From Thermoleophilia bacterium SCSIO 60948 (GTDB lineage: Bacteria > Actinomycetota > Thermoleophilia > Solirubrobacterales > 70-9), in NCBI GenBank assembly GCA_021496505.1, contig CP053031.1, forward strand, positions 620,001 to 684,000: a stretch of DNA of 64,000 nt, read 5' to 3'. The notes below the pieces were generated by a model, which was not told the origin of the DNA, did no database searches, and saw only the letters and a program-made list of their open reading frames with translations. Shown here piece by piece: positions 1 to 64,000 of this stretch; position 1 is the stretch's first letter, and each line of letters opens with the position of its first letter. Position numbers and translations under genes: made by a program.

Positions 1-361
1 GCGGATCCTCCTCACCCTGATCGAGCGCGGGGGCGATTCACCGCCGTCGACCGCGCGGATCGCCGCGGCGCTCGGCCGGCCGGAGGCCGAGGTCAACCGA
101 GCGCTCGATCAGCTCGTCGGCGCGGGAGAGCTCGTCCGCCTGGCGCGGGACCTCCACGTCCGGCCGGACGTTCTTGCCGGACTCGAGCGGACGGCGCTCG
201 AGGTGGGTCGTGAGAACGGCGGCGAGATCACCATCGCCGCGCTCCGCGACCGGATCGGCAGCTCACGCAAGTACACGCAGGCGCTGCTCGAGCATCTCGA
301 CTCCGAGCAGGTGACGATCCGCCGCGGCGATCGGCATCTGATCCGCTCCGGCCGTCGCTAG
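1..361 (+). CDS. selB: SelB C-terminal part (selenocysteine-specific elongation factor), 5' truncated by window edge
   Basis: The open frame entering from the left edge (first complete codon at position 2) ends at TAG 359-361 and gives about 119 residues. It reads as two winged-helix modules. The last contains SSRKYTQALLEHLD followed by a V-T-x-R-x-GD-R-H-L pattern, which is the hallmark of the C-terminal SelB winged helix that binds the SECIS hairpin of selenoprotein mRNAs. SelB delivers Sec-tRNA to UGA codons on the ribosome. The GTPase domains lie outside the window. The call is supported by a tRNA-Sec gene at 25980. An unrelated winged-helix protein is the alternative, but the SRKY...LE.LD motif makes this unlikely. 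Confidence 0.85.
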   Translation, partial: RILLTLIERGGDSPPSTARIAAALGRPEAEVNRALDQLVGAGELVRLARDLHVRPDVLAGLERTALEVGRENGGEITIAALRDRIGSSRKYTQALLEHLDSEQVTIRRGDRHLIRSGRR

Positions 362-474
362 GCGCGCGGGGTCGCACGGCGCCCGTCGCCCGGACCCAGC
401 TCAGGTGCCGGCGAGCAATGTATTGCGCGTAACAGAGTCGGGTATCAGCAGCACCACCCCTACGAAAGGAACGG

Positions 475-1311
475 ATGCCTGAGGTAACCGCCAGCTCCGG
501 TCTTCTGAGCAAGACGAAGGTCCACGTCGACGACACCGGCGGCGACGGGCGCCCGGTTGTCCTGATCCATGGCTGGCCGCTCTCCGGCGAGGCCTGGGAG
601 CATCAGATCGGCCCGCTCCGCGACGCCGGCCACCGCGTCGTCGCCTATGACCGCCGCGGCTTCGGGCGCAGCGACAAGCCGAGCGACGGCTACGGCTACG
701 ACACGCTCGCCGAGGATCTCGAGGGCGTCCTGTCGGAGCTCGACCTCAACGACGTGACGCTCGTCGGCTTCTCGATGGGCGGCGGCGAGGTCGCTCGCTA
801 CGTCTCGAAGTTCGGCGAGGGCCGGCTCCACAGCGTCGTCTTCGCCGCCGCGGTCCCGCCCTACATGGCGAAGACCGACGACAACCCCGACGGCCCGCTG
901 GACGAGGCGACCGCGAACGGCATGGTGGAAGGCGCGAAGGCCGATCGCGACGGTTTCTTCGAGGAGTTCACCACGAACTTCTTCTCAGCCGACGGCGAGC
1001 TGAGGGTGAGCGAGGCCGAGCGCCAGAAGGCCGTCGCGCTGTGCAAGCAGTCCGACCAGACGGCCGTCCTCGGTTGCATGGAGGCGTTCGGGACGACCGA
1101 CTTCCGCGGCGACCTCGAGAACGTCAGCGTGCCGACGCTCGTGATCCACGGCGATTCCGACGCGATCGTCCCTTTCGAGGGGTCGGGCAAGCGCACGCAC
1201 GAGACGATCTCCGGCAGCGAGCTCGTTCTGGTCGCCGGCGGCACGCACGGACTCAACGTCAGTCATGCCGACGAGTTCAACCAGGTGCTGCTGAGCTTCC
1301 TGGCGAAGTAG
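475..1311 (+). CDS. Alpha/beta hydrolase, non-heme chloroperoxidase (perhydrolase)-like
   Basis: 278 aa with a complete alpha/beta-hydrolase core: HGWPLSG oxyanion region near residue 32, nucleophile elbow GFSMGG near 97-102 (Ser catalytic), an acid in HGDSDAIVPF near 225, and a His in GGTHGLN near 258. The order and the GWPLSG...YDRRGFGRS pattern match cofactor-free haloperoxidases/perhydrolases and related esterases. No signal peptide, so cytoplasmic. The ATG at 475 follows AAGGA at a proper distance. It is a single gene after the selB end, with a possible promoter in the 110-nt gap. The substrate cannot be read from sequence. Confidence 0.8.
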   Translation: MPEVTASSGLLSKTKVHVDDTGGDGRPVVLIHGWPLSGEAWEHQIGPLRDAGHRVVAYDRRGFGRSDKPSDGYGYDTLAEDLEGVLSELDLNDVTLVGFSMGGGEVARYVSKFGEGRLHSVVFAAAVPPYMAKTDDNPDGPLDEATANGMVEGAKADRDGFFEEFTTNFFSADGELRVSEAERQKAVALCKQSDQTAVLGCMEAFGTTDFRGDLENVSVPTLVIHGDSDAIVPFEGSGKRTHETISGSELVLVAGGTHGLNVSHADEFNQVLLSFLAK

Positions 1312-1547
1312 CCCCCACCGATCGCCTGGATCGAGCGGCCCTTCCTGCCGAGCGGTCGCCTCGATCCAGGCTGAATCGGGACGCCCGTCGCGCTCGCCGG
1401 ATGCGTCCAGCGACGCGCGCCGGCGCGTCTGTGACGAGCGCCCGCGAGCGGTTCTCGGGGTGCGTGACGGGTATTCAGAAACGGCGACCGCCGAACGCGG
1501 TCCGAAACCGTCAAACAGCTCTCCCCAAGAAGGAGTTGGATCTTCAA

Positions 1548-2057
1548 ATGGGTCTCACCGACCAGCTCAAGAAGGGCGCCGGAGGCGTCCTGCGCGGCGG
1601 CGCCGGAGCCGCCGACATCGCCACGGGCACCGTCAAGAGCGTCGCCGGCGGGGTGCTCGGCAAGTCCGGGCTCAAGCGCCAGGGCGCCGAGGAGCAGCGC
1701 AAGGGCGAAGCCAAGGACGAGCTCGCCGCCCAGCAGGCGAAGGTCGCCGAGGAGGAGGAGCGCGCCGAGCAGCTCGCCGCCGAGGAGCGCGACCGCGCCG
1801 CGAAGAAGGCGCAGGAGGAGTTCGCCCGCGCCGAGCGCGCGATCGAGCGCAAGCAGGAGACTGTCAAGGCCGAGAAGGAGAAGGTCGCTTCGAAGACGCA
1901 GGCCGTCTCCGCGCTCGAGGATGCGACCGACCCCGACAAGCTCGTCGCCGCGAACACCCGCGCACAGCTCGACGAGAAGGCCAAGCAGCTCGGCGTGACC
2001 GGCCGCGGCCGGATGTCCAAGCAGGACCTCGCCGAGGCGATCGTCGCGAAGCGCTAG
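1548..2057 (+). CDS. Alanine/lysine/glutamate-rich coiled-coil protein with C-terminal SAP/Rho-N-like end
   Basis: 169 aa from ATG 1548, which is preceded by AAGGAG. Residues 1-45 are Gly/Ala rich (DQLKKGAGGVLRGGAG); about 55-125 is a long charged helix predicted to form a coiled coil; the last 30 residues (LDEKAKQLGV...MSKQDLAEAIVAKR) resemble the helix-loop-helix of Rho-N/SAP domains that bind nucleic acid. Upstream in-frame sequence lacks protein character and was excluded. A DNA- or RNA-associated structural role is inferred only. A better SAP-type homologue of the C-terminus lies at 5276-5530. Confidence 0.65.
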   Translation: MGLTDQLKKGAGGVLRGGAGAADIATGTVKSVAGGVLGKSGLKRQGAEEQRKGEAKDELAAQQAKVAEEEERAEQLAAEERDRAAKKAQEEFARAERAIERKQETVKAEKEKVASKTQAVSALEDATDPDKLVAANTRAQLDEKAKQLGVTGRGRMSKQDLAEAIVAKR

Positions 2058-2062
2058 CCGAC

Positions 2063-2239
2063 GTGCGCGGCGCGACAGACGACAACGATCGCGAGCGCAA
2101 GGCCGGGCCTGAGGGCCCGGCCGACGACCGCGAAGACGAGAAGCGCCGCCAGTACCAGGAGCAGATCGAGAAGGGCGTCAGCGAGGAGAACGCCGCCGAG
2201 GTCGCCGCGGACGAGCCCGAGCCGCCGAAAAGCGACTGA
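2063..2239 (+). CDS. Small acidic hypothetical protein (58 aa)
   Basis: GTG start at 2063, five nucleotides after the stop of the preceding gene, suggesting co-transcription. The product is very hydrophilic and ends in EEVAADEPEPPKSD-like acidic sequence. The stretch RRQYQEQIEKGVSEENAAEVAA weakly resembles the 'EAL...GMSDEKAARIAN' helix found in the DUF7218/SAP protein encoded at 5276-5530. No clear function. It could be an over-called ORF, but frame and codon use agree with coding. Confidence 0.45.
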   Translation: MRGATDDNDRERKAGPEGPADDREDEKRRQYQEQIEKGVSEENAAEVAADEPEPPKSD

Positions 2240-2243
2240 AGGC

Positions 2244-2747
2244 TCAGCGGCGGCGGGCGACGAAGTCCGCTCGTCTGACGTGCTTCCCTCGCACCTGCGG
2301 TGCGCTTCCCCTGCGGTACAAGACCTCGAGCCGGAAGTACTCCCACCGGCGGCCCGCGTCGGGAAACTCGGCCGTCCACCGCAGGCCGCCAGACCCTGGG
2401 ACGAGCTGCCCCGTCGAGCGCTCACGTCGCACCAGCGTCCCGTCCTCGCGGCGCTCGAGCAGGAGGCCGACGACCCGTTTCGCCGGCGATCCCACCGCGA
2501 AGCGCTCGACGGTGTCGTCCTCGATCTCGATCCTCGGGCCTCGCACGCCGATGAAGAGGCCGCAGCCGCTCGGCTCGCCGGGTCTCCCGTAGCAGTACGA
2601 CTCGAGCGCGAGTCTCTTCGTCGTTCCCTGGTCGACGACCGTCGCTCGAAGCTTGTTGGAGCCGTCGCCGGCTCCGGTCGCCACCGTCCCGGCGCCGAGC
2701 AGCGCAATCGTGAACGTTGCCGCGATCACTGAGCTTCTCCTGAGCAT
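2244..2747 (-). CDS. Secreted hypothetical protein with signal peptide
   Basis: 167 aa. An N-terminal signal peptide (basic MLRRSS, hydrophobic core to about residue 24, AGTVATGAGDG cleavage region) is followed by a domain with two Cys (about residues 52 and 62) in YCYGRPGEPSGCGLF. A TAATCT box a few bases upstream of the ATG suggests a leaderless transcript. It lies just downstream of ligD on the same strand but probably has its own promoter. Family not recognised. Confidence 0.6.
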   Translation of the reverse strand: MLRRSSVIAATFTIALLGAGTVATGAGDGSNKLRATVVDQGTTKRLALESYCYGRPGEPSGCGLFIGVRGPRIEIEDDTVERFAVGSPAKRVVGLLLERREDGTLVRRERSTGQLVPGSGGLRWTAEFPDAGRRWEYFRLEVLYRRGSAPQVRGKHVRRADFVARRR

Positions 2748-2767
2748 CGGGGCAGATTAGATGCTGG

Positions 2768-5248
2768 CTAGAACCCCGGCAGCACCTGCTCGAGCTCGAG
2801 CGCGGGCCGGAAGTGCTCCGCTCGCTCGGCGGCCTCGGCCAGCATCCGTTCTGAATCGACGACGAGCGCGTCCGTGTCGCCGGACGAATGCGCCTCCTCG
2901 ACCTCGGCCCAGGCGAGCGGCGCGGCGACCGTCGGCCGCTCCTTCGCGCGCAGCGAGAACACCCCGACCGTCGTCTTGTGGCGCGAGTTCTGCGACCAGT
3001 CGACGAGCACGCGGCCCTCGCGGATCGACTTGGTCATCTTCGTGACGACGTCGTCGCGGCGCGCGGCGAGCATCCGCGCGACGGCGTGCGCGAACGGCGA
3101 CACCTCGTCGTAGGTCTGCTCGCCGTTCAGCGGCACGTGGAGGTGGAGGCCCTTCGACCCCGACGACTTGATGATCGACGCGAGGCCGAGCCCGTCCAGC
3201 AGCTCGCGCAGGTCGAGCGCGACGTCGCAGCACTCGGCGAGGCCGGTGCCGGGACCGGGATCGAGGTCGAGGACCATCGTCGTCGGGCGCTCCATCGCCT
3301 CGCCGCGCGCCAGCGAGACGTGGAGCTCGAGGTCGGCGAGGTTCGAGGTCCAGACGAGCGCCGCCGGCTCGGCGACCTCGCAGAAGGTGATCGTCTCGCC
3401 GCGGCTGCCCGAGTCGTAGTCGATCGTCCGCATCCAGTCCGGCCGGTGGCGCGGGCACTGCTTCTCGTAGAAGTGCGGCGCGTCGACGCCGTTCGGGTAG
3501 CGCTTCAGGGTCAGCGGACGGCCCTCGAGGTGCGGCAGGAGAACGGGGGCGATGCGGGCGTAGTAGTCGATGACATCGCCCTTCGTGAACCCGGCGGCGG
3601 GGTAGAGCACCTTGCCCGTGTTGGTCAGCTTGAGCTCGCGGCCATCGACCTCGACGAGCCCGTCGGCGATTTCGAAGCCGGGGGAGGGGAGCGAATTCGT
3701 CGCGCCGTCGGCCTCCCCACCCAGGGGGCGGGATCCTCGGGGACCGTCCGCGCCGCGGCGCGTCGCCGGAGCCTCCGCGGGTCGCTCGGCTGCCTCGTGG
3801 TCGGGCACCTCGCGCCGGACCTCGCTCGCGGGCTTGTCGTCTCGCAGTCCGCGGAAGCGCGGGGCTCGGAGCGTGTCGGCCTTCGTCCATTCGCCGAAGG
3901 CGACCTCGGCCACCACCTCAGGCTCGACGAACCGCGACTCCTTCGGCGGCTGGCGACCCTCGAACGGAGAGCTCTCGCGCGCCAGCGGAGCGAGCAGCTC
4001 GCGCAGCTCCGCGAGGGTCTGCTCGGTGAACCCGGTCCCGACGCGCCCGGCGTAGCGCAGGCCCTCACGGTCTTCCCCGGGGTCGTCCTCGTAATAGCCG
4101 ACGAGCAGCGCCCCGACCGTGCCCTCGCGCCGCCCCTGGCCCTGGAGCCAGCCGCCGACGACGAACTCCTGAGCCAGCAGGTTCTTTAGCTTGAGCCAGT
4201 CGCGACTTCGCCGCCCGGGCGTGTAGCGGCTCGCCAGGCGCTTGGCCATCACCCCCTCGAGCCCCTGCGCTGCGCTCGCCTCGATCAGGGCGGCGCCGTC
4301 CCCACGGTGGTAGGCCGGGGTCCGCCAGTGTTCGCCGTCGAGGTCGAGTCCCTCGAGCAGCTCCCGGCGGCGCTCATACGGCTCGTCGAGCAGCGAGCGG
4401 CCATCGAGGTGGAGGACGTCGAAGGCGACGAACTCGACCGGCACCCGCTCACGCAGCTTTCGGACCTTGGCCTCGTCGGCGACGTGCATCCGCGTCTGGA
4501 GCGCTTGGAAGTCGGGCCGGCCGTCGGAGTCGAAGGCGACGATCTCGCCGTCGAGCAGCGCCGGACGCGAGCCGAGCGCCTCGGCGATCCCGCGGACCTC
4601 GGGGTACTGGCGGGTGATGTCTCGCATCGACCGCGACTGGAGCCGCACGTCGCCCGGTACGCAGTAGGCGAGCGCGCGGACGCCGTCCCACTTGATCTCG
4701 AAACCCCATCCCGAGTCGTCGCGCGGCGGGTCGGCGAGCGTCGCCTTCATCGGCTCGACCCGTTCGGGGAGCGGCTCGCCGGAGTCGGCCGCCTTGGGGT
4801 CCATCCGGTGGATCATCCAGTTGCGCCCGTCGGTCGGGAAGAGGACGTAGCGGCCGCGCACCCGCTCGCCGTGGAAGACGACCATCACCTCGTTGTCGCG
4901 GAACTTCTCGACCTCGTAGGTGCCCGAGTCCCAGATCGTCATCGTCCCCGCGCCGTAGTTGCCCGCCGGGATCTCGCCGTGGAACTCGAGGTACTCGAGC
5001 GGGTGGTCCTCGGTTCGGACCGCGAGCCGGTTCTGCTTCGGGTCATCGGGCACGCCCTTCGGCAGAGCCCACGACGCGAGCACACCCTCGTGCTCGAGGC
5101 GCAGATCCCAATGCAGCCGGGTCGCGTGGTGCTCCTGGATCACGAAGCGCGGCCGCTCCGAAGCGGCCGCGTCCTCCGAGCCACGCGGCTCGGTCGTGCT
5201 GTCGAACGAGCGCTTGCGCTCGTAATCCTCGAGCTTGCGACGGGCCAA
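2768..5248 (-). CDS. ligD: ATP-dependent DNA ligase LigD (PE-LIG-POL), non-homologous end joining
   Basis: 826 aa with all three LigD activities in the order 3'-phosphoesterase, ligase, polymerase. Residues about 35-150 hold the phosphoesterase (HHATRLHWDLRLEHEG, HPLEYLEFHGEIP). About 165-480 is the ATP-dependent ligase with nucleotidyl-lysine motif FEIKWDGVRAL and an OB-fold part. About 535-815 is the archaeo-eukaryotic-primase-type polymerase (GKVLYPAAGFTKGDVI, LDLDPGPGTG, SSGSKGLHLHVPL). In Pseudomonas the order is also PE-LIG-POL, whereas Mycobacterium has POL-PE-LIG. LigD repairs double-strand breaks with Ku; no ku gene is in this window. A small SAP-domain protein lies 27 nt upstream and may be co-transcribed. 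Confidence 0.95.
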   Translation of the reverse strand: MARRKLEDYERKRSFDSTTEPRGSEDAAASERPRFVIQEHHATRLHWDLRLEHEGVLASWALPKGVPDDPKQNRLAVRTEDHPLEYLEFHGEIPAGNYGAGTMTIWDSGTYEVEKFRDNEVMVVFHGERVRGRYVLFPTDGRNWMIHRMDPKAADSGEPLPERVEPMKATLADPPRDDSGWGFEIKWDGVRALAYCVPGDVRLQSRSMRDITRQYPEVRGIAEALGSRPALLDGEIVAFDSDGRPDFQALQTRMHVADEAKVRKLRERVPVEFVAFDVLHLDGRSLLDEPYERRRELLEGLDLDGEHWRTPAYHRGDGAALIEASAAQGLEGVMAKRLASRYTPGRRSRDWLKLKNLLAQEFVVGGWLQGQGRREGTVGALLVGYYEDDPGEDREGLRYAGRVGTGFTEQTLAELRELLAPLARESSPFEGRQPPKESRFVEPEVVAEVAFGEWTKADTLRAPRFRGLRDDKPASEVRREVPDHEAAERPAEAPATRRGADGPRGSRPLGGEADGATNSLPSPGFEIADGLVEVDGRELKLTNTGKVLYPAAGFTKGDVIDYYARIAPVLLPHLEGRPLTLKRYPNGVDAPHFYEKQCPRHRPDWMRTIDYDSGSRGETITFCEVAEPAALVWTSNLADLELHVSLARGEAMERPTTMVLDLDPGPGTGLAECCDVALDLRELLDGLGLASIIKSSGSKGLHLHVPLNGEQTYDEVSPFAHAVARMLAARRDDVVTKMTKSIREGRVLVDWSQNSRHKTTVGVFSLRAKERPTVAAPLAWAEVEEAHSSGDTDALVVDSERMLAEAAERAEHFRPALELEQVLPGF

Positions 5249-5275
5249 ACCGCGCCCGAGCTTATGCGGGCGCGG

Positions 5276-5530
5276 TCAGTGGTTTCGGAGCGCCTCGATC
5301 AGCTCGTCCTTGTTCATGTCGGAGCGGCCCTCGATCCCGATCTCCTTCGCGCGCTCGGCGAGCTCGTCCTTGGTCCACTCGTCGTAGGGGGGCGAGGAGC
5401 CGCCGCGCTTCCCGGATTGCTTCCGCGGCGTGTTGGCAATTCGGGCCGCCTTCTCGTCGCTCATCCCCTGGCGCTTGAGCGCCTCGTACTGCTCGTCGTC
5501 CTTGATCTGCGGTCCGTGGTCGTCGGCCAT
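5276..5530 (-). CDS. Small DUF7218-like protein with Rho-N/SAP domain
   Basis: 84 aa from ATG 5530, preceded by GAGGAGGG. N-terminal half: KDDEQYEALKRQGMSDEKAARIAN, a helix pair typical of this small actinobacterial family. C-terminal half: WTKDELAERAKEIGIEG...MNKDELIEALRNH, a Rho N-terminal/SAP-like nucleic-acid binding fold. Located immediately upstream of ligD on the same strand, suggesting but not proving a link with DNA repair. Family assignment is from memory of the motif; function unknown. Confidence 0.8.
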   Translation of the reverse strand: MADDHGPQIKDDEQYEALKRQGMSDEKAARIANTPRKQSGKRGGSSPPYDEWTKDELAERAKEIGIEGRSDMNKDELIEALRNH

Positions 5531-5542
5531 CGCGCCCTCCTC

Positions 5543-5929
5543 TCAGTCGGATTCCCCGTCGGCGTCGGGCGGCGGCTGGGACGCCGGCGTCGAGCGCTCG
5601 TCGCGCGGCGTACCCGGTTGCGGCGCCGAAACCGTGACGTCGGCCGGTTCGGTCGCGCCCTCGAGACGCGTCCCCGGGGGCGCAACTCGCTGGTTGGCGC
5701 CGCGGCCGGTCGGCGAGACTTCCTCGCTCGACTCCATCCCGATCGCCATCCCCTCCGAGTCGACGTGGCCGCTCACGTTGCGGGTGCCCTCGGCCGGGGT
5801 CGCCGGCGCTCCGCTCGAACCCTCCGAGCTCTCGCCCGTCGGTTCGGACCACTGCAGACTGCGGCGATCCTCGCCGGGCTGGCGCTCGCGCTCCGCCTCC
5901 TCGTCGCCGGCCTCCGGATCCTCGCTCAC
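5543..5929 (-). CDS. Low-complexity, probably disordered acidic protein
   Basis: 128 aa from a GTG at 5929 that has a strong GGGAGG site in front. Composition is dominated by E, S, P, G and T with no hydrophobic core or recognisable domain, so it is probably intrinsically disordered. It is 12 nt upstream of the DUF7218-like gene and may be the first gene of a short operon leading to ligD. Nothing indicates a function. Confidence 0.5.
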   Translation of the reverse strand: MSEDPEAGDEEAERERQPGEDRRSLQWSEPTGESSEGSSGAPATPAEGTRNVSGHVDSEGMAIGMESSEEVSPTGRGANQRVAPPGTRLEGATEPADVTVSAPQPGTPRDERSTPASQPPPDADGESD

Positions 5930-5983
5930 GTTCTCACCCTCCCGATCGAATCGTCCGTCCCGTGTCCCGATGCCTACCCGAAT

Positions 5984-6709
5984 TCAGGCCGTCCGCTCAC
6001 GCCCCGCGACGTTCGGCTCGCCGTGCCCCGGCTTCCAGGCGAGGCTGCGCTCGCCGGCGCGGAGCGCGTCGACGATCTCGCGGGCGACGTCACCCGGGTC
6101 GAGCGCCTGCGGCATCTTCGGCGGCTCGCCGAAGAGCGAGCGCTCGGCGAAGCCGGTCTCGACGTGCGACGGACGCACGTCGAGCACGCTGACGCCGCGG
6201 CGGCGCTGCTCGCGACCGGCGGCCGCGAGGTAGGCCGAGAGCGCGGCCTTCGCCGCTGAGTAGTGGGGGAGGCCCGCGGTCGGGAACTCGGCGACCATTC
6301 CGGTGATCGCGGCCAGCGCGCCGCCCTCATCGAGGTGCTCGAGCGCCGAATCGATCAGCGCGATCGGGCCGGTGGCGTTGACCCCGAAGACGGCGTCGAC
6401 GTCCTCGGCCGTGATCGAGCCCGCGGGGGCGAAGGCCGCCCGACCGACGCTGACGACGACGAGGTCGAAGCCGCCCAGCTCCTTCGCGAGCCCTATGACC
6501 GCCTCCTCGCGCGAGTTCGGATCGGTGATGTCGAAGCGGGCCGTCGGGGCGCTCAGCTCGAGCCCGACCCGCTCGAGGCGGTCCGAGTCGCGGCCTGCCA
6601 CGGCCATCCGCCCGCCGGCCGACGCGAGCTCGCGGGCGACGAGCCCGCCGATCTCACCCGTCGCCCCGAAGACGGCGCATCGCGCCCCCTCGATATCGAG
6701 TCCGCTCAT
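5984..6709 (-). CDS. Short-chain dehydrogenase/reductase (SDR)
   Basis: 241 aa classical SDR. A Rossmann glycine motif GATGEIGG lies near residue 15; an Asp-containing FDITDP loop near 58; an NATGP motif near 115; catalytic Tyr and Lys in HYSAAKAAL near 150-158. Its ATG overlaps the stop of the upstream DUF427 gene (ATGA), so the two are translationally coupled. NAD(P)-dependent oxidation or reduction of an unknown alcohol or ketone is expected in the cytoplasm. Confidence 0.88.
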   Translation of the reverse strand: MSGLDIEGARCAVFGATGEIGGLVARELASAGGRMAVAGRDSDRLERVGLELSAPTARFDITDPNSREEAVIGLAKELGGFDLVVVSVGRAAFAPAGSITAEDVDAVFGVNATGPIALIDSALEHLDEGGALAAITGMVAEFPTAGLPHYSAAKAALSAYLAAAGREQRRRGVSVLDVRPSHVETGFAERSLFGEPPKMPQALDPGDVAREIVDALRAGERSLAWKPGHGEPNVAGRERTA

Positions 6710-7506
6710 CCCTCAATCTCCTCACCGTCGACGGTCGTGACCAGATCCGAGTCAAGCAGGCAGAGGAGCTCGGCAATCCGAGTCTGGTCGGGAAGCGGGC
6801 GTGGGTAGGAGAAGACGGCGTCCTCGGCGAGCGCGCCGGGGAGCGCGATCGACCAGTACTCGGCCTCGCCCTTGTAGGGGCAGACGGTCCGGGTCTCCGA
6901 GCGGCGCAGGAGCTCGGTCCGAACGTCGTCGGCCGGCAGGTAGTAGCGGTTCGGGTGCCCGGTCTCGGAGACGATCAGCGGGCGGGAGGACTCGGCGACG
7001 AGCTCGCCTTTGAGCCTGACCTCGACTCGCGAGGAGCTGCGGACCGCATCGACGCGGTGGTAGGGGTCGCGTACGTGGCCATGGATCTCCTCGTCCTCGT
7101 CGAACCAGGCGTCCATCGAGTCCCAGTAGACCCCGGTCAGGCCGAGCAGCCAGTTCGCGGCCTTCTTCGGGGCACCGTAGGTCCAGATCGCGTTCCGGGC
7201 CTCGCGCTCGCCGGCGCGGACGGACCAGTAGCTGGCGGCGCCCTTGAAGGGGCAGTAGGACCGGTGTTTCGTCGCGACGAGCAGATCGCGGTCGAGGTCG
7301 TCCAACGGGACGTAGAGCTGGGGCAGGATGCCGGTCTCGTGGACGAGCGTCGCTCGCCTCGAATCGAGAACGGTCACGTCGCCGAGCCGGGCGCGGATCC
7401 GCCGCCCGAACGGGTGCATGAGCAGCTTGTGCATCGGGCCGTCGATCGAGTAGTTCGTCGCCGGCGGCTTGCCCGAGAGCGGGCCGTGGTCGAGGGTCAG
7501 CGTCAT
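6706..7506 (-). CDS. Tandem DUF427 domain protein
   Basis: 266 aa when started at ATG 7506, which has a strong GGAGGT site; a longer frame exists but lacks one. Two DUF427 repeats are visible, each containing the signature: YCPFKGAASYWSV in the first and CPYKGEAEYWSI in the second, plus matching AIWTY/AVFSYP strands. The double-domain form is common in actinobacteria. Biochemical activity is not established. Coupled to the SDR downstream, so both may act on one pathway. Confidence 0.85.
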   Translation of the reverse strand: MTLTLDHGPLSGKPPATNYSIDGPMHKLLMHPFGRRIRARLGDVTVLDSRRATLVHETGILPQLYVPLDDLDRDLLVATKHRSYCPFKGAASYWSVRAGEREARNAIWTYGAPKKAANWLLGLTGVYWDSMDAWFDEDEEIHGHVRDPYHRVDAVRSSSRVEVRLKGELVAESSRPLIVSETGHPNRYYLPADDVRTELLRRSETRTVCPYKGEAEYWSIALPGALAEDAVFSYPRPLPDQTRIAELLCLLDSDLVTTVDGEEIEG

Positions 7507-7601
7507 CGCTACCTCCGCGGTGGGTTGCCAAATGCGGCTACCCGTCACACCCGGCGGGCTCACGGCGGGCGAGAATGCCGAGGCGAGCGAAGGAGCGGGC
7601 T

Positions 7602-8366
7602 GTGTACGTGGCGGTGATCGGCGGGACGGGTGAGGCGGGAGGCGCGATCGTCCGCGCGCTGGAGCGTCGCGGTGCGCATCCCGTGCTGCTCGGGCGCACC
7701 GATCCCGGCGGCGGACGCGAACACCGCAGCGTCGACCTCGCGACGGGCTCGGGGCTCGAGCGCGCCCTGGGCGGGGTCGACGCGGTCGTCAACGCCGCCA
7801 ACGCTCGGCGCGGCGTCCGCGGCGTCCTCGTCGGCGGCAGCGAGCGGCTGGTCGCCGCGGCACGCGCCGCCGGTGTGTCGCACCTCGTCTCGATCTCGAT
7901 CGTCGGCTGCGAGCGCGTGCCGCTCGGCTACTACCGCGCGAAGGCGGATCAGGACGCGATCGTCGAGGCCTCGGCGGTCCCGTGGTCGGTCGTCCCCTCG
8001 ACCCAGTTCCACTCGCTGCTCGCCACGGTGTTCTGCGCGACGCGGAGATTCGGATGGTTGCCCGGCGGAGCCACCCGGCTTCGGCCGGTCGCCACGATCG
8101 AGCTCGCCGAGCGGGTCGCCGAGGTGGTCGACGGTGAGCCGCGCGGGCGCGACGAACCCGTGACCGGACCGCAAACGCAGTCGCTGGGCGAGCTGGCCGG
8201 CGCGTTCCGTCGCGTGACCGGCTCCCGGGCCCTCGTGGCGCCGCCGCCGCTCGTGGGTCCCCTGCGAGGAGCCCTCGTAGGCGGCGCGTTGACCGGGGAG
8301 CCGTCGTCGACGGGGTCCGGCCCCGGGTTCGAGCACTGGCTGCGGGGCCGGGAGTCGGCGCGATGA
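7602..8366 (+). CDS. NmrA-like / atypical SDR NAD(P)-binding protein
   Basis: 254 aa from GTG 7602, chosen because AAGGAG lies just before it and the Rossmann motif VIGGTGEAGGAIV starts at once. It lacks the classical YxxxK but has YYRAKADQDAIVEAS, as in NmrA-like and complex-I-associated atypical SDRs. Probably an NAD(P)-binding oxidoreductase or redox sensor. Divergent from the DUF427 gene across a 95-nt gap and overlapping the next gene by ATGA. Confidence 0.8.
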   Translation: MYVAVIGGTGEAGGAIVRALERRGAHPVLLGRTDPGGGREHRSVDLATGSGLERALGGVDAVVNAANARRGVRGVLVGGSERLVAAARAAGVSHLVSISIVGCERVPLGYYRAKADQDAIVEASAVPWSVVPSTQFHSLLATVFCATRRFGWLPGGATRLRPVATIELAERVAEVVDGEPRGRDEPVTGPQTQSLGELAGAFRRVTGSRALVAPPPLVGPLRGALVGGALTGEPSSTGSGPGFEHWLRGRESAR

Positions 8367-8776
8367 GGGCGCCTGGGACGGCCCGCCTCGCGCTCGGGTT
8401 CCTGTGCGCGCAGGCGCTGCTGGTCGGTCTGACCGCGAGCTTCGCGCCGCGAGTCTTCTACGAGGACTTCCCGTTCGTGTCGAGCTGGGTCGTCCTGCTG
8501 CCGCCGTTCAACGAGCATCTCGTGACCGACGTCGGCGGCCTCTACCTCGCGTTCGCCGTCCTGTTCGCCTGGGCGACCGTGAGGCCCAGCGCGGCACTCA
8601 TCCAGCCGCTCTGCGCCGCTTGGGCCGTGGCGGCGGTTCTGCACCTCGTCTTCCATGTCCGCAACCTCGAGTCGTTCGGGGCTCTCGACGCGGCGGCGGA
8701 GGTCGTCTCGCTGGCATTGGTCCTCGCGCTGCCGGCGATCGCCGTCGTCTGCGTGCGACCGCCGCGGACGAGCTGA
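8363..8776 (+). CDS. Four-helix integral membrane protein, unknown
   Basis: 137 aa with four predicted transmembrane helices (about residues 8-28, 55-78, 82-102 and 112-132). The ATG overlaps the stop of the NmrA-like gene (ATGA), so expression is coupled. No catalytic motif seen; a periplasmic-facing FYEDFPFVSSWVVLLPPFNEH loop after helix 1 may be conserved. Function unknown. Confidence 0.7.
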   Translation: MRAPGTARLALGFLCAQALLVGLTASFAPRVFYEDFPFVSSWVVLLPPFNEHLVTDVGGLYLAFAVLFAWATVRPSAALIQPLCAAWAVAAVLHLVFHVRNLESFGALDAAAEVVSLALVLALPAIAVVCVRPPRTS

Positions 8777-8811
8777 CAGGCGTCGAGGGCGCTTCGCGCT
8801 AGAACGGCACG

Positions 8812-9804
8812 ATGGAGGTCTGGCTGCACGCGTTCGCCTTTCCGGGGCGCGTCGAGGAGCGTGCCCGCTGGGCGGAGCGGACCGGATTCGACGGGATGCT
8901 CGTCGCCGACTCGCAGAACCTGACGGCGGACGTCTGGATGGAGCTCGCGCTCGCCGCCCGCGCGACCGCGCGGATCAAGCTCGGCACGGGGGTGACGAAC
9001 CCGGCGACGCGACACCCCGCCGTCACGGCGTCGGCCGCCGCGACGCTCCAAGCCGAGAGCGGCGGCCGCGCCGTGCTAGGCCTCGGTCGCGGCGATTCGG
9101 CGCTGGCCAAGATCGGCCGCGGGCCGGTGCACGTCGGCGAGCTCGAGTCGGCCGTCGTGCGGATCCAGGCCTTCCTGGCGGGTGAGAGCGCCGACCTCGA
9201 CGGCTTCGCCTCCCAGATCGCGTGGATCGCCTCTTCGCAGGCGCCGAAGGTGCCGCTGCACGTCGCGGCGACCGGCCCGCATGTGATCGGCCTCGCGGCG
9301 CGGCTCGCCGACGCGATCGAGCTCACCGTCGGCGCCGAGGTCGAACGGCTCCGGTGGGCTCTCGGCGTGGCTCGTGAGGCGGTCGCCGACCCGCCGCCGG
9401 TCGGAGCGTTCCTCAACGTCGGCGTCGCCGACGATGCGTCCGCGGCCCGTGACCTCGTCCGCGGCAGCACCGCGATCTTCGCTCGCTTCGCGACCGAGGG
9501 TGCGCCGGAGACCGGTCTGTCGACTGCGACGCGGGAGGGCGTCGAGGCGCTCGCGTCCGACTACGACGAGACCCGCCACGGCGAGGCCACCGCCCCGCAC
9601 GCCCGCGCGCTCGGCGACGAGTTCATCGATCGCTTCGCGGTCGCCGGCGAGCCGGACGAGGTCGCCGAGCGCCTGCGGGAGATCGCAGCGCTCGGCATCG
9701 GGCGGCTCGTTCTCGTCCCCGGCTCGCTCGATGCCGCTCCGGAGGCGATGGCGCGCTCGGACGAGCTGCTCGCGACCGAGGTGCTGCCCCGGCTTCGGAG
9801 CTGA
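8812..9804 (+). CDS. LLM-class flavin/F420-dependent oxidoreductase
   Basis: 330 aa luciferase-like TIM barrel. The patterns AERTGFDGMLVADSQN near residue 25, KLGTGVTNPATRHP near 60, and LGLGRGDSALAKIG near 90 match the F420-dependent methylene-H4MPT reductase-like branch used widely by actinobacteria. The product probably transfers hydride between F420H2 (or FMNH2) and an unknown substrate. A TAGAAC box just upstream and no ribosome site suggest a leaderless transcript. Confidence 0.85.
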   Translation: MEVWLHAFAFPGRVEERARWAERTGFDGMLVADSQNLTADVWMELALAARATARIKLGTGVTNPATRHPAVTASAAATLQAESGGRAVLGLGRGDSALAKIGRGPVHVGELESAVVRIQAFLAGESADLDGFASQIAWIASSQAPKVPLHVAATGPHVIGLAARLADAIELTVGAEVERLRWALGVAREAVADPPPVGAFLNVGVADDASAARDLVRGSTAIFARFATEGAPETGLSTATREGVEALASDYDETRHGEATAPHARALGDEFIDRFAVAGEPDEVAERLREIAALGIGRLVLVPGSLDAAPEAMARSDELLATEVLPRLRS

Positions 9805-9885
9805 GGCGCGCACGCGCCCCGACGCCCGGTGCACGATCCGCCGCGTTCGACTGGACCGCGGTCGCTCGGCGCGCTAGCTTCGGTC

Positions 9886-9930
9886 AGGGCCCGGTTCCTT
9901 TCCGGGTCCATCGAATCTGGAGAGGATTCC
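9886..9930 (+). promoter_or_regulatory. Leader with hairpin before homocysteine methyltransferase
   Basis: A TAGCTT box (near 9876) is followed by GGGCCCGG...CCGGGTCC, an inverted repeat able to form an RNA hairpin, and then GGAGAGG as the ribosome site. It may attenuate or stabilise the transcript. It is too short for a SAM riboswitch. Confidence 0.35.
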
Positions 9931-10884
9931 ATGGGTAGCACCGATGCATTGCCCCAGCTCGAGGCGGATCGTCTCTACCTGACCGACGGCGGGATCGAGA
10001 CCGTCCTGATCTTCCACGAGGGGGTCGACCTGCCGCTCTTCGCCGCCTTCGGGCTGCTCGGCGACGAAAGCGGCGAGCAGACCCTGAGGCGCTACTACGC
10101 CCCCTACCTCGAGCTCGCGCACGCGCGAGGTCTCGGCTTCGTCCTCGAGAGCCCGACCTGGCGCGCGAGCCCTCGCTGGGCGACGGAGCTCGGCTACGAC
10201 GCGGCGACGCTCGATCGCCTCAACCGCCGCGCGATCACCCTGCTCCAGGAGATCCGCGACGAGGCGAGCGACGCCGAGCAGGCGAGCCGGATCGTGATCA
10301 GCGGCTGCATCGGCCCGCGCGGCGACGGCTACGACCCCTCCGAGCGACTCGAGCCCGACCAGGCGCGCGCCTACCACGCGGTACAGATCGCGAGCTTCGC
10401 CGCCGCGGGCGCCGACATGGTCACCGCGATCACGATGACGCACGTCGAGGAGGCGATCGGTGTCGCCAACGCCGCGGCGGCGGCCGGGATCCCGTCGGCG
10501 ATCTCGTTCACGGTCGAGACCGACGGCCGCCTGCCGACGGGGCAGCCACTCGGCGAGGCGATCGAGCAGGTCGACGCCGCTACCGCTTCGGCGCCGGCCT
10601 ACTTCATGATCAACTGCGCCCACCCGAAGCACTTCGAGCCCGTCCTCGACACCCACGCCGCGTGGAGCCGCCGCATCCACGGCGTGCGTGCCAACGCCTC
10701 CGAGCTCAGCCACGCCGAGCTCGACGAGAGCGAGGAGCTCGATCCGGGCGATCCTGAAGACCTCGGCCGGCGCTACGCCGCGCTGCGCGAGATCCTCCCG
10801 GCGCTCAGCGTCGTCGGCGGCTGCTGCGGGACCGATCACCGCCACGTCGAGAAGATCCGCGACGCTCTGCTCGCCTCGGGCTGA
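9931..10884 (+). CDS. Homocysteine S-methyltransferase family protein
   Basis: 317 aa betaine-homocysteine/MetH-type methyltransferase barrel. LYLTDGGIETVLIF opens the barrel, a Cys in MINCAHP (near 226) and the pair in GGCCGTD (near 295) form the Zn site that activates the thiol. Expected to make methionine from homocysteine using a methyl donor such as S-methylmethionine or betaine. ATG 9931 is chosen for its GGAGAGG site; the frame extends upstream without homology. It is 16 nt ahead of the acetolactate decarboxylase gene. Confidence 0.88.
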   Translation: MGSTDALPQLEADRLYLTDGGIETVLIFHEGVDLPLFAAFGLLGDESGEQTLRRYYAPYLELAHARGLGFVLESPTWRASPRWATELGYDAATLDRLNRRAITLLQEIRDEASDAEQASRIVISGCIGPRGDGYDPSERLEPDQARAYHAVQIASFAAAGADMVTAITMTHVEEAIGVANAAAAAGIPSAISFTVETDGRLPTGQPLGEAIEQVDAATASAPAYFMINCAHPKHFEPVLDTHAAWSRRIHGVRANASELSHAELDESEELDPGDPEDLGRRYAALREILPALSVVGGCCGTDHRHVEKIRDALLASG

Positions 10885-10900
10885 TAGCTCTAGGCGGTGA

Positions 10901-11680
10901 ATGCTCGACGACCGACTGATCGCAAGCCTGCACCTGCGCGCTGAACGCCGCGACGGCGTCTCGGCGCGCGACCACGACGACGAGATCTTCCAGACCTCGA
11001 CGATCCAGGCGCTGCTCGACGGTCGCTTCGAGGGCGACCTCAGCTTCGCCGAGCTCGCCGGCCACGGCGACCTCGGCCTCGGCACGCTGAACGGTCTCGA
11101 CGGCGAGATGATCGCGATCGACGGTCGCTTCTTCCGCGCCGACGTGAACGGCGACGTGACCGAGATCGAGCCCTCGCGGCTGACCCCGTTCGCCGTCGTG
11201 ATCGGGTTCGAGCCGGTCGTCCGCGCCCGGCTCGCGGAGCCGCTCGACTTCGATGGCCTGAAGGCGTTCGTCGACGGTCTCGGCGCGCTCGACGAGGAGC
11301 ATCCGGCGTGCGCGATGCGGCTCGACGGCGAGTTCGAGCACCTCCACCTGCGCTCCGTCCCAAGCCAGGAGCCGCCCTACCCGTCCTTGCTCGAGGTGGC
11401 GGCCCATCAGAACGAGTTCGAGATCGCCGCGGCGAGCGGCAGCCTCGTCGGGTTCCGGTTCCCGGCCTGGGCGGAGGGCGTCGAGCTGGCCGGCTGGCAT
11501 CTGCACTTCATCGACGACGAGCGCCGCCGCGGCGGGCACGTGCTCGACGTCGTCGTGCGCTCGGGGGAGCTCGCGATCGACCCGTCCGAGGACCTGCACC
11601 TCGAGCTCCCGAGCGGGGTCGAGCTGCCGACGGACACCCTCGGGGGCAAGAGCTCGCAGGCGCTCCACGAGGCCGAGTGA
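10901..11680 (+). CDS. budA: Alpha-acetolactate decarboxylase
   Basis: 259 aa matching the family in length and landmarks: STIQALLDGRFEGDLSF near 26-42, GDLGLGTLNGLDGEMIAIDG near 52, and the metal-binding histidines in ELAGWHLHFIDD and GGHVLD near 195-213. Converts 2-acetolactate to acetoin and CO2, which diverts carbon from branched-chain amino acid synthesis to neutral products. No acetolactate synthase or butanediol dehydrogenase lies nearby. The next gene begins in a GTGA overlap with its stop. Confidence 0.9.
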   Translation: MLDDRLIASLHLRAERRDGVSARDHDDEIFQTSTIQALLDGRFEGDLSFAELAGHGDLGLGTLNGLDGEMIAIDGRFFRADVNGDVTEIEPSRLTPFAVVIGFEPVVRARLAEPLDFDGLKAFVDGLGALDEEHPACAMRLDGEFEHLHLRSVPSQEPPYPSLLEVAAHQNEFEIAAASGSLVGFRFPAWAEGVELAGWHLHFIDDERRRGGHVLDVVVRSGELAIDPSEDLHLELPSGVELPTDTLGGKSSQALHEAE

Positions 11681-13206
11681 CCCGCGCCCGGCTGCTGCGG
11701 GGCGCGGCGACGCTCGCGGCCGCCTGCGTGGTCGCGGTCGCCGGGCTGCTGCTCGGCGCGCGCCTCGGCGGTCCGTCCGAGGTCGAGACGGAGCTCGGGC
11801 GGGTGTCGCTCGAGGCGCGTCCATCGGTCTCCGGGGTGATCGACGCCTACGTGCCGATCGCCGACTGGGGCGTGCGCGCCGAGAGCTTCGACGCGCCCGT
11901 CGAGTTGAAGGCCGAGATCCGCGCGATCGACCGCTCCGGCGCGATCGGGATCGCGGGCGGTGACGCCGGTTCGCTCGACGCGGCGGTGGCCGCGCTCGGC
12001 GATGGAGCGCGAACGGAGCTCGTCCGCGCGGCGTTGTTCGGGGTCGGAGGGGTGGCGGCGCTCGCGCTGGTCGTCTTCGGCATCTGGCGCCGGCCGCTGA
12101 TCCCGTTGCTGTCGATCGGCGTCGGTGTCGTACTCGCCGGGGGAGGACTGGCGGCGGCCGCGGTCAGCTACGACGAGCGCTCCTTCTCCGAACCCCGGTT
12201 CTACGGCCGCGGTCAGGAGCTCGCGCAGTTGATCGACTTCTTCGAGCGCCAGCAGGGCAACGAGCGCTACACGTCGACCTTCGACGGAGCGCTGACGAAC
12301 TTCTCGGCCTATCTGTCGGGAGGGTCGAACCCCGGCGACGGCCCGGGGCTCGGCGTCGTCTTCGGCTCGGATCTCCACAACAACCCGCTCCCGCTGCCGA
12401 CGCTGCGCGAGTTCGCGGCCGGCAAGCCCGTCCTGCTGGCCGGCGACTTCGGCATCGATGGCAACGAGGCCGAGGCGCGGGCGCTCGCGCCCCGGCTCGC
12501 GGAGGTCGGCGACGACGTCCTGGCGGTCTCGGGGAACCACGACTCCGCGGGCCTCATGTCGGCGCTCGCGCGCTCGGGGATCACGGTCCTGACGAGCGAC
12601 GGCGTGTTACGGCCCAACGGCAAGCCGGGCCGCCGCCAGCTCGTCCGTGTCGACGGTCTCGTGATCGCCGGATTCTCCGATCCGCTCGAGTGGCAGGGGC
12701 CGGACCCGGATTCGCCCGAGCGCGTCTTCTCGTTCCCTGAGCTCGAGAACGGGGAGGAGCTCGAGGCCGAGGCCCGCGAGGAGGTCGTCGCCTGGTTCGA
12801 GGGTCTGCCGCGACGGCCCGACATCGCGATGGTCCATCAGAACGAGCTCGCCTCCCACCTCGCGGCGACGCTCGCGGAAGCCGGCGATGGTCAGCCGCTG
12901 ACGATCGTCACCGGTCACAACCACCGCCAGTCGGTCGATCGCTTCGGCGCCGACGGAGAGATCGTCGTCGTCAACGGTGGCACGCTCGGCGCCGGCGGGT
13001 TCCTGCGCTTGGGTCAGGAGTCGCTTGGCCTCGGCCAGCTCCACCTGCCGGCGGGCTCGACCGAACCCGACTGGGTCGACCTGATCCGCGTCGAGCCGCT
13101 CTCGGGACAGGCCGAGGCCGGGCGCGCGGTGCTCGACGTCATCTGCCCGCCCGGCGAGGCGAGCGACGATCCCGCGGTGCCCTGCGAGTACGAGCCCGAG
13201 GGCTGA
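11677..13206 (+). CDS. Membrane-anchored metallophosphoesterase
   Basis: 509 aa from GTG 11677, which overlaps the upstream stop. The first 160 residues hold one N-terminal and two further hydrophobic helices. The rest is a calcineurin-like phosphoesterase: GSDLHNN (in place of GDxH), LLAGDFGIDGN, VSGNHDS, and VTGHNHRQS give the metal ligands in the expected order. Probably faces outward. Substrate unknown. Coupling to acetolactate decarboxylase is probably incidental. Confidence 0.85.
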   Translation: MTRARLLRGAATLAAACVVAVAGLLLGARLGGPSEVETELGRVSLEARPSVSGVIDAYVPIADWGVRAESFDAPVELKAEIRAIDRSGAIGIAGGDAGSLDAAVAALGDGARTELVRAALFGVGGVAALALVVFGIWRRPLIPLLSIGVGVVLAGGGLAAAAVSYDERSFSEPRFYGRGQELAQLIDFFERQQGNERYTSTFDGALTNFSAYLSGGSNPGDGPGLGVVFGSDLHNNPLPLPTLREFAAGKPVLLAGDFGIDGNEAEARALAPRLAEVGDDVLAVSGNHDSAGLMSALARSGITVLTSDGVLRPNGKPGRRQLVRVDGLVIAGFSDPLEWQGPDPDSPERVFSFPELENGEELEAEAREEVVAWFEGLPRRPDIAMVHQNELASHLAATLAEAGDGQPLTIVTGHNHRQSVDRFGADGEIVVVNGGTLGAGGFLRLGQESLGLGQLHLPAGSTEPDWVDLIRVEPLSGQAEAGRAVLDVICPPGEASDDPAVPCEYEPEG

Positions 13207-13283
13207 CGGCGACTCCCAGCTTGACGGCACGCTCTCGCGACGCTTAGATCGCCCCGACGTATCGACCTGAACCGGGGGATCTC

Positions 13284-13679
13284 TTGAAGCGTCGAATCAC
13301 GACGATCGCGGTTGCGCTCTGCGCCTCGCTCGCCTTTACCGCGGCCGCCGACGCGGCTACGAACCCATCGCAGATCGGCGGCGTCAGGTTCGATCAACCG
13401 GACAACCGGACGATCGTGATCGGCAACGTCGGCTCGCCGGCCAAGAAGTGCGAGGCGCGCCGAACCGTCGTGCTGTTCGCCCGCGATCTCAATGGCGACA
13501 CTTCGGAGCTCGGCACGGACAAGACGAGCGACAACGGTGGCTTCTTCTTCCGCGCCACGCTCCCCGAGGACCTCGACGAGGTCTTCGTGTTCACCCCTCC
13601 GAAGAAGGTCTCCAGGCGCCTCCGGTGCGCTGCGGCCAACGGTCCCGTGTCCACGGTCGACACGAATCCGAATGACTGA
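13284..13679 (+). CDS. Small secreted protein, paralogue A of a tandem family
   Basis: 131 aa, start with TTG-GGG-like weak site. Signal peptide of about 25 residues ending in AAADA. The mature part has two Cys (KKCEARRTVVLF and RLRCAA) about 55 residues apart, with the pattern TSDNGGFFFRA between them. The same layout (C-x3-R-V-x-L ... NGG-F ... R-x-L-x-C) recurs in the next two genes and at the right edge of the window. Likely an extracytoplasmic beta-sandwich with one disulphide; function unknown. Confidence 0.7.
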   Translation: MKRRITTIAVALCASLAFTAAADAATNPSQIGGVRFDQPDNRTIVIGNVGSPAKKCEARRTVVLFARDLNGDTSELGTDKTSDNGGFFFRATLPEDLDEVFVFTPPKKVSRRLRCAAANGPVSTVDTNPND

Positions 13680-14088
13680 CCCGTCGCGATCGACGAAGAC
13701 CCCGTCGATACGACGCCTCGGCATCTGCGCGGTCGCGATCCTCTCCACGCTCGTCCTCGCCGCGCCCGCCCAGGCGGCGACGAAGGCGACCGAGGTCAGC
13801 GGGATTTCGCTCGATGTGAACGGGGGTGCGGGGTCGAACGTCTTCGGGAGCGTCTTCTCCGAGGCCGATCGCTGCGTGCGAGGGCGCAAGGTGATCCTGC
13901 AGGCGGTCCTCGCCGGTGGCGAGATCCGCAACATGGGGCACGACAAGGCCTCGAAGAACGGCGCGGTCAATGTCGGGGTCCCCAATGACCCGGCTGGCAT
14001 CGACCACTACGAGCTGCTCGCCCCGAAGACCAAACCGAGCCGCAAGCTCACCTGCCGTGCGGCGCGCGGGCCGGTACTGCCGGCCTGA
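13672..14088 (+). CDS. Small secreted protein, paralogue B of the tandem family
   Basis: 138 aa from ATG 13672, overlapping the end of paralogue A by 8 nt, so co-translated. Signal peptide ending in APAQAA. Mature part carries DRCVRGRKVILQ and RKLTCRAARGPV, the same two Cys as paralogue A, and KNGAVNV in place of NGGFFF. Family function unknown. Confidence 0.65.
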   Translation: MTDPSRSTKTPSIRRLGICAVAILSTLVLAAPAQAATKATEVSGISLDVNGGAGSNVFGSVFSEADRCVRGRKVILQAVLAGGEIRNMGHDKASKNGAVNVGVPNDPAGIDHYELLAPKTKPSRKLTCRAARGPVLPA

Positions 14089-14138
14089 TGCACCGATCCG
14101 AAGCCGAACAGAGAACGACGTCGTTGATGGGAGTGCGC

Positions 14139-14522
14139 ATGAAGAAGGTCCGTTTTGGTTTGGCGCTGGCGCTGCTGGCGTCGCTCGCGATCACGGGGAG
14201 CGCGTCCGGCGCGACGAAGGAATCGAGCATCTTCGCCTACGGCTACGAGGGTCAGAACGAGACGGTCGCTGCCCTCGGTGTGGTTCGCTCGGACTCGAGC
14301 CGCTGCGAGGCGAGCCGCAGGGTCGCGCTGGTGGCCGAGCGCGACGGCGACGACAAGCTCGTGGGCACCGACGTGACCAGCCGCAACGGCGGGTTCTTCA
14401 TCCAGGGGCGCGTTCCCGCCGATGCGACGAACCTCCTCGTCGCGGTGAAGGGGAAGCGGATCTCGAAGCGCCTCAACTGCGGGCGGGCGGCCAGCGAGGT
14501 CCAGCCCGGCGGCGGCGTCTGA
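14139..14522 (+). CDS. Small secreted protein, paralogue C of the tandem family
   Basis: 127 aa from ATG 14139, chosen because GGGAG precedes it; earlier in-frame starts exist. Signal peptide ends ASGA. The mature part has SSRCEASRRVALV, SRNGGFFIQG and KRLNCGRA, aligning with paralogues A and B. The region KESSIFAYGYEG aligns with the segment that contains an in-frame TGA in the fourth paralogue at 63785. Confidence 0.7.
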   Translation: MKKVRFGLALALLASLAITGSASGATKESSIFAYGYEGQNETVAALGVVRSDSSRCEASRRVALVAERDGDDKLVGTDVTSRNGGFFIQGRVPADATNLLVAVKGKRISKRLNCGRAASEVQPGGGV

Positions 14523-14592
14523 GGCGCTCCGACGCCGGCTTCGCGAGAGCAGGACCGCCCGGCGCTTCGAGCGCCGGGCGGGATGCTCGTCC

Positions 14593-16092
14593 TTACTCGT
14601 CGATCCAGTCGAGGGTTCGCGAGACGGCCTTCTTCCACATCGCGAACTCGGCGTCGCGCGTCTCGGAGTCCATCTGCGGCTCCCAGCGCTTGTCCTCGGC
14701 CCAGCGCTCGCGGATCTCGTCCTGGCTCTCCCAGAACCCGGTCGCGAGTCCGGCCGCGTAGGCGGCGCCGAGCGCGGTCGTCTCGGTGACGACCGGTCGG
14801 ATCACCGGCACGTCGAGGACATCGGCCTGGAACTGCATCAGCGTGTCGTTGGCGGTCATCCCGCCGTCGACTCGCAGCTCCGAGAACGGGACGTCGGCGA
14901 CGTCGTTGGCCGCGTCGACGACCTCCTTCGACTGCCACGCCGCCGCCTCGATCGCCGCCCGTGCGATGTGGCCCTGGTTGGCGTACGCCGTCAGCCCGAA
15001 GATCGCGCCGCGGGCGTCGTCGCGCCAGTGCGGGGCGAACAGGCCCGAGAACGCCGGCACGAAGTAGACGCCGCCGTTGTCGTCGACGGTGTCGGCGAGC
15101 TCCTCGACCGAGGGCGCGTCGGGAATGATCTTGAGCCGGTCTCGCAGCCACTGGATCAGCGCGCCGGTCACCGCGATCGAACCCTCGAGCACGTACTGCG
15201 CCGGGCCGTCGCCGAGCTTGTAGCCGAGCGTCGTCAGCAGCTTCTCGGTCCGCACGACCTCCTCGCCGGTGTTGACGAGCAGGAACGAGCCCGTGCCGTA
15301 GGTGTTCTTCGCGTCGCCCTTGTCGAAGCACGCCTGCCCGAACAGCGCGGCCTGCTGGTCGCCGAGGATCCCCGACACCGGGCGCCCTCCGATCGCGGTA
15401 CCGGCCGCGTCGCCGTAGTGCTCGGACGAGGAGCGGATCTCGGGCAGCATCGACTCGGGGACGCCCATCAGGTCGAGGCTCGCCTGGTTCCACTCGAGCG
15501 TCTCGAGGTTCATCAGCATCGTCCGCGATGCGTTCGTCACGTCGGTCGCGTGGACGCCGCCGTTGGTGCCGCCGGTGAGGTTCCAGAGCACCCAGGTATC
15601 CATGTTCCCGAACATCAGCTCGCCGTTCTCGGCCCGCTCGCGAGCGCCCTCGACGTTGTCGAGGATCCACGAGATCTTCGGGCCCGAGAAGTAGGTCGAC
15701 AGCGGCAGGCCGACGTCGTCGCGTAGCCGGTCGACCCCCTCGTCGCCCGCGAACTCGCGCACCAGACCCGAGGTCCGTGTGTCCTGCCAGACGATCGCGT
15801 TGTGGATCGGCTCGCCGGTCTCGCGGTCCCAGACCACGGCGGTCTCGCGCTGGTTCGTGATCCCAACCGCCTCGATGTCGTCGGCCTCGGCGCCCGATGA
15901 GGCCATCGCACCGCCGATCACCTCGCGCGTCCGGGTCCAGATCTCCTTCGCGTCGTGTTCGACCCAGCCCGCCTTCGGCGTGATCTGCTCGTGCTCGCGC
16001 TGGTCGATCTGGACTATCTGCCCGTCCTTGTCGAACAGGATGAAGCGCGAGCTCGTGGTGCCCTGGTCGATCGCGCCGACGTACTTGGCCAT
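14593..16092 (-). CDS. glpK: Glycerol kinase
   Basis: 499 aa, the usual length. FGGY-kinase signatures are clear: [15 protein letters not shown] at the N terminus, [13 protein letters not shown] near 255, [11 protein letters not shown] near 275 and [15 protein letters not shown] near 415. Phosphorylates glycerol with ATP to sn-glycerol 3-phosphate in the cytoplasm. ATG 16092 has an AGGAGGG site. It lies 7 nt after glpF, so the two form an operon that couples uptake to trapping, and is divergent from the glycerol-3-phosphate dehydrogenase gene. Confidence 0.96.
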
Positions 16093-16099
16093 GATTTCC

Positions 16100-17044
16100 C
16101 TAGCCCTCCTTGTTTTCGATGGTCGTGCGTCCCTGCGGTTTGTCGATCACGTCCTCGCCCTGCTCGACCATCTCCGGGTCGGGCTTGGCGCCGCGCGCGA
16201 TGAGCACGTTGCGGATGCCGAGGTCGTAGATGAACGCGCCTATCGCGCCGCCCAGCAGAGGCCCGACTATCGGGATCCAGAAGTAGGCGTTCGTCGCCGT
16301 CGACGTCCCGGGCAACGCGTTCTCCCCCCAGCCGGCGAAGAAGGCGAGCAGTCGCGGCCCGAAGTCACGCGCCGGGTTGATCGCATAGCCGGCGTTGGCG
16401 CCGAACGACATCCCGATCGCGACGACGATGAAGCCGACGATCAGCGGCGCGAGGTTGGACTTGACCGGAGCGTTGAACTCGTCGGTGACCGCGAACACGA
16501 ACATGACGAGGAACGCGGTGCCGATCACCTGATCGGCAAACGGCCCGAACCACGAGTCGAAGTAGGGGGCGGGGGCGGTCCCGAAGATCCCGAACGTGTT
16601 CGCGCCGTCGGGGCCGGAGCGCGATCCGAAGTCCATCGCGGTATCGAGGCTCGAGATCGCGTCGTGGTAGTTGAAGTAGACGAGGGCGGCGCCGAGGAAG
16701 GCGCCGAGCACCTGAGCGCCCCAGTAGGGCGCGACCTTCGACCACGGGAACTTGCGGCGCAGCGCCTGCGCGAGCGTGATCGCCGGGTTAATGTGGGCGC
16801 CCGATATGCCGCCGGCCACGTAGACCGCGAAGGCGACGGCGAATCCCCAGCCGAAGGCGATCAGCAGCCAGTCACCCGATGCGAGGAACGCGTCCGGTCC
16901 GCGACCGGACTGGTTGAGGGCCGCGACGCTCATCGCGACCACACCGCAGCCGAACGAGATCAGGACGAACGTGCCGAGAAGCTCGGCCACGAGCTCGCCC
17001 ATAGTGCCCTGCTGCCAGCGCCAGCGTCTCGTGCCGTCGCCCAT
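16100..17044 (-). CDS. glpF: Aquaglyceroporin (MIP family glycerol facilitator)
   Basis: 314 aa with six transmembrane helices and both NPA boxes: [12 protein letters not shown] near 85 and [13 protein letters not shown] near 222. The Asp after the second NPAR is the glycerol-facilitator hallmark, in contrast to strict water channels. Longer than E. coli GlpF because of an extended loop near 130-165 and a charged C-terminal tail. Strong AAGGAGGT site before ATG 17044. First gene of glpF-glpK. Confidence 0.93.
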
Positions 17045-17216
17045 GAGGACCTCCTTCTCCCAGTGTCTCCCCGGCCACCCCCGGCGACATCGATCGCCCC
17101 GGCCGCTGGCGGACCTTACTCCTGACCGTTCGACGTTTCAGGCTGCGGTGTCTGATTCGCCGCGCGCTCGACCCGGGCTTGTCTGCGGCGCGAACGCAGG
17201 AGTAGCCTCAGCGGTG
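17045..17216. promoter_or_regulatory. Divergent glpFK / glpD promoter region
   Basis: A 172-nt gap separates the divergent glycerol genes and must hold both promoters, presumably under one regulator. No convincing operator palindrome was recognised. AGGAG near 17198 may serve the dehydrogenase. Confidence 0.5.
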
Positions 17217-18962
17217 ATGACCCCCCTCGCCAGCGTCGCCACCGAAACGGATCCCGGCCGGCTTGGCCCGGCAGAGCGCGCGGCGGCTATCGCGCGGATG
17301 CAGGAGGGCGTCTACGACGTCGTCGTGATCGGCGGCGGCGCGACGGGCGCCGGTTGCGCGCTCGACGCGGCGACCCGCGGCCTCCGCGTCTGCCTGCTCG
17401 AGGCGCGCGACTACGCCGCCGGCACCTCGAGTCGCTCCTCGAAGCTGATCCACGGCGGCCTGCGCTACCTCGAGCAGCTCGACTTCACGCTCGTTCGCGA
17501 GGCACTGCGCGAGCGCTCGCTGCTGCTCAACACCCTCTGCCCGCACCTCGTCCGCCCGGTGCCGTTCATGATGCCGCTCGAGGGCCGCTTCTGGGAGCGC
17601 CCCTACATCGGCGCCGGCCTGATCCTCTACGACTCGCTCGGCGGTCACGAGGGAATGCCGCGCCACCGCCACCTGACCAAGCGCGGCGCGCTTCGAATCG
17701 CGCCCGGTCTCAAGCCGGACGCGCTGATCGGAGCGATCCAGTACTACGACTGCGGCGTCGACGACGCGCGCCACACGCTCGATGTCGTGCGAACCGCCGC
17801 GCACTTCGGCGCCGATGTGGCGACGAACCTCCCGGCCTCCGGCTTCCTGCGCGAGTCCGAGCGCGTGACCGGCGTGACCTTCCACGACATGGTCAGCGGC
17901 GAGGACGGCCAGATCCAGTCGCGCCAGGTGATCAACGCGACCGGGGTGTGGACGGACGACATCCAGCACCTGATCGGCGAGCGCGGCAAGTTCCAGGTCC
18001 GTGCCTCCAAGGGTGTCCACCTAGTCGTGCCGCGCGACCGCATCCAGCTCGACACGGGCCTGATCCTGCGGACCGAGAAGTCGGTCCTGTTCGTGATCCC
18101 GTGGGGGCGCCACTGGATCGTCGGCACCACCGACACCGACTGGGAGCTCGACAAGTCCCACCCGGCGGCCAACCACAACGACATCGAATACGTGCTCGAC
18201 CACGTCAACGAGGTGCTCGTCAACCCGCTGACCCACGAGGACGTCCAGGGCGTCTACGCCGGTCTGCGCCCGCTGCTCACCGGCGAGTCGGCGGAGACGA
18301 GCAAGCTCTCGCGCGAGCACGCGGTGTCGGTCCCGGTGCCGGGCGTGGTCGCCGTGGCGGGCGGCAAGTACACGACCTACCGCGTGATGGCGCGCGACGC
18401 GGTCGACGCGGCCGCGCGCGGGCTCGACCAGCAGGTGGCGCCGTGCGCGACGGCGGTCACGCCGCTGCTCGGCGCCGACGGCTATCAGGCCCTGTGGAAC
18501 CAGCGCCACCGGATCGCCGCCGACAGCGGCCTCCACGTCGCGCGGATCGAGCACCTGCTCGGCCGCCACGGCTCGGAGATCGGCAAGCTGCTCGACATGA
18601 TCGAGGCCGAGCCCGAGCTCGGCAAGCCGCTCGGCGGGGCCGAGGACTACCTGCGTGTCGAGGTTCGCTACGCCGCCTCGCACGAGGGCGCGCTCCACCT
18701 CGACGACGTGCTCACGCGCCGCACCCGGATCTCGATCGAGACCTTCGACCGCGGCGTCGGCGCGGCCCGCGAGGCCGCGGAGCTGATGGCGCCGGTGCTC
18801 GAGTGGACGGACGAGCAGGTCGACCGCGAGGTTGACATCTACGAGCAGCGGGTCCAGGCCGAGCGCGAGTCGCAGGAGAAGCGCGACGACCAGGCCGCCG
18901 ACGCCGCCCGCCTATCGGCCCCCGACCCGCTCCGCTACGCCCAGGGCGACCCGGCGGCCTAG
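17217..18962 (+). CDS. glpD: Aerobic glycerol-3-phosphate dehydrogenase (FAD)
   Basis: 581 aa. N-terminal FAD-binding motif VVVIGGGATGAGCA near 38, followed by LLEARDYAAGTSSRSSKLIHGG with the conserved SSKLIHGGLRYLE element; GRHWIVGTTDTD and GGKYTTYR in the C-terminal catalytic part. Oxidises glycerol 3-phosphate to dihydroxyacetone phosphate and feeds electrons to quinone at the membrane. Completes the glycerol pathway with glpF and glpK. ATG 17217 is the first start consistent with the domain. Confidence 0.93.
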   Translation: MTPLASVATETDPGRLGPAERAAAIARMQEGVYDVVVIGGGATGAGCALDAATRGLRVCLLEARDYAAGTSSRSSKLIHGGLRYLEQLDFTLVREALRERSLLLNTLCPHLVRPVPFMMPLEGRFWERPYIGAGLILYDSLGGHEGMPRHRHLTKRGALRIAPGLKPDALIGAIQYYDCGVDDARHTLDVVRTAAHFGADVATNLPASGFLRESERVTGVTFHDMVSGEDGQIQSRQVINATGVWTDDIQHLIGERGKFQVRASKGVHLVVPRDRIQLDTGLILRTEKSVLFVIPWGRHWIVGTTDTDWELDKSHPAANHNDIEYVLDHVNEVLVNPLTHEDVQGVYAGLRPLLTGESAETSKLSREHAVSVPVPGVVAVAGGKYTTYRVMARDAVDAAARGLDQQVAPCATAVTPLLGADGYQALWNQRHRIAADSGLHVARIEHLLGRHGSEIGKLLDMIEAEPELGKPLGGAEDYLRVEVRYAASHEGALHLDDVLTRRTRISIETFDRGVGAAREAAELMAPVLEWTDEQVDREVDIYEQRVQAERESQEKRDDQAADAARLSAPDPLRYAQGDPAA

Positions 18963-19022
18963 GCGCGCTCGCGGCCGCGAGCGCCGCGGCGGCTCGCCCT
19001 CGCGGTCGGCCGCGAGCTCGAT

Positions 19023-19060
19023 GCGTCACTCGAACCGGTCATGACCGGTCTCAGTGACGC
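19023..19060. repeat. Large perfect inverted repeat after glpD
   Basis: GCGTCACT pairs with AGTGACGC around an exact 16-bp palindrome ACCGGTCATGACCGGT (19034-19049), with 3-nt bulges cga/ctc. It sits 60 nt after the glpD stop and may be a terminator without T-tract or a dimer-protein operator. Confidence 0.6.
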
Positions 19061-19084
19061 TCGGACGACGCAGCGGCGCCGCCA

Positions 19085-19123
19085 GTGGAAACTCAAGCCG
19101 GTCAGACCGGTCTGAGATTCCAC
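19085..19123. repeat. Second inverted repeat sharing the ACCGGTC core
   Basis: GTGGAA/TTCCAC, CTCA/TGAG and CCGGT/ACCGG pair around a 3-nt centre at 19104. The inner core resembles that of the palindrome at 19023, so both may bind one protein or act as two terminators. The rest of 18963-19302 shows no convincing gene. Confidence 0.55.
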
Positions 19124-19302
19124 CGGATCGCGGCGAGGCCCCGGGGTTCCCTAGATCCTCGGACGCGCGTTTCTCGGGCGCCGGCGCCGGACGAGTCGGC
19201 GGCGGGCCGAGGCCGCGCTCGCGACCGCGGGGTCACGCGAGCCGGCGACCTCGCGACCGCGTGGGCGCGCGGCGGGCCTGCGTGGTTCACGTGCCACGGT
19301 AA

Positions 19303-19491
19303 TCAGCCCGTCTCCGGCCGGCGGCGGGCGGGTTTGTCGAGCGGTTGCTCGGGCTCGGGGTGGGGGCGATCGGAGCGTCGCGCGCGGGGGCTCGAGCTGC
19401 CCACCGAGATCGCGATGTCGGACCCGCCGACGATGATGAAGCGGCGCCGAGGCGGCTTGCGCTCGGGCTGCGTTTCCTCCCGGTCAGTCAT
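19303..19491 (-). CDS. Small basic hypothetical protein
   Basis: 62 aa from ATG 19491 (an ATG at 19500 is inside the operator described next). Very rich in Arg and Pro, with one hydrophobic strand RRFIIVGGSDIAISV. No known domain. Coding status rests on the presence of the regulated-looking promoter upstream and is uncertain. Confidence 0.4.
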   Translation of the reverse strand: MTDREETQPERKPPRRRFIIVGGSDIAISVGSSSPRARRSDRPHPEPEQPLDKPARRRPETG

Positions 19492-19498
19492 GACGAAC

Positions 19499-19523
19499 AT
19501 TGTAGACCGGAAAGGTCAACAAT
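19499..19523. promoter_or_regulatory. Operator-like inverted repeat
   Basis: ATTGTAGACC-ggaaa-GGTCAACAAT is a 10-bp inverted repeat with a single mismatch and a 5-nt spacer, placed at the start of the small minus-strand gene. Size and symmetry fit a MarR- or TetR-type repressor site. No such repressor gene is adjacent. Confidence 0.5.
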
Positions 19524-19665
19524 AGGAAAAGCGATTGACTCGCCGACTCTCGCTCGAGCTGGCTCCCTCTGCTGAGGGGCTGGCTCGATCGAGCCAGCCC
19601 GGCGCTCTCGCCTCCCTCGCGTCATGACCTGCGCGCGGGCGAAGCGCCCGCCGCGCCCGTCCGAG

Positions 19666-20130
19666 CTACTCGAGCTCGGCGAGCAGGCGCTTGGCCTCGG
19701 CCGAGGACTCGTGCTCGACCTGGACCTCGTAGCTCGCGGCCTGCATCGTCCGGATCGACGCGAAGTCGCGACGGCCACCCGTCGCCGCCTGTCCGATCGC
19801 GGCGAAGATCGCACCGAAGAGGATGCCCGCGACGAGGCCGTAAAGGACGACGCCGAAGAACTCCGGCCCTTCGAAGAACAGCCCGAACAGGAGGCCGAAG
19901 AGCAGTCCGACCATCGCGCCCTGCGCGGCGCCGGCGGCCGCCGCGCGGCCGGTCGTCAGCCGGCCCGCGACCTGCTCGACGCTCTGCAGGCCGGTGCCGA
20001 CGATCGCGACCTTCTCGACCGGGAACCCACTGTCGGAGAGGTGGTCGACCGCGCGCTCGGCGTCGCGGTAGTTCTGGTAGGTGGCGACGGTGGTCTTCGC
20101 GCCCGGCGTCGCGGGTGTTGCGGCTTCCAT
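19666..20130 (-). CDS. General stress protein 17M-like membrane protein
   Basis: 154 aa. N-terminal domain with VATYQNYRDAERAVDHLSDSGFP and KVAIVGTGLQSVEQVAGRLT is the YflT/GsmA-type general stress domain; two hydrophobic Gly-rich helices follow near residues 65-115 and an amphipathic tail ends the protein. The family is common in actinobacteria and linked to osmotic or general stress; mechanism unknown. Confidence 0.85.
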   Translation of the reverse strand: MEAATPATPGAKTTVATYQNYRDAERAVDHLSDSGFPVEKVAIVGTGLQSVEQVAGRLTTGRAAAAGAAQGAMVGLLFGLLFGLFFEGPEFFGVVLYGLVAGILFGAIFAAIGQAATGGRRDFASIRTMQAASYEVQVEHESSAEAKRLLAELE

Positions 20131-20191
20131 GCGACCAAGCTACTCCTGATCGCCCGCTGCGACCAGCGATCCGGACGCGTCGGCCGAGCGC

Positions 20192-20596
20192 TCAGTCGGC
20201 GACGACGTAGACGGCGCGCGCCCTGACGATCTCGCGATCGCCGACGATCAGCGTGCAGTCGGCGAACGAGAGCGTCCGCCCGACGCGGTCCGTACTCGTC
20301 CGCGACTCGATCCAATCACCGGGCTTGGCGGGCTTGAGATAGTCGACGGTGAGGCTGACCGTCGCGCGGTCGTGGTCGTCGGAGGCGTCGAACTCGATCG
20401 CACGCCCGAGCGCGAAGTCGGCGAAGGTCGAGAGCAAGCCTCCCTGGACCGTGCCGCGGTGGTTGGCGTGGCGATCCTCGGCGCGGACCCCGAGGACGGG
20501 ATGGCCGTCGCGGGACTCGTCGACGTGGATCGGCCCGATGTGCTCGAGGAAGGGGCCTTGGTTGGGGAAGGGCTCGAAGCCGTCGGGCGTGTCCAT
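20192..20596 (-). CDS. PaaI-type hotdog-fold thioesterase
   Basis: 134 aa from ATG 20596; the upstream in-frame extension has no protein character. Core motif HANHRGTVQGGLLSTFADFALG is the HGG...AD-type active-site helix of PaaI-like acyl-CoA thioesterases, followed by VDYLKPAKPGDWIE. Likely hydrolyses an aromatic or medium-chain acyl-CoA. Stand-alone gene. Confidence 0.85.
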   Translation of the reverse strand: MDTPDGFEPFPNQGPFLEHIGPIHVDESRDGHPVLGVRAEDRHANHRGTVQGGLLSTFADFALGRAIEFDASDDHDRATVSLTVDYLKPAKPGDWIESRTSTDRVGRTLSFADCTLIVGDREIVRARAVYVVAD

Positions 20597-20655
20597 GCCG
20601 CGGCTTCTACCGCAAGCCACGATCCGGGGGCGCGGCCCGGCCGGCGGTCGGAGCG

Positions 20656-21687
20656 TCAGACGAGGGCGACCGTGCGGTCGCGCCCCTGCGCCTTCGCCTC
20701 GTACAGGAGGACGTCCGCTCGCGCGACGAGTCCCGATGCCGTCTCGCGGCCGTCCCATCGCGTGACGCCGGCCGAGCAGCGCTGGCCCTGAGGAGTCGCG
20801 GCGCGCAGGCGCTCGACGATCTCTGCGGCGTGGTCGAGGTCGGTCCCCGGCATCGCGACGGTGAACTCCTCGCCGCCGTGGCGAGCGATCTGGTCGGTCG
20901 GGCGCAGGACGCGCATCCAGGCCGCGCTCGCCTCGATCAGCACCCGGTCGCCCGCGGGGTGGCCGTGCGCGTCGTTGTACTCCTTGAAGTGGTCGAGGTC
21001 GAGCATCGCGATCGACACCGGCTCGCCCGACCGGCTCGCCCGCGCGAGCTCGCGATCGAGCCCGTCGATCCAGGCGCGGCGGTTGAGCAAGCCCGTCAGC
21101 GGATCGGTCCGTGCCTCCTCGAGCGCGACGGCGAGGAGCCGCTCGCGATCACGCTCGAGCGAGCGCCGCTCGGAGACGAGCCGCCCGATCATGAGCGACG
21201 CGATTATCAGCGCCGCGATCGCGAAGAAGACGTGGACCGCGCCGTCGTCGGGGCCCTCGTGGATCTCCAGCGCGACCCCGAAGACGGCGCCCGCGAAGAC
21301 CAGGTGCGCGACGGTCTGCCGGAAGGTAAAGAAGTAGGCGCTGAACGCGGCGACCCAGAGCAGGAGCCAGACATACGGGGAGTTGCTGCCGCCGGAGAAG
21401 ATCACGCAGAAGCCCGTCAGCAGCGTCCCGCCGGCGGTCGAGATGTGGAAGAACCACCGCGGCAGGTGGTTTCGCATCAAATAGATCAGGGCGGCGAAGA
21501 CGAACCCTGAGCTCGCCGCGATCGCGAGCGGGATCCGGTTCTCGGTCTCGCTCTGAGGCAACAGCAGCGCGGCGAGCGCGATCAGTCCCGCGGCCGCGTA
21601 GAGCCAGGCGGCGATCGGCGCCATGCGCTCGTCGTCAGTGAACGGCAGCCGCGAGCCGGGGTCGTGCCCCTTCGCCTCGCCGCTCAT
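20656..21687 (-). CDS. Membrane diguanylate cyclase (GGDEF)
   Basis: 343 aa from ATG 21687 (AAGGGG site). About six transmembrane helices occupy residues 20-165, a short coiled linker (RLVSERRSLERDRERLLAV) follows, then a complete GGDEF domain: DPLTGLLNRRAW, LDLDHFKEYND and active site GGEEF. An RxxD inhibitory site (RPTD) lies five residues before GGEEF, so product inhibition is likely. Makes c-di-GMP from GTP. Confidence 0.92.
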   Translation of the reverse strand: MSGEAKGHDPGSRLPFTDDERMAPIAAWLYAAAGLIALAALLLPQSETENRIPLAIAASSGFVFAALIYLMRNHLPRWFFHISTAGGTLLTGFCVIFSGGSNSPYVWLLLWVAAFSAYFFTFRQTVAHLVFAGAVFGVALEIHEGPDDGAVHVFFAIAALIIASLMIGRLVSERRSLERDRERLLAVALEEARTDPLTGLLNRRAWIDGLDRELARASRSGEPVSIAMLDLDHFKEYNDAHGHPAGDRVLIEASAAWMRVLRPTDQIARHGGEEFTVAMPGTDLDHAAEIVERLRAATPQGQRCSAGVTRWDGRETASGLVARADVLLYEAKAQGRDRTVALV

Positions 21688-21799
21688 CTGCAACCCCTTG
21701 TCCGACACCCGCGGTGCGCCCCTCTCCGGGCCGGTACAGCCCCCTATGAGAATCCCATCGACCGCAAGCGCCCCGGCTTGAGGCCCGGCTGCTCTTTAC

Positions 21800-22822
21800 C
21801 TAGGGCTCTATGCGCTCGAGCAGAGCGGGGTCCGTGCGCGAGACGATCAACGCGGCACCGTCTCGCGGGTCGACGGCGATCGTGTTCGCCTGCTGGACGG
21901 TCGGAAAGCGCTCGACCTCACGCAGCCCGTCCGCGGTCAGCGCGAACTCGACGGCGGTGTTCTCCTCGGTCAGGGTCACCCAGAGGCGATCGCGCTTCTC
22001 ATCGGAGGCGACGCCGTAGGGCGTGCCGGGCAGATCGGTCGTCCCGACCTCGCGCAGCTCGGGCGCGAGGTCGTACTCGATGATCTGATCGCCCTGGGTG
22101 TCGATCACGAAGACGCGGTCGTCGACGACGCCGGCATGCGTCGGGCCGACGCCGGCGTCGAGCTCGCCGGTCTGCTCGAGCGTGTCTGGGTCGTAGGTGG
22201 CGATCTTTCGCTCGGTCACGGCGACGGTCGCGATCCGCCCATCGGCGTAGACGATGTTGCCCGGCTGGATCGGCGCGTCGAGCTGGCGGATCAGCTCGCC
22301 GTCCTCGACGACCGAGACCTGATTGCTCATCTCATCGGCGACGAAGACGCGGCCGTTCGGCGCCTCGACGGCGTCGTGCGGGAAGTCGCCGACACCGGTC
22401 GCGCGCGGCATCCCGGCCGGCAGCGGGACCTCGATCAGCTCGTCGGCGTCCTCGGACGGGACGAGTACCGGGCCGCCCGGGCCGGCGATCCGCAGGTGGC
22501 GGGGATGGCCGGGGAGCTCGATCACGCGCTCGGTGGTGAGCGTCCGCGCGTCGATCAGCTTGAGCGACGGCGGGAACTCGATCCCGACCGCGGCGAGGCC
22601 GGTCTTCTCATCGACGATGATCCCCTCGGCGCCGTTGCCGATCTCGATCACCTCACCCGTCGGCTCCTCCGTGATCTCCGGCGCCTCGGCGGGCTCGGGG
22701 ACCGGCCCGTACTTCTCGAGCGCGGCCTCCTTCGGCGTCTGCTCGTCCTCGCCACACGCGGCGAGCAGGCCGAGGAGCAGCAGGACGAGCATGAGAACGA
22801 GGGGTCGGCGCTGTCGGGTCAT
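21800..22822 (-). CDS. YncE-like beta-propeller lipoprotein
   Basis: 340 aa from ATG 22822. Signal peptide with lipobox LLAAC (Cys near 23), then a low-complexity Pro/Glu stretch and seven-bladed propeller-type repeats (VIEIGNGAEGIIVDEKTG, PLPAGMPRATGVGDFPHD, ELDAGVGPTHAGVVDD). Anchored to the outer face of the membrane, probably a binding scaffold. Similar propeller lipoproteins occur at 58489 and 59716. Confidence 0.75.
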   Translation of the reverse strand: MTRQRRPLVLMLVLLLLGLLAACGEDEQTPKEAALEKYGPVPEPAEAPEITEEPTGEVIEIGNGAEGIIVDEKTGLAAVGIEFPPSLKLIDARTLTTERVIELPGHPRHLRIAGPGGPVLVPSEDADELIEVPLPAGMPRATGVGDFPHDAVEAPNGRVFVADEMSNQVSVVEDGELIRQLDAPIQPGNIVYADGRIATVAVTERKIATYDPDTLEQTGELDAGVGPTHAGVVDDRVFVIDTQGDQIIEYDLAPELREVGTTDLPGTPYGVASDEKRDRLWVTLTEENTAVEFALTADGLREVERFPTVQQANTIAVDPRDGAALIVSRTDPALLERIEP

Positions 22823-22923
22823 CGAAACAAGCCTCGCAACTCGAACGCGCCGGCCCACGCGATCGGATCAGGCGACGGGCTCGATGAGTCGCGATTGAGG
22901 GCGAACCGCGATCATGTGTGCCG

Positions 22924-24267
22924 ATGAAGGCCGCACCCGCCACGGCGGCGCCCCCGCCGCGTGACGAAGGCCGCGCGCCGCTTCGCCTTCGCGACCGGAC
23001 GACGCTCGTCCCGATCGCGATCTGGGCGGCCGTCATCTTCGCCGGCTGGATCGTCGGAACGATCCTCAACGACCAGGGGGAGTCGATCCTGCTCGACTCG
23101 CCGCCGCTCTACGGCAACTGGGACGTCCGATTCGGCCTCGGTTCGCTGTGGCCGATCGCGGTCGGGGTCCTCGCGGTCTGGCTCTGGCCGCGGGTGATCG
23201 AGCGTGCCTCGTGGCGTGGGGTGATCTGGACCGCGTTCGCGTTCGCGCTCGCCTGGCCGGTTTCGCTGGCGCTGGTCGAAGGGGTGGGGGAGTTGACCGA
23301 GCCGCTGCTCTGGTTCACCCAGTACCAGCAGGCGGTGCCGTTCGTCGGCGACCCGCTCGAGTTCATCCGCGACTTCAACACCGTCGTCAACGGCTATCCG
23401 GCCCATGTCACCGCGCACCCGCCGCTCGCGGTTCTGGCCTACTGGCTCGTCGAGCAGGTGGTCCCGGGCGTCTGGGGGGCGACGGTGCTGACGTTGGTCA
23501 GCGCCGCGACCGCGCCGATCGCCGCGCTGGTCGCCGCACGGCGACTCACCGACGAGGCGACGGCCCGCCGCGCCGCCCCCTACCTGGTGATCGGCCCCGC
23601 GGCGCTAGCGATCGCGACGACCGCCGATGCGATGTTCATGGCGGTCGTCGCCTGGTCGGTCTGCGCGCTCGTCGTCGCGTTGACGGGGGAGCCGGGCCGC
23701 CGCGCCGACGTCCTGTCGCTGCTCGGCGGGCTCGGGTTCGGCATCGCGATCTTCATGTCGTTCGGGCTCATACTCGCCGGAGCGATCCCGCTCGCGGTCG
23801 CGATCCAGAAGCGCCGGATCAAGCCGATCCTGCTCGCGGCCGTCGGCGGCCTGCTCGTGATCGGCGCGTTCCTCGCCGCCGGCTACTGGTGGCTCGACGG
23901 GCTCGACGTCGTCGGCGAGCAGTACGCCGACAGCGTCGCGAGCACGCGGCCCTACTGGTACTTCGTCTGGAACAACCTCGCCGCGTTCGCCCTCGGTTCG
24001 CTCGGCCCGGCGCTCGCGATCGCGCTGTGGCGGTTTCGCGACAAGCGGTTGGCCTGGGTCGTCGGCGGCGCGTTCGCGGCGATCGCGATCGCCGACATCA
24101 GCGGCATGTCGAAGGCCGAGGTCGAGCGGATCTGGCTCCCGTTCCTGCCCTGGATCCTTCTCGCCGCGGTGGCGCTGCCGTCGGACCCTCGCTCGATGCG
24201 ATGGCTCGTCGGCGCGCAGGCGGTGACGACGTTCGTGATCGCGACCTACGTCTGGACGATCTGGTGA
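22924..24267 (+). CDS. Polytopic membrane protein, GT-C glycosyltransferase-like
   Basis: 447 aa with about ten to twelve transmembrane helices. The first extracytoplasmic loop carries NTVVNGYPAHVTAHPPLAVL; His/Asp residues at such a position are typical of lipid-linked-sugar glycosyltransferases (GT-C). Resembles uncharacterised actinobacterial membrane proteins. ATG 22924 chosen over GTG 22918; neither has a good ribosome site. Enzymatic role is inference. Confidence 0.65.
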   Translation: MKAAPATAAPPPRDEGRAPLRLRDRTTLVPIAIWAAVIFAGWIVGTILNDQGESILLDSPPLYGNWDVRFGLGSLWPIAVGVLAVWLWPRVIERASWRGVIWTAFAFALAWPVSLALVEGVGELTEPLLWFTQYQQAVPFVGDPLEFIRDFNTVVNGYPAHVTAHPPLAVLAYWLVEQVVPGVWGATVLTLVSAATAPIAALVAARRLTDEATARRAAPYLVIGPAALAIATTADAMFMAVVAWSVCALVVALTGEPGRRADVLSLLGGLGFGIAIFMSFGLILAGAIPLAVAIQKRRIKPILLAAVGGLLVIGAFLAAGYWWLDGLDVVGEQYADSVASTRPYWYFVWNNLAAFALGSLGPALAIALWRFRDKRLAWVVGGAFAAIAIADISGMSKAEVERIWLPFLPWILLAAVALPSDPRSMRWLVGAQAVTTFVIATYVWTIW

Positions 24268-24287
24268 GCATCATGATGCTATGATGC
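24268..24287 (+). promoter_or_regulatory. Palindromic operator/promoter of the toxin-antitoxin pair
   Basis: GCATCATGATGC is a perfect 12-bp palindrome followed by TATGAT (possible -10) and a repeat of ATGATGC, only 7 nt before the antitoxin ATG. This fits autoregulation by a ribbon-helix-helix antitoxin on a nearly leaderless mRNA. Confidence 0.6.
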
Positions 24288-24291
24288 AACT

Positions 24292-24528
24292 ATGCCTCGG
24301 ACTCGGACGACTCTGACGATCGACGAGGACCTCCTGCGCGCCGTGCGCGTTCGCGCGGCACGAACCGGAAAGGGTGACAGTGAGGTGATCGAGGACGCCG
24401 TTCGCCGCGACCTCGGCTTCGATTTCCTCGAGAGGATGTGGGCCAAGAGTGAGCTCTCCGAGGAGGAGGCGATGGAGCTTGCCCTAGAGGCTCAGCACGC
24501 GACGCGACGCGATGCGCGCCGTTCTTGA
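24292..24528 (+). CDS. Ribbon-helix-helix antitoxin (VapB/CopG-like)
   Basis: 78 aa. N-terminal RTRTTLTIDEDLLRAVRVRAARTGKGDSEVIEDAVRR split across strand-helix-helix is a ribbon-helix-helix DNA-binding unit; the C-terminal acidic helix would bind and neutralise the toxin. Overlaps the PIN toxin gene by 17 nt, the usual antitoxin-first order. Confidence 0.82.
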   Translation: MPRTRTTLTIDEDLLRAVRVRAARTGKGDSEVIEDAVRRDLGFDFLERMWAKSELSEEEAMELALEAQHATRRDARRS

Positions 24529-24931
24529 TCCGAACGTTCTGATCTCGGCGATCATCTCGGATGGTGGGGGCCCTGCCGAGGTCATGTCGAGGTGGAGGTC
24601 CGGGGCATTCGAGCTGATCGCCTCTGCCGCTCTTCTCCGCGAGCTCGAGGCCGTTCTCGGCTACGAGCGGCTACGTAGGTTCGTCGATAGGAGCGACGCG
24701 TTGGAATTTCTCGCGGTGCTCAACGACGAAGCGCGCGTGTGTCCGGATCCGGGCCGCTCTGCGACGAGATCGACCCGAGACCCGGATGACGAGTACCTCG
24801 TGTCGCTCGCTCGCGCCGAGCGCGCCGCAATCGTCTCGGGGGATCGCCACCTGCTCGAACTGGCCGGCGAGCTGCCTGTCTACTCGCCGCGTGAGTTCGT
24901 GGAGCTCTTGGACGAGGTGCTAGGACCGTGA
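24512..24931 (+). CDS. PIN-domain toxin (VapC-like ribonuclease)
   Basis: 139 aa PIN domain. Acidic residues for Mg2+ are visible as D6 in LDPNVLISAI, E near 45 in LLRELEAVL, D near 94 in DPDDEYLVSLA and D near 112 in VSGDRHLLEL. Expected to cleave RNA (tRNA or rRNA in characterised relatives) when released from its antitoxin. Its stop overlaps the convergent ABM monooxygenase gene by 12 nt. Confidence 0.85.
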   Translation: MRAVLDPNVLISAIISDGGGPAEVMSRWRSGAFELIASAALLRELEAVLGYERLRRFVDRSDALEFLAVLNDEARVCPDPGRSATRSTRDPDDEYLVSLARAERAAIVSGDRHLLELAGELPVYSPREFVELLDEVLGP

Positions 24932-25210
24932 CTCCGCGACCTCGAAGCGCTCGACCGCGAACTCTCCGATCAGGCTGAAGTCGAAGTCGTCCTCACCCTC
25001 GACCTCGGACTCGCGAAATGCTTTCAGCGAAGCCTCCGACTCCCAGCGCTCGAAGACGTTGACCCGCGCCGGATCGACGGGGTCGGCCGAGGTAGCGAAG
25101 TCGAGGCAACCAGGCGCTTTGCGGGCCAGCCGCACGGAGCCCGCGCTCGCTTCGAGTAGGGCCGCGCGGTCCGCGGGGTCGACGACGAGGTGGCCGGCGA
25201 CGATCAGCAC
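24920..25210 (-). CDS. Antibiotic biosynthesis monooxygenase (ABM)-fold protein
   Basis: 96 aa from GTG 25210. AGHLVVDPADRAALLEA, GCLDFATSADPVDPARVNVFERWES and SLKAF are characteristic of the dimeric ferredoxin-like ABM fold (YgiN-like). Cofactor-free monooxygenation of quinone-like compounds is known in the family. It starts 6 nt after the stop of the upstream membrane protein, so they share an mRNA. Confidence 0.8.
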   Translation of the reverse strand: MLIVAGHLVVDPADRAALLEASAGSVRLARKAPGCLDFATSADPVDPARVNVFERWESEASLKAFRESEVEGEDDFDFSLIGEFAVERFEVAESRS

Positions 25211-25216
25211 GGGCGC

Positions 25217-25885
25217 CTAGGCCTGACCGGCCCCGAGCGGGCCGCGTTCGGGTTCGCGCTCGCGCGAGCGGGCCTCCATCGGCCGCCGCTCCGTGCCCCA
25301 CCGCCGCTCGGCCCAGAGCACGAGCCAGAGCCCACCGAGCGCCGAGCCGGCAGCCGTGCAGGCCATGTCGGAGATCGAATCGACGTAGCCGAAGGTCAGG
25401 TTCGAGCCGATGTAGGCGTCGGAGACGTACTCGAAGACCTCCCACAGCGTGCCGCCGAACGCCGCGACGACCGAGAACGTGATCAGCCAGATGCCGAGGT
25501 AGTGATGGCGAGCGGCCTCGGCCTTTAGGTCCGGCACGACCTTGAGCCGCGAGAGCGTGATGTAGGCGAGCGGCGAGATCAGCAGCGGCAGCGCGAAGTG
25601 GACGAACTTGTCGTAGTAGGCGATGTTGTCGTAGAGATTCAGCGTCTGGCCCCAGATCTCGAGCCCGACGCCGAGGCAGACCGCGATGTCGATCGGCCGG
25701 GGCAGGTTGGCCGCGCGAGCCACGTAGACGATCACCGCGCCCATCGCGACGCGGATCGCCTCGAGGTTCCCGATCGCCAGGAACACGACGGCGCCGACGA
25801 CGTAGGACAGCCGCAGCACGTCGATCGGATCGCGAACCAGGCGACTCCAGTCGCCGAGGCAGACGCGTCGCACTCGTTGGCTCAT
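25217..25885 (-). CDS. Integral membrane protein (DUF2238/YjdF-like)
   Basis: 222 aa from ATG 25885. Five to six transmembrane helices; the segments YDNIAYYDKFVHFALPLLISPL near 103 and FGGTLWEVFEYVSDAYIGSN near 155, plus DSISDMACTAAGSALGG, match the polar in-membrane motifs of YjdF-type proteins. Function unknown. It is transcribed away from tRNA-Sec and marks the last clearly core gene before the array. Confidence 0.72.
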   Translation of the reverse strand: MSQRVRRVCLGDWSRLVRDPIDVLRLSYVVGAVVFLAIGNLEAIRVAMGAVIVYVARAANLPRPIDIAVCLGVGLEIWGQTLNLYDNIAYYDKFVHFALPLLISPLAYITLSRLKVVPDLKAEAARHHYLGIWLITFSVVAAFGGTLWEVFEYVSDAYIGSNLTFGYVDSISDMACTAAGSALGGLWLVLWAERRWGTERRPMEARSREREPERGPLGAGQA

Positions 25886-25938
25886 TCCAGTCACGCGCAG
25901 ACAAAGTCTGACGCAGGCCTGCAAGCCCGCCGAAATCG

Positions 25939-25969
25939 TTGCCGAGCCGCCGGGCTCCGCCGCTATCTA
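25939..25969 (+). promoter_or_regulatory. Putative selC promoter
   Basis: TTGCCG (25939-25944) and TATCTA (25964-25969) with 19-nt spacing end 10 nt before the first tRNA base. Fits a sigma-A-type tRNA promoter, though the spacing is slightly long. Confidence 0.45.
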
Positions 25970-25979
25970 CGCTGGCGGC

Positions 25980-26072
25980 GGGGCGGCAGGGGTCTGGTGG
26001 CCCATCCGATCTTCAAAATCGGCAGGGCGGTGCAGCCCACCGCTTGGAAGGTTCGATTCCTTCGCCGCCTCG
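25980..26072 (+). tRNA. selC: tRNA-Sec (anticodon TCA)
   Basis: 93 nt. The 8-bp acceptor GGGGCGGC/GCCGCCTC (one G-T pair) plus 5-bp T stem GAAGG/CCTTC give the 13-bp 8+5 stack typical of bacterial tRNA-Sec. A long D stem closes a 4-nt TGGT loop; anticodon stem CCGAT/ATCGG holds loop CTTCAAA with TCA at 26013-26015; the long variable arm has stem GCGGTG/CACCGC. Discriminator is G at 26072 and no CCA is encoded. A tRNA-Ser with UGA anticodon is ruled out by the TCA anticodon and the 8-bp acceptor. The 3' half from 26011 is repeated four more times downstream. Confidence 0.93.
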
Positions 26073-26281
26073 TGCGCAAAGAGCCTGCAAACGCTGAGAG
26101 GGCGTTCTCAGTAGGCCTGTCGGGTGGTCTCTGAGAGGGTCGAACAGGGCCGTTTCGGCCCGATATCGACAAGAGCGCAAACTACCGCGCACCCCTATCG
26201 GCGCGTCCTCGGCGAGCCGGCGCCGGCAAGAAATCTGCGGTCCAAACCGGGGGCGGGGTCAAGGTGTGCGGTCGCTTCGAG
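26011..26281 (+). repeat. selC-derived direct repeat, copy 1 (inside and after the intact tRNA)
   Basis: Begins at the anticodon loop (CTTCAAA) and runs through the tRNA 3' end. It then carries a hairpin CTGAGA/TCTCAG (26094-26111), a second hairpin GGGCCG-TTT-CGGCCC (26147-26161), the block GATATCGACAAGAGCG and ACTACCGCGCAC, and a weaker promoter-like end (GTCGCTTCGAG). The first 62 nt are identical in copies 2, 3 and 5. Confidence 0.9.
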
Positions 26282-26387
26282 TCGAGGTCAAGGAACCGCG
26301 GGACCGGGCTGGAGTGATCTCGGCCTCCGTCGCCGCCCAGAGATGTTTCGCCCTAAGCCTCGGACTTGTCGGTTGCCGGAGCGTCTG

Positions 26388-27554
26388 TCATCCGGCCGGG
26401 ACCTGGAGAAGACTGAGCAGCTGAGTCGGTCTGTCGACCCACCCACCTTCCTCGCGTTGCACCGCGAGATCGAGCTCGCCGTCGGCGTCGAAGTCGGTCG
26501 TCGCGACGCCGGTTGCTTGTTCGGTCGCCGGGATTTCCGAGTCGAACGAAAACCCACCCTGGCCATCTCCGCTCCAGTACTGGAGAGCCCGGCCGTAGGC
26601 GAGGAGCACGTCGCGCGAGCCGTTGCCGTCGAGGTCGGCGACTTCGACATCGTCGACCGGCTCGAAGTCGGGATAACCCGTCTCGAGAACGGCGCTGACG
26701 CTCAGCCCTCCGTCGAGATCGTTGGCGAAGACCGTTACCCGGCCGCCGTTCGGTACGAGCAGATCTCGGTCGCCGTCACGATCAATGTCGCTTGTGACCA
26801 TCTCGCCGCCCGGCGCCGCGGTCGCCGACGGAACCTGCGCGCCTGGACCGAATCGGCCGCCGTTCCGGCCCCGGAAAGTCTCGATGCCCGCGGCGGTGCG
26901 CGCAACGATGTCGAGGAGGCCGTCGCGATCCAGGTCAGCCACGAGCACGTCGGTGACCGCGCCCTCGGATCGGATCGTCACACCGGCCGAGAAGTGTCCG
27001 TGACCGTCGCCCAGAAGCACCCGGATCCGCTTGCGGAGGTGCACGACGAGGTCGGGCCGCCCGTCGCGATCGAGGTCGCCCGTCGCGAGGCTGCCGTTGC
27101 GGCTCGGGTTCCTCCCAACCCGATAGACCCTTCGGGCATAGCCGCCCTCGGAGCGGCTCAGGTACAAGACCACCCCGGCGGTGAGACGGCCGCGGGCGCT
27201 CGCGGCTGAGCCCTGCACGGCGATGTCTTGACGGCCGTCGCGATTCAGGTCGGCTAACTCGAGATCGCCGAGATCGCCCGCGTAGAACTTCTTGGTCCGA
27301 TCGGTCAGCCCATCGCGACCTCCGAAGTTGATGCGAAGCTCGCCGCACGAGCAAGCGTCGTAAAGGCCAACGGTCACGGCATCTTCGGAGCCGTCGCGAT
27401 CGAGATCGGCGAGCTCCAGCGAGTCGTTCGGGAAAAGCATCCCGTCGAACTCCTCGCCCGGCGCGAAAGCTGGCGCGGCCGAGGCCGCCGCAGGCAACCC
27501 AGCGAGCACGGCAAGGGCCGTGAGCGTTGCGCGTAACGCGAGGTTGAGGGTCAT
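26388..27554 (-). CDS. Secreted FG-GAP/VCBS repeat protein
   Basis: 388 aa with a signal peptide (hydrophobic to about residue 25, AAASAAP). Seven calcium-loop motifs of the type D-x-D-x-D-G-x-x-D occur about every 45 residues (DLDRDGSED, DLNRDGRQD, DLDRDGRPD, DLDRDGLLD, DIDRDGDRD, DLDGNGSRD, DFDADGELD), giving an integrin-alpha-like beta propeller. Likely extracellular or surface adhesion/scaffold. It lies between repeat copies 1 and 2 and reads against the tRNA. Confidence 0.85.
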   Translation of the reverse strand: MTLNLALRATLTALAVLAGLPAAASAAPAFAPGEEFDGMLFPNDSLELADLDRDGSEDAVTVGLYDACSCGELRINFGGRDGLTDRTKKFYAGDLGDLELADLNRDGRQDIAVQGSAASARGRLTAGVVLYLSRSEGGYARRVYRVGRNPSRNGSLATGDLDRDGRPDLVVHLRKRIRVLLGDGHGHFSAGVTIRSEGAVTDVLVADLDRDGLLDIVARTAAGIETFRGRNGGRFGPGAQVPSATAAPGGEMVTSDIDRDGDRDLLVPNGGRVTVFANDLDGGLSVSAVLETGYPDFEPVDDVEVADLDGNGSRDVLLAYGRALQYWSGDGQGGFSFDSEIPATEQATGVATTDFDADGELDLAVQREEGGWVDRPTQLLSLLQVPAG

Positions 27555-27733
27555 CGGTCAATCCTCGAGGGGCGAGATGAGACACGCATGAGGTGCGCGT
27601 GAGAAACCGCCGGCGCGTTCGTGGCGGATTGCGCGTCTCGCCCCATGCCGCGGGTGCGGTTCGGCAGCGGCTGGGACCGTGTCCTACCCAGGCTTCGCGG
27701 AATCGACTCGCAGGCGCGCCCACCCGCCCCTCG

Positions 27734-28020
27734 CACCAGCATGCAAGCCTTCAAAATCGGCAGGGCGGTGCAGCCCACCGCTTGGAAGGTTCGATTCCTT
27801 CGCCGCCTCGTGGAAGAAGTGCCTGCAAACGCTGAGAGGGCGTTCTCAGTAGGCGTGTCGGCCGGTCTCGGAGAGGGTCGAACAGGGCCGATTCGGCCCG
27901 ATATCGACAAGAGCGCAAACTACCGCGCACCCGGATCGGCGCCCTCTCGGCGACCTGGCGCGGCCAAGAAAGTCGCGGTCGAAATCGGGGGGAGCGGGGA
28001 GGTGTGCCGTAGCGTCGATC
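27734..28020 (+). repeat. selC-derived direct repeat, copy 2
   Basis: CACCAGCATGCAAGC leads into CTTCAAA (27749-27755) and the exact 3' half of tRNA-Sec to 27810. Both downstream hairpins and the ACTACCGCGCAC block follow, ending at a promoter-like GTAGCGTCGAT (28009-28019). The 5' half of the tRNA is absent and replaced by GCATGCAAGC, so no cloverleaf forms. Confidence 0.92.
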
Positions 28021-28052
28021 GGAAGGCAAGAACACGACGAGAGGACCCTCCG

Positions 28053-28421
28053 ATGAAGACGACGATCACCGACGCCCCCGCGTGGGCCCCGCAGCTGATC
28101 GAGCTGGCCTCGAAGCTGCCGACCGGCGACATGATCAACGACCGCGACGATCTGACCGAGCTGCTTCGCCGGTTGCTCGAGGCGACCGCGGACGCATCGA
28201 CCGAGCTCTGGGACACCCAAGGCGAGGAGCTCTACGTCGACGAGTTCAGCCCGAGCCCGGAAGAGGTTGCCGAGATGAGCGCCCCGATGCGCGCCGCCTA
28301 CGTGGCCAAGCTCGTTCGCACCTTCGCGCTTTGCTTCGGAACCCCGCGGCCGGGGGAGGCTCCTCGCGACGTCGACTCGCACGCAGGGCTGGCCGCTCGG
28401 GTCGTGGAGGTGGTGCGGTAG
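28053..28421 (+). CDS. Repeat-linked small protein, paralogue 1
   Basis: 122 aa from ATG 28053 after GAGAGGA, starting 38 nt after the promoter-like end of repeat copy 2. Mostly helical, acidic. The central block ELWDTQGEELYVDEF ... EMSAPMRAAYVAKL ... GTPRPGEAP aligns with the protein at 39782-40147, which sits at the same distance after repeat copy 5. No known family recognised. Position and size resemble cassette genes such as immunity proteins, but there is no direct evidence. Confidence 0.75.
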   Translation: MKTTITDAPAWAPQLIELASKLPTGDMINDRDDLTELLRRLLEATADASTELWDTQGEELYVDEFSPSPEEVAEMSAPMRAAYVAKLVRTFALCFGTPRPGEAPRDVDSHAGLAARVVEVVR

Positions 28422-28548
28422 GAGCTGCCGCTCGGGGCGCGCTGTCGGCATGCCGACAGGCCGTGATCGCACGTATCGATCCGCCGGGGAAGACCGGGTA
28501 GAAATCCGGCGACATGAACGCAACCGGACGCAAAGCGGGACGGCGGGC

Positions 28549-28947
28549 GTGAAGCGCCACATCCCCGAGGGGCTCGAGCGCTTCGAGGCCGACTGGCACT
28601 TCACGCACGCTGTCGAGGCGCGGGGCCTTGTTTTCTGTTCGGGGGTCACGGGAACTTCCGTCAACGGCCGTGTGGACGCCGATCCCGCCGCCCAGTTCCA
28701 TCAGGCCTTTGAGCACTTGCGCGTCTATCTCGAGGCCGCTGGCTGCTCGATCGACGGGCTCGTCGAGATCACGAGCTATCACGTCGGACTGCGGGAACAT
28801 CTCGAAGCGTTCCTCGCCGTCAAGGACCTTTGGATCGAGCCGCCCTATCCCGCTTGGTCGGCGATCGGGGTGTCGGAGTTGATCACGCCGGGGGCTCTCG
28901 TCGAGATCCGAGCGGTGGCGGAGCCTCCGGGGTCCCGGATCTCGTGA
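28549..28947 (+). CDS. RidA/YjgF-family protein
   Basis: 132 aa from GTG 28549; upstream codons look non-coding. Shows the RidA trimer fold pattern: FTHAVEARGLVFCSGVTGTS, a QFHQAFEHLRVYLEAAGCS helix, VEITSYHVGL and the C-terminal LITPGALVEIRAVA with the conserved Arg. RidA proteins hydrolyse reactive enamines/imines; more distant members vary. Cargo between repeats 2 and 3. Confidence 0.82.
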   Translation: MKRHIPEGLERFEADWHFTHAVEARGLVFCSGVTGTSVNGRVDADPAAQFHQAFEHLRVYLEAAGCSIDGLVEITSYHVGLREHLEAFLAVKDLWIEPPYPAWSAIGVSELITPGALVEIRAVAEPPGSRIS

Positions 28948-29090
28948 TCGTGCTCGAGTAGTGGTAGGTCTGGGGAATCCGGGCGGCGACGTGATCGTCG
29001 GCGGGGAGCCGCTCGGGCCGATGGGGCCAGACAACGCACAGCACCTACAACCGGCGAGACTTGGAGTCGCGGAACATATGGTGCCAGGGC

Positions 29091-31502
29091 ATGTCTGACG
29101 ACGCGAAGGTCTTCTTTGGATACCCCTCGAGCCCCGAGAGTTCACGCGAAACGCTCGCCAGTGCGGCCGCAACGCTGGGACGCGTTGGCGGTATCGCCGT
29201 CAAGACTTGGGAAGATCTCACCATTAGCGGGCAGATCGTCATCGAGAAGATTCTCTCGGCGATCGACGCGGCGAGGCTTTGCGTATTTGACATCACGACT
29301 CTGAACGAGAACGTCCTGTTCGAGATCGGCTACGCGATCGGCCGCGAGAAGCCAATCTGGCTTGTTCGAGATACGTCAGACGAGGTAGCGGCCGAACGTT
29401 GGAATCAAATCGGAATCGTCGACGGCCTCGGGTACGAGACGTTCGTTAACTCAGACGAAATCGTCGGTCCATTTATGGAAGTGCGCCCGGATACGGGCCA
29501 CTCGCCTGCGATCGTTGACGTTCATGGTTTTGCCGAGCGAGACCCTGGATCGGTGGCGTCGATCTTCTACATGCAAGGACTGCACGCAACGAACGCCGAC
29601 AAGGAGTTGATTCGGACCGTCGAGAGGGAGCGGGAGCAGGGCTTAGAGGTCACTATCGCCGACGCGCGTGAGTCCTCCGTCGAGGCTCTGGGATGGTACG
29701 TCCGGCAGTGTGCCCGGGCCGACACCATACTGCTGCACTTGGCGTCGGCGAATCGGCAGATGAGCGCTACGCACAACGCACGGTGCGGCTTAGTAGCCGG
29801 ACTGGCGCGCGGGATGGACAAACCGGTTCTAATGCTCGCAACCAGCGACTTCGAATCCCCATTCGACTATCGAGATCTCCTTTACCGGTACGAGAACGCT
29901 CGCGATTGCGCCGATCGTGCTAACAAATGGCTCGCAAATCGTCTGGACGCCGCACATCAAGAGCTAGAAGCGCGGGCGAAGCATGCGGTGGAACGGCGTC
30001 GAAGTTCCGAGCTGGCGTCTCTGCGACTTGGCGAGCATGTCGCTGAGAACGAATCGAAGACGCTCGGTGAGTACTTCGTCACCACACACCTTTACCAAGC
30101 GGTCGTAAGGGGTGGGGCTCGGCTGTTCGTAGGTCGGAAGGGAACGGGAAAGACGGCAACGCTCCTCCAAGCGACTCGTGAATTTGAGCGAGATCGCCGT
30201 GTTCTCGCCTGCAGCATGCAACCGTCCTCATACGATCTAACTGGATTTGAGCGCGTGATGTCGCGGATTGCAGCTCGCGACACACGTCAGATCATCATTG
30301 AAGCATTCTGGAAGTACTTGTTGTACTCGCAGATGTCACTTGAGTTGACCGAGGAACTGAGACGGCGTCCGGCTGGCATCGAACCGGGTACCCCTGAGTG
30401 GGACTTGGATCAATACTTGCGGGGACCTGGGGCCATCTTCACTCGCGACTTCGGTGTCCGAATTGACCATGCCCTCGAACGACTTGAGCAGGCCGGCTTA
30501 GGTAGTAACCCCACTGCGGATCGCGCGAACCTTGCCAACGCACTCCATACGAAGCTCATCGCGGAGCTTCGTGATCTCATCGCGCCTTGTTTGACTTACA
30601 AGGATCGCGTTGCAGTGCTGGTTGACAACCTCGACGCCTCGTGGGATCCACGGGAGGATCTAAGCGCCGCTTCAGACCTACTTTTAGGCCTAATCGCGGC
30701 CTCTCGGAAGGTCTCAAAGGACCTCGAGCGGAGACTTCCTAGCGTTGGGCGCGAGGAGTTTGAAGTTTCGGTTGCGGTCTTCTTAAGAAGCGACATCTTC
30801 GAACGCATTAGGGATCGCGCACCGGAGCCCGACAAACTCCCCCTTGAGCGCATTGAATGGAACGATGAAGCGACCCTCTTGCGTGTCGTCGGCGAACGGT
30901 ACGTGGCCGCCGTAGATAACGAACGCGCCCGACCGCAGGAGCTTTGGGAGCGCTACTTCACCGGAATTCTCGACGATCTGTCTCCTAGTGCGTACGTTCT
31001 CGAGCGAGTGATTCCGCGTCCACGCGATATAGTGTGGTGGTGTAACACAGCGCTGGACGTCGCTTCACGGCGTGGTCACGCCCAGGTTACACCGGACGAC
31101 CTACGTGAAGCGGAAAGTCTCTACTCGAGGTTCGTTATAGAGGCGATGCAGGTGGAGCTCGGCTCCCTGACTGACGATCCAGAAGCTCTCATATATGCGT
31201 TTGCTGGGGCGCCGGACCAAGTCTCAGAGGACGATGTCATCGCGATGCTAAGAGGCGCTGGGGTAAGAGACGAGGACCTCGATGCGGTTACGAAGGCTCT
31301 GATTGGCTTCACTTTCTTGGGGCTGCTGACCCAGGCACCCCACGCGCAGTTCGCAAGCGACCTACATCAGGTGGAGCGGTTGCGCGCTCTCGCCCGCGGC
31401 TCTGCCCGCCGCGGCGTCGCCGTTCGGTACTGCATCCATCCCGCTTTCCATTCGTATCTCGAAGTAGGCCCCGTACATCCTGATCAGCAGGCCCTCGCGT
31501 AG
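29091..31502 (+). CDS. Two-sensor P-loop NTPase, putative defence protein
   Basis: 803 aa from ATG 29091 (a TTG at 29061 also fits). Residues 5-90 form a TIR/nucleoside-deoxyribosyltransferase-like fold: FFGYPSSPESSRETL, CVFDITTLNENVLFEIGYA with a candidate catalytic Glu, and REKPIWLV. A second, weaker copy follows near 140-260 (ILLHLASANRQMSATHN, ARGMDKPVLML). A P-loop NTPase comes next: Walker A GRKGTGKTA near 360 and Walker B AVLVDNLDASWD near 520, then an all-helical C terminus. Architecture resembles NTPase-linked antiphage effectors, but family membership is inferred. Codon use is much more A/T-rich (TTA, ATA, AGT) than neighbouring genes, indicating horizontal gain. Confidence 0.7.
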   Translation: MSDDAKVFFGYPSSPESSRETLASAAATLGRVGGIAVKTWEDLTISGQIVIEKILSAIDAARLCVFDITTLNENVLFEIGYAIGREKPIWLVRDTSDEVAAERWNQIGIVDGLGYETFVNSDEIVGPFMEVRPDTGHSPAIVDVHGFAERDPGSVASIFYMQGLHATNADKELIRTVEREREQGLEVTIADARESSVEALGWYVRQCARADTILLHLASANRQMSATHNARCGLVAGLARGMDKPVLMLATSDFESPFDYRDLLYRYENARDCADRANKWLANRLDAAHQELEARAKHAVERRRSSELASLRLGEHVAENESKTLGEYFVTTHLYQAVVRGGARLFVGRKGTGKTATLLQATREFERDRRVLACSMQPSSYDLTGFERVMSRIAARDTRQIIIEAFWKYLLYSQMSLELTEELRRRPAGIEPGTPEWDLDQYLRGPGAIFTRDFGVRIDHALERLEQAGLGSNPTADRANLANALHTKLIAELRDLIAPCLTYKDRVAVLVDNLDASWDPREDLSAASDLLLGLIAASRKVSKDLERRLPSVGREEFEVSVAVFLRSDIFERIRDRAPEPDKLPLERIEWNDEATLLRVVGERYVAAVDNERARPQELWERYFTGILDDLSPSAYVLERVIPRPRDIVWWCNTALDVASRRGHAQVTPDDLREAESLYSRFVIEAMQVELGSLTDDPEALIYAFAGAPDQVSEDDVIAMLRGAGVRDEDLDAVTKALIGFTFLGLLTQAPHAQFASDLHQVERLRALARGSARRGVAVRYCIHPAFHSYLEVGPVHPDQQALA

Positions 31503-31614
31503 TACCACGGACCGGTTGCAAGTCACGCGATCGTGACCCTGGTCGCGACGGCGATCGCGATGGCCGTCTCTCGCCGCCGCGACCCAGCGTCGATGAGGCC
31601 GCCCTGCGGTGTCC

Positions 31615-31900
31615 CACATCAGCATGCAAGCCTTCAAAATCGGCAGGGCGGTGCAGCCCACCGCTTGGAAGGTTCGATTCCTTCGCCGCCTCGTGGGAGA
31701 AGTGCCTGCAAACGCTGAGAGGGCGTTCTCAGTAGACATTGCGAGCTGTCTCGGAAGCATCGAATCGGGCGGTTTCGGCCCGATATCGACAAGAGCGCAA
31801 ACTACCGCGCACCCCGATCAGCGCCTCCGCGCGAGCTAAATTCGGCGAGGGAGTCGCCGCCCAAATCGGGGGCCGAGCCCTTTCGTGGCGTAGCTTCGAT
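31615..31900 (+). repeat. selC-derived direct repeat, copy 3
   Basis: CACATCAGCATGCAAGC followed by CTTCAAA (31632-31638) and the exact tRNA 3' half to 31693. The CTGAGA/TCTCAG hairpin and GATATCGACAAGAGCG block are kept; the region between them is more divergent. Ends at GTGGCGTAGCTTCGAT (31885-31900), a promoter-like box shared with copies 4 and 5. The stretch 31503-31614 before it has no gene. Confidence 0.92.
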
Positions 31901-32003
31901 CGAGCCGGTTGAACCTCGACGCCTGGGTGCCGCCGAGGCCAAGCGCGAAGTCGGGATCGACACCTTGGTTCTCGACCGTAGTCGAGGGTTTAACGTCACA
32001 GGG

Positions 32004-32324
32004 GTGCGTTCCGACTACCGAGAGAGTGCCGTAGGCCCGGAGCTCTGCCACCTACTCGAGGCCTACTTCCATCAGGACATGGACTTAGAGGGCGGTAGTC
32101 CAGGCGAGATAGTTCGGACCTACTCACGAGGTGAGCCGCGCGCGAATCAGCTCGCTCTAGCAATCGAGATCGAAGCTCTACTGAACGGGCCCGAGCCAGA
32201 AGAGCTTGGCGGCGCGATGCAGGAGATGACGGACTTCGTCGTGGTTGGTGGCGACTACTCCCCGCGCGAGTTCTTATGCCTCGTCCTCGGAGCGCTACAA
32301 GCTTGTACCGCGGGCCGGCGCTAG
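32004..32324 (+). CDS. CdiI-like immunity protein (CdiI_2 type)
   Basis: 106 aa from GTG 32004; a TTG at 31965 would extend it. The segment CHLLEAYFHQDMDLEGGSPGEIV followed by LALAIEIEALL and YSPREFLCLVLGAL matches the contact-dependent growth inhibition immunity family, in which YFHQDWDLE is the signature. Such proteins neutralise a specific delivered toxin; no toxin or CdiA/CdiB partner is in the window, so it is an orphan immunity gene. First gene after repeat copy 3. Confidence 0.72.
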   Translation: MRSDYRESAVGPELCHLLEAYFHQDMDLEGGSPGEIVRTYSRGEPRANQLALAIEIEALLNGPEPEELGGAMQEMTDFVVVGGDYSPREFLCLVLGALQACTAGRR

Positions 32325-32680
32325 CTCCACCTGCGAACACGCACGTCGTGCCCGACGAGAGGGCTGAGGCTCACGGCCCGTTCGAGATCAGGCCGGATCG
32401 CTACCGCCGTCTTCGATCATCCGGTCCGATCCAGCCCGATGATCTCAGCGGGAGGTTCCCCCGCATCGAGTCGAACGAGTAGACCGACGCCTTTCTCCGG
32501 TCGGTATCGCTTCGGCCGATCGATGCATCGCTCTAGAAGCAGACGTCGCCTACATCCTTCATTGAGCTCTGGTCGAGGTGAGGCGAGGGGCCACAGTCCG
32601 ATCGCTGGCGTCAGGGCGAACGTCGTCGTCCCGCGGCTGGAAGCCTTGGAGTGGCTCCTGTCAGAGGAAGGACTAGGACG
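32325..32680. other. Gap without a convincing gene
   Basis: About 355 nt. Open frames on both strands exist but none shows a start with ribosome site and protein-like composition. It may contain gene remnants. Confidence 0.4.
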
Positions 32681-32815
32681 ATGTCCCGCTCGACACCCAG
32701 TCGGTCTACTGGTGGAACCCGGCCGCGCCCGGCCGAGCATCTCGCGGCCGTGCGCGGCGACGGCTCCCGCGATCGCGCGGAGCTGTTCGAGGCCTATCGC
32801 GAGTCGGGTCGGTAG
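32681..32815 (+). CDS. Possible 44-aa protein
   Basis: ATG 32681 is preceded by AGGAAGGACTAGGA, a good ribosome site. The predicted peptide is basic at first and ends EHLAAVRGDGSRDRAELF.., an amphipathic helix. Too short to classify; may be a gene remnant. Confidence 0.35.
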   Translation: MSRSTPSRSTGGTRPRPAEHLAAVRGDGSRDRAELFEAYRESGR

Positions 32816-32907
32816 GCGACCAGGTCTCAGTCTCAGACGCCGAGCTCGACGCGATGAGCGAACGCGCCAATCGCAGGGGCGCTGCGGGCGCCAAGCGACG
32901 GCGAGCC

Positions 32908-33647
32908 CTACAGGACGTGAAGGCCGTCGACCTCAACTGCGTCCGAGCGTGCCCTTCGGGGAAGCGAAGCTGGAGAGTCAGATCCGAGCGACCTTCCTCT
33001 TGTGTCCAAAGCGGAGCGTCGACAAGAACCTCGCCAGCATCCGTTTCGAGGAGATTCACGCAGTCTCGCCACCAGCCCAAAGGCGGATCCTGCAAGCGTC
33101 GGCCGTAGTCGCTGATGGCCAGACTGAGCTCAGCCGCACTCAGTCGCGAACCCTCAGTCAGCGTTTCGAGTGCGTCGTAGTCGCCAGCCGTGAGCAGCCC
33201 AACGATCCGCCGCACCCTCGCCTCGAGGGCTTGGTCATATTCGCTCAGTCGAAAGAGAGCTAGTTCGCGATCCACGATGTGTTGACTCGCTTCGATAAAA
33301 CGCCTGACCCGGACGCAGTGTTCGCTGGTCGCACCGGCTCCTCGGTCTAGGTCGTCGTCAGTCGCTTTCATCACGAGCTCATCCGCGAGTACGAAGCCGT
33401 CGCCTCGCGCTAGATCGATACGGGCTTCCACTCCGCGACTCGACCGCGTGAGATCGAGAGAGAAGACGAGGGTCTCGTCCCCTGGGGAGGAGGCAGGGGA
33501 ATAGCTCGCAGCGGCCCTTAGCGGGAAGGAGTCGTTGTGCCCACAGTCGATACGGACGACGAAGCCGCGATGCTCCAGGTCGACCCCTTCGTTGAGGGCG
33601 TCCACAGCTGACCGAAACTCAGCCCACAGAGTCTCTACGGAGGTCAT
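32908..33647 (-). pseudogene. Immunity-like small protein gene with 3' frameshift
   Basis: ATG 33647 has a GGGAGG site. About 230 residues read cleanly (MTSVETLWAEFRSAVDAL ... VNLLETDAGEVLVDAPLW ... GRSDLTLQLRFPEG). After that the open frame runs on into arginine-rich nonsense to 32706, while another frame gives SDAVEVDGLHVL followed by TAG (32908-32910), a far more natural ending of the type V-x-x-D-x-L-H-V-L. So a single-base frameshift near 32940-32960, real or from sequencing, is likely. Cargo of the copy 3 segment. Confidence 0.5.
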
Positions 33648-33737
33648 CGCTTTGCCTCCCTCCCGAGGTCGATGGCTGCATCCTAGGTACCTGAACCACA
33701 CGAGAGCGACGGCCGTCAGACACGGCGGTCCTGAGCG

Positions 33738-33992
33738 CTAGGCGCGTCGGTCACGCCTGCCGCTGTGGGTCAGATGCCAACTGCCGCAGTGCTCGCACCT
33801 GTAGGCGCGCTGCTGGTCACCGGTCGTCCGCGCGGCTCTCGACGCGACTCCAAGCGCCGTCAGCTTTGACCGGTAGCCGCGCTTCGAGGTGGTCTCGCAA
33901 ACGGTGTAGTCCGAGCTCGACTGGCCGTTGCGGCTCCTCGGCTTCTTCCGCTTCTTCCGGCCGCTTCGCTGCTGGTGATTGAAGTTCGTCAT
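33738..33992 (-). CDS. Small basic zinc-ribbon-like protein
   Basis: 84 aa from ATG 33992; the frame is open up to 34091. Lys/Arg-rich N-terminal half, and C-terminal YRCEHCGSWHLTHSG in which Cys-x2-Cys-x3-His-x3-His could bind zinc. Similar short 'CEHCGxWHLT' tails occur in phage and island proteins of actinobacteria. Probably nucleic-acid binding. Confidence 0.5.
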   Translation of the reverse strand: MTNFNHQQRSGRKKRKKPRSRNGQSSSDYTVCETTSKRGYRSKLTALGVASRAARTTGDQQRAYRCEHCGSWHLTHSGRRDRRA

Positions 33993-34142
33993 CGAGATCG
34001 CGATCCGTAGCCAGGTCGGATACTTGGCCTTCGATCTGACGCCAGCGGGACGGCTCGCGTCGTTCCGCCTGCACAGTTCGCTTGTCGTCATCTCTCCGAA
34101 CAGCAGCTCGCGAGGGCACCGCTGCGCGGTGCTCAGCCCGGT

Positions 34143-34958
34143 CTACTCGAGCCCGACGGGCTCCCAGTCCCGCCAGGCGTCGAGGTAGGTCTCGACGAGC
34201 CATTGCTCGATCACTGCCTGCGGAGGTGGACTCTGGTGAGGAACTGGCGCGGACTCAAGCTGGGCGATCAGCCCATCGAGCTCCTCCAGGATTTCTGCCG
34301 GGGGCACGCGTCCCATTCGGACATCCATCAGCCGACTCCGTTGAGGCTCAGGGACGGGCAGCGTGATCTTGAGATCAGTGAGCAGCTCGATGCCCTGATA
34401 GCCAATTCGCAACGCATGCATCGCGTACTTGGTGTCGTAGCCGAATTCCTCGCTCAGCTCTCGCTCGCGCGGTCGACCGTGGCCAGAGCCCTTCTCGAGC
34501 AGACCCTTTCGCTGCGACTGCAGGTAGCCGAGGAAGCTCTCCTTCACCCGGCCGGCGATGACGAGTTGGTCGGCCATGGCGCGCAGCTGGCGGCCGGCTT
34601 CGGTCTCGATCAGCACGTGCTCAGGCGGCGCGAAGAGCGGGAGCAGGACCGTCGGGCTTCCCTTCAGCGCGAGGCGGCAGTACCTGCGCAGGCTGTAGAC
34701 GATTAGGTCGAGGTCGCCGGGGCCGCTCGGCACGCCTTCGGGCTGAGTGCGATGCGAGTGATGCTCGAATTGCCCGAGACCGATCCATGCCTCGGGAGGC
34801 TCGATGGTGATCGCCATCTCGTCGCGATCGTCCGTGCCCGCGCGGACGAGACCGTGGACCTGCGAGCCGACGACGGTGCGGAGGATGCAGCCATGTTCGG
34901 CGATTCTCGCGCTCGGACCGGTGCCCCACTCGCTAGCGGTGTCGTTCGCATCGTCCAT
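34143..34958 (-). CDS. RlaP-type nucleotidyltransferase (DNA polymerase beta superfamily, RNA-repair associated)
   Basis: 271 aa from ATG 34958 (a further ATG at 34988 is possible). TVVGSQVHGLVRAGTDDRDEMAI is the GS...G...(S/T)D.D nucleotidyltransferase core; DLDLIVYSLRRYCRLALKGSPTVL and ESFLGYLQSQRKGLLEKGSG are typical of the RlaP family (Pfam 10127), described as companion of RNA repair ligases. The RtcB ligase gene lies 0.8 kb away on the other strand, which supports an RNA repair function for the segment. Direct substrate unknown. Confidence 0.8.
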   Translation of the reverse strand: MDDANDTASEWGTGPSARIAEHGCILRTVVGSQVHGLVRAGTDDRDEMAITIEPPEAWIGLGQFEHHSHRTQPEGVPSGPGDLDLIVYSLRRYCRLALKGSPTVLLPLFAPPEHVLIETEAGRQLRAMADQLVIAGRVKESFLGYLQSQRKGLLEKGSGHGRPRERELSEEFGYDTKYAMHALRIGYQGIELLTDLKITLPVPEPQRSRLMDVRMGRVPPAEILEELDGLIAQLESAPVPHQSPPPQAVIEQWLVETYLDAWRDWEPVGLE

Positions 34959-35013
34959 CGCTGCGAGTCTGCCGGGAACTGACTCCATCCGTTCCGCTCA
35001 CCGGAGCTCGGCA

Positions 35014-35139
35014 CTAAGGCGACTCCGTCGCCCGCAAGATCTCTAGCGCTCGGGCGGCGAGCGCACGCACCTCGCTCCATTCGGGTGATGAACGGATGCC
35101 GGTGACCGTCCAAAGCTCGGCGCTCTCGTGCCCGCTCAT
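35014..35139 (-). CDS. Small protein, coupled partner (41 aa)
   Basis: ATG 35139 overlaps the stop of the gene before it (ATGA), implying translational coupling. The peptide (HESAELWTVTGIRSS..., EVRALAARALEILRATE) is helical. Size and coupling suggest one half of a two-gene unit; function unknown. Confidence 0.45.
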   Translation of the reverse strand: MSGHESAELWTVTGIRSSPEWSEVRALAARALEILRATESP

Positions 35140-35348
35140 CTGACTGAGTTTTCGTCGACATCCAGGAGTGCCTGCGTTGCGGGCTCTGGGGTGTCTTGGT
35201 TGCCGAGTACCACTCGAAGCGTGTCGTTGTAGTCCAGGGCGAGCTCGTCCGGATCGAAGTTCCCGGCGGTGAGGTGGCGTAGCTGATCGGCCGGATCTGA
35301 AGCCAATTGCCTGAGCGCTTCCTGTAGTTCTAGGGTCCAATCACGCAC
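35136..35348 (-). CDS. Small acidic helical protein (70 aa)
   Basis: GTG 35348 chosen because upstream codons become composition-biased. WTLELQEALRQLASDPADQL and FDPDELALDYNDTLRVVLG form two helices with an acidic linker. Followed in ATGA overlap by the 41-aa gene. Unknown family. Confidence 0.45.
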   Translation of the reverse strand: MRDWTLELQEALRQLASDPADQLRHLTAGNFDPDELALDYNDTLRVVLGNQDTPEPATQALLDVDENSVR

Positions 35349-35765
35349 GGACCGTCCGCGAGAGCTGGCCTCGTCTTCGGGGGATAGCCGGACGGCCGGC
35401 CCTACAGACGCTCTACCGGTCCCGCCTCTTACCTGCGTCTCGACCAGTGGCGTAGCCGTACCCACTGCCGTGCTACAACTACCCGCCCGTGTTCTTCGCC
35501 GCAGCACACCTGACCAACCCCACCCGCAGCACCGCTGCCGGGTTGGTCTCAAGCTGCTCGCAGAAGCGGCTGGGCCAGCGGCCCGGACGAGATATCTAGG
35601 CGGACGCCTCTCGCTCGCGACCTCTGGGTCGCCCGAACCGAAGCAGACGTTCGCCGCCCCGGAATCACTCATTGCCGTGATGCGCTGCCGCGCACACGGA
35701 CCTCACATCAGGACGGGTCGAGGAGCCCGTCGCGCACGCCGGGTGCGCAAGACCAGAAGGAACCC
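35349..35765. other. Gap between the small gene pair and rtcB
   Basis: About 417 nt between divergent genes, expected to hold the rtcB promoter. No recognisable gene, repeat or operator; AGAAGGAA just before 35766 is the rtcB ribosome site. Confidence 0.4.
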
Positions 35766-37073
35766 ATGACGTACGTGTACGGAGAAGCAGACGAAGCAAC
35801 GCTCGCGCAGATGGCGCGATGCCTGGCCGCGGAGGAGGGCGCCATCGGCGTCCTGTGCGCAGACAACCACCTCGGCTACAGCCAGCCGATCGGCGGCGCG
35901 GTCGCCTACCGCGATCACATCTCGCCCAGCGGTGTCGGCTACGACATCGGTTGCGGCAACAAGGCGGTTCGAACGCCTCTGCTCGCCTCTGAGATCGAGG
36001 TCGGACCGGCGATGGATGAGATCGCGCGTCGGGTCAGCTTCGGCATGGGCCGCGTCAACGACGAGCCGGTCGATCACCCGGTGCTCGACGAGATCGCCGC
36101 CGCGGACTTCGCCCCGCAGCGTCGCATGGTCCAGGCCGCTCGAAACCAGCTCGGCACGGTCGGATCGGGCAACCACTACGTGGACCTCTTCGCTGATGAG
36201 GAGGACCGCGTGTGGGTCGGCGTCCACTTCGGCTCGCGCGGATTCGGCCACAAGACGGCGTCCGGATTCCTGGCGCTCGCCGAGGGTCTGCAGTTCACCG
36301 ATCGCGCCGCCGACGCTCCGATGCACTCGCCGCCGGTGACGTTCGCGATCGACTCTGACCTCGGACAGGCCTACATCGAGGCGATGGGGCTCGCCGGGCG
36401 CTACGCCTACGCGGGTCGCGACGTCGTGGTCGACAAGGTGCTCGAGATTCTCGGCACTGAATCCGTCGAGGAGGTCCACAACCACCACAACTTCGCCTGG
36501 CGCGAGGAGCACGGTGGCGAGGACTATTGGGTCGTGCGAAAGGGCTGCACGCCGGCGTTCCCGGGTCAGCGCGGATTCGTGGGTGCGTCGATGGGCGAGG
36601 ACAGCGTGATCCTCGAGGGCACCGAGGCCGCCGAGCCGGGACTGTTCTCGACGGTCCACGGTGCGGGCCGAGCGATGAGCCGCATGAAGGCGGCGGGCAA
36701 GTTCCGCTTCCGCAAGCGCTACGCGTGCATGGACCGGGACTGCGATCGCCTCTTCGAGCCCGACCAGGTTCGAGTTGTCGACGGTGGGCCTGAGCGCGGT
36801 GTTTGCCCCGATCACCCGGATGCGCGTGTGAAGAAGGTCCGTGTCTCCGAGCGGGTTCGGGAAGGCCTGATCGACTTCCCGTCGGTCCAGGCCGAGATCG
36901 CCGCGAAGGGGATCGAGCTGCGAGGCGGCGCCGCCGACGAGGCGCCGGCTGCCTACAAGCGACTCGACGAGGTGCTCGAGGCTCACGGCGAAACGATCCG
37001 CGTCATCCACCGCCTGCGCCCGCTGGGCGTCGCGATGGCGGGTGCGGGGACGGTGGACCCCTACCGCGACTGA
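35766..37073 (+). CDS. rtcB: RtcB-type RNA 3'-phosphate ligase with zinc-knuckle insert
   Basis: 435 aa. SGVGYDIGCGNKAVRT near 58 holds the metal-binding Asp and Cys, GSGNHYVDLF near 137, VHNHHNFAWREEHG near 240 has metal-binding His, and STVHGAGRAMSR near 299 carries the guanylylated His. RtcB joins 2',3'-cyclic phosphate or 3'-phosphate ends to 5'-OH, healing cleaved tRNAs. Between the catalytic His and the C-terminal part lies an insert of about 35 residues with CMDRDC ... VCPDHP, a likely Zn knuckle. Start has AGAAGGAA. Carried in the selC array, near the RlaP-type gene. Confidence 0.92.
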   Translation: MTYVYGEADEATLAQMARCLAAEEGAIGVLCADNHLGYSQPIGGAVAYRDHISPSGVGYDIGCGNKAVRTPLLASEIEVGPAMDEIARRVSFGMGRVNDEPVDHPVLDEIAAADFAPQRRMVQAARNQLGTVGSGNHYVDLFADEEDRVWVGVHFGSRGFGHKTASGFLALAEGLQFTDRAADAPMHSPPVTFAIDSDLGQAYIEAMGLAGRYAYAGRDVVVDKVLEILGTESVEEVHNHHNFAWREEHGGEDYWVVRKGCTPAFPGQRGFVGASMGEDSVILEGTEAAEPGLFSTVHGAGRAMSRMKAAGKFRFRKRYACMDRDCDRLFEPDQVRVVDGGPERGVCPDHPDARVKKVRVSERVREGLIDFPSVQAEIAAKGIELRGGAADEAPAAYKRLDEVLEAHGETIRVIHRLRPLGVAMAGAGTVDPYRD

Positions 37074-37079
37074 AGTGGG

Positions 37080-37111
37080 ACGCGCTCCGAGGGGCAACCC
37101 TCGGAGCGCGT
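37080..37111 (+). terminator. rtcB terminator hairpin
   Basis: ACGCGCTCCGAGGG pairs perfectly with CCCTCGGAGCGCGT over 14 bp around a GCAA loop, 7 nt after the rtcB stop. No T-tract, as common in high-GC actinobacteria. Confidence 0.85.
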
Positions 37112-37185
37112 GACTTCGGCAGCGGGTGGCCGAGGTGTGTCCGCCGACAGTCGGGTGCTCCCCACGAGGGGAACCCTCGATCCGA

Positions 37186-37635
37186 TTAAGGCGCACGCTC
37201 GGAGTTCGATGGCCACTCGCCAGACTTCTCGAACTGTTCCCTCCGCTCCGCATCACGCAGCATGAGCCTTAGGTAGTGGTCTGCTCGCGCATCGGTCAGA
37301 CAGCTGTTGCCGCTCACGGTCGGCGGCTTGAGGCCCGCTTCCCTGAAGCGCTCCGAGACCTCCGGACAATCGGCAGGCGTCTGGAATGGAGCTCCAGTAA
37401 TGCTGTCCTGGCTCTCCTCGACGTCCTCTCGGTCGAATGATCCCGCGACCGCCAGCCCGGCCGGCACGGCTATGGCAACCAGAGCCGCACCCAGACTCGC
37501 CCAGAACTTACGGCGGCCGCGCCGCACCGTCTCAGCGAGGCCGGCCTCGACGCTGCGTCTCATCCGATCGCTCTCGGCCTCGCTGGGTGATGCAGGCTCC
37601 CCCCGATTAGCGCGCGCGACGTCAAGCGGGTCCAT
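37186..37635 (-). CDS. Single-pass membrane protein, probable anti-sigma partner
   Basis: 149 aa. Cytoplasmic N-terminal 45 residues rich in charge (DPLDVARANRGEPASPSEAESDRMRRSVE), one transmembrane helix near 47-65, and an outer domain with two Cys (TPADCPEV, GNSCLTDAR). Start overlaps the sigma gene stop by one base (TGATG). By position it should hold and release the ECF factor. Confidence 0.65.
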   Translation of the reverse strand: MDPLDVARANRGEPASPSEAESDRMRRSVEAGLAETVRRGRRKFWASLGAALVAIAVPAGLAVAGSFDREDVEESQDSITGAPFQTPADCPEVSERFREAGLKPPTVSGNSCLTDARADHYLRLMLRDAERREQFEKSGEWPSNSERAP

Positions 37636-38222
37636 CAGATGACCTCCGGAGTGGGATTGTCTTGCTGGCTCGCCAGGAGCTCACGCTCGAGCTGCCTTCG
37701 AGCTCGGGACAGACGTGACTTGACGGTTCCGGCGGGAATGGCGAGCGCCTCGCCTATCTCAGCCTGCGAGAGATCGGCGTAGATGTAGAGCAGGACGACC
37801 GCGGCGTCGTTCTTGCTCAGGGATCTCAAGACTCGGCCGAGGTCGGGAATCCGTCTTTGAGCCTCCGCCCGCTCGACAACACCATCTTCGATTGAAGGCG
37901 GGCCGGGGTCGGGCGACAGGCGGCCTAGGGCCCGCCGCTCGCGAGCTGCGCTGCGCGAGTGCCGCAGGAGCTTGTTCGTCGCGATCCCCAGGAGCCACGG
38001 ACGAGCGCTCTGATGTCCGGACCGAAACGTATTTCGCTTCTCGAACGCAGTGAGGAATGTCGCCGTCGCCAGATCTTCGGCCGTTTCCCTTCGTACGCGA
38101 AACGCGAGGTAGCCGAAGACCGCCGGGTGGTGTCGCTCGAAGATCTCCCCGAAGACCTCAGGTGTCTCGCGAGAGCGGCGAAGGAGCTCGGCATCTGATG
38201 TGGCGTCGGTGGTGCTGTTCAA
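37635..38222 (-). CDS. ECF RNA polymerase sigma factor (pair 1)
   Basis: 195 aa from TTG 38222 after AGCAGGA. Sigma-70 region 2 is visible as VFGEIFERHHPAVFGYLAFRV and AEDLATATFLTAFEKR, and region 4 as LSQAEIGEALAIPAGTVKSRLSRARRQL. Upstream sequence contains GTGTGAACCGTTT, which could be an ECF-type -35 element for autoregulation. Partner gene follows directly. Confidence 0.9.
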   Translation of the reverse strand: MNSTTDATSDAELLRRSRETPEVFGEIFERHHPAVFGYLAFRVRRETAEDLATATFLTAFEKRNTFRSGHQSARPWLLGIATNKLLRHSRSAARERRALGRLSPDPGPPSIEDGVVERAEAQRRIPDLGRVLRSLSKNDAAVVLLYIYADLSQAEIGEALAIPAGTVKSRLSRARRQLERELLASQQDNPTPEVI

Positions 38223-38407
38223 CGTTCTGTCCTGCTGGCTATTGCCCGCTGCCTGAGAAACGGTTCACACCAGCGGCGCTCGCCTATACAGAGCCCTGGC
38301 ACCCCCGCCGGGTGTTCGCCCCGGGGCCGTCCGGACGTAGGCTGGCCCGCGAGAGTCGCGCACCGGCTCGCTTCGTCGCTGGCCTGTTTGCTCGAGGGCT
38401 GAGGACC

Positions 38408-38641
38408 TCAAACGTCCGAAGCTGACGGGTGTCCCGACCGCCGAAAGCAGCGAAGGTGGTAGCGCGCCATTCGCAGTCCGTGGTCGTCGGGCTCAGGGGC
38501 GATCACACCTCTAGCGCTGTAAGTAATGATGCCGCGGCATCCTTCGCAGGTCTCACCGACTGGCGTGGGGACGTGCGTCCAATCCGGCACCCCCGCGCGA
38601 TCCCATTCGGGACCAAACAGTTCCGGATCCGGTCCCACCAC
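38408..38641 (-). CDS. Small zinc-binding protein
   Basis: 77 aa from GTG 38641. DPELFGPEWDRAGVPDW then VGETCEGCRGII ... HLRCFRRSGH, giving a Cys-x2-Cys ... His-x2-Cys zinc site. Similar small 'P.PVGE.C..C....H..C' proteins occur widely in actinobacteria and islands. Role unknown, perhaps protein or nucleic-acid binding. Confidence 0.6.
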   Translation of the reverse strand: MVGPDPELFGPEWDRAGVPDWTHVPTPVGETCEGCRGIITYSARGVIAPEPDDHGLRMARYHLRCFRRSGHPSASDV

Positions 38642-38726
38642 GCTCTCGCACCCTAGTTAGGAGCCGCTCGGGCGAAACCAGGGGTTGGCGTGCGGTGGGG
38701 AGCTGTTCGTGGCGCCATCGACCGCC

Positions 38727-38843
38727 CACATCAGCATCCAAGCCTTCAAATCGGCAGGACGGTGCAGCCCACCGCTTCCCAGAGACCATCGAGATCTCCC
38801 GGATCCAGATCGGAGGGGTTGGGTGGCGTGGCGTAGCTTCGAT
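38727..38843 (+). repeat. selC-derived direct repeat, copy 4 (decayed, internally deleted)
   Basis: CACATCAGCATCCAAGC + CTTCAAA (38744-38750) + TCGGCAGGACGGTGCAGCCCACCGCTT, that is the anticodon loop and variable arm with one base lost after the loop; the T arm, acceptor and both hairpins are missing. The distal end GTGGCGTAGCTTCGATT (38828-38844) is preserved, so the promoter-like box outlived the rest. Confidence 0.85.
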
Positions 38844-38926
38844 TCAAGGCCATAGAGTTCAGCCGCCAGACTCGCGGACCGACTCGAAGCGGCCGGGATC
38901 GAGCCTGAGCGACTACGAGGAGGCCC

Positions 38927-39325
38927 ATGGACATCCCCGAGCCGGTCGAGTTCTTCGTCCCGAACACCGATCCCGAGCAATGCGAAGCCCGCTGGCAGGA
39001 GCTTCGAGAGGCGGTTCAGAGCGGCAGGAACCAGCAGCTGGGCGACGAGCGCATCTACTCGATCTCGTTCGAGAGCAACCGCGGCCTCTGCACCGCCACC
39101 GTCGGGAGCTCGATCCGGGTCAGGACTCCGCGCAAGCGAGGCGGCTACGACACGAACTACGGCACCAGCACGATCCTCGCGATCTTCTCTGGGCCGTCGT
39201 ACCTGATCGTCCAGGAGCCCGGTCCGAACGAGTGGCACAACCCGGCGATGGCGGGAGTGCCCACGCTGGTCGTCTATTTCGTAGGTCTCGGGGACTGGAC
39301 CGGATACGGCCCACCCACGGCCTGA
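38927..39325 (+). CDS. Repeat-linked hypothetical protein
   Basis: 132 aa from ATG 38927 behind GAGGAGG, 88 nt after the promoter-like end of repeat copy 4. VEFFVPNTDPEQCEARWQEL helix, then beta-rich RIYSISFESNRGLCTATVGS and AIFSGPSYLIVQEPGP. No family recognised. Only gene between copies 4 and 5. Confidence 0.6.
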   Translation: MDIPEPVEFFVPNTDPEQCEARWQELREAVQSGRNQQLGDERIYSISFESNRGLCTATVGSSIRVRTPRKRGGYDTNYGTSTILAIFSGPSYLIVQEPGPNEWHNPAMAGVPTLVVYFVGLGDWTGYGPPTA

Positions 39326-39462
39326 CCTCGGTCCCAGGCAAGACCGCGGAAATTACCGGGAAGGTGTGATGGAGCTGCACGGGTGGGGTCGTTGTCTGCG
39401 GCGGTCAATCCCGCCGCGCTCGGAAGCGTTTCGCCGACAGGGCAAACCGCCCTCCGGCGGCC

Positions 39463-39750
39463 GACATCAGCATGCAAGCCTTCAAAATCGGCAGGGCGGT
39501 GCAGCCCACCGCTTGGAAGGTTCGATTCCTTCGCCGCCTCGTGGGAGAAGTGCCTGCAAACGCTGAGAGGTCGTTCTCAAGAGGCGTGTCGGCTGGTCTC
39601 GAAAGAGGTCGAACGGGGCGGTTTCGGCCCGATATCGACAAGAGCGCAAACTACCGCGCGCCCTGATCTGCGCCATCGAGGTGAGCCGACGGCGGCAAGA
39701 AATCTGCGGTCCAAATCGGGGGGAGAGCACTTTCGTGGCGTAGCTTCGAT
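39463..39750 (+). repeat. selC-derived direct repeat, copy 5
   Basis: GACATCAGCATGCAAGC + CTTCAAA (39480-39486) and the exact tRNA 3' half to 39541; both downstream blocks kept (GATATCGACAAGAGCG, ACTACCGCGCG), ending in TTTCGTGGCGTAGCTTCGAT (39731-39750). Longest similarity is to copy 3 over the promoter end and to copy 1 over the AAGAAATCTGCGGTCC block. 39326-39462 before it has no gene. Confidence 0.92.
39741..39746 (+). promoter_or_regulatory. Promoter-like TAGCTT box at repeat end
   Basis: GTGGCGTAGCTTCGAT is retained at the end of copies 3, 4 and 5 (modified in 1 and 2), 36-90 nt before the cargo start. The same GTGGCGTAG(T/C) motif precedes the gene at 59716, supporting a -10 role. Confidence 0.45.
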
Positions 39751-39781
39751 TTCAGGAAGCAAACCGCGACGGAAGGACCCA

Positions 39782-40147
39782 ATGATGGACACGACCGACG
39801 AGACCCTCGACCCGCGCCACCCGGCGCTCAGGCGAGTCGAGCAAGCGTCCTGGGACGACATCAAGGCCGCCCTCTACGACGCCCAGGAAGCCCTCACTCG
39901 CGCGCTCGCCGCGAGCGCGAAGGACCTCGAGCTCTGGAACCGCGAGGGCGAGCAGCTCTACGGCGACGAGTTCCTCGTCGAGACGGAGGAGAGCGAGGCG
40001 ATGAGCGATCGGATGAACAGCGCCTACATCGCCCGGCACCTGAAGAACGCTGCGCTGGCGCTCGGCATGCCGCGACCGGGCGAGCGGCCGGCCTGGTCGG
40101 ACTCGCCGATCGGACTGGTCGACGGGCTGGCGGAGGACGTCGGCTAG
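39782..40147 (+). CDS. Repeat-linked small protein, paralogue 2
   Basis: 121 aa from ATG 39782 (next ATG 39785) after GGAAGGA. The block ELWNREGEQLYGDEF ... AMSDRMNSAYIARHLKNAALALG ... MPRPGERP aligns with the product at 28053-28421; the N-terminal thirds differ. Same distance from a selC-derived repeat (36 nt after TAGCTT versus 38 nt). Four-nucleotide tail-to-tail overlap with the next gene. Unknown function. Confidence 0.75.
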   Translation: MMDTTDETLDPRHPALRRVEQASWDDIKAALYDAQEALTRALAASAKDLELWNREGEQLYGDEFLVETEESEAMSDRMNSAYIARHLKNAALALGMPRPGERPAWSDSPIGLVDGLAEDVG

Positions 40148-41349
40148 GAGGCGGCGCCCACCGCGAAGAGCTCGCCGCTGACGGCCGCCCTGGTCGCGGT
40201 CGTCGCCCGGTGAGTGATCCGCAGGGCGGCGATCCGATCGTCGGCCGGGTTCCACTGGCCGCTCGGCCGGCGGGGCCGAACGATCGAGCCCACGCCGAGG
40301 ACGGCGCTCGAGCGATCGAGGAGCACGCGCTCGATCTGCGCCGTCTCGGCCGGAACCGTCCGTGCGAGGAGCGGCGCCACGTGAGCGGCCGAGACCGGAT
40401 CGGCGTGGGCCTCGAAGGCGACGACCGCGGCATCGACGATCGGCTTGATCACCGCGGCCAGGTTCACCTGGCGTGAGCTCGTGAGCTCGATCTCCAGTCC
40501 GAAGAGCTCGCCGCGCCCCAGCGGAGCGCTCGGCTCGATCGCTCCGTGCTTGATCGCCCACCATAGAGCGGAGGTCTTAGGCGACTCGTTCAGACCCTCG
40601 AGGTCGCCGGCATTGAAACGCCCGAGGGTTGTCGACCGGGTCCAGCATCGATGCAGGGCGGTCGCCGGCTCGACCAGGTAGCGATGATGTTGTCGCCAGC
40701 GACGGCCGTCCGGATCGGGCGGGGGCGCAGCGAACGAGCGCTCGATCGCAAGCGACGCAGTCGCGATCGCCCGAAAGCAGGAGGCCCCGAGGTTGTAGAC
40801 GAGCACGTTCTCGGCATCGACAAGCTCGCGGCTCTCCGAGGAGAAGATCGCGCGTACCCCTTCCCCGGTCGAAGCGCGTAGAGAACGAATCGAGGTCCGC
40901 AGCTCATCGCGGAGCGTCCTCTTCCACCCGGTCGCTTCGAACGGCAGCCGCTGGTCGGACCAGGCCTCCACCTCATCCGGGGTTGCCTGGATCCGGAACC
41001 GGTCGTCGCCGGTCGACCCCATAGCCGGGGACGCGACAGGCGCCTCCTTCGCCGGCGTCGGTTGGCGATGCCCGAGACCGTGTCCCGGCTTGCACGCGCC
41101 GCAGCGCTTCCAAGCCACGTCCTCGGCCCCTCGGTGCTCGACCAGCCAGGCCAGCGCCTCCGCGAAGTCTTCGAACGCAAGCTTCGGAATGCTGGCCTTT
41201 GAGCGGGGAACCCAAGCGCAGCTGGCCGCGTGAAGAACGTTCCACTCACCGGGGTTTGCACCGGCATGCGAGCCGAAGTCGTTAAGGACCAGCCCAACGC
41301 CGAGGCGGTGTAGCTCGATCAGCTCCGACTGGTCTCTGATCTCGTGCAT
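40144..41349 (-). CDS. Hypothetical protein with N-terminal zinc-like motif
   Basis: 401 aa. N-terminal domain with a possible Zn site (WKRCGACKPGHGLGHRQ near 82-95), central helical part, C-terminal segment RQVNLAAVIKPIVDAAVVAFEAHADP. No family recognised. No signal peptide or membrane segment. The ATG at 41349 lacks a clear ribosome site. Its stop overlaps the stop of the preceding gene. Confidence 0.6.
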   Translation of the reverse strand: MHEIRDQSELIELHRLGVGLVLNDFGSHAGANPGEWNVLHAASCAWVPRSKASIPKLAFEDFAEALAWLVEHRGAEDVAWKRCGACKPGHGLGHRQPTPAKEAPVASPAMGSTGDDRFRIQATPDEVEAWSDQRLPFEATGWKRTLRDELRTSIRSLRASTGEGVRAIFSSESRELVDAENVLVYNLGASCFRAIATASLAIERSFAAPPPDPDGRRWRQHHRYLVEPATALHRCWTRSTTLGRFNAGDLEGLNESPKTSALWWAIKHGAIEPSAPLGRGELFGLEIELTSSRQVNLAAVIKPIVDAAVVAFEAHADPVSAAHVAPLLARTVPAETAQIERVLLDRSSAVLGVGSIVRPRRPSGQWNPADDRIAALRITHRATTATRAAVSGELFAVGAAS

Positions 41350-41396
41350 CTCGGCGCGACTGACTTGCGTGGAGTCCGGAGAGGTGACCGCCCCTC

Positions 41397-41498
41397 TCAG
41401 TCCTCTTCGTAGAACATGGGATGCAGGCCGAGCTCAATGATGAAGGCGAGACCCACTAAGACGAGGATGGCGAGAGTGACCACGGCGAGGGCGATCAT
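41397..41498 (-). CDS. 33-aa single-helix membrane peptide
   Basis: ATG overlaps the stop of the gene before it (ATGA). Peptide begins MIALAVVTLAILVLVGLAFI, one transmembrane helix, with short tail ELGLHPMFYEED. Too small for standard calling; coupling and clean composition support it. Confidence 0.6.
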   Translation of the reverse strand: MIALAVVTLAILVLVGLAFIIELGLHPMFYEED

Positions 41499-41599
41499 CG
41501 GTGTGTCGGCAATCTCAGTCGCTGCGACGCGGCGATCACGACGTAGAGCCCGCCGAAGAGCGCGAGCGTGGCGAGGGGGATCGCGATCAGCGCGGGCAT
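41495..41599 (-). CDS. 34-aa single-helix membrane peptide
   Basis: ATG 41599 follows GGGAGG. The peptide begins MPALIAIPLATLALFGGLYV with a basic tail SQRLRLPTHR. Coupled to the next peptide gene. The pair resembles small subunits or regulatory peptides of a membrane complex (compare KdpF-size proteins), but no complex is encoded here. Confidence 0.6.
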   Translation of the reverse strand: MPALIAIPLATLALFGGLYVVIAASQRLRLPTHR

Positions 41600-41615
41600 C
41601 GAGCCCGGGTCCTCC

Positions 41616-42128
41616 CTAGATGGCGCACAGCGTGAAGCCCGACTCCTCCTCCGCTTGCTCAATCGCGGCATCGGCGTCCGGGTCGATGACTGAGAGCGGG
41701 TTGGCCCGGTAGTCGTCGTAGGCAGTCTCATAGGCCTGTAGAACCGCGTTGAACCCGTCGGCGTCTTCCGAGGGCGGCTCGAGCTCCCCTGCGTCTTGGA
41801 TGAACTGCTCGTAGGCCGGGAGCAGCTGGGACTCGATCAGCTGGGTGGTCGAGTTGAGGAGCTTCTTGTCGCGCGCGAACTCCTGCGGCGAGATGTTCTG
41901 CTGCTCGAGCTTGCGGTTGAGCGGCTTAAGCGTCGCAAGAGCTTCCTCCTGAAACCGGCTGCAGATCTTTTCGGCTGATTCGTCGAAGGAGTCGGTCGAA
42001 GGGGCCGTCTCCTTCTGAGAGGTCGTCTCGCCGCCGGAGGACGGATCGTCACTGGCGTCGTCGCTGCCGCATCCGACGGCGAACCCGAGGGTCAGGACAA
42101 AGCTCGCTATCGCCGCTCTCGTGCTCAT
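41616..42128 (-). CDS. Lipoprotein, helical, unknown
   Basis: 170 aa from ATG 42128. Signal peptide with lipobox VGC (Cys near 20), a Ser/Thr/Asp linker, then an all-helical domain with two Cys (EKICSRFQ and FTLCAI). It lies 16 nt upstream of the two peptide genes and may be co-transcribed. Function unknown. Confidence 0.65.
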   Translation of the reverse strand: MSTRAAIASFVLTLGFAVGCGSDDASDDPSSGGETTSQKETAPSTDSFDESAEKICSRFQEEALATLKPLNRKLEQQNISPQEFARDKKLLNSTTQLIESQLLPAYEQFIQDAGELEPPSEDADGFNAVLQAYETAYDDYRANPLSVIDPDADAAIEQAEEESGFTLCAI

Positions 42129-42296
42129 CGCGGCGCACGCTAGAGCTCGAACGGCGAGGGCGCGCCGGCAAGCTCGAGGCGATGAGCGTTCAAGATGCGA
42201 CTCCGGAATTGAGGCGCTGGGGGAGGGCGGGGTCGGTGCGGCTCGCGGCCCCATCTAGATACGCGTGTCGCCGCGCATTCGGAAGAATGCCTCGCC

Positions 42297-42635
42297 GTGG
42301 CGAACGGCGATTGGCATGAGTGGTGGGACCGAGACCGTGTTCATCAGCTCCGGGTGTTGCTGTTACAGATATGGGATCCGATAGGCGTGACCGAGATCGA
42401 CCACGACATCCTCGACCCGACGAAGTGGGGCGAGGTTGAGGGGTGGGAGGCTGAATACGACGCCTACATCCCAGCCGTCACCGAGCTCCTGCATGGCCCC
42501 GACGCCACGAACGAGATCGCTGTGTATCTCGGCGGTATACGTACGAGAAACATGGCGGTCCGCCCGCGTCCAGAGGACGATCGCCGGGCCGCAGAAGCCA
42601 TCGTGGCGTGGTACGAGCAAGCGTACGCGCCGTAA
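42297..42635 (+). CDS. DUF1871-like small protein, immunity-type
   Basis: 112 aa from GTG 42297. LLLQIWDPIGV near 22 and EYDAYIPAVTELLHGPDATNEIAVYL are the recognisable core (WDPIG ... EYD.Y ... L..G ... EI..YL) of a small helical family frequent as orphan immunity genes. Assignment from motif memory. Confidence 0.6.
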   Translation: MANGDWHEWWDRDRVHQLRVLLLQIWDPIGVTEIDHDILDPTKWGEVEGWEAEYDAYIPAVTELLHGPDATNEIAVYLGGIRTRNMAVRPRPEDDRRAAEAIVAWYEQAYAP

Positions 42636-42739
42636 TTATCTAGCTAGGCGGGCAGCACGACTAAACACCAGCGCGAGGATTGAGTCGGCGACAAGCGCGC
42701 TGACCGCTAGCGACGCTCCGATGGACCACAGAGGCTTAC

Positions 42740-43165
42740 TCAGCGATCTAGCCACTCATGGGGCAAGTCCAGGAGCTGCTTGTCGAAGAAGTATCCCTCG
42801 CCGTCCGTAGCCGGCACGACGTAGAAGTCCCAGTTGTTCGGATCGAAGGCACCTCGCCGACCGAAACACCGAATGCAGTCGGCGATTGCGCCAGGCGCCT
42901 CGGCGGCTACGGCATCGAATACCTCCGTCGGATCTGCGTCCAGGCGACGCGCACAGTCGTAGAAGGGGGCGAGCGCGACCAAGAGGTCGCGCTCGTCGCT
43001 CTCCCAGCGAGATGAACCGTCGGACACGAGCGCGAGCAGCTCTCGCTTCAGCACCTCCGTCGATCCCTGACGCAGCGCGAGCGTCGGACCCTGCAGCGGG
43101 ACACGCGAGGGTTCATCCGTTCCTGCCACCTGCGCAACTATCGCGGCTAGGGAGGTTCGCGGCAA
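42740..43165 (-). CDS. Hypothetical helical protein
   Basis: 141 aa from TTG 43165, start uncertain. Contains DERDLLVALAPFYDCARRLDADPTEVFDAVA, a helix bundle pattern like small immunity/polymorphic-toxin partners, and FYVVPATDGEGYFFDKQL. No firm family. Confidence 0.5.
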   Translation of the reverse strand: MPRTSLAAIVAQVAGTDEPSRVPLQGPTLALRQGSTEVLKRELLALVSDGSSRWESDERDLLVALAPFYDCARRLDADPTEVFDAVAAEAPGAIADCIRCFGRRGAFDPNNWDFYVVPATDGEGYFFDKQLLDLPHEWLDR

Positions 43166-43219
43166 CTTCGCATTGACACACTCCGACGCAACGCGCTTCG
43201 TCCGCCGAGAGCGGCTGAG

Positions 43220-43648
43220 TCAGCCCTCGTTGCGCCTCGACATCTCGATCGTGACCTCGTCCTGCTCGAGGATCAGCTTCTCGCCGTCATAGGACCACTC
43301 GGGATCGGATAGAAGGAAGTCGTCAACCGCGCGCTCGTCGGCCGAACTGACACCCATGCACTTGATGAGAGTGGTGACCGCGCCACGCTCTTGCATCTGC
43401 AGCGTCGAGTCTGATCCCGTGATCCTCGCCGACCTTCGGTTGCACAGCCTCCACGAGGCGGCTGATGCGTCGGGCGAGAAGGTCAGCACGAGGCCGTCTG
43501 GGGAAGCCAACCTCTCGGTTTTAGACCCGACCGTTATCTCAGACGCGTGAAACCTCGTATCTGCTGGCAGCGGCTCAGATCCACACGCCGACATGAGGGC
43601 CACCACCGCGGTCAACACGACGCTGACGACAGACTTAGATGCGTTCAT
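43220..43648 (-). CDS. META-domain-like lipoprotein
   Basis: 142 aa from ATG 43648. Lipobox SAC near 22; the body has GLVLTFSPDASAASWRLCNRRSARI, ...LIKCMGVSS..., and EWSYDGEKLILEQDEVTIEM, the G-x-L-x-F ... CN ... C ... L-x-L pattern of META/HslJ domains. Outer-face membrane protein, often stress-induced in related families. Confidence 0.65.
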   Translation of the reverse strand: MNASKSVVSVVLTAVVALMSACGSEPLPADTRFHASEITVGSKTERLASPDGLVLTFSPDASAASWRLCNRRSARITGSDSTLQMQERGAVTTLIKCMGVSSADERAVDDFLLSDPEWSYDGEKLILEQDEVTIEMSRRNEG

Positions 43649-43862
43649 CTCGTCCGGATGATGGCGCAGTAGCGCCGAGAGGTGAGCGGCAGGACCACTC
43701 ACGGTGATCGAGTGGGCGGAGGTTACGCTCGCGAAGCGCCGATGCTCGACCGGCCTCAGACCTTCTTCGGCGCGCTTGTCGACATCTACGTGTATGTCTC
43801 CGACCGCGGGCGTCGCTTCGCGATCCCGATGTTCATACCCTTTCCTATGGGATCATCAAGCG

Positions 43863-44210
43863 ATGAAGAAGTTGCTCGTCATCGCGCTGACGGTTGCGTG
43901 CCTGAGTCCCGGGACGGCTACCGCTGCACCGTTTTCGACCCACGAGGCGATCAGGGCTATGGACCGCGGACTCACGAAGGTCTTCGGCTCTCGCTTCTCC
44001 GACAACCGTGGCGTGGGAGTGGGCTGCGCGAAACGAGAAGAACCCAACGTTCGCCGATGCGGCGTTGAATGGCACACGCGCGGCAAGCGGTACCACGGGC
44101 ATCTTCGGATCGATCGGAATCGCCGGGACTACGCCATTGGCGGTGTCATCAGCCAGGGCGGGCAGCACCACCAGGTCGAGACCACCGTTCGGCGTGCACA
44201 CTGGACCTAG
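43863..44210 (+). CDS. Small secreted protein
   Basis: 115 aa from ATG 43863. Signal peptide MKKLLVIALTVACLSPGTAT-type, then a His/Arg-rich domain with two Cys (GVGCAKRE and VRRCGVEW). Similar in style to the secreted protein at 61424. Function unknown. Confidence 0.6.
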   Translation: MKKLLVIALTVACLSPGTATAAPFSTHEAIRAMDRGLTKVFGSRFSDNRGVGVGCAKREEPNVRRCGVEWHTRGKRYHGHLRIDRNRRDYAIGGVISQGGQHHQVETTVRRAHWT

Positions 44211-44251
44211 CCTCAAAAGGCCTCTAGGGGTCCGACCGTGGCCGCGAGAGT

Positions 44252-45112
44252 ATGGGTTCTTTAACGCGCCAGCAAAGCGCCGTGAGCGGCGCGCAATCCG
44301 GAACCCGGCCGGAATCTGCGAGCCCTATGCGCAGACGGGGGCCAAGCGTTGGGTGGAGAGCCTGGATTCCGCGGATCGTCACGGCGGTCAGCGTCGTTGG
44401 ACTGGCGCTCTGCTGCCTCCGACTAGTTGAAGCCGAGATCGAGCCGATCAGTGCCGCTGAGGCGACGGGGATCGTCATCGGCACCATCCTGTTCCCGCTG
44501 CTTGTCGTCGGCGGGATTCGGTTCATCTACGCGCGGTTCATCGAGAAGGGCACTCCACTCTGGTCGGCGCCATGGCTGTTGTCGTGCACACTGCTGTTCG
44601 TAGCGCTGTCGCTGCCGTCAAGGATCGATCAGATCCAGGCCGACTACGCGGACGAGGTCGTCGGTGAGCTCGATGCGGCTCGGGACAACTGCGAGGCGCG
44701 GGGCGTAGAGGCGCTGCCCGATCTGCCGGCGCCCTACGCCTACCGCCCGCTGCCGCAGCGCGTCGAGTCGCAGTTCGCCGAGAGCGTTCCGACGCCCCTC
44801 GCCGAAAACTTCGAGGCCGCGAGTTTGGTCGGTCGCCGCGGCGAGACGGTCTGGGTGTTCGCTAGCCCCGTCGGCGGTCTCGATGAGGCGTCGGAGAGCG
44901 CCAGCGAGGAGACCTCGCAGATCATCTCCGCGCAGGGTGGGACGCCGCAGACCTCTACCGTCGGCGAGAGCACTGAGCTGACATACGGGGAGATCGGACG
45001 CGGAGCAGTGATCGGCTCAGCGGAGGGCGCGTGCCACGTTCGCTTCTATAACGCGGCCTCGCTGCCGGGGTTGAAGCGCGCCGTCGCGTCAATCTCCGAA
45101 GAGGACGTGTAG
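44252..45112 (+). CDS. Membrane protein with outer domain
   Basis: 286 aa (a start at ATG 44327 is also possible). Three transmembrane helices near 40-60, 70-92 and 103-122, then a 165-residue outer domain with single Cys pair (NCEARG, GACHVRF) containing GRRGETVWVFASPVG. No family recognised. Confidence 0.6.
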   Translation: MGSLTRQQSAVSGAQSGTRPESASPMRRRGPSVGWRAWIPRIVTAVSVVGLALCCLRLVEAEIEPISAAEATGIVIGTILFPLLVVGGIRFIYARFIEKGTPLWSAPWLLSCTLLFVALSLPSRIDQIQADYADEVVGELDAARDNCEARGVEALPDLPAPYAYRPLPQRVESQFAESVPTPLAENFEAASLVGRRGETVWVFASPVGGLDEASESASEETSQIISAQGGTPQTSTVGESTELTYGEIGRGAVIGSAEGACHVRFYNAASLPGLKRAVASISEEDV

Positions 45113-45243
45113 GTCCGGTACTGCCAGACGGGAACGATCGCCACTTCTGGTAAACCACGGAACGGTTCTTTACGCGCCGCCGGACGGTTCGGAGCTAGGC
45201 AGGGCGGTTGGGGAGTCTGGCTTCGTAGTGTCTGGAGCGGCCA

Positions 45244-45846
45244 ATGAAGTACCTCGGGCTCGTGATGTCCATTTTCGCCCTGCTCGGCGTCGCCGCGGTG
45301 ACGCTTCTGGCTCGAGATGCAGCGGACGACGACGTCGATCCGGGCTCGGCGAACCCGGTTTCGTTCGAGGTCGATTACGAGAAGGCCCTCGCGGACGCCG
45401 GAGGACCCCTCGAGGCCCTCTACGCCCAGGGCAACCGGATCATCCAGACCGACGACGCCGCGGCCGAGCTCCGCGACCGGATCGACGCCCTTCGGGGAAC
45501 CCCGGTAGTCGTCAATGAGTGGGGTTCGTGGTGCCCGCCCTGCCGCGCTGAGTTTCCCATCTTCCAAGAGGTCTCGGCCGCTCGCGGCGAGAACGTCGCC
45601 TTCCTCGGCATCGACGCCAGGGAGCCTTCGCTCGCTGCGGCGAAGAATTGGCTGGCGAGCTATCCCGTGCCCTATCCGAGCATCTACGACCTCGACCAGA
45701 CGATTCATCGCGACGTCTGGGATCTGCGGCCGGGCCTGCCCGCGACCGGCTTCTACGACGAGACCGGCGAGCGGGTCTTCGTCCACTGGGGTCCCTACCT
45801 CGAAGCTGCGGACCTCGAGGCCGACATCCGCAAGTACCTCGGATAG
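45244..45846 (+). CDS. TlpA-like membrane-anchored thioredoxin
   Basis: 200 aa. N-terminal anchor helix (residues 4-24), then a thioredoxin fold with active site WCPPC in VVVNEWGSWCPPCRAEFP and cis-Pro in GLPATGFYDE. Acts outside the membrane, reducing or resolving disulphides, for example in cytochrome c maturation. Stand-alone gene. Confidence 0.88.
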   Translation: MKYLGLVMSIFALLGVAAVTLLARDAADDDVDPGSANPVSFEVDYEKALADAGGPLEALYAQGNRIIQTDDAAAELRDRIDALRGTPVVVNEWGSWCPPCRAEFPIFQEVSAARGENVAFLGIDAREPSLAAAKNWLASYPVPYPSIYDLDQTIHRDVWDLRPGLPATGFYDETGERVFVHWGPYLEAADLEADIRKYLG

Positions 45847-45875
45847 CGGTTGGCGCCCGAACCGATCGCGGCGTT

Positions 45876-46799
45876 CTAGCCGGCGCTCGCCTCGCAGTAC
45901 TCGGACTCGCTGTAGAACGGAGGTCCGTCGAGGCGTGTCGAGACCCACGAGCGGTAGCCCTCCGGCGGTCGGAACAGAAACTGGATTGCACCCTGTGGGT
46001 GGCTTGTCTCAATGAGCTCGCCGTCGGCGTCGTAGGCGCTGATCTCGATCCGCGCAAGCGACCCCTCGACTGACTGTTCGGTCAGGCAGCGGGGATGTTC
46101 TGGGTCACCCCTGATGACGTCGAGCGGCAGGAATCCGAACGAGAACCCGGCCCGGTCATCGATGTCTATGGCCCGACCTTGGATCTCATCGAGCCGCGCT
46201 CCGGCGACGTCCACCGACACCGGGTCATCTGATTCATCAAGGTAGGTGATCGCCACGCGCGACACCTCCGGCCTCGTGAGCACGCGCAGGACGTACTGCT
46301 CCGACGGTGGACCCGGCTCCTCGAACGCCGGCGACATGAGCTCCGCGACCGCCGTATCCTCGAGCGAGCGCTGGAGCGCGTTGTTCAAGCAAATGCCAGC
46401 CGTGTCGGCCTCGTCGTCGGGGACCGTCGGGAAGCCGAGGAAGATGCAGGTCGGAGCATCCTCGGCCTCAGCCCGGTTCGTCGTCGCAAATATCTCGTAG
46501 GGGACGGTCTCCGCCGCCTCTCCCGCTCCGATCACCACCGCCCGCGAGCTCCCGAACCCCGGCACGCTCGGCTCGCCGCCCACCCCGAGCCAGTCGCCGA
46601 TCGCACCGGCGACGGCTCGTCCCGGTGGGGTCAGAGACAGGGCTCCGAGCACGACGACCACAACGGCGAGAGCCGCGGCGATTCTCGGCATGCGCCGCGA
46701 GGCCGGTCGTCGAGCGTCGGCGTCGAGCTCCGACGCGAGCGCGGCTCGCAGCTCACGGAGTGCGGGCGGTAGTTCTCGCTGCTCGTCTGGGCTGTTCAT
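45876..46799 (-). CDS. Membrane-anchored anti-sigma-type partner (pair 2)
   Basis: 307 aa from ATG 46799, overlapping the sigma stop (ATGA). Short cytoplasmic region (PPALRELRAALASELDADARR), a transmembrane helix near 38-55, then SLTPPGRAVAGAIGDWLGVGGEP and a large outer domain. The juxtamembrane TP-x-G-x-x-V-x-x-x-x-GD signature is shared with the partners of pairs 3, 4 and 6, defining a local family. Confidence 0.7.
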   Translation of the reverse strand: MNSPDEQRELPPALRELRAALASELDADARRPASRRMPRIAAALAVVVVVLGALSLTPPGRAVAGAIGDWLGVGGEPSVPGFGSSRAVVIGAGEAAETVPYEIFATTNRAEAEDAPTCIFLGFPTVPDDEADTAGICLNNALQRSLEDTAVAELMSPAFEEPGPPSEQYVLRVLTRPEVSRVAITYLDESDDPVSVDVAGARLDEIQGRAIDIDDRAGFSFGFLPLDVIRGDPEHPRCLTEQSVEGSLARIEISAYDADGELIETSHPQGAIQFLFRPPEGYRSWVSTRLDGPPFYSESEYCEASAG

Positions 46800-47362
46800 C
46801 GTGCGGTCTCCTCGTTTACGCCCGCAAGCGCGGCCTGCATCGAGCGCAGGCCGCGGGACACCCTCGCCCGCGCCGTCGGCTCGGAGATGTCGAGTCGCTG
46901 CGCGATCGAGGAATACGGAAGCTCGTTGACGATCCGTAGCTCGATCGCGCGTCGTTGCTCGGGCGGAAGCGCTGACATCTCCCGCCTGACGGCCGCGCGC
47001 AGGTCCTCGATCGAGGCCAGCTCTTCGATTCGCTCGATGTCGGCTTCCGTCGGGTGGGGCGGGTCGATCCCCGCCCGCTTGAGGGCCGTTCGCTCGAGTC
47101 GACCGCGGCGGAAGTAGCGGCTGAGCTGATGAGAGGCGATGGCGTAGAGCCAAGCGTTTAGGGGTGCGCCCGGCTCGCCTCGGAACCCGGTCCGCGAGCG
47201 CAGCGCCTGGGCGAATGTCTCGGCGGTCAGATCGAGGGCGATCTCCGGATCGACGACCCGCCGGACGAAGAACGCGGTCACGCGCTCGACCTGAGCGTCA
47301 TAGAGCTCGAGGAACGCTTGGTCTGACAGACCGGTGCGAGGCGATCGTCTAGCTCGCGCCAT
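46796..47362 (-). CDS. ECF RNA polymerase sigma factor (pair 2)
   Basis: 188 aa from ATG 47362 after AGAGGT. Region 2: FLELYDAQVERVTAFFVRRV and ALDLTAETFAQAL; region 4: LPYSSIAQRLDISEPTARARVSRGLRSM. GAACCTCGG...CGTC upstream looks like an ECF-type promoter. Close paralogue of pairs 3 and 4. Confidence 0.9.
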   Translation of the reverse strand: MARARRSPRTGLSDQAFLELYDAQVERVTAFFVRRVVDPEIALDLTAETFAQALRSRTGFRGEPGAPLNAWLYAIASHQLSRYFRRGRLERTALKRAGIDPPHPTEADIERIEELASIEDLRAAVRREMSALPPEQRRAIELRIVNELPYSSIAQRLDISEPTARARVSRGLRSMQAALAGVNEETAR

Positions 47363-47504
47363 TACCTCTTCAGTGTCTCGGGCGGCTGAGGTGTGACGAG
47401 GTAGGCCACCGAGGTTCGGTCGGCGGGAGGATGTCGCCCGCACGCGTTAGGTCCGCGCCTCGGCCGGCACCGAGCCCGATCGATCCCGAGGCCGAGCAGT
47501 CCCG

Positions 47505-48719
47505 CTACCTCTTCACCGGTACGACCTCGACCACATCGCCCGTGATCGCGTCGAAGACCCCAATCGCAGCGCGCCGATACTCGGGCGTTCGGGGCCCCAC
47601 CGGCAACTCGTCGTAAACGCTCGGGCGCCCGGGCTCGGGTGAGTCGGAGGCAGCGAAGACCACGTAGACTGGGGACCCGTCCAGGCTCGCGAAATAGGTG
47701 GCCGTGCTCCCGCGCGGTCCGAGATCGACGCGATTGATCAGCTTCATTGCGAACAGATCCGGAAGCTCGCCCCCACCGCTGAACGCGCTGACCTCGAGCC
47801 GCTGCTCGGGAGTCGGTTCGGCCAGTTCAAGTCCTGCCGCGCCAGCAATGTCAATGAGCTCCGGCGAGAGCGATTGGGAGGTCAGGCGGCGAAAGAACTC
47901 TCGTTCTTGAAGCGCAGCGTCCTCGGCCCTCTCGCAGAACTGCGCAAAGGGACCCTCGCCCGTGCATTCGGCGTAGTCCGGTTCGCCCCCTGGCGAGCCG
48001 AGCTGAATCCAGGCGATCGGCGCCGAGTCGATCACCTCGTCGTTTCGTAGCGCGCTCACTCGTACGTCGAGGCCGCTCGCGACCTCCCCGACCCCGTTCG
48101 GGATCTGGGCGACGAAGAGCCCGAAGTCCTCGCTCGGCGGCGCACCGATCTCCCTCAGCTGCGCGGGCGTCGTCTCGAACAGCGTTGCGTCGGGCGCGCT
48201 CTGCTCGGCGCCCGACGCGGAGGCGTAGGTGATCTCGATCGAGTTCGCGTCCGCCGGTGCGTAGCCGCTCACCGTAAGGGCTTCCGGATCGGCGCCGTCG
48301 ACCCGCGCTATCGAGACCTCGTCGCCCTCGCGTTCGATCTCGCTCTCGCAGGATCCCCAGCCGAGCTCCTCGCTCCAAAGGAAGTAGGCACACATGCCCT
48401 CGTCCTCGTCGTAGTCGGCAAAGAGCTCGAACTGCGCTCCCGACGGAACCTCGCCGGCCCCGATCGACACTGCATCTCGAAGACGCTCATCGACGGTCTG
48501 CGGTTGGATCTCGTCGGACCCGCCGACCAGGTCACCGACCCAGGCGACGGCGTGCTGCCCCGGCGCGGTCAAAGTCGAGAAGCCGACGACGACCACCGTC
48601 GCGGCGAAGGTGGCGGCGAGGCGCATACGCGTGTCGCGCCGGCGGCTGCGAGCAACGCCGACCAGACGCTCGCCGACGGCCTCGAGCGCAGGTAGGTCTC
48701 GTTCGGGCGCTTCGTTCAT
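47505..48719 (-). CDS. Membrane-anchored anti-sigma-type partner (pair 3)
   Basis: 404 aa from ATG 48719, overlapping the sigma stop. Cytoplasmic LPALEAVGERLVGVARSRRRD, one helix near 32-50, then STLTAPGQHAVAWVGDLVGG and a long outer domain with several Cys (GMCAYF, SCESE, YAECTG, FCERAE). Related to pair 2 partner around the helix. Confidence 0.7.
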   Translation of the reverse strand: MNEAPERDLPALEAVGERLVGVARSRRRDTRMRLAATFAATVVVVGFSTLTAPGQHAVAWVGDLVGGSDEIQPQTVDERLRDAVSIGAGEVPSGAQFELFADYDEDEGMCAYFLWSEELGWGSCESEIEREGDEVSIARVDGADPEALTVSGYAPADANSIEITYASASGAEQSAPDATLFETTPAQLREIGAPPSEDFGLFVAQIPNGVGEVASGLDVRVSALRNDEVIDSAPIAWIQLGSPGGEPDYAECTGEGPFAQFCERAEDAALQEREFFRRLTSQSLSPELIDIAGAAGLELAEPTPEQRLEVSAFSGGGELPDLFAMKLINRVDLGPRGSTATYFASLDGSPVYVVFAASDSPEPGRPSVYDELPVGPRTPEYRRAAIGVFDAITGDVVEVVPVKR

Positions 48720-49291
48720 GGCGCGCATCCCTTCGTCTCGGAGTCGGAGCTGAGGATCGATTCGAGATGGCGGAGGCCGCGACTGACGCGAGCGCGCGCC
48801 GCCTGCTCGGTCACCCCGAGTCGCGAGGCGAGATCTGCGTAGCTGAGCTCCTCGACCACCCGAAGCTCGACGGCCTCGCGCTCGCTCGCCGACAGACGGT
48901 CGAGGCTCGCCCGAACGCGTGCTCGAAGCTCGGCGAGACCGGCGAGCTCCTCGACCCGCTCGATCTCCTGGTCGTCCATCGCCGGTACCTCGACGCGCAG
49001 CGCGGCGAGGCGTGTGTGCTCGACTCGCCCGTCTCGGAAGTAGTCGGCGAGCACGTTGCGTGCGATTGCGTAGAGCCAGGCGAGGGTTTCGGCTTCGCCT
49101 CGGGCTCGAAGTCGCGGCGCACCATCGAGCGCTCGGGCGAACGTCTCGGCGGTCAGGTCGAGAGCGACCTCTGGGTCCAGGACTCGGCGCGCGAGGAACC
49201 TGAGCAGAGGACCCGACTCATCGCGATAGAAAACCTCGAAGCGCTCGGGCGATCGCAGCGAGCGCTCCAGCGGGTCGCTCCAGCGCGCCAT
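48716..49291 (-). CDS. ECF RNA polymerase sigma factor (pair 3)
   Basis: 191 aa. Region 2: FEVFYRDESGPLLRFLARRV and ALDLTAETFARAL; region 4: LSYADLASRLGVTEQAARARVSRGLRHL. Same subfamily as pairs 2 and 4 (VALDL-TAETFA signature). TGTCACAG occurs upstream as it does before pair 4. Confidence 0.9.
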   Translation of the reverse strand: MARWSDPLERSLRSPERFEVFYRDESGPLLRFLARRVLDPEVALDLTAETFARALDGAPRLRARGEAETLAWLYAIARNVLADYFRDGRVEHTRLAALRVEVPAMDDQEIERVEELAGLAELRARVRASLDRLSASEREAVELRVVEELSYADLASRLGVTEQAARARVSRGLRHLESILSSDSETKGCAP

Positions 49292-49351
49292 CTCCTACAC
49301 AGTCGCGTCTGCGGAGATTCTGTGACACGCGGGCGGACCCACAACCTCCGC

Positions 49352-49570
49352 CGCAGCTCCTCGTCGTGGTAGCCCCGTCGTTGAGCGAACGCGACTAGCT
49401 CTCGGCGCGCTCGACGAGCGCAGCGTCCTCGGGCTTGCCCGTGACGCTGACCCCGCGTCCGCGCCTGAACTCGAGTAGGCCCTCCTCGCGCAGGATTCGA
49501 AGGGCTCGTAAGACGGTGTTCTTAATCACCTCGGGCACGGCGTGAGATTGACATCGAGCATGGTGCTATG
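49352..49570 (-). pseudogene. Decayed duplicate of the YtrA-like GntR regulator
   Basis: Nucleotide similarity to 55736-56089 is plain over the C-terminal half (GAACTCGAG...GGACGGTGTTCTT-type blocks) and over the start (reading MHSTMLDVNL). About 115 nt encoding most of the winged helix are deleted, and the frame is broken. Operator and divergent gene were duplicated with it. Confidence 0.75.
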
Positions 49571-49575
49571 CATAG
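49566..49575. promoter_or_regulatory. GntR operator copy A
   Basis: CTATGCATAG palindrome within a 36-nt stretch (49546-49581) identical to the one before the intact regulator (56062-56097). Overlaps the broken regulator's start codon. Confidence 0.6.
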
Positions 49576-49587
49576 TAGCTCTATCTG

Positions 49588-50223
49588 ATGAGTTCGCAAG
49601 TCGAAGATCGACAAGCGGCCGAAGAGCGCGATCGCGACGCCGCAGAGCTCGATGCGGTAATTCGCGAAGCGCGAATGCGCTCCCGGCGGCGGCGCCGGAT
49701 TCAGGCGTTGGCGGTCCTTGCCGTCGCGGCGGCTCTCGGGGCGGCCGCCGTGCTGCTCTTACGCACCGAGCGGGGAGCCACAACCATCGAGCCCGAGACC
49801 GCGCCCGCAGGCTTCACCAGCGAGCCGGACGCGTTCCCGTGGGGAAGAGCGTTTCGAACAAACGAACTGGTGACGGCCGGCGATACCGAGCCGCTCAAGC
49901 CGCCTGGACTCACACTGTCGTTCGTTGCCCGCGACGGGGGCATTACCAACCCTGGTGGCGAGCCGCGCGCGTTCGTCGGCACCACTTCTGGCTGCAACCG
50001 TGCCGGTGCCTTCGTTGGCAGTGTGGACGACGGAGTCATCACATCGCGCCCTGGTCCTACGACAGCGGTAAAGTGTCGGCCGGGCGTCGCCCGGCAAGAG
50101 CGGCTGGTCTCGGAGTTCATGGACTCCAGACCGCGATGGCGGTACGACGGAGAGGCCCTGGTTCTGACCTCGGGGTCGGAGCGGTTCGTGCTCGAGGAAG
50201 CGGGTCCGGCGGGCATCGGCTGA
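49588..50223 (+). CDS. Single-pass membrane protein with META-like outer domain
   Basis: 211 aa. N-terminal QAAEERDRDAAELDAVIREA cytoplasmic helix shared with the gene at 56104, one transmembrane segment near 44-62, then an outer domain ending in GTTSGCNRAGAFVG ... VKCRPGVARQE ... WRYDGEALVLTSGSERFVL, like META/HslJ domains. Divergent from the regulator remnant, so it may once have been under its control. Confidence 0.65.
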   Translation: MSSQVEDRQAAEERDRDAAELDAVIREARMRSRRRRRIQALAVLAVAAALGAAAVLLLRTERGATTIEPETAPAGFTSEPDAFPWGRAFRTNELVTAGDTEPLKPPGLTLSFVARDGGITNPGGEPRAFVGTTSGCNRAGAFVGSVDDGVITSRPGPTTAVKCRPGVARQERLVSEFMDSRPRWRYDGEALVLTSGSERFVLEEAGPAGIG

Positions 50224-50324
50224 GCCCACCCACTACCGCGGACGGTTGACGTTGGTGCCGAACACAGTTCTTCGCGCGGTGACAACATACAGTCGGCGGG
50301 AACTACCGTCTTGATGGGACCCGA

Positions 50325-50579
50325 ATGCTGAGGTCGATCAGCTCACTGGCGGTCGGCGTCGTCTCGGGCGCCGCGGCGGCACTCGGCTACTTCGGACTCT
50401 TCGTGTCCTCCTGGGGGATTCCCTTGATCGTCGCGGCGCTGTGGACGACCGCTTTCGTAGGCCAGCGTTCTCGAGTAAGCACCCTCTTGATCTGGGCGAC
50501 CTTCTTGGTGGGACTCCTCGCAATGGCGGCGTTTAGCTCCTCAGGGGGATGGGAGCGGCTCTGGCGGGGGAGGGGTTGA
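50325..50579 (+). CDS. Small membrane protein (84 aa)
   Basis: Two or three transmembrane helices (VGVVSGAAAALGYFGLF, IPLIVAALWTTAFVG, LLIWATFLVGLLAMAAF). ATG at 50325. Unknown family. Confidence 0.55.
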   Translation: MLRSISSLAVGVVSGAAAALGYFGLFVSSWGIPLIVAALWTTAFVGQRSRVSTLLIWATFLVGLLAMAAFSSSGGWERLWRGRG

Positions 50580-50637
50580 GCTTGCGCCATCCGGTCCTTG
50601 CGAGCGTCGGGGGGAGCAGTTCTGAAGAAGCGCCTAT

Positions 50638-51579
50638 CTAGCGGTGTCTCGACACCAGATCGACCGCGGCCGCGGACCAATCGGGCTGCTCGAACTCGAA
50701 CCCGGCTTGCAGTAGCCGTCCCGGGACGACTCGCCTGCTCTTTAGCACGAGCTCGGTCTCGGTCCGCAGCGCGAACGCGCCTACTTCGAGCATCCACCTA
50801 GACGCGGGCAGTCCGAAGCGCACTCCCGCTGCGGCTCGCAGATCGCGCATGAAGTCGGAGTAGGGGAGTGGATCGGGGGTGGCGATGTTCACCGGGCCCT
50901 CGAGCGAATCGTTGGCGATCAGAAAGCGGACCGCCTCGGTGAAGTCCGAGTCGTGGACCCACGAGACGTACTGGCGTCCGCTCGCCGCGCGGCCGCCGAG
51001 GCGAAACCGCACCAGCCTGAGCAGCACATCGTAGACCCCACCGCGGTCCGGGCTCATCACCATCGCCGAGCGCAGTGCGACCTTCCGGGTCGCTGGCGTG
51101 TCGGCCTCCTCGAGTGCCGCTTCCCACCGTTTGACCACGTCGATCGAGAACTTCCACGTGTCAGGGAGGTCGAGTTCATCTCCGCCGATCACACCCGTCG
51201 CCTCATCGTTGGGTCGCTCGAAGGTGTGCGCGTAGATCGTGGCCGTGCTGGCTTGGAGCCAGACGGCGGGCGGGTTGTCAGCGCGGGCGATCGCCTGGCC
51301 GACGACACGTGTTGAGTCGACCCGTGAGTCGATGATCTCGCGACGGTTCTTGGCGTTGTAGCGGCAGTCCACCGTCTTGCCGGCGAGGTTGATGACCACG
51401 TCGGCGCCGTCGAGTTCTGCCGCCCATGCTCCGACCGTTCGCGCGTCCCAGGTCGTGAATCGCCCCGCCGCCGGCGGGGTGCCTCGTCCAAGGATCACGA
51501 CGTCATCGCCGGTCGCTCTAAAGGCGCGGGCGAGGATCTGTCCCACCTGACCGCTGCCGCCTGGGATGACAATCTTCAC
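50638..51579 (-). CDS. TIGR01777-type NAD-dependent epimerase
   Basis: 313 aa. VIPGGSGQVGQILARAF Rossmann start, VINLAGKTVDCRYNAKNRREI near 62 (the N-L-A-G ... R-x-x-x-x-x-x-R signature), QASTATIYAHT, YVSWVHDSDF and NIATPDPLPYSDFM near the end, as in the YfcH/TIGR01777 group of extended SDRs. Substrate not known; SulA-like chloroplast relatives affect division but that is not inferable here. Confidence 0.87.
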   Translation of the reverse strand: MKIVIPGGSGQVGQILARAFRATGDDVVILGRGTPPAAGRFTTWDARTVGAWAAELDGADVVINLAGKTVDCRYNAKNRREIIDSRVDSTRVVGQAIARADNPPAVWLQASTATIYAHTFERPNDEATGVIGGDELDLPDTWKFSIDVVKRWEAALEEADTPATRKVALRSAMVMSPDRGGVYDVLLRLVRFRLGGRAASGRQYVSWVHDSDFTEAVRFLIANDSLEGPVNIATPDPLPYSDFMRDLRAAAGVRFGLPASRWMLEVGAFALRTETELVLKSRRVVPGRLLQAGFEFEQPDWSAAAVDLVSRHR

Positions 51580-51704
51580 GGTGAGGACGCTAGCCCAGCG
51601 CCAACGCGCGTCGCCTGCCTCCGGAGCCGGGGCGCATCGCGATTGCTCTTACCTAGCGTGGCTTCTATCTGCTCTTGTCACAGCCCGAGCGCGGCTGGCA
51701 CACC

Positions 51705-52271
51705 ATGAACATGAAGGGCAGGTCCTGGTTGTGGAGCGCGCAGAGGTATGAGGCCTTCTACGCCGCTAATGCGGACGACCTGGTTCTCTTCTTTGCCCGG
51801 CGCGTCCTCGACCCGCAGGTCGCACTCGATCTCGCGGCGGAGACGCTGGCCCAGGCGTTCGTATCGCGTCAGAGCTTCCGCGGCGATGACGACGTCGCCG
51901 CGAGATCATGGCTCTACGGGATAGCCCGACACACGCTCGCTCGCTACCTGCGGAAGGGTGCCACGGAGCGACGAGCGATCGAGAGGGTCGGAATCGACGT
52001 GCCGGCTCTATCCGAGGAAGAGCACCGTCGGGTCGAGGAGCAGGCCGGGATCGAGCCGCTTCGCGCTGCCGTGCGAGCGGCGCTCCAGACGACAAAGCCC
52101 GCGCAGCGTGACGCGCTTCGCCTGCGGGTCGTGGAGGAGCGTCCCTACCCCGAGGTCGCCGCGCTCCTGGGTGTCTCCGAGCAAACCGCACGCGCTCGCG
52201 TGTCGCGGGGGTTGCGAAGCCTCGCCGCGGCACTCGAGCTCCAAGGCCTCTCGAAGGAGGAGCTGGCATGA
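51705..52271 (+). CDS. ECF RNA polymerase sigma factor (pair 4)
   Basis: 188 aa from ATG 51705 (51675 also open). Region 2: YEAFYAANADDLVLFFARRV and ALDLAAETLAQAF; region 4: RPYPEVAALLGVSEQTARARVSRGLRSL. Same subfamily as pairs 2 and 3. Overlaps its partner by ATGA. Confidence 0.9.
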   Translation: MNMKGRSWLWSAQRYEAFYAANADDLVLFFARRVLDPQVALDLAAETLAQAFVSRQSFRGDDDVAARSWLYGIARHTLARYLRKGATERRAIERVGIDVPALSEEEHRRVEEQAGIEPLRAAVRAALQTTKPAQRDALRLRVVEERPYPEVAALLGVSEQTARARVSRGLRSLAAALELQGLSKEELA

Positions 52272-53347
52272 CCGATCCATCTTCGAAGCTGGGACTCGAG
52301 CCGATCCGTTCGCTCTCACGCCAGCTCGCCCAGGCCGCAGCTGAGGCCGAGCCGTCAGCGCCGGTGCGCCGGCCGAGTCTTCGCGCGCTCGCAATCGCAG
52401 CAGCCTGCGCGGTTGTCGCGGTCTTGACTCTGACCCCCGGCGGGCGTTCGATCGCGACAGCCGCGTTCGAGCTGATCGGTATCGGCGACGAGCCGACCGC
52501 ACCGCCGATCTCCGGCGAGGAGTCGATCGTGATCGGCTCGGGTGAGACGGCGCGCGAGTACCGCTACGAGGTCGTCGCTGAGACGGCCGGCGATGCGACC
52601 TGCGTGCGCGTCGACTTCCCCGCCGCTCCGCAGCCTCCCACCCGAGCACAGTGCATCACCGACGTAACTCGACGCGAGGACCCGAGCCGCCTACTAGGAG
52701 CGACGGTTCAGGCCGCGCCGCCCGAGTTCATGCCAGACGCGCAGTTGCTCGTCGAGGGCCTCGCACCGACCGAGGTCGCCGAGGTCGCGGTCAGCGACGG
52801 TGCGAGCGATCCTCGCAAGAGTCCTTACAGAGCGACGACGAGCGTTCTGGACGCCGAGCTAGCCCAAGAGCTCGGCGTCGCCGACCGCGCCGCGTTCTTC
52901 TTCGTTCCCCTGCCTCCCGGGGTGCTCGAGGGCACCGGACCGGGCGGCAAGACCCTCACTCAAGACTCGATCGCGAAGTCGATCTGGGGGCTTCAGCTCA
53001 CGGGCTACGACGCAGACGGACGCGAGGTCGCCTCCGGGCCGCTCAATCCTCAATTCTCGAAGGACTGGCTCGTAGGCGACCCACCGCCCGGCTTCGTTTC
53101 AGATAGCGAATGGGAGGGACGTGTCGAGTCCGACGACGATGTCTCAGGCGCCTCCGTCACTGCGGCGGACTGTCCATCGGAGGTCTCGATCCTCGAGTCT
53201 TCCGGGCTCGGACGGGGCTCATACGTCTTCGGGGGTCGCAACTGCCCGAGCGGTGCCGAGATCGAGCGCACGATCGAGACCTTCCAGGAGAATCAACTGT
53301 TCGCGGCGCGCGCGGCTCGCTACCTCGACCGCGACCTTCGCCCTTGA
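52268..53347 (+). CDS. Membrane-anchored anti-sigma-type partner (pair 4)
   Basis: 359 aa. Cytoplasmic LEPIRSLSRQLAQAAAEAE, a helix near 37-54, then TLTPGGRSIATAAFELIGIGDEP and an outer domain with four to six Cys including ATCVRVDF and CPSEVSILES. Shares the GxxExxxIGSGE(T/A)A motif with the pair 2 partner, showing common ancestry. Confidence 0.7.
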   Translation: MTDPSSKLGLEPIRSLSRQLAQAAAEAEPSAPVRRPSLRALAIAAACAVVAVLTLTPGGRSIATAAFELIGIGDEPTAPPISGEESIVIGSGETAREYRYEVVAETAGDATCVRVDFPAAPQPPTRAQCITDVTRREDPSRLLGATVQAAPPEFMPDAQLLVEGLAPTEVAEVAVSDGASDPRKSPYRATTSVLDAELAQELGVADRAAFFFVPLPPGVLEGTGPGGKTLTQDSIAKSIWGLQLTGYDADGREVASGPLNPQFSKDWLVGDPPPGFVSDSEWEGRVESDDDVSGASVTAADCPSEVSILESSGLGRGSYVFGGRNCPSGAEIERTIETFQENQLFAARAARYLDRDLRP

Positions 53348-53414
53348 CGCGCGCCTTCCTGACGCCGCAGGGCAGAGATGTGAACCGTTGTTCTGGTCGG
53401 TCGTGTAGAGAGCC

Positions 53415-53810
53415 TTGAATGTCTTTGTCAAGCAGCCGTCCCAGGTCGGTAGCCGCGCTATTCGCCGCTGCCCTAGTAGGGGCTTTCGGTACCTAGCGTT
53501 TGTCTGGAATCCGTTCTTTCGGGTGCCGCTCCTACTAATCGTGGCTCTCTTTCCGGCCGCCACGCTTCTGCGGTGGGGCTCACTCGGGACGTTCTTCATC
53601 GGTCTCGGCTTTGGTGTCGGAGGAGCGACGATTGCCGTCGGAGCCGCACTCCGCGCGAGTGCCGAGTGCCAGGGTCCGGTCCCCGCCGAATCCATACTCT
53701 CGAGCTGTCCGACGGACCCGCCTCGCGGGCGGGAGCTTCGCTTCCGCGCCGCACGGGCCCTCGCGGTGCTCTCCGTACGTCGGCGGCAACCCAGGGCGGC
53801 CCGAGGATGA
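53415..53810 (+). CDS. Small membrane protein (131 aa)
   Basis: TTG start at 53415. Hydrophobic stretches near 34-55 and 58-80 (VPLLLIVALFPAATLL, FFIGLGFGVGGATIAVG). Its TGA overlaps the ATG of the next gene (ATGA), supporting both as genes. Otherwise unrecognised. Confidence 0.45.
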   Translation: MNVFVKQPSQVGSRAIRRCPSRGFRYLAFVWNPFFRVPLLLIVALFPAATLLRWGSLGTFFIGLGFGVGGATIAVGAALRASAECQGPVPAESILSSCPTDPPRGRELRFRAARALAVLSVRRRQPRAARG

Positions 53811-54443
53811 GGTTCCCCAGACACATGCGCAGATGTGAGCCGAGAGCGGTGCGAGGACCGCTCCGGACCCACCGCCGCGCCGCGCTTGCGTGTTTCGCGT
53901 TCGCGCTGGCCCTCGCGCCCATGCTCTCACCGGCCGCCGCCAACGATCGGCCACCGCGCCGATCCGAAGCCCCCTCGGACGCTGTTGCGCCACGCGCAGA
54001 GCACGCGGAAGGGAAAGCAGGGGTCCTACTACTGGACCGAACGCCAAGGTAATGACTGCTACGGCAGTGACGCGCTATCACTGAGAGTGCTGAACCAGAG
54101 AGCGATCGTGGTCGACACGGACCGCCCGAAGATCCGGATACGAATCCGCGACCCCCGGCGCCCGCGGGTTCCGTCGCTGTATGGCTGGCAGCACTACGAC
54201 CGTCAGACCGGGCAGACGGAGGAAGACGCGTCCACCTTTCGCTTTCGACTCCGTCAGAAGCCTGGGCGACCCGTTTGGACACTTCGCGCCCGTCCTCGGA
54301 TCGAAGATCGCAACCTCTACATCAAGCTCGACGCGGAGTATCCCGATCGCGACGGCTGCATACCGCGCGGTGAGCGACAGTTCTCGGTCTGGCAGTGGCA
54401 CCTGCGGCTTCAGGCTGAAGCGCAAACGCCCCGCTTTGGCTAG
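53807..54443 (+). pseudogene. Secreted protein gene with a frameshift
   Basis: The first frame from ATG 53807 encodes a signal peptide (HRRAALACFAFALALAPMLSPAAA), while the plausible mature part (KQGSYYWTERQGNDCYGSD ... WQHYDRQTGQ ... YPDRDGCIPRGERQFSVW) is one frame away and ends at TAG 54441. The shift lies near 53990-54030, by a G/A run. Either a real pseudogene or a one-base sequence error. Mature part has paired Cys and Tyr/Trp-rich beta strands; unknown family. Confidence 0.55.
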
Positions 54444-55105
54444 TCGTCCTCGCTCGCTTTGAGCGCTCGCTCGAGCTCCGCGTCGCTATACGCGCCCGGT
54501 TCGAGATTGCCCTTGGACTTGGCGACGACTATGCGGCAGGTGTCGATGCGATCAACTTCGGGATCGTTTCCGGTCGGCGGGTTGAAAAGGAGCCGCTCGC
54601 AGTCTTCGATCAATGCCGGCGAGTCAGCTCGGCCGGCGATGTAGTTCGGCTTATTCAGCTCGCGGAGGTCGGGGAACTCGGCCTCGATCGCGGCCTCTCT
54701 TGCAGGTTTGAGGTCGCGCCGCCGAAGCTCCTCGATCGAGCCCGCGCGCTCGGCCAGACGATCGCGAACCTCTACGAACGCGCAGAGCGGAGATTCCTCG
54801 AGCTCTCGCGTCTCGCAGTCTCGAGTCAAGCTATTGGCAGTCGAAGGATCGAGCGGGTCGGAGACCACGGGGAGCGCTTCGCGGTCATCGGCGGAACCGC
54901 TGATGCTGCTTGCGATCGCGTACCCCCCGGATACCGCGACCAGGATGCCCGCCGCGATCGCGAACGATCCAAACCGGCGCCGTCGGCGAAGCCGCGCGGA
55001 CCCAGGCTGGCGGATCTCCGCTTCTAGTCGGCCCCGGGCCTCGACGACCCCGCTCTTGGGTTCTTCGGACCGGCGAAAGCGCCGCAGTCGCTCGAGCTCG
55101 TTCAT
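54440..55105 (-). CDS. Membrane-anchored anti-sigma-type partner (pair 5)
   Basis: 221 aa from ATG 55105, overlapping the sigma gene by ATGA. Cytoplasmic ELERLRRFRRSEEPKSGVV, a helix near 46-65 (FAIAAGILVAVSGGYAIA), then an outer helical domain with Cys (RDCETRELEESPLCAF, DCERLL, DTCRIV). Different outer domain from pairs 2-4. Confidence 0.7.
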   Translation of the reverse strand: MNELERLRRFRRSEEPKSGVVEARGRLEAEIRQPGSARLRRRRRFGSFAIAAGILVAVSGGYAIASSISGSADDREALPVVSDPLDPSTANSLTRDCETRELEESPLCAFVEVRDRLAERAGSIEELRRRDLKPAREAAIEAEFPDLRELNKPNYIAGRADSPALIEDCERLLFNPPTGNDPEVDRIDTCRIVVAKSKGNLEPGAYSDAELERALKASEDD

Positions 55106-55671
55106 GGAGTCCCTCCGGAAACCTCGGGGTCAGTGGCGTCTCCCGCCGGCGCCGCTTCCGCCGACAGCAGCTCTCGGAGCCGGTGGCGGGCGCGATGGAT
55201 CCGCGAGCGAACGGTGCCGACCGGAACATCAAGGGCACGGCCGACCTCCTCGTAGGTCAGCTCAGCGCACGCGAACAAGAACATGGCGTCTCGCTCTTTG
55301 CGTGAGAGCGTCGCAAGCGCCTCGGCAAGCGCGACGTCGTGGACCTCGCCAACATCGCTCTCGGTCGTTGCCTGCCCGTGTTGCGCGTAGGCGCGTAGCT
55401 CGCGTCGTTCCTTTCGCCAGTGGTGCCGGACCAGGTTGGTCGCGATTCCGAGTAGCCAGGGAACGGAGTCCTCGAAGCGGGCGTCGTAGGTCTGGCGCTT
55501 CCGAAAGGCGGTGACGAAGGTGTCGGCCGCGAGGTCGTCGGCGAGGTCTGAGTTGACTCGGCGCCCTAGGTAATCGCGAACCTTGTGGTAGTGCCGGTCG
55601 AAGATCCGCGCGAAGACCGCAGGCTCGTCAACCGAGGCCAGGATCACTTGATCGTCTGGTTCGAGCACCAC
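55102..55671 (-). CDS. ECF RNA polymerase sigma factor (pair 5)
   Basis: 189 aa from GTG 55671. Region 2: VFARIFDRHYHKVRDYLGRRV and ADDLAADTFVTAFRKR; region 4: LTYEEVGRALDVPVGTVRSRIHRARHRL. Closer to pair 1 (TF-x-TAF-x-KR) than to pairs 2-4. CCGAACTTT upstream could be an ECF -35 element. Confidence 0.9.
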   Translation of the reverse strand: MVLEPDDQVILASVDEPAVFARIFDRHYHKVRDYLGRRVNSDLADDLAADTFVTAFRKRQTYDARFEDSVPWLLGIATNLVRHHWRKERRELRAYAQHGQATTESDVGEVHDVALAEALATLSRKERDAMFLFACAELTYEEVGRALDVPVGTVRSRIHRARHRLRELLSAEAAPAGDATDPEVSGGTP

Positions 55672-55732
55672 AGTTGTATTTCCCTCAGCGCCCGGGAAAG
55701 TTCGGGTGCGTCGCGAATCGCCGGCCGCGCTC

Positions 55733-56089
55733 TTAGCTCACCGACTCGATGATCCGCCGCAGCTCTTCGTCGCGGTAGCCCTGCCGTCGAGCGAACGCGA
55801 CCAGCTCTCTGGCGCGCTCGACGAGCGCAGCATCCTCGGGCTTGCCGGTGACGCTGACGCCGCGTCCACGTCTGAACTCGAGCAAGCCCTCTTCGCGGAG
55901 GATCCGAAGGGCCCGCAGGACGGTGTTCTTGTTGACCTCAAGCACGGCGGCGATGTCCTTCGCCGGCGGCAGGCGCTCGCCCGGACCCGCCTCGCCCTCG
56001 GCGATCGACCGGCGGATGGCTGCGGCTACCTGTTCGTGGAGGTCGCCTGCCGACCGGTCTAGATTGACATCGAGCATGGTGCTATGCAT
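55733..56089 (-). CDS. YtrA-like GntR transcriptional repressor
   Basis: 118 aa: N-terminal winged helix with LHEQVAAAIRRSIAEGEAGP, GERLPPAKDIAAVLEVNKNTVLRALRIL and GLLEFRRGRGVSV, then only a short helical tail, the size of the YtrA subfamily. ATG 56089 lies inside the CTATGCATAG operator with a TACTAT box just upstream, so the mRNA may be leaderless and autoregulated. MLDVNL (56077) is an alternative start. Divergent from the gene at 56104. Confidence 0.88.
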   Translation of the reverse strand: MHSTMLDVNLDRSAGDLHEQVAAAIRRSIAEGEAGPGERLPPAKDIAAVLEVNKNTVLRALRILREEGLLEFRRGRGVSVTGKPEDAALVERARELVAFARRQGYRDEELRRIIESVS

Positions 56090-56091
56090 AG
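56082..56091. promoter_or_regulatory. GntR operator copy B
   Basis: CTATGCATAG, a perfect 10-bp palindrome overlapping the repressor start and lying just before the divergent gene, ideal to shut both. Its 36-nt context is duplicated at 49546-49581. Confidence 0.65.
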
Positions 56092-56103
56092 TAGCTCCAT
56101 CAG

Positions 56104-56844
56104 ATGGCGACGCAAGTCGGAGAACGACACGCAGCCGAAGAGCGCGATCGCGACGCCGCAGAGCTCGAGGCGGTCATTCGCGAGGCAAAGGCGCGCTCGC
56201 GGCGCAGGCGTCTGAGGCTTTGGGCGGGTTTGCTCGCGGGCGGAGCGATCGCCACCATCGTTGCGCTTTGGGCCGTGGATGGGCCGGCGAACGATCGTGC
56301 GCCGTCTGGCCCTGCGCCGACTTCTTCGGCGGCGGGCGGCTGCTCGAGCGGCGTACCTCCGACTGATCGCCCGACTGCCGCCACCTCCGGCAGCTCGACC
56401 TACTCGCTGAGCCGTGAGGCTCGAACGAGGTGGCCTGGAGACTTCGGAGGCGTATGGCGGGGCAGCCTTCGTCGGGATGCGCCGATCTACGTGGCCTTCA
56501 CCTGTCGGGCGGAGGAGCGAGTAGAGCGCCTGGCGGAGTCGTTCCCTCAGCCAAATCGGCTCGAGGCCCGCACCGTTGATGTGCCTCTCGCGTCGCTCAA
56601 TAGTGTCCGCGACGAGATCAACGAGGACACCGAGATGCCCCGCTCCCTGCGTCCCAACGGGATACCGGGCCACGTATCCGCGCTCTACACGCACTCGAAG
56701 GGGAACTTCGTGAACGTCGGCATTGAGCAGCCGACGCCCGAGCTCAAGCGCAGCTTCCGCGCGGCGTACGGACCGACGGTTCGAGTGAGAGACCGGCGAG
56801 AGCAGTTCTTCCCATCTGAGCGCGGCGCCCTCTCGCCGCGATGA
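56104..56844 (+). CDS. Single-pass membrane protein under GntR control
   Basis: 246 aa. HAAEERDRDAAELEAVIREA cytoplasmic helix nearly identical to that of the gene at 49588, helix near 38-58, outer domain with two Cys near 80 and 137 (GGCSSGVPP, FTCRAEER). Outer domain not recognised. Starts 14 nt from the divergent repressor start. Confidence 0.65.
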   Translation: MATQVGERHAAEERDRDAAELEAVIREAKARSRRRRLRLWAGLLAGGAIATIVALWAVDGPANDRAPSGPAPTSSAAGGCSSGVPPTDRPTAATSGSSTYSLSREARTRWPGDFGGVWRGSLRRDAPIYVAFTCRAEERVERLAESFPQPNRLEARTVDVPLASLNSVRDEINEDTEMPRSLRPNGIPGHVSALYTHSKGNFVNVGIEQPTPELKRSFRAAYGPTVRVRDRREQFFPSERGALSPR

Positions 56845-56848
56845 GCCC

Positions 56849-57754
56849 TTGAAGGTCGACGACATACGAACACGCGTTGAGGGGGTCGACCCCGAGTCGG
56901 AGCTCGAAGCCGTGATCCGCGAGGCTCGCCGACGAGCTCAACGCCGGCGAGCTGGCATCGCAGCGATGGCCGTCTCCGCGGCTTGCGCTCTCGGATGGTT
57001 CCTCATCGACGGGGGCTCGCGAGATTCGGAACCGCCGCCTCCTACCGGCGATCCAAAAGAAGTGGTCGAAGCCGCAGGCGCCTCGACCTTCGCTCGAGAC
57101 GCGCTTCGCATCCGGATATCGGTCGACGGTCCCGATGACGACTGGACCGGTGAGGGGATCATCGACCCGGGTTCCGGTCGTTTCCGACTGGCGCTCGAGC
57201 CCGCGGGGGCGATCAGCGGCTTTACGAGGATCGTCGGCCGCCGTGGCACCGGTTTTGACTCGACGTTCGGGGTGACCCCTCCGGGTGAGTTCGGGGGCGC
57301 GAACGACGAGCGCTGCTGGTTCAACACCCACAACCCAATCGGCTACTTCGGCTCTACGGCGAGCGCCGAGGAGAGCGTTCGCGCGACCGGTTCGATACTC
57401 GAGAGCCTCGAGTCCGAGACGCTCGCTGCCACCGGTGCCGGACCCGACTTCGGGGTCCGACTGGCACCCTCGGCCGCTTCGCCTCGTCCGCCGGCCGGCG
57501 AGGCCAATCGCCGGGTCTGGGGCGCCCGCCGGCTCTTAGGACGGATCGAGGGCCCAATCGAGGTTCGGGCCGCCGCGAGCGGCGAGGTAGCCGGCATGAA
57601 CTTCGTGGTGCCGCCTTCGAAACCGGTGCTCCAACGTATGCGGCAACAACCGGAGAAGTTCGATCGGCCGTTGTCGAGTTCGATTGCAGTCTCGCTTGCT
57701 CCGTCGCCGAAGGCGCTAACCCTCCGTCGACCCGATTGCTTCGCGATCGAGTGA
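56849..57754 (+). CDS. Single-pass membrane protein, paralogue of the upstream gene's N-terminus
   Basis: 301 aa from TTG 56849, 4 nt after the preceding stop. SELEAVIREARRRAQRRR helix as in the two genes above, transmembrane segment near 34-52, then an outer beta-rich domain (VEAAGASTFARDALRIRISVDG ... GSGRFRLALEP) of LolA/LppX-like appearance. Role unknown. Confidence 0.6.
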   Translation: MKVDDIRTRVEGVDPESELEAVIREARRRAQRRRAGIAAMAVSAACALGWFLIDGGSRDSEPPPPTGDPKEVVEAAGASTFARDALRIRISVDGPDDDWTGEGIIDPGSGRFRLALEPAGAISGFTRIVGRRGTGFDSTFGVTPPGEFGGANDERCWFNTHNPIGYFGSTASAEESVRATGSILESLESETLAATGAGPDFGVRLAPSAASPRPPAGEANRRVWGARRLLGRIEGPIEVRAAASGEVAGMNFVVPPSKPVLQRMRQQPEKFDRPLSSSIAVSLAPSPKALTLRRPDCFAIE

Positions 57755-57938
57755 GTAGCGCGACTGGATCGCCCGGCTCGAGCCCGGTGCTAGCGGGGGA
57801 CCGGACCTCGACGAGCGGACCACGCGATTGCCACGGCAGGGCGAGAGCTAGCAATCGTTGCGCGCCGTGTCCTGGGCGGTCCGAACTCGGCCATCGCGAG
57901 GGCTCGACGGAGTGGACTCCTGAGTCCATACTTGGTCC

Positions 57939-58445
57939 GTGGTCGCCCTCCGACGTCTCGGTCTGGTCGCTGGTCTGGCCCTGAGCGCCTTGGCCGCGGC
58001 CTGCAGCGACGAGTCCACCTCGGATCCAGAGCCCGAGGCGCAGGTTCGCGCCGTGGTCGCCGACTACTACGCAGCGCTGTTCGCTTCCGATGGTGCGGCG
58101 GCTTGCGAAACGCTCAGCGCTGAGGGACGGGAGCGGGTCGTTGTGGCCGCGGATCGAACGCCACGTTTCCCGTCCGTCGACAGTTGCGAGGAGATGTTCG
58201 ACCGACTCTGGACGGGGACCGGTTACGCGCCGAGGGGCCAAGCCGAGATCGATCAGTTGGTCGACGAGATCCGAAGCGGGGAAGCAGATGCCTTCGCGGT
58301 CCAGATCGACGGCGACGAAGCCAGCGTCGGCCCTGGCACGACGCAAGCCATCGAGATCCCGCTCACCTACGTAGAGGGTCAGTGGTTGATTGACAACGGG
58401 CTAGACCCACTCTTCGACTTCGGGATCGACGACCTACCGCGCTAG
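57939..58445 (+). CDS. Lipoprotein with NTF2/SnoaL-like domain
   Basis: 168 aa from GTG 57939. Lipobox AAAC near 22. QVRAVVADYYAALFASDGAAACETLS and the C-terminal EIPLTYVEGQWLIDNGL fit the cone-shaped NTF2-like fold seen in many actinobacterial lipoproteins. Outer-membrane-face localisation inferred. Confidence 0.68.
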   Translation: MVALRRLGLVAGLALSALAAACSDESTSDPEPEAQVRAVVADYYAALFASDGAAACETLSAEGRERVVVAADRTPRFPSVDSCEEMFDRLWTGTGYAPRGQAEIDQLVDEIRSGEADAFAVQIDGDEASVGPGTTQAIEIPLTYVEGQWLIDNGLDPLFDFGIDDLPR

Positions 58446-58488
58446 CGCCTCCGCCGTGGGCGTTTTGGTGCTGACCCGTGAGGAGCCG

Positions 58489-59643
58489 CTACTCGATCCG
58501 TTTCACCGCGGCGCGAAGGTTCTCGTCGTGCCTTCCCGTTCCACGCGCGAAGAGCGCGAAGGTCCGATCACCGGTTGACACCACATCGAGGTCGCCGGGG
58601 AAGCTCGTCCGCCCTGAATAGATCAGCTCGGGCTCGGGTGCAATGCCCGGCTCGAGCTTCGCTACGAGCACACGGGTATCAAACGCCTTGCGGCGGTACG
58701 CGTGCTGCTGCCAGATCGCCCAGGACTGACCAGCGGCGGTCAGCGCCACCGCGCCTTGGGCGTTCCCGGGTCCGCGGTTGAGTACGCGAGACCCGAACCG
58801 CTTCCAGCGCTCCCCGCGGGTCGCGAATACGGAGAACGCCCACGGCTTCGGGTTGACGTTCGTGCTCGCCATCAGGATCGCCTCGCCCGCAACGATCGCG
58901 CCCGATGTGCTGGGTCCGAAGCCATCCTTCAGATTCGGAGTGATCGGCTCCCATGAGTCGCCCGATAGCCCGATGACGTAGTGCGAGCCGCGGCGTCCCT
59001 GATCGAAGACATCGATCGCAGGTGGCCCAGTGGCCGTTTGGGCGAGGTTGATGATCGACGGGGGAAAGACGGCGGTGGGCGTTGCGGTCGGTAGACCCTC
59101 GGCGGGAATGGTGTAGACCCGGGCGCGGGACAACCGGCGCCCGCGCTCTTCAGCACTTCCGATCGTGTTCGACGGGTATCGGTAGAGCAGGGCGGAGAGC
59201 TCGCCGTCCTGGCTTCTGAGGTCGTTCAGGTAGGCACCCTCGAACCCGACGTCAGGCAGGCGCTCGATCCATTCCCCGTTCTCGAGGCACAGGACCGACG
59301 GATCGCCGCTTGGGCGCGTCAGCCCGACGCATGGAAGCTCGTCGGAGAGCGACGCGGCCTCGATCGTGTAGCCGTCGTCTATCGCGCCCGGAATCGGCGG
59401 CGCAGGTTCCCAGCTCGACCCCACTCGGAGAAAGGCTCGTACGCGGACCGGGGCCGACGGTCCGGTTCGGCCCGAGGTGAAGAGCCACAGATCGTCGCCG
59501 ACGTCGGTGAGAGCGGCGGCCCGGTCGTCGGCAAACCTTCCGGGCCGGGTGTCGGCGTCGGCCTCGGTCTCCCAGCCCGGGGCGGTCACCGGCAGGAGGG
59601 CGGTTAGCGCCGCGAAGAACAGAATGCTCAAGGTTCTTTGCAT
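58489..59643 (-). CDS. Secreted beta-propeller-like protein
   Basis: 384 aa from ATG 59643. Signal peptide, then repeated blade-like strands (LTDVGDDLWLFTSGRTGP, SWAIWQQHAYRR, VVSTGDRTFALFARGTG). No catalytic residues noted. Divergent from the lipoprotein at 59716 over a 72-nt gap. Confidence 0.65.
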   Translation of the reverse strand: MQRTLSILFFAALTALLPVTAPGWETEADADTRPGRFADDRAAALTDVGDDLWLFTSGRTGPSAPVRVRAFLRVGSSWEPAPPIPGAIDDGYTIEAASLSDELPCVGLTRPSGDPSVLCLENGEWIERLPDVGFEGAYLNDLRSQDGELSALLYRYPSNTIGSAEERGRRLSRARVYTIPAEGLPTATPTAVFPPSIINLAQTATGPPAIDVFDQGRRGSHYVIGLSGDSWEPITPNLKDGFGPSTSGAIVAGEAILMASTNVNPKPWAFSVFATRGERWKRFGSRVLNRGPGNAQGAVALTAAGQSWAIWQQHAYRRKAFDTRVLVAKLEPGIAPEPELIYSGRTSFPGDLDVVSTGDRTFALFARGTGRHDENLRAAVKRIE

Positions 59644-59715
59644 CAACGGATCTTACTTGCGCGAGCGTTACCAGATGGACGGGACCTCGATGCGGCCGCG
59701 TGGCGTAGTCCTTAC

Positions 59716-60750
59716 ATGGGTGGTGCGTTCAGAGTCGTTCCTCGACTGCTCTGCCTGGCGATCGTCTGCGTCCTCCCAGCGGTCGGATGCGGCCGGTCCT
59801 CACCGACAAGTGCACCAGTCGAAGTTGACTCCGATCGGGTCCTTCTCGCCGGCAGCGGCGAGATGTGGATCCTCGATACGGCCACGGGTGAGACCGGGCA
59901 CCTGCGCGTCCCGGCGCTCGGCGCGGGCGACCCCGAGCGAAGGATCCTTGCGAGCGATGGCCGCCTGGCACTCTGGAACTTCGACATCTCCGTCGCAAGC
60001 GCCGCGCACCCGCGCTCGAGTGCGGAGCGAGTCGCGAGGGGGAGCTGGATCATGGTGCCGGGCGGCTCGCCGGAGTCGTTCTGGGTCGGCTACCTCGCGC
60101 CGGATGCGACCGCTTACGACCGCAAGCTCGGCGAGCTGCGCGAGTACGACTTCCTGGGCAACGTCCTCGACCGCGGCGTGGAGCCGCCGGGCGGAAAGTG
60201 GCCGGTAGCCGGCATGCAGAGCGGCCTGCTTTTCTGGGCCGGCGGAGAGGTCTTCCTCTGGGATCCGGGGACCGAGCGGGTGGTGAGGAGCTACTCGGAG
60301 AGCGAGCTCGGCGCGCCAGGTCCTGTCTCGGGGGACCTCGTGGCGTCTTGCCTCCGAGAGCCCTGTCCGCGGTTGCGAGTCACGGACTTCGGCTCCGGTG
60401 CTTCCCGATACTTTCGCGCGCCCACAGACCGCAGCTTCCAGGAGTGGGATGCGGCCTTTAGTCCGGACCGCACGCTTCTCGCCGTCGCCGTCGGCGGGCC
60501 AGACGACTCGTGGCCCAAGAAGGCCTCGATGGGGATCCTCGACCTTCGCTCGGGACGGCTGAGCCTCGTTCCGCGCTCGGGCGCCGGCGGGTACCGCTAC
60601 ATCCGCTGGTCGCCCGACGGGGACTCCGTGTACTTCTCCGGCGGCGAGATCAAAGAGCGCCGCTACGTGAAGCGCTACGAGCTCGGCGATGAGCGCGCCG
60701 AGCTTCTGTACGCCGGTCGCGGCGACTTCTACGACATGGCGATCGATTGA
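59716..60750 (+). CDS. TolB-like WD40/PD40 beta-propeller lipoprotein
   Basis: 344 aa from ATG 59716. Lipobox VGC near 23. Propeller motifs FSPDRTLLAVAVGG and IRWSPDGDSVYFSGG near the C terminus are PD40-type blades. GTGGCGTAGTCC directly upstream suggests a leaderless promoter. Overlaps the next gene's start (TTGA). Confidence 0.72.
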   Translation: MGGAFRVVPRLLCLAIVCVLPAVGCGRSSPTSAPVEVDSDRVLLAGSGEMWILDTATGETGHLRVPALGAGDPERRILASDGRLALWNFDISVASAAHPRSSAERVARGSWIMVPGGSPESFWVGYLAPDATAYDRKLGELREYDFLGNVLDRGVEPPGGKWPVAGMQSGLLFWAGGEVFLWDPGTERVVRSYSESELGAPGPVSGDLVASCLREPCPRLRVTDFGSGASRYFRAPTDRSFQEWDAAFSPDRTLLAVAVGGPDDSWPKKASMGILDLRSGRLSLVPRSGAGGYRYIRWSPDGDSVYFSGGEIKERRYVKRYELGDERAELLYAGRGDFYDMAID

Positions 60751-61235
60751 GCGCCGTGCGCCGGCATGGACGCATCGGAAGCGCGCTGACCCTCGCGCTC
60801 TGCGTGTTGCTCGCGGGTTGTGAGTCCCAGGGCGCACCGCCTGCGCCGCAGGCATCGACGCAGCCTGTCTACCGCCTACAGGTCTGCTGGGGTCCGAACG
60901 CGCTCGCCACGAACCTCGGCGAGCCAGCCGGTTCGGTCTACGGACCGTGGCGACGTCGCTCGATCGAACCAGCGTGGTTTGGCGAGGCTGAGCTGCGCCA
61001 CTCCATCCGCGGGTCCGTTCTCCTGATGCTCAGGCACGACTGGCGCGAGCTGCTCGAGGGAGGAGCAAGCGGCGCCGAGCAGGTTGTCGCGGAAGGTCGT
61101 GAAGCGGCGGCTGACCTGCTCGCGAACCCGTCCGTCTTTCGCCGTCGCGGAACGCTTCGCGACACCTTCGCCGAAGCGCAGGCGACGGCGACCGAGCTCG
61201 GGTTCTCGACCTGCACGCTAAACCGCGAACCCTGA
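60747..61235 (+). CDS. Small lipoprotein, unknown
   Basis: 162 aa from TTG 60747 overlapping the preceding stop (GTG 60756 is an alternative). Lipobox LLAGC near 24. Mature part has QVCWGPN and FSTCTLN, a likely disulphide, and a helical middle. Unknown function. Confidence 0.6.
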   Translation: MSAVRRHGRIGSALTLALCVLLAGCESQGAPPAPQASTQPVYRLQVCWGPNALATNLGEPAGSVYGPWRRRSIEPAWFGEAELRHSIRGSVLLMLRHDWRELLEGGASGAEQVVAEGREAAADLLANPSVFRRRGTLRDTFAEAQATATELGFSTCTLNREP

Positions 61236-61423
61236 AGGAGCCCCGAGCGAACCACCTTGCCGCGGCCCGCGCCTCGACTTATGCGCCGCTTCGGGTCCGT
61301 TTCGCGGTGTTCATCATCGCGATCCGTAATTGACCCGGTGGAACGACGACGAGGTGTTCAGCTACAAGGCGGCCTGACCGAGCTACTTGGGACCTCATCG
61401 AAGGCCGCCGCCGTAGGCACGGC

Positions 61424-61828
61424 ATGAGGGACAACCAGTTGAACCGTGCCGTCGCTGTGACCATGACGATCCTCATATCGCTCTCAGCGAGCGCGGTCTC
61501 AGTCGCGCCGGCGCACGCCCGGACGAGCTACTGCGCACCGAAGGGCAGCGTCTGCCAGGCGGTCGACAAGACTCCGAACTCGGTTGTGTTTCGGTGGCAG
61601 ACACTGAACCTTCGCGGTCCTTACCAGCTCTGCGTCGGGCCCAGGGAGGGCGTCCGGTGTGTAACGCGGAGGCTGCATCGCGTTCTGGCGAATGTCCACC
61701 GCGGCAACATCCGCTTCAAGTCGTCGTTCTTCCACCGTAAGACCGCCCGCTACAGCGTGACCTGGTTCCACTCGGGCGAGCCTGTCGGCAAGACGCTTCG
61801 CTTCCACCACGAACATCGGTGGAAATGA
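61424..61828 (+). CDS. Small secreted Cys-rich basic protein
   Basis: 134 aa. Signal peptide to about residue 32 (PAHARTS). Mature part with four Cys (SYCAPKGSVCQAV, YQLCVGPREGVRCVT) and fibronectin-like NSVVFRWQTLNLRGPY / YSVTWFHSGEPVG strands. Role unknown. Confidence 0.6.
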   Translation: MRDNQLNRAVAVTMTILISLSASAVSVAPAHARTSYCAPKGSVCQAVDKTPNSVVFRWQTLNLRGPYQLCVGPREGVRCVTRRLHRVLANVHRGNIRFKSSFFHRKTARYSVTWFHSGEPVGKTLRFHHEHRWK

Positions 61829-61976
61829 GCACGGCGGGACCTATCTAGACCGCGACCCCGTACTAACCCGTGTGGAGGTCCTCCGTCCCGCAGCCCGGCG
61901 CACGGGAGCGTCGCTCTTCCCCGACGGCGCGGTCGGCGCATCCGGTTGCGCGGACGAAGGACAATCCACACAGACC

Positions 61977-62573
61977 ATGGAGAGCGCGGGGGCGATCGGA
62001 CTGACTGGACGGCCGGCATCCGGCGCCGCCGTCGAGTCGCTCGGTCGCTGGCGCGAACGACGACTGCTCGCGAAGGCTCGGGGTGGCTCGGAGGCCGCGC
62101 TCGAAGAGCTCTTCCGCGCCCACTGGCCACGCGCCTACCGCTCGGCGCTGATGATTGTTCGCGATCGACAGATCGCCGAGGACGTCGCGCAGGAGGCGTT
62201 CCTCGCCGCGATCCGTTCTCTCGATCGGTTCGACTTGGCGCGGCCGTTCGGACCGTGGCTGAACCGGATCGTCGCGAACCGAGCGATCGATCACGCGCGA
62301 GCCCGTGCGATCAGGGCTGAGGTTCCGGAGCTCCCTGGGCTCGAGCCGGTCGCGCGCGAGCCGCTGCCCGACGCGGTGCACTTCTCCGACGAACTCCACG
62401 ATGCGGTCCTCGGCCTCGATCTGGAGCAGCGCACCTGCGTCGTTCTTCGCTACGTGCTCGACTGGAGTCCGGGCGAGATCTCACGGTTCCTAGGCCTGCC
62501 TCGCGGGACCGTGAACTCACGTCTGCGCCGAGCGCTGGATCGGCTGGCCGAGGCGATCGAGGCTGAATCATGA
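61977..62573 (+). CDS. ECF RNA polymerase sigma factor (pair 6)
   Basis: 198 aa from ATG 61977 (open from 61872). Region 2: LEELFRAHWPRAYRSALMIV and AEDVAQEAFLAAIRSL; region 4: WSPGEISRFLGLPRGTVNSRLRRALDRL. More like the classic RpoE/SigE type than the other five. ATGA overlap with its partner. Confidence 0.9.
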   Translation: MESAGAIGLTGRPASGAAVESLGRWRERRLLAKARGGSEAALEELFRAHWPRAYRSALMIVRDRQIAEDVAQEAFLAAIRSLDRFDLARPFGPWLNRIVANRAIDHARARAIRAEVPELPGLEPVAREPLPDAVHFSDELHDAVLGLDLEQRTCVVLRYVLDWSPGEISRFLGLPRGTVNSRLRRALDRLAEAIEAES

Positions 62574-63769
62574 GGCGGCGCGACGTACGGGATCGGCTTG
62601 GAGGCCGATCGGCCCAAGGCGAGCGAGAAGCTCAGGAGCGCGCGTGGGAGGTGGTCCGCAAGGCGCACGTCGAGGCAGAGCCGTCGCGACAACGCCACAA
62701 CCGCAAGGGGTTCTTCGGCGGGTTGCTCGCCGGCGTCGCCGTCGTCGCGTTGGTTCTCACGCCTGCGGGGGCTCAGGTCTCGCGCTGGGTCGGCGACGTC
62801 GTCGATCCGCCAGGAATTGAGCGAGCCGAGGGTTCGCTCGGCGAGCTTCCGGGCGGTGGGCGGCTGCTGGTCCAAGCTGGATCTGGGACTTGGCTCGTCG
62901 AGGGCGACGGAACGAAGCAGCGAGTCGGCGACTACGAGAGCGCGACGTGGTCGCCTCGCGGTCTCTACGTCGCAGCGACCGACGGTGACGGGTCGCTCCT
63001 CGCCGTCGACGTTCACGACGAGGTCGGCGACGAGCGCTGGAGCCTCGACGTCGGCGCGCGTGTCCACGACCAATCATGGGCGCCGAGTGGACAGCGGATC
63101 GCGTACAGGGCGGGTCGCGAGCTGCGGATGGTCGCGGGGGATGGGACAGGCGACCGATCGCTGGTCGCCGAGATCGCGCCCGTCGTGCCGGCCTGGGAGC
63201 CCGAGGACGAATACACGGGCGAGATCGATCAGGATTACCCACGCCACCGGCTCGCCTATGTCGGAGCGGGCGGACGGACGATCCACGTGATCCGCGCGGA
63301 CACCGATTCCGAGGCGTGGTCAGCCAAGATTCCAACCGACGTACGGGCGCTTGCGTGGACGGACCGAGGGCGACTGGCGGTGGTCGGACAGGGCGGCCTT
63401 CGTTTGTTCTCGCGCGGTGGAACGCCTGAAGAGTCGTTCGGGTTCGGCGGCCGTCAGGTTCAGGGACTGAGCGCCGGGACCCGCGAGCGGATCGCCGTGC
63501 GGCAGTTTCGCCGCCAAGCCTCCAAGTCGCGTGTCAGCGTGACCGAGACGTCCCTGAATCGCGAGGTCTTCTCCGGGCCGCGACGGTTCTCGGGGGCGAC
63601 CTTCTCGCCGGGCGGCGACCGGATCCTGATCGAGTGGCCGGCAGCCGACCAGTGGCTCTTCGTCTCGCCCGATGGTCAGCGGGTCGACGCCGTCTCGGGC
63701 ATCGGCGAGGAGTTTCGAAGCGATGGCCCGCGGCAGTTCCCGCGGGTCAGCGGCTGGTGCTGTCGCTAG
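62570..63769 (+). CDS. Membrane-anchored partner with WD40/PD40 outer domain (pair 6)
   Basis: 399 aa. Cytoplasmic basic helix (QERAWEVVRKAHVEAEPSRQRH), one transmembrane helix near 46-62, the VLTPAGAQVSRWVGDVV junction shared with pairs 2-4, then a propeller (ATWSPRGLYVAATDGDG, SWAPSGQRIAYRAG, TFSPGGDRILIEW). An anti-sigma factor whose sensor is a beta propeller is inferred. Confidence 0.72.
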   Translation: MRRRDVRDRLGGRSAQGEREAQERAWEVVRKAHVEAEPSRQRHNRKGFFGGLLAGVAVVALVLTPAGAQVSRWVGDVVDPPGIERAEGSLGELPGGGRLLVQAGSGTWLVEGDGTKQRVGDYESATWSPRGLYVAATDGDGSLLAVDVHDEVGDERWSLDVGARVHDQSWAPSGQRIAYRAGRELRMVAGDGTGDRSLVAEIAPVVPAWEPEDEYTGEIDQDYPRHRLAYVGAGGRTIHVIRADTDSEAWSAKIPTDVRALAWTDRGRLAVVGQGGLRLFSRGGTPEESFGFGGRQVQGLSAGTRERIAVRQFRRQASKSRVSVTETSLNREVFSGPRRFSGATFSPGGDRILIEWPAADQWLFVSPDGQRVDAVSGIGEEFRSDGPRQFPRVSGWCCR

Positions 63770-63784
63770 TCCCAGCGGGACAGC

Positions 63785-64000
63785 ATGAAGGCACGAGCGA
63801 CCCGAACGGCATTGCTCGCCCTGCTTCTTGCGAGCTCTCTGTCGGCGCCCGCATCCGGCTCGGTCAAGGCGAGCAGCGTGTGAGCCGGCTATCTCGCCTC
63901 GGGCGACCGCTTCGAGCTCTACGCCTCTGTGAGCTCGCGCGACGGCAGATGCCGTCCTAACCGCAAGGTCATCATCTACGCGACCCTGACCGGAGGCCGC
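63785..64000 (+). pseudogene. Fourth secreted paralogue with in-frame TGA, truncated by the window
   Basis: ATG 63785 gives a signal peptide (ALLALLLASSLSAPASGS) and KASSV, then TGA at 63881-63883, then AGYLASGDRFELYASVSSRDG and RCRPNRKVIIYATLTGG in the same frame to the window end. The part after TGA aligns with paralogue C (SSRCEASRRVALV). Premature stop is the simple reading. The genome encodes SelB and tRNA-Sec, so read-through as Sec cannot be excluded; a TCGCC-tcg-GGCGA hairpin starts 10 nt after the TGA. Confidence 0.6.

Follow-up and report, generated by a model that had tools for sequence, protein, structure and literature searches.

A predicted RlaP–RtcB RNA-repair pair in a genomic island at a tRNA-Sec gene of Solirubrobacterales

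According to passages in two papers that cite Burroughs and Aravind (2016, NAR 44:8525), nucleotidyltransferases of the RlaP family accompany RNA ligases and are predicted to replace missing nucleotides ahead of ligation (PMC7824862), and RlaP occurs across several counter-RNase repair systems (PMC6514570). As far as these passages describe them, such systems resemble the locus studied here in combining an RlaP nucleotidyltransferase with an RtcB-family ligase, in their sporadic distribution and in their additional presence in phages with tRNA clusters. In contrast to what is described there, the two genes analyzed here form a divergent pair within a tRNA-Sec island, the RtcB carries a zinc-ribbon-like insert, and neither a PNKP phosphatase nor a release factor adjoins them. 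The RtcAB/RtcR operon of Proteobacteria (PMC7790460) likewise includes an RtcB ligase whose presumed substrates are damaged tRNAs, but neither the RtcA cyclase nor the RtcR activator was recognized among the neighboring ORFs scanned here, and RlaP is present instead. A further parallel is the PrfH–RtcB2 operon (PMC9223846), in which a horizontally spread RtcB protects from an RNase toxin; unlike that operon, our locus has no PrfH among the neighboring ORFs, and its RtcB scored above the cutoff of no NCBIfam model, reaching 90 against a cutoff of 272 for TIGR03073.

The RlaP and RtcB genes and their products

We analyzed a window of 64,000 nucleotides (positions 620001–684000, on a single contig) from a 3.42-Mb genome that, judged by its relatives, belongs to the order Solirubrobacterales. 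The window carries a gene for an RlaP-type Pol-beta nucleotidyltransferase (34143–34988, minus strand; 281 aa) and a gene for an RtcB RNA ligase (35766–37073, plus strand; 435 aa), which matched PF10127 (83.2 bits against a cutoff of 23, E = 3e-23) and PF01139 (216 bits against a cutoff of 27, E = 1e-63), respectively. Neither family has another match in the genome. The two genes are divergent, with start codons separated by 777 bp, and the region between them (34989–35765) contains no Rfam family and no convincing ORF; the Rfam search thus gave neither a Y-RNA nor any other known RNA there. The initial annotation, which had placed two RNA-repair families 0.8 kb apart within one inter-repeat segment, was accurate as to coordinates, strands and families.

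The segment is bounded by the partial tRNA-Sec repeats R3 and R4, described below, although neither gene adjoins a repeat: 2.2 kb separate R3 from the 3′ end of the RlaP gene, and 1.7 kb lie between the RtcB gene and the start of R4. A CdiI_2 immunity gene, a DUF7668 protein and an ECF sigma factor are encoded in the same segment. GC3 was 0.85 for RtcB and 0.81 for RlaP, compared with about 0.93 for flanking core genes, which supports acquisition from a donor with different codon use. The sigma factor gene (37635–38222) lies beside RtcB and overlaps by one base a 149-aa gene (37186–37635) with no Pfam match, which could be the anti-sigma factor of the adjoining gene.

RtcB-family enzymes join a 2′,3′-cyclic-phosphate or 3′-phosphate end to a 5′-OH end via a GMP-histidine intermediate, and metal-independent RNases leave such ends. 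In an alignment with the P. horikoshii RtcB structures 4dwr and 1uc2, the catalytic residues of the RtcB studied here were conserved in the motifs GYDIGCG, GSGNH, VHFGSRG and HGAGR, so that the Asp, Cys and His metal ligands and the guanylylated-His motif HGAGR were all present. Its closest relative found, with 77% identity, belongs to the same bacterial family (genome G006, which has no RlaP) and lies between an AMP-binding gene and cysS. Comparison of the two gave a dN of 0.17 and a dS of 0.97 (dN/dS of about 0.18), indicating purifying selection. In the phylogenetic tree, this RtcB fell into a clade clearly apart from the canonical RtcB of the class. A Cys-rich insert just past HGAGR is present in nine of ten relatives from Solirubrobacterales; it contains two pairs (CxxxxC and CxxH/C) and resembles a zinc ribbon, and it is absent from genome G052 and from the three nearest phage versions. 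Taken by its sequence, the protein is an intact member of the ligase family and a predicted RNA ligase. A second RtcB gene in G006 is broken by an in-frame stop. In other relatives the surroundings of RtcB vary. A protein of ~390 aa without a Pfam match, a possible regulator, recurs beside RtcB of this clade, often divergently (six loci), and was not found in the window.

In RlaP, the active-site residues G41, S42, D54, D56 and D94 (GS...DDRD...D signature) were invariant across 38 homologs, and the AlphaFold model (pLDDT 87.8) had a Pol-beta nucleotidyltransferase fold. The best matches of the model among solved structures were kanamycin nucleotidyltransferase-type enzymes and HalB, with E-values of about 1e-4 to 1e-3 and low TM-scores; phage nucleotidyltransferases were the best viral matches and were stronger than those to solved structures. 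A sequence search for solved RlaP structures gave no credible hit. The protein sits on a long branch in the tree, and it may therefore be evolving faster. Across 53 RlaP loci, no conserved neighbor was general among the matches listed. With its motif and modeled fold, this RlaP is an intact family member and a predicted nucleotidyltransferase.

A repeat array at tRNA-Sec and the small genes behind it

Unrelated cargo is frequently integrated at tRNA genes. The array containing the RlaP/RtcB segment is anchored on a tRNA-Sec gene with anticodon TCA (25980–26072, plus strand), recognized by ARAGORN and by Rfam (RF01852, 62.8 bits). Five plus-strand copies of the 3′ portion of tRNA-Sec, from the anticodon loop onward, were found, the first within the tRNA gene itself, confirming that the tRNA-anchored array reported initially is real. 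R1 (26011–26292) begins with the 3′ part of the tRNA-Sec gene; R2 (27716–28030) consists of an upstream arm, the tRNA-Sec 3′ part and ~220 nt; R3 (31599–31906) and R4 (38735–38849), the latter degenerate with a large internal deletion, form the left and right borders of the RlaP/RtcB segment; and R5 (39447–39761) is the last copy. The upstream arm, 15–17 nt long, is common to R2–R5, and R1, R2, R3 and R5 share the ~220 nt past the tRNA end at 82–92% identity. A second repeat pair (49404–49699 and 55811–56215, 85–87% identity) is unrelated to tRNA-Sec.

The ~220-nt part was absent elsewhere among 399 genomes of the class, in which other matches spanned about 27–44 nt, and an invariant 25-mer of the repeat was found in no viral contig. 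Short matches in relatives to positions 206–252 of the repeat query were set aside as apparently chance GC-rich similarities, mostly in coding sequence. Elsewhere in the order, tRNA-Sec is found in genomes that lack the downstream repeat part. Separately, genome G079 holds four additional partial copies of tRNA-Sec, of which two lie 63–65 kb from the tRNA-Sec gene, and tRNA-Sec may be a recurrent integration site in the order. No recombinase domain was detected among the window ORFs scanned, and the six tyrosine recombinases of the genome all lie at least 0.63 Mb from the window. A promoter and terminator scan of the array gave no excess over shuffled sequences. Beyond about 26 kb, the rest of the window has weaker codon bias than the part preceding it, and the island is gene-poor.

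As attachment-site cores in tRNA-gene islands and serial integrations often do, these repeats start in the anticodon loop and extend to the 3′ end of the tRNA; unlike in such islands, the five copies are closely spaced, share a common ~220-nt downstream part and occur in an island in which no recombinase was found. The repeats look like attachment-site remnants of serial integration at the tRNA, and the acquisition of RlaP and RtcB as island cargo is supported. Of the earlier view of mobile RNA repair carried next to a tRNA-anchored array, the placement in a tRNA-Sec island and the lower GC3 stand, while mobility is read from location and codon use only. A functional tie between pair and array, also proposed initially, found no support. 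Relatives carry the whole pair (G224 and G406, both Solirubrobacteraceae) or RtcB (G006) at loci without tRNA-Sec, and for this reason the array is best read as a vehicle for the pair and not as a functional partner, the link between them looking incidental and being unproven.

Four of the five repeats (R2–R5) are followed, 20–80 nt downstream, by a small plus-strand gene. The gene 58 nt past R3 (31965–32324, plus strand) belongs to the CdiI_2 immunity family (PF18593, 52.3 bits against a cutoff of 26.7). The ends produced by RNase A-type metal-independent RNases are generally usable by RtcB. The nearest solved relative of the CdiI_2 product, at a weak E = 0.012, is CdiI 5e3e of Yersinia kristensenii, which inhibits a toxin of the RNase A family whose RNase activity is metal-independent (PMC9086364). 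The presence of this gene near the pair is a circumstantial hint that they might share an anti-RNase role. The genes behind R2 and R5 (28053–28421 and 39782–40147, plus strand) are homologous and encode proteins of 122 and 121 aa with 42% identity, and a 132-aa gene behind R4 starts at 38927 on the plus strand. Between R2 and R3, an 813-aa protein (29061–31502) combines an N-terminal nucleoside deoxyribosyltransferase/TIR-like region with a C-terminal Sll1717-type P-loop ATPase (NF047389, 249 bits) and is a possible defense gene; PADLOC gave a weak TIR match for this gene only and assigned no defense family to the RlaP/RtcB pair. One could imagine the island as an integron-like cassette array on a tRNA gene, in which the repeats with their leader would serve as integration sites, immunity-type genes would act against the RNase toxins of competitors, and RtcB and RlaP would form the repair arm. 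We consider this quite unlikely; if true, it would represent a novel type of repository for anti-toxin genes, anchored on a tRNA.

Pairing of RlaP and RtcB in other genomes and phages

We analyzed the distribution of both families across 399 genomes of the class, in which RlaP occurs in 21 and RtcB in 116. RtcB was present in 12 of the 21 RlaP genomes and in 104 of the 378 without RlaP (Fisher p = 0.005, a value that ignores shared ancestry and pools several RtcB types). Among 53 RlaP loci drawn from about 85,000 species, four had RtcB within 10 kb; the other 49 lacked it in the available flanking DNA, several of these contigs being short. In G224 and G406, members of genus g13, RlaP and RtcB are divergent and separated by ~2.1 kb that encode an HNH protein and a ~395-aa protein, unlike the intergenic region here. 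A Streptosporangium locus (L087, 9446–13688) encodes a HAD_PNKP phosphatase, RlaP, two proteins of unknown family and RtcB, all co-directionally. HAD_PNKP lies directly upstream of RlaP at two further loci, in three Streptosporangiaceae in all; no such phosphatase was found in the window. Linkage at 8.6 kb was seen in a Mycobacterium locus. The two genes are 1.4 Mb apart in G052 and on different contigs in another genome. The tRNA-rich mycobacteriophage PegLeg carries both, RlaP as gp47 and RtcB as gp119, the latter where its tRNA cluster ends.

The class-wide co-occurrence, the linkage in G224, G406 and Streptosporangium and the presence of both genes in PegLeg support a pairing beyond chance; the initial annotation had named co-occurrence of the two families in islands as a check. 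No relative lacking the array had both genes at the same place; where present, they sit elsewhere. By family membership, the pair would be a known kind of repair kit for toxin-cut RNA in an unusual setting, and a role in RNA repair is likely.

A probable role in RNA repair and competing readings

We propose, with moderate confidence, that RlaP and RtcB constitute a small kit for the repair of RNase-cut cellular RNA and are cargo of a genomic island grown at the tRNA-Sec gene. The substrate, most likely tRNA, would be RNA of the cell that metal-independent RNases have cut, whether these are delivered toxins or the cell's own phage-triggered enzymes. RtcB would seal the 2′,3′-cyclic-phosphate or 3′-phosphate end to the 5′-OH end, and RlaP would re-add nucleotides that went missing once the RNA was cut. 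Being a nucleotidyltransferase of the Pol-beta type, RlaP should need a 3′-OH and would probably serve breaks from which the 3′ phosphate has been removed, a view suggested by the PNKP-type phosphatase gene that adjoins RlaP in Streptosporangiaceae. The 3′-OH left by RlaP should be no substrate for RtcB, so a simple order of RlaP and then RtcB fails without another enzyme, and the restoring role before ligation, in the form in which PMC7824862 cites it, by itself leaves the sealing of a 3′-OH by RtcB unexplained. RlaP may thus act alongside RtcB, or with another ligase, and not directly before RtcB. The tRNA-Sec repeats would be attachment-site remnants, a vehicle and not a substrate. Several observations count against a repair kit: the genes are divergent and form no operon, 49 of the 53 RlaP loci are unlinked, G052 keeps the two genes far apart, and the genome has no match to a MazF-type nuclease or a PrrC/RloC-type ATPase. 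The initial annotation had suggested looking for anticodon nucleases in the same genomes, and searches of this one with PF02452 (MazF-type) and PF13166 (AAA_13, covering PrrC and RloC through the ATPase domain only) found none. In a search with RNAse_A_bac (PF18431), no control gave a match.

The two genes might instead be chance neighbors that entered the island separately and act independently. In that case RtcB would be a general-purpose RNA ligase, and RlaP a nucleotidyltransferase unrelated to it. We regard this as rather doubtful. It fits the 777-bp divergent arrangement without a shared operon, the 49 RlaP loci without linked RtcB and the absence of RlaP from G006, the nearest RtcB relative; yet the divergent layout recurs in genus g13, Streptosporangium has a co-directional block, the families co-occur across the class, and by simple arithmetic random placement within 3 kb of each other in a ~4-Mb genome would occur in about 0.15% of genomes. 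A very unlikely reading is that RlaP and RtcB are relics without current function in a degenerating island. The gene-poor island with its weak codon bias, the degenerate R4, the broken second RtcB of G006 and the long RlaP branch are in keeping with decay, but both reading frames are full length with intact active-site residues, and the dN/dS of RtcB argues for continued constraint.

Repair could also be one part of an immunity-and-repair depot, in which small immunity genes behind the repeats neutralize the RNase toxins of competitors while RtcB and RlaP mend the cut RNA. The CdiI_2 gene behind R3, its match to 5e3e, the homologous genes behind R2 and R5 and the gene behind R4 point this way, but no toxin gene was identified, the R2 and R5 genes belong to no recognized family, and the connection to CdiI consists of one gene and one weak structural match; on balance, we judge a depot unlikely. 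Repair of tRNA-Sec itself would explain the position of the pair at the array, and the Sec system is probably in use, since SelB is encoded at the very start of the window (618682–620346 of the genome). However, in relatives RtcB or the pair sits at loci that have no tRNA-Sec, none being found at the linked loci of G224 and G406 or at the G006 RtcB locus, and unrelated cargo commonly integrates at tRNA genes. The idea of tRNA-Sec as a substrate, raised in the initial annotation, is exceedingly improbable; nothing but position connects the pair to it.

An RNA-repair kit carried as island cargo, our preferred reading, would add a Solirubrobacterales case to the pairing of RlaP with RtcB, its divergent layout shared with another genus of the order. 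It also raises the question of how an enzyme that leaves a 3′-OH works beside a ligase that needs a 3′ phosphate, into which the PNKP-phosphatase, RlaP and RtcB block of Streptosporangium offers a route.
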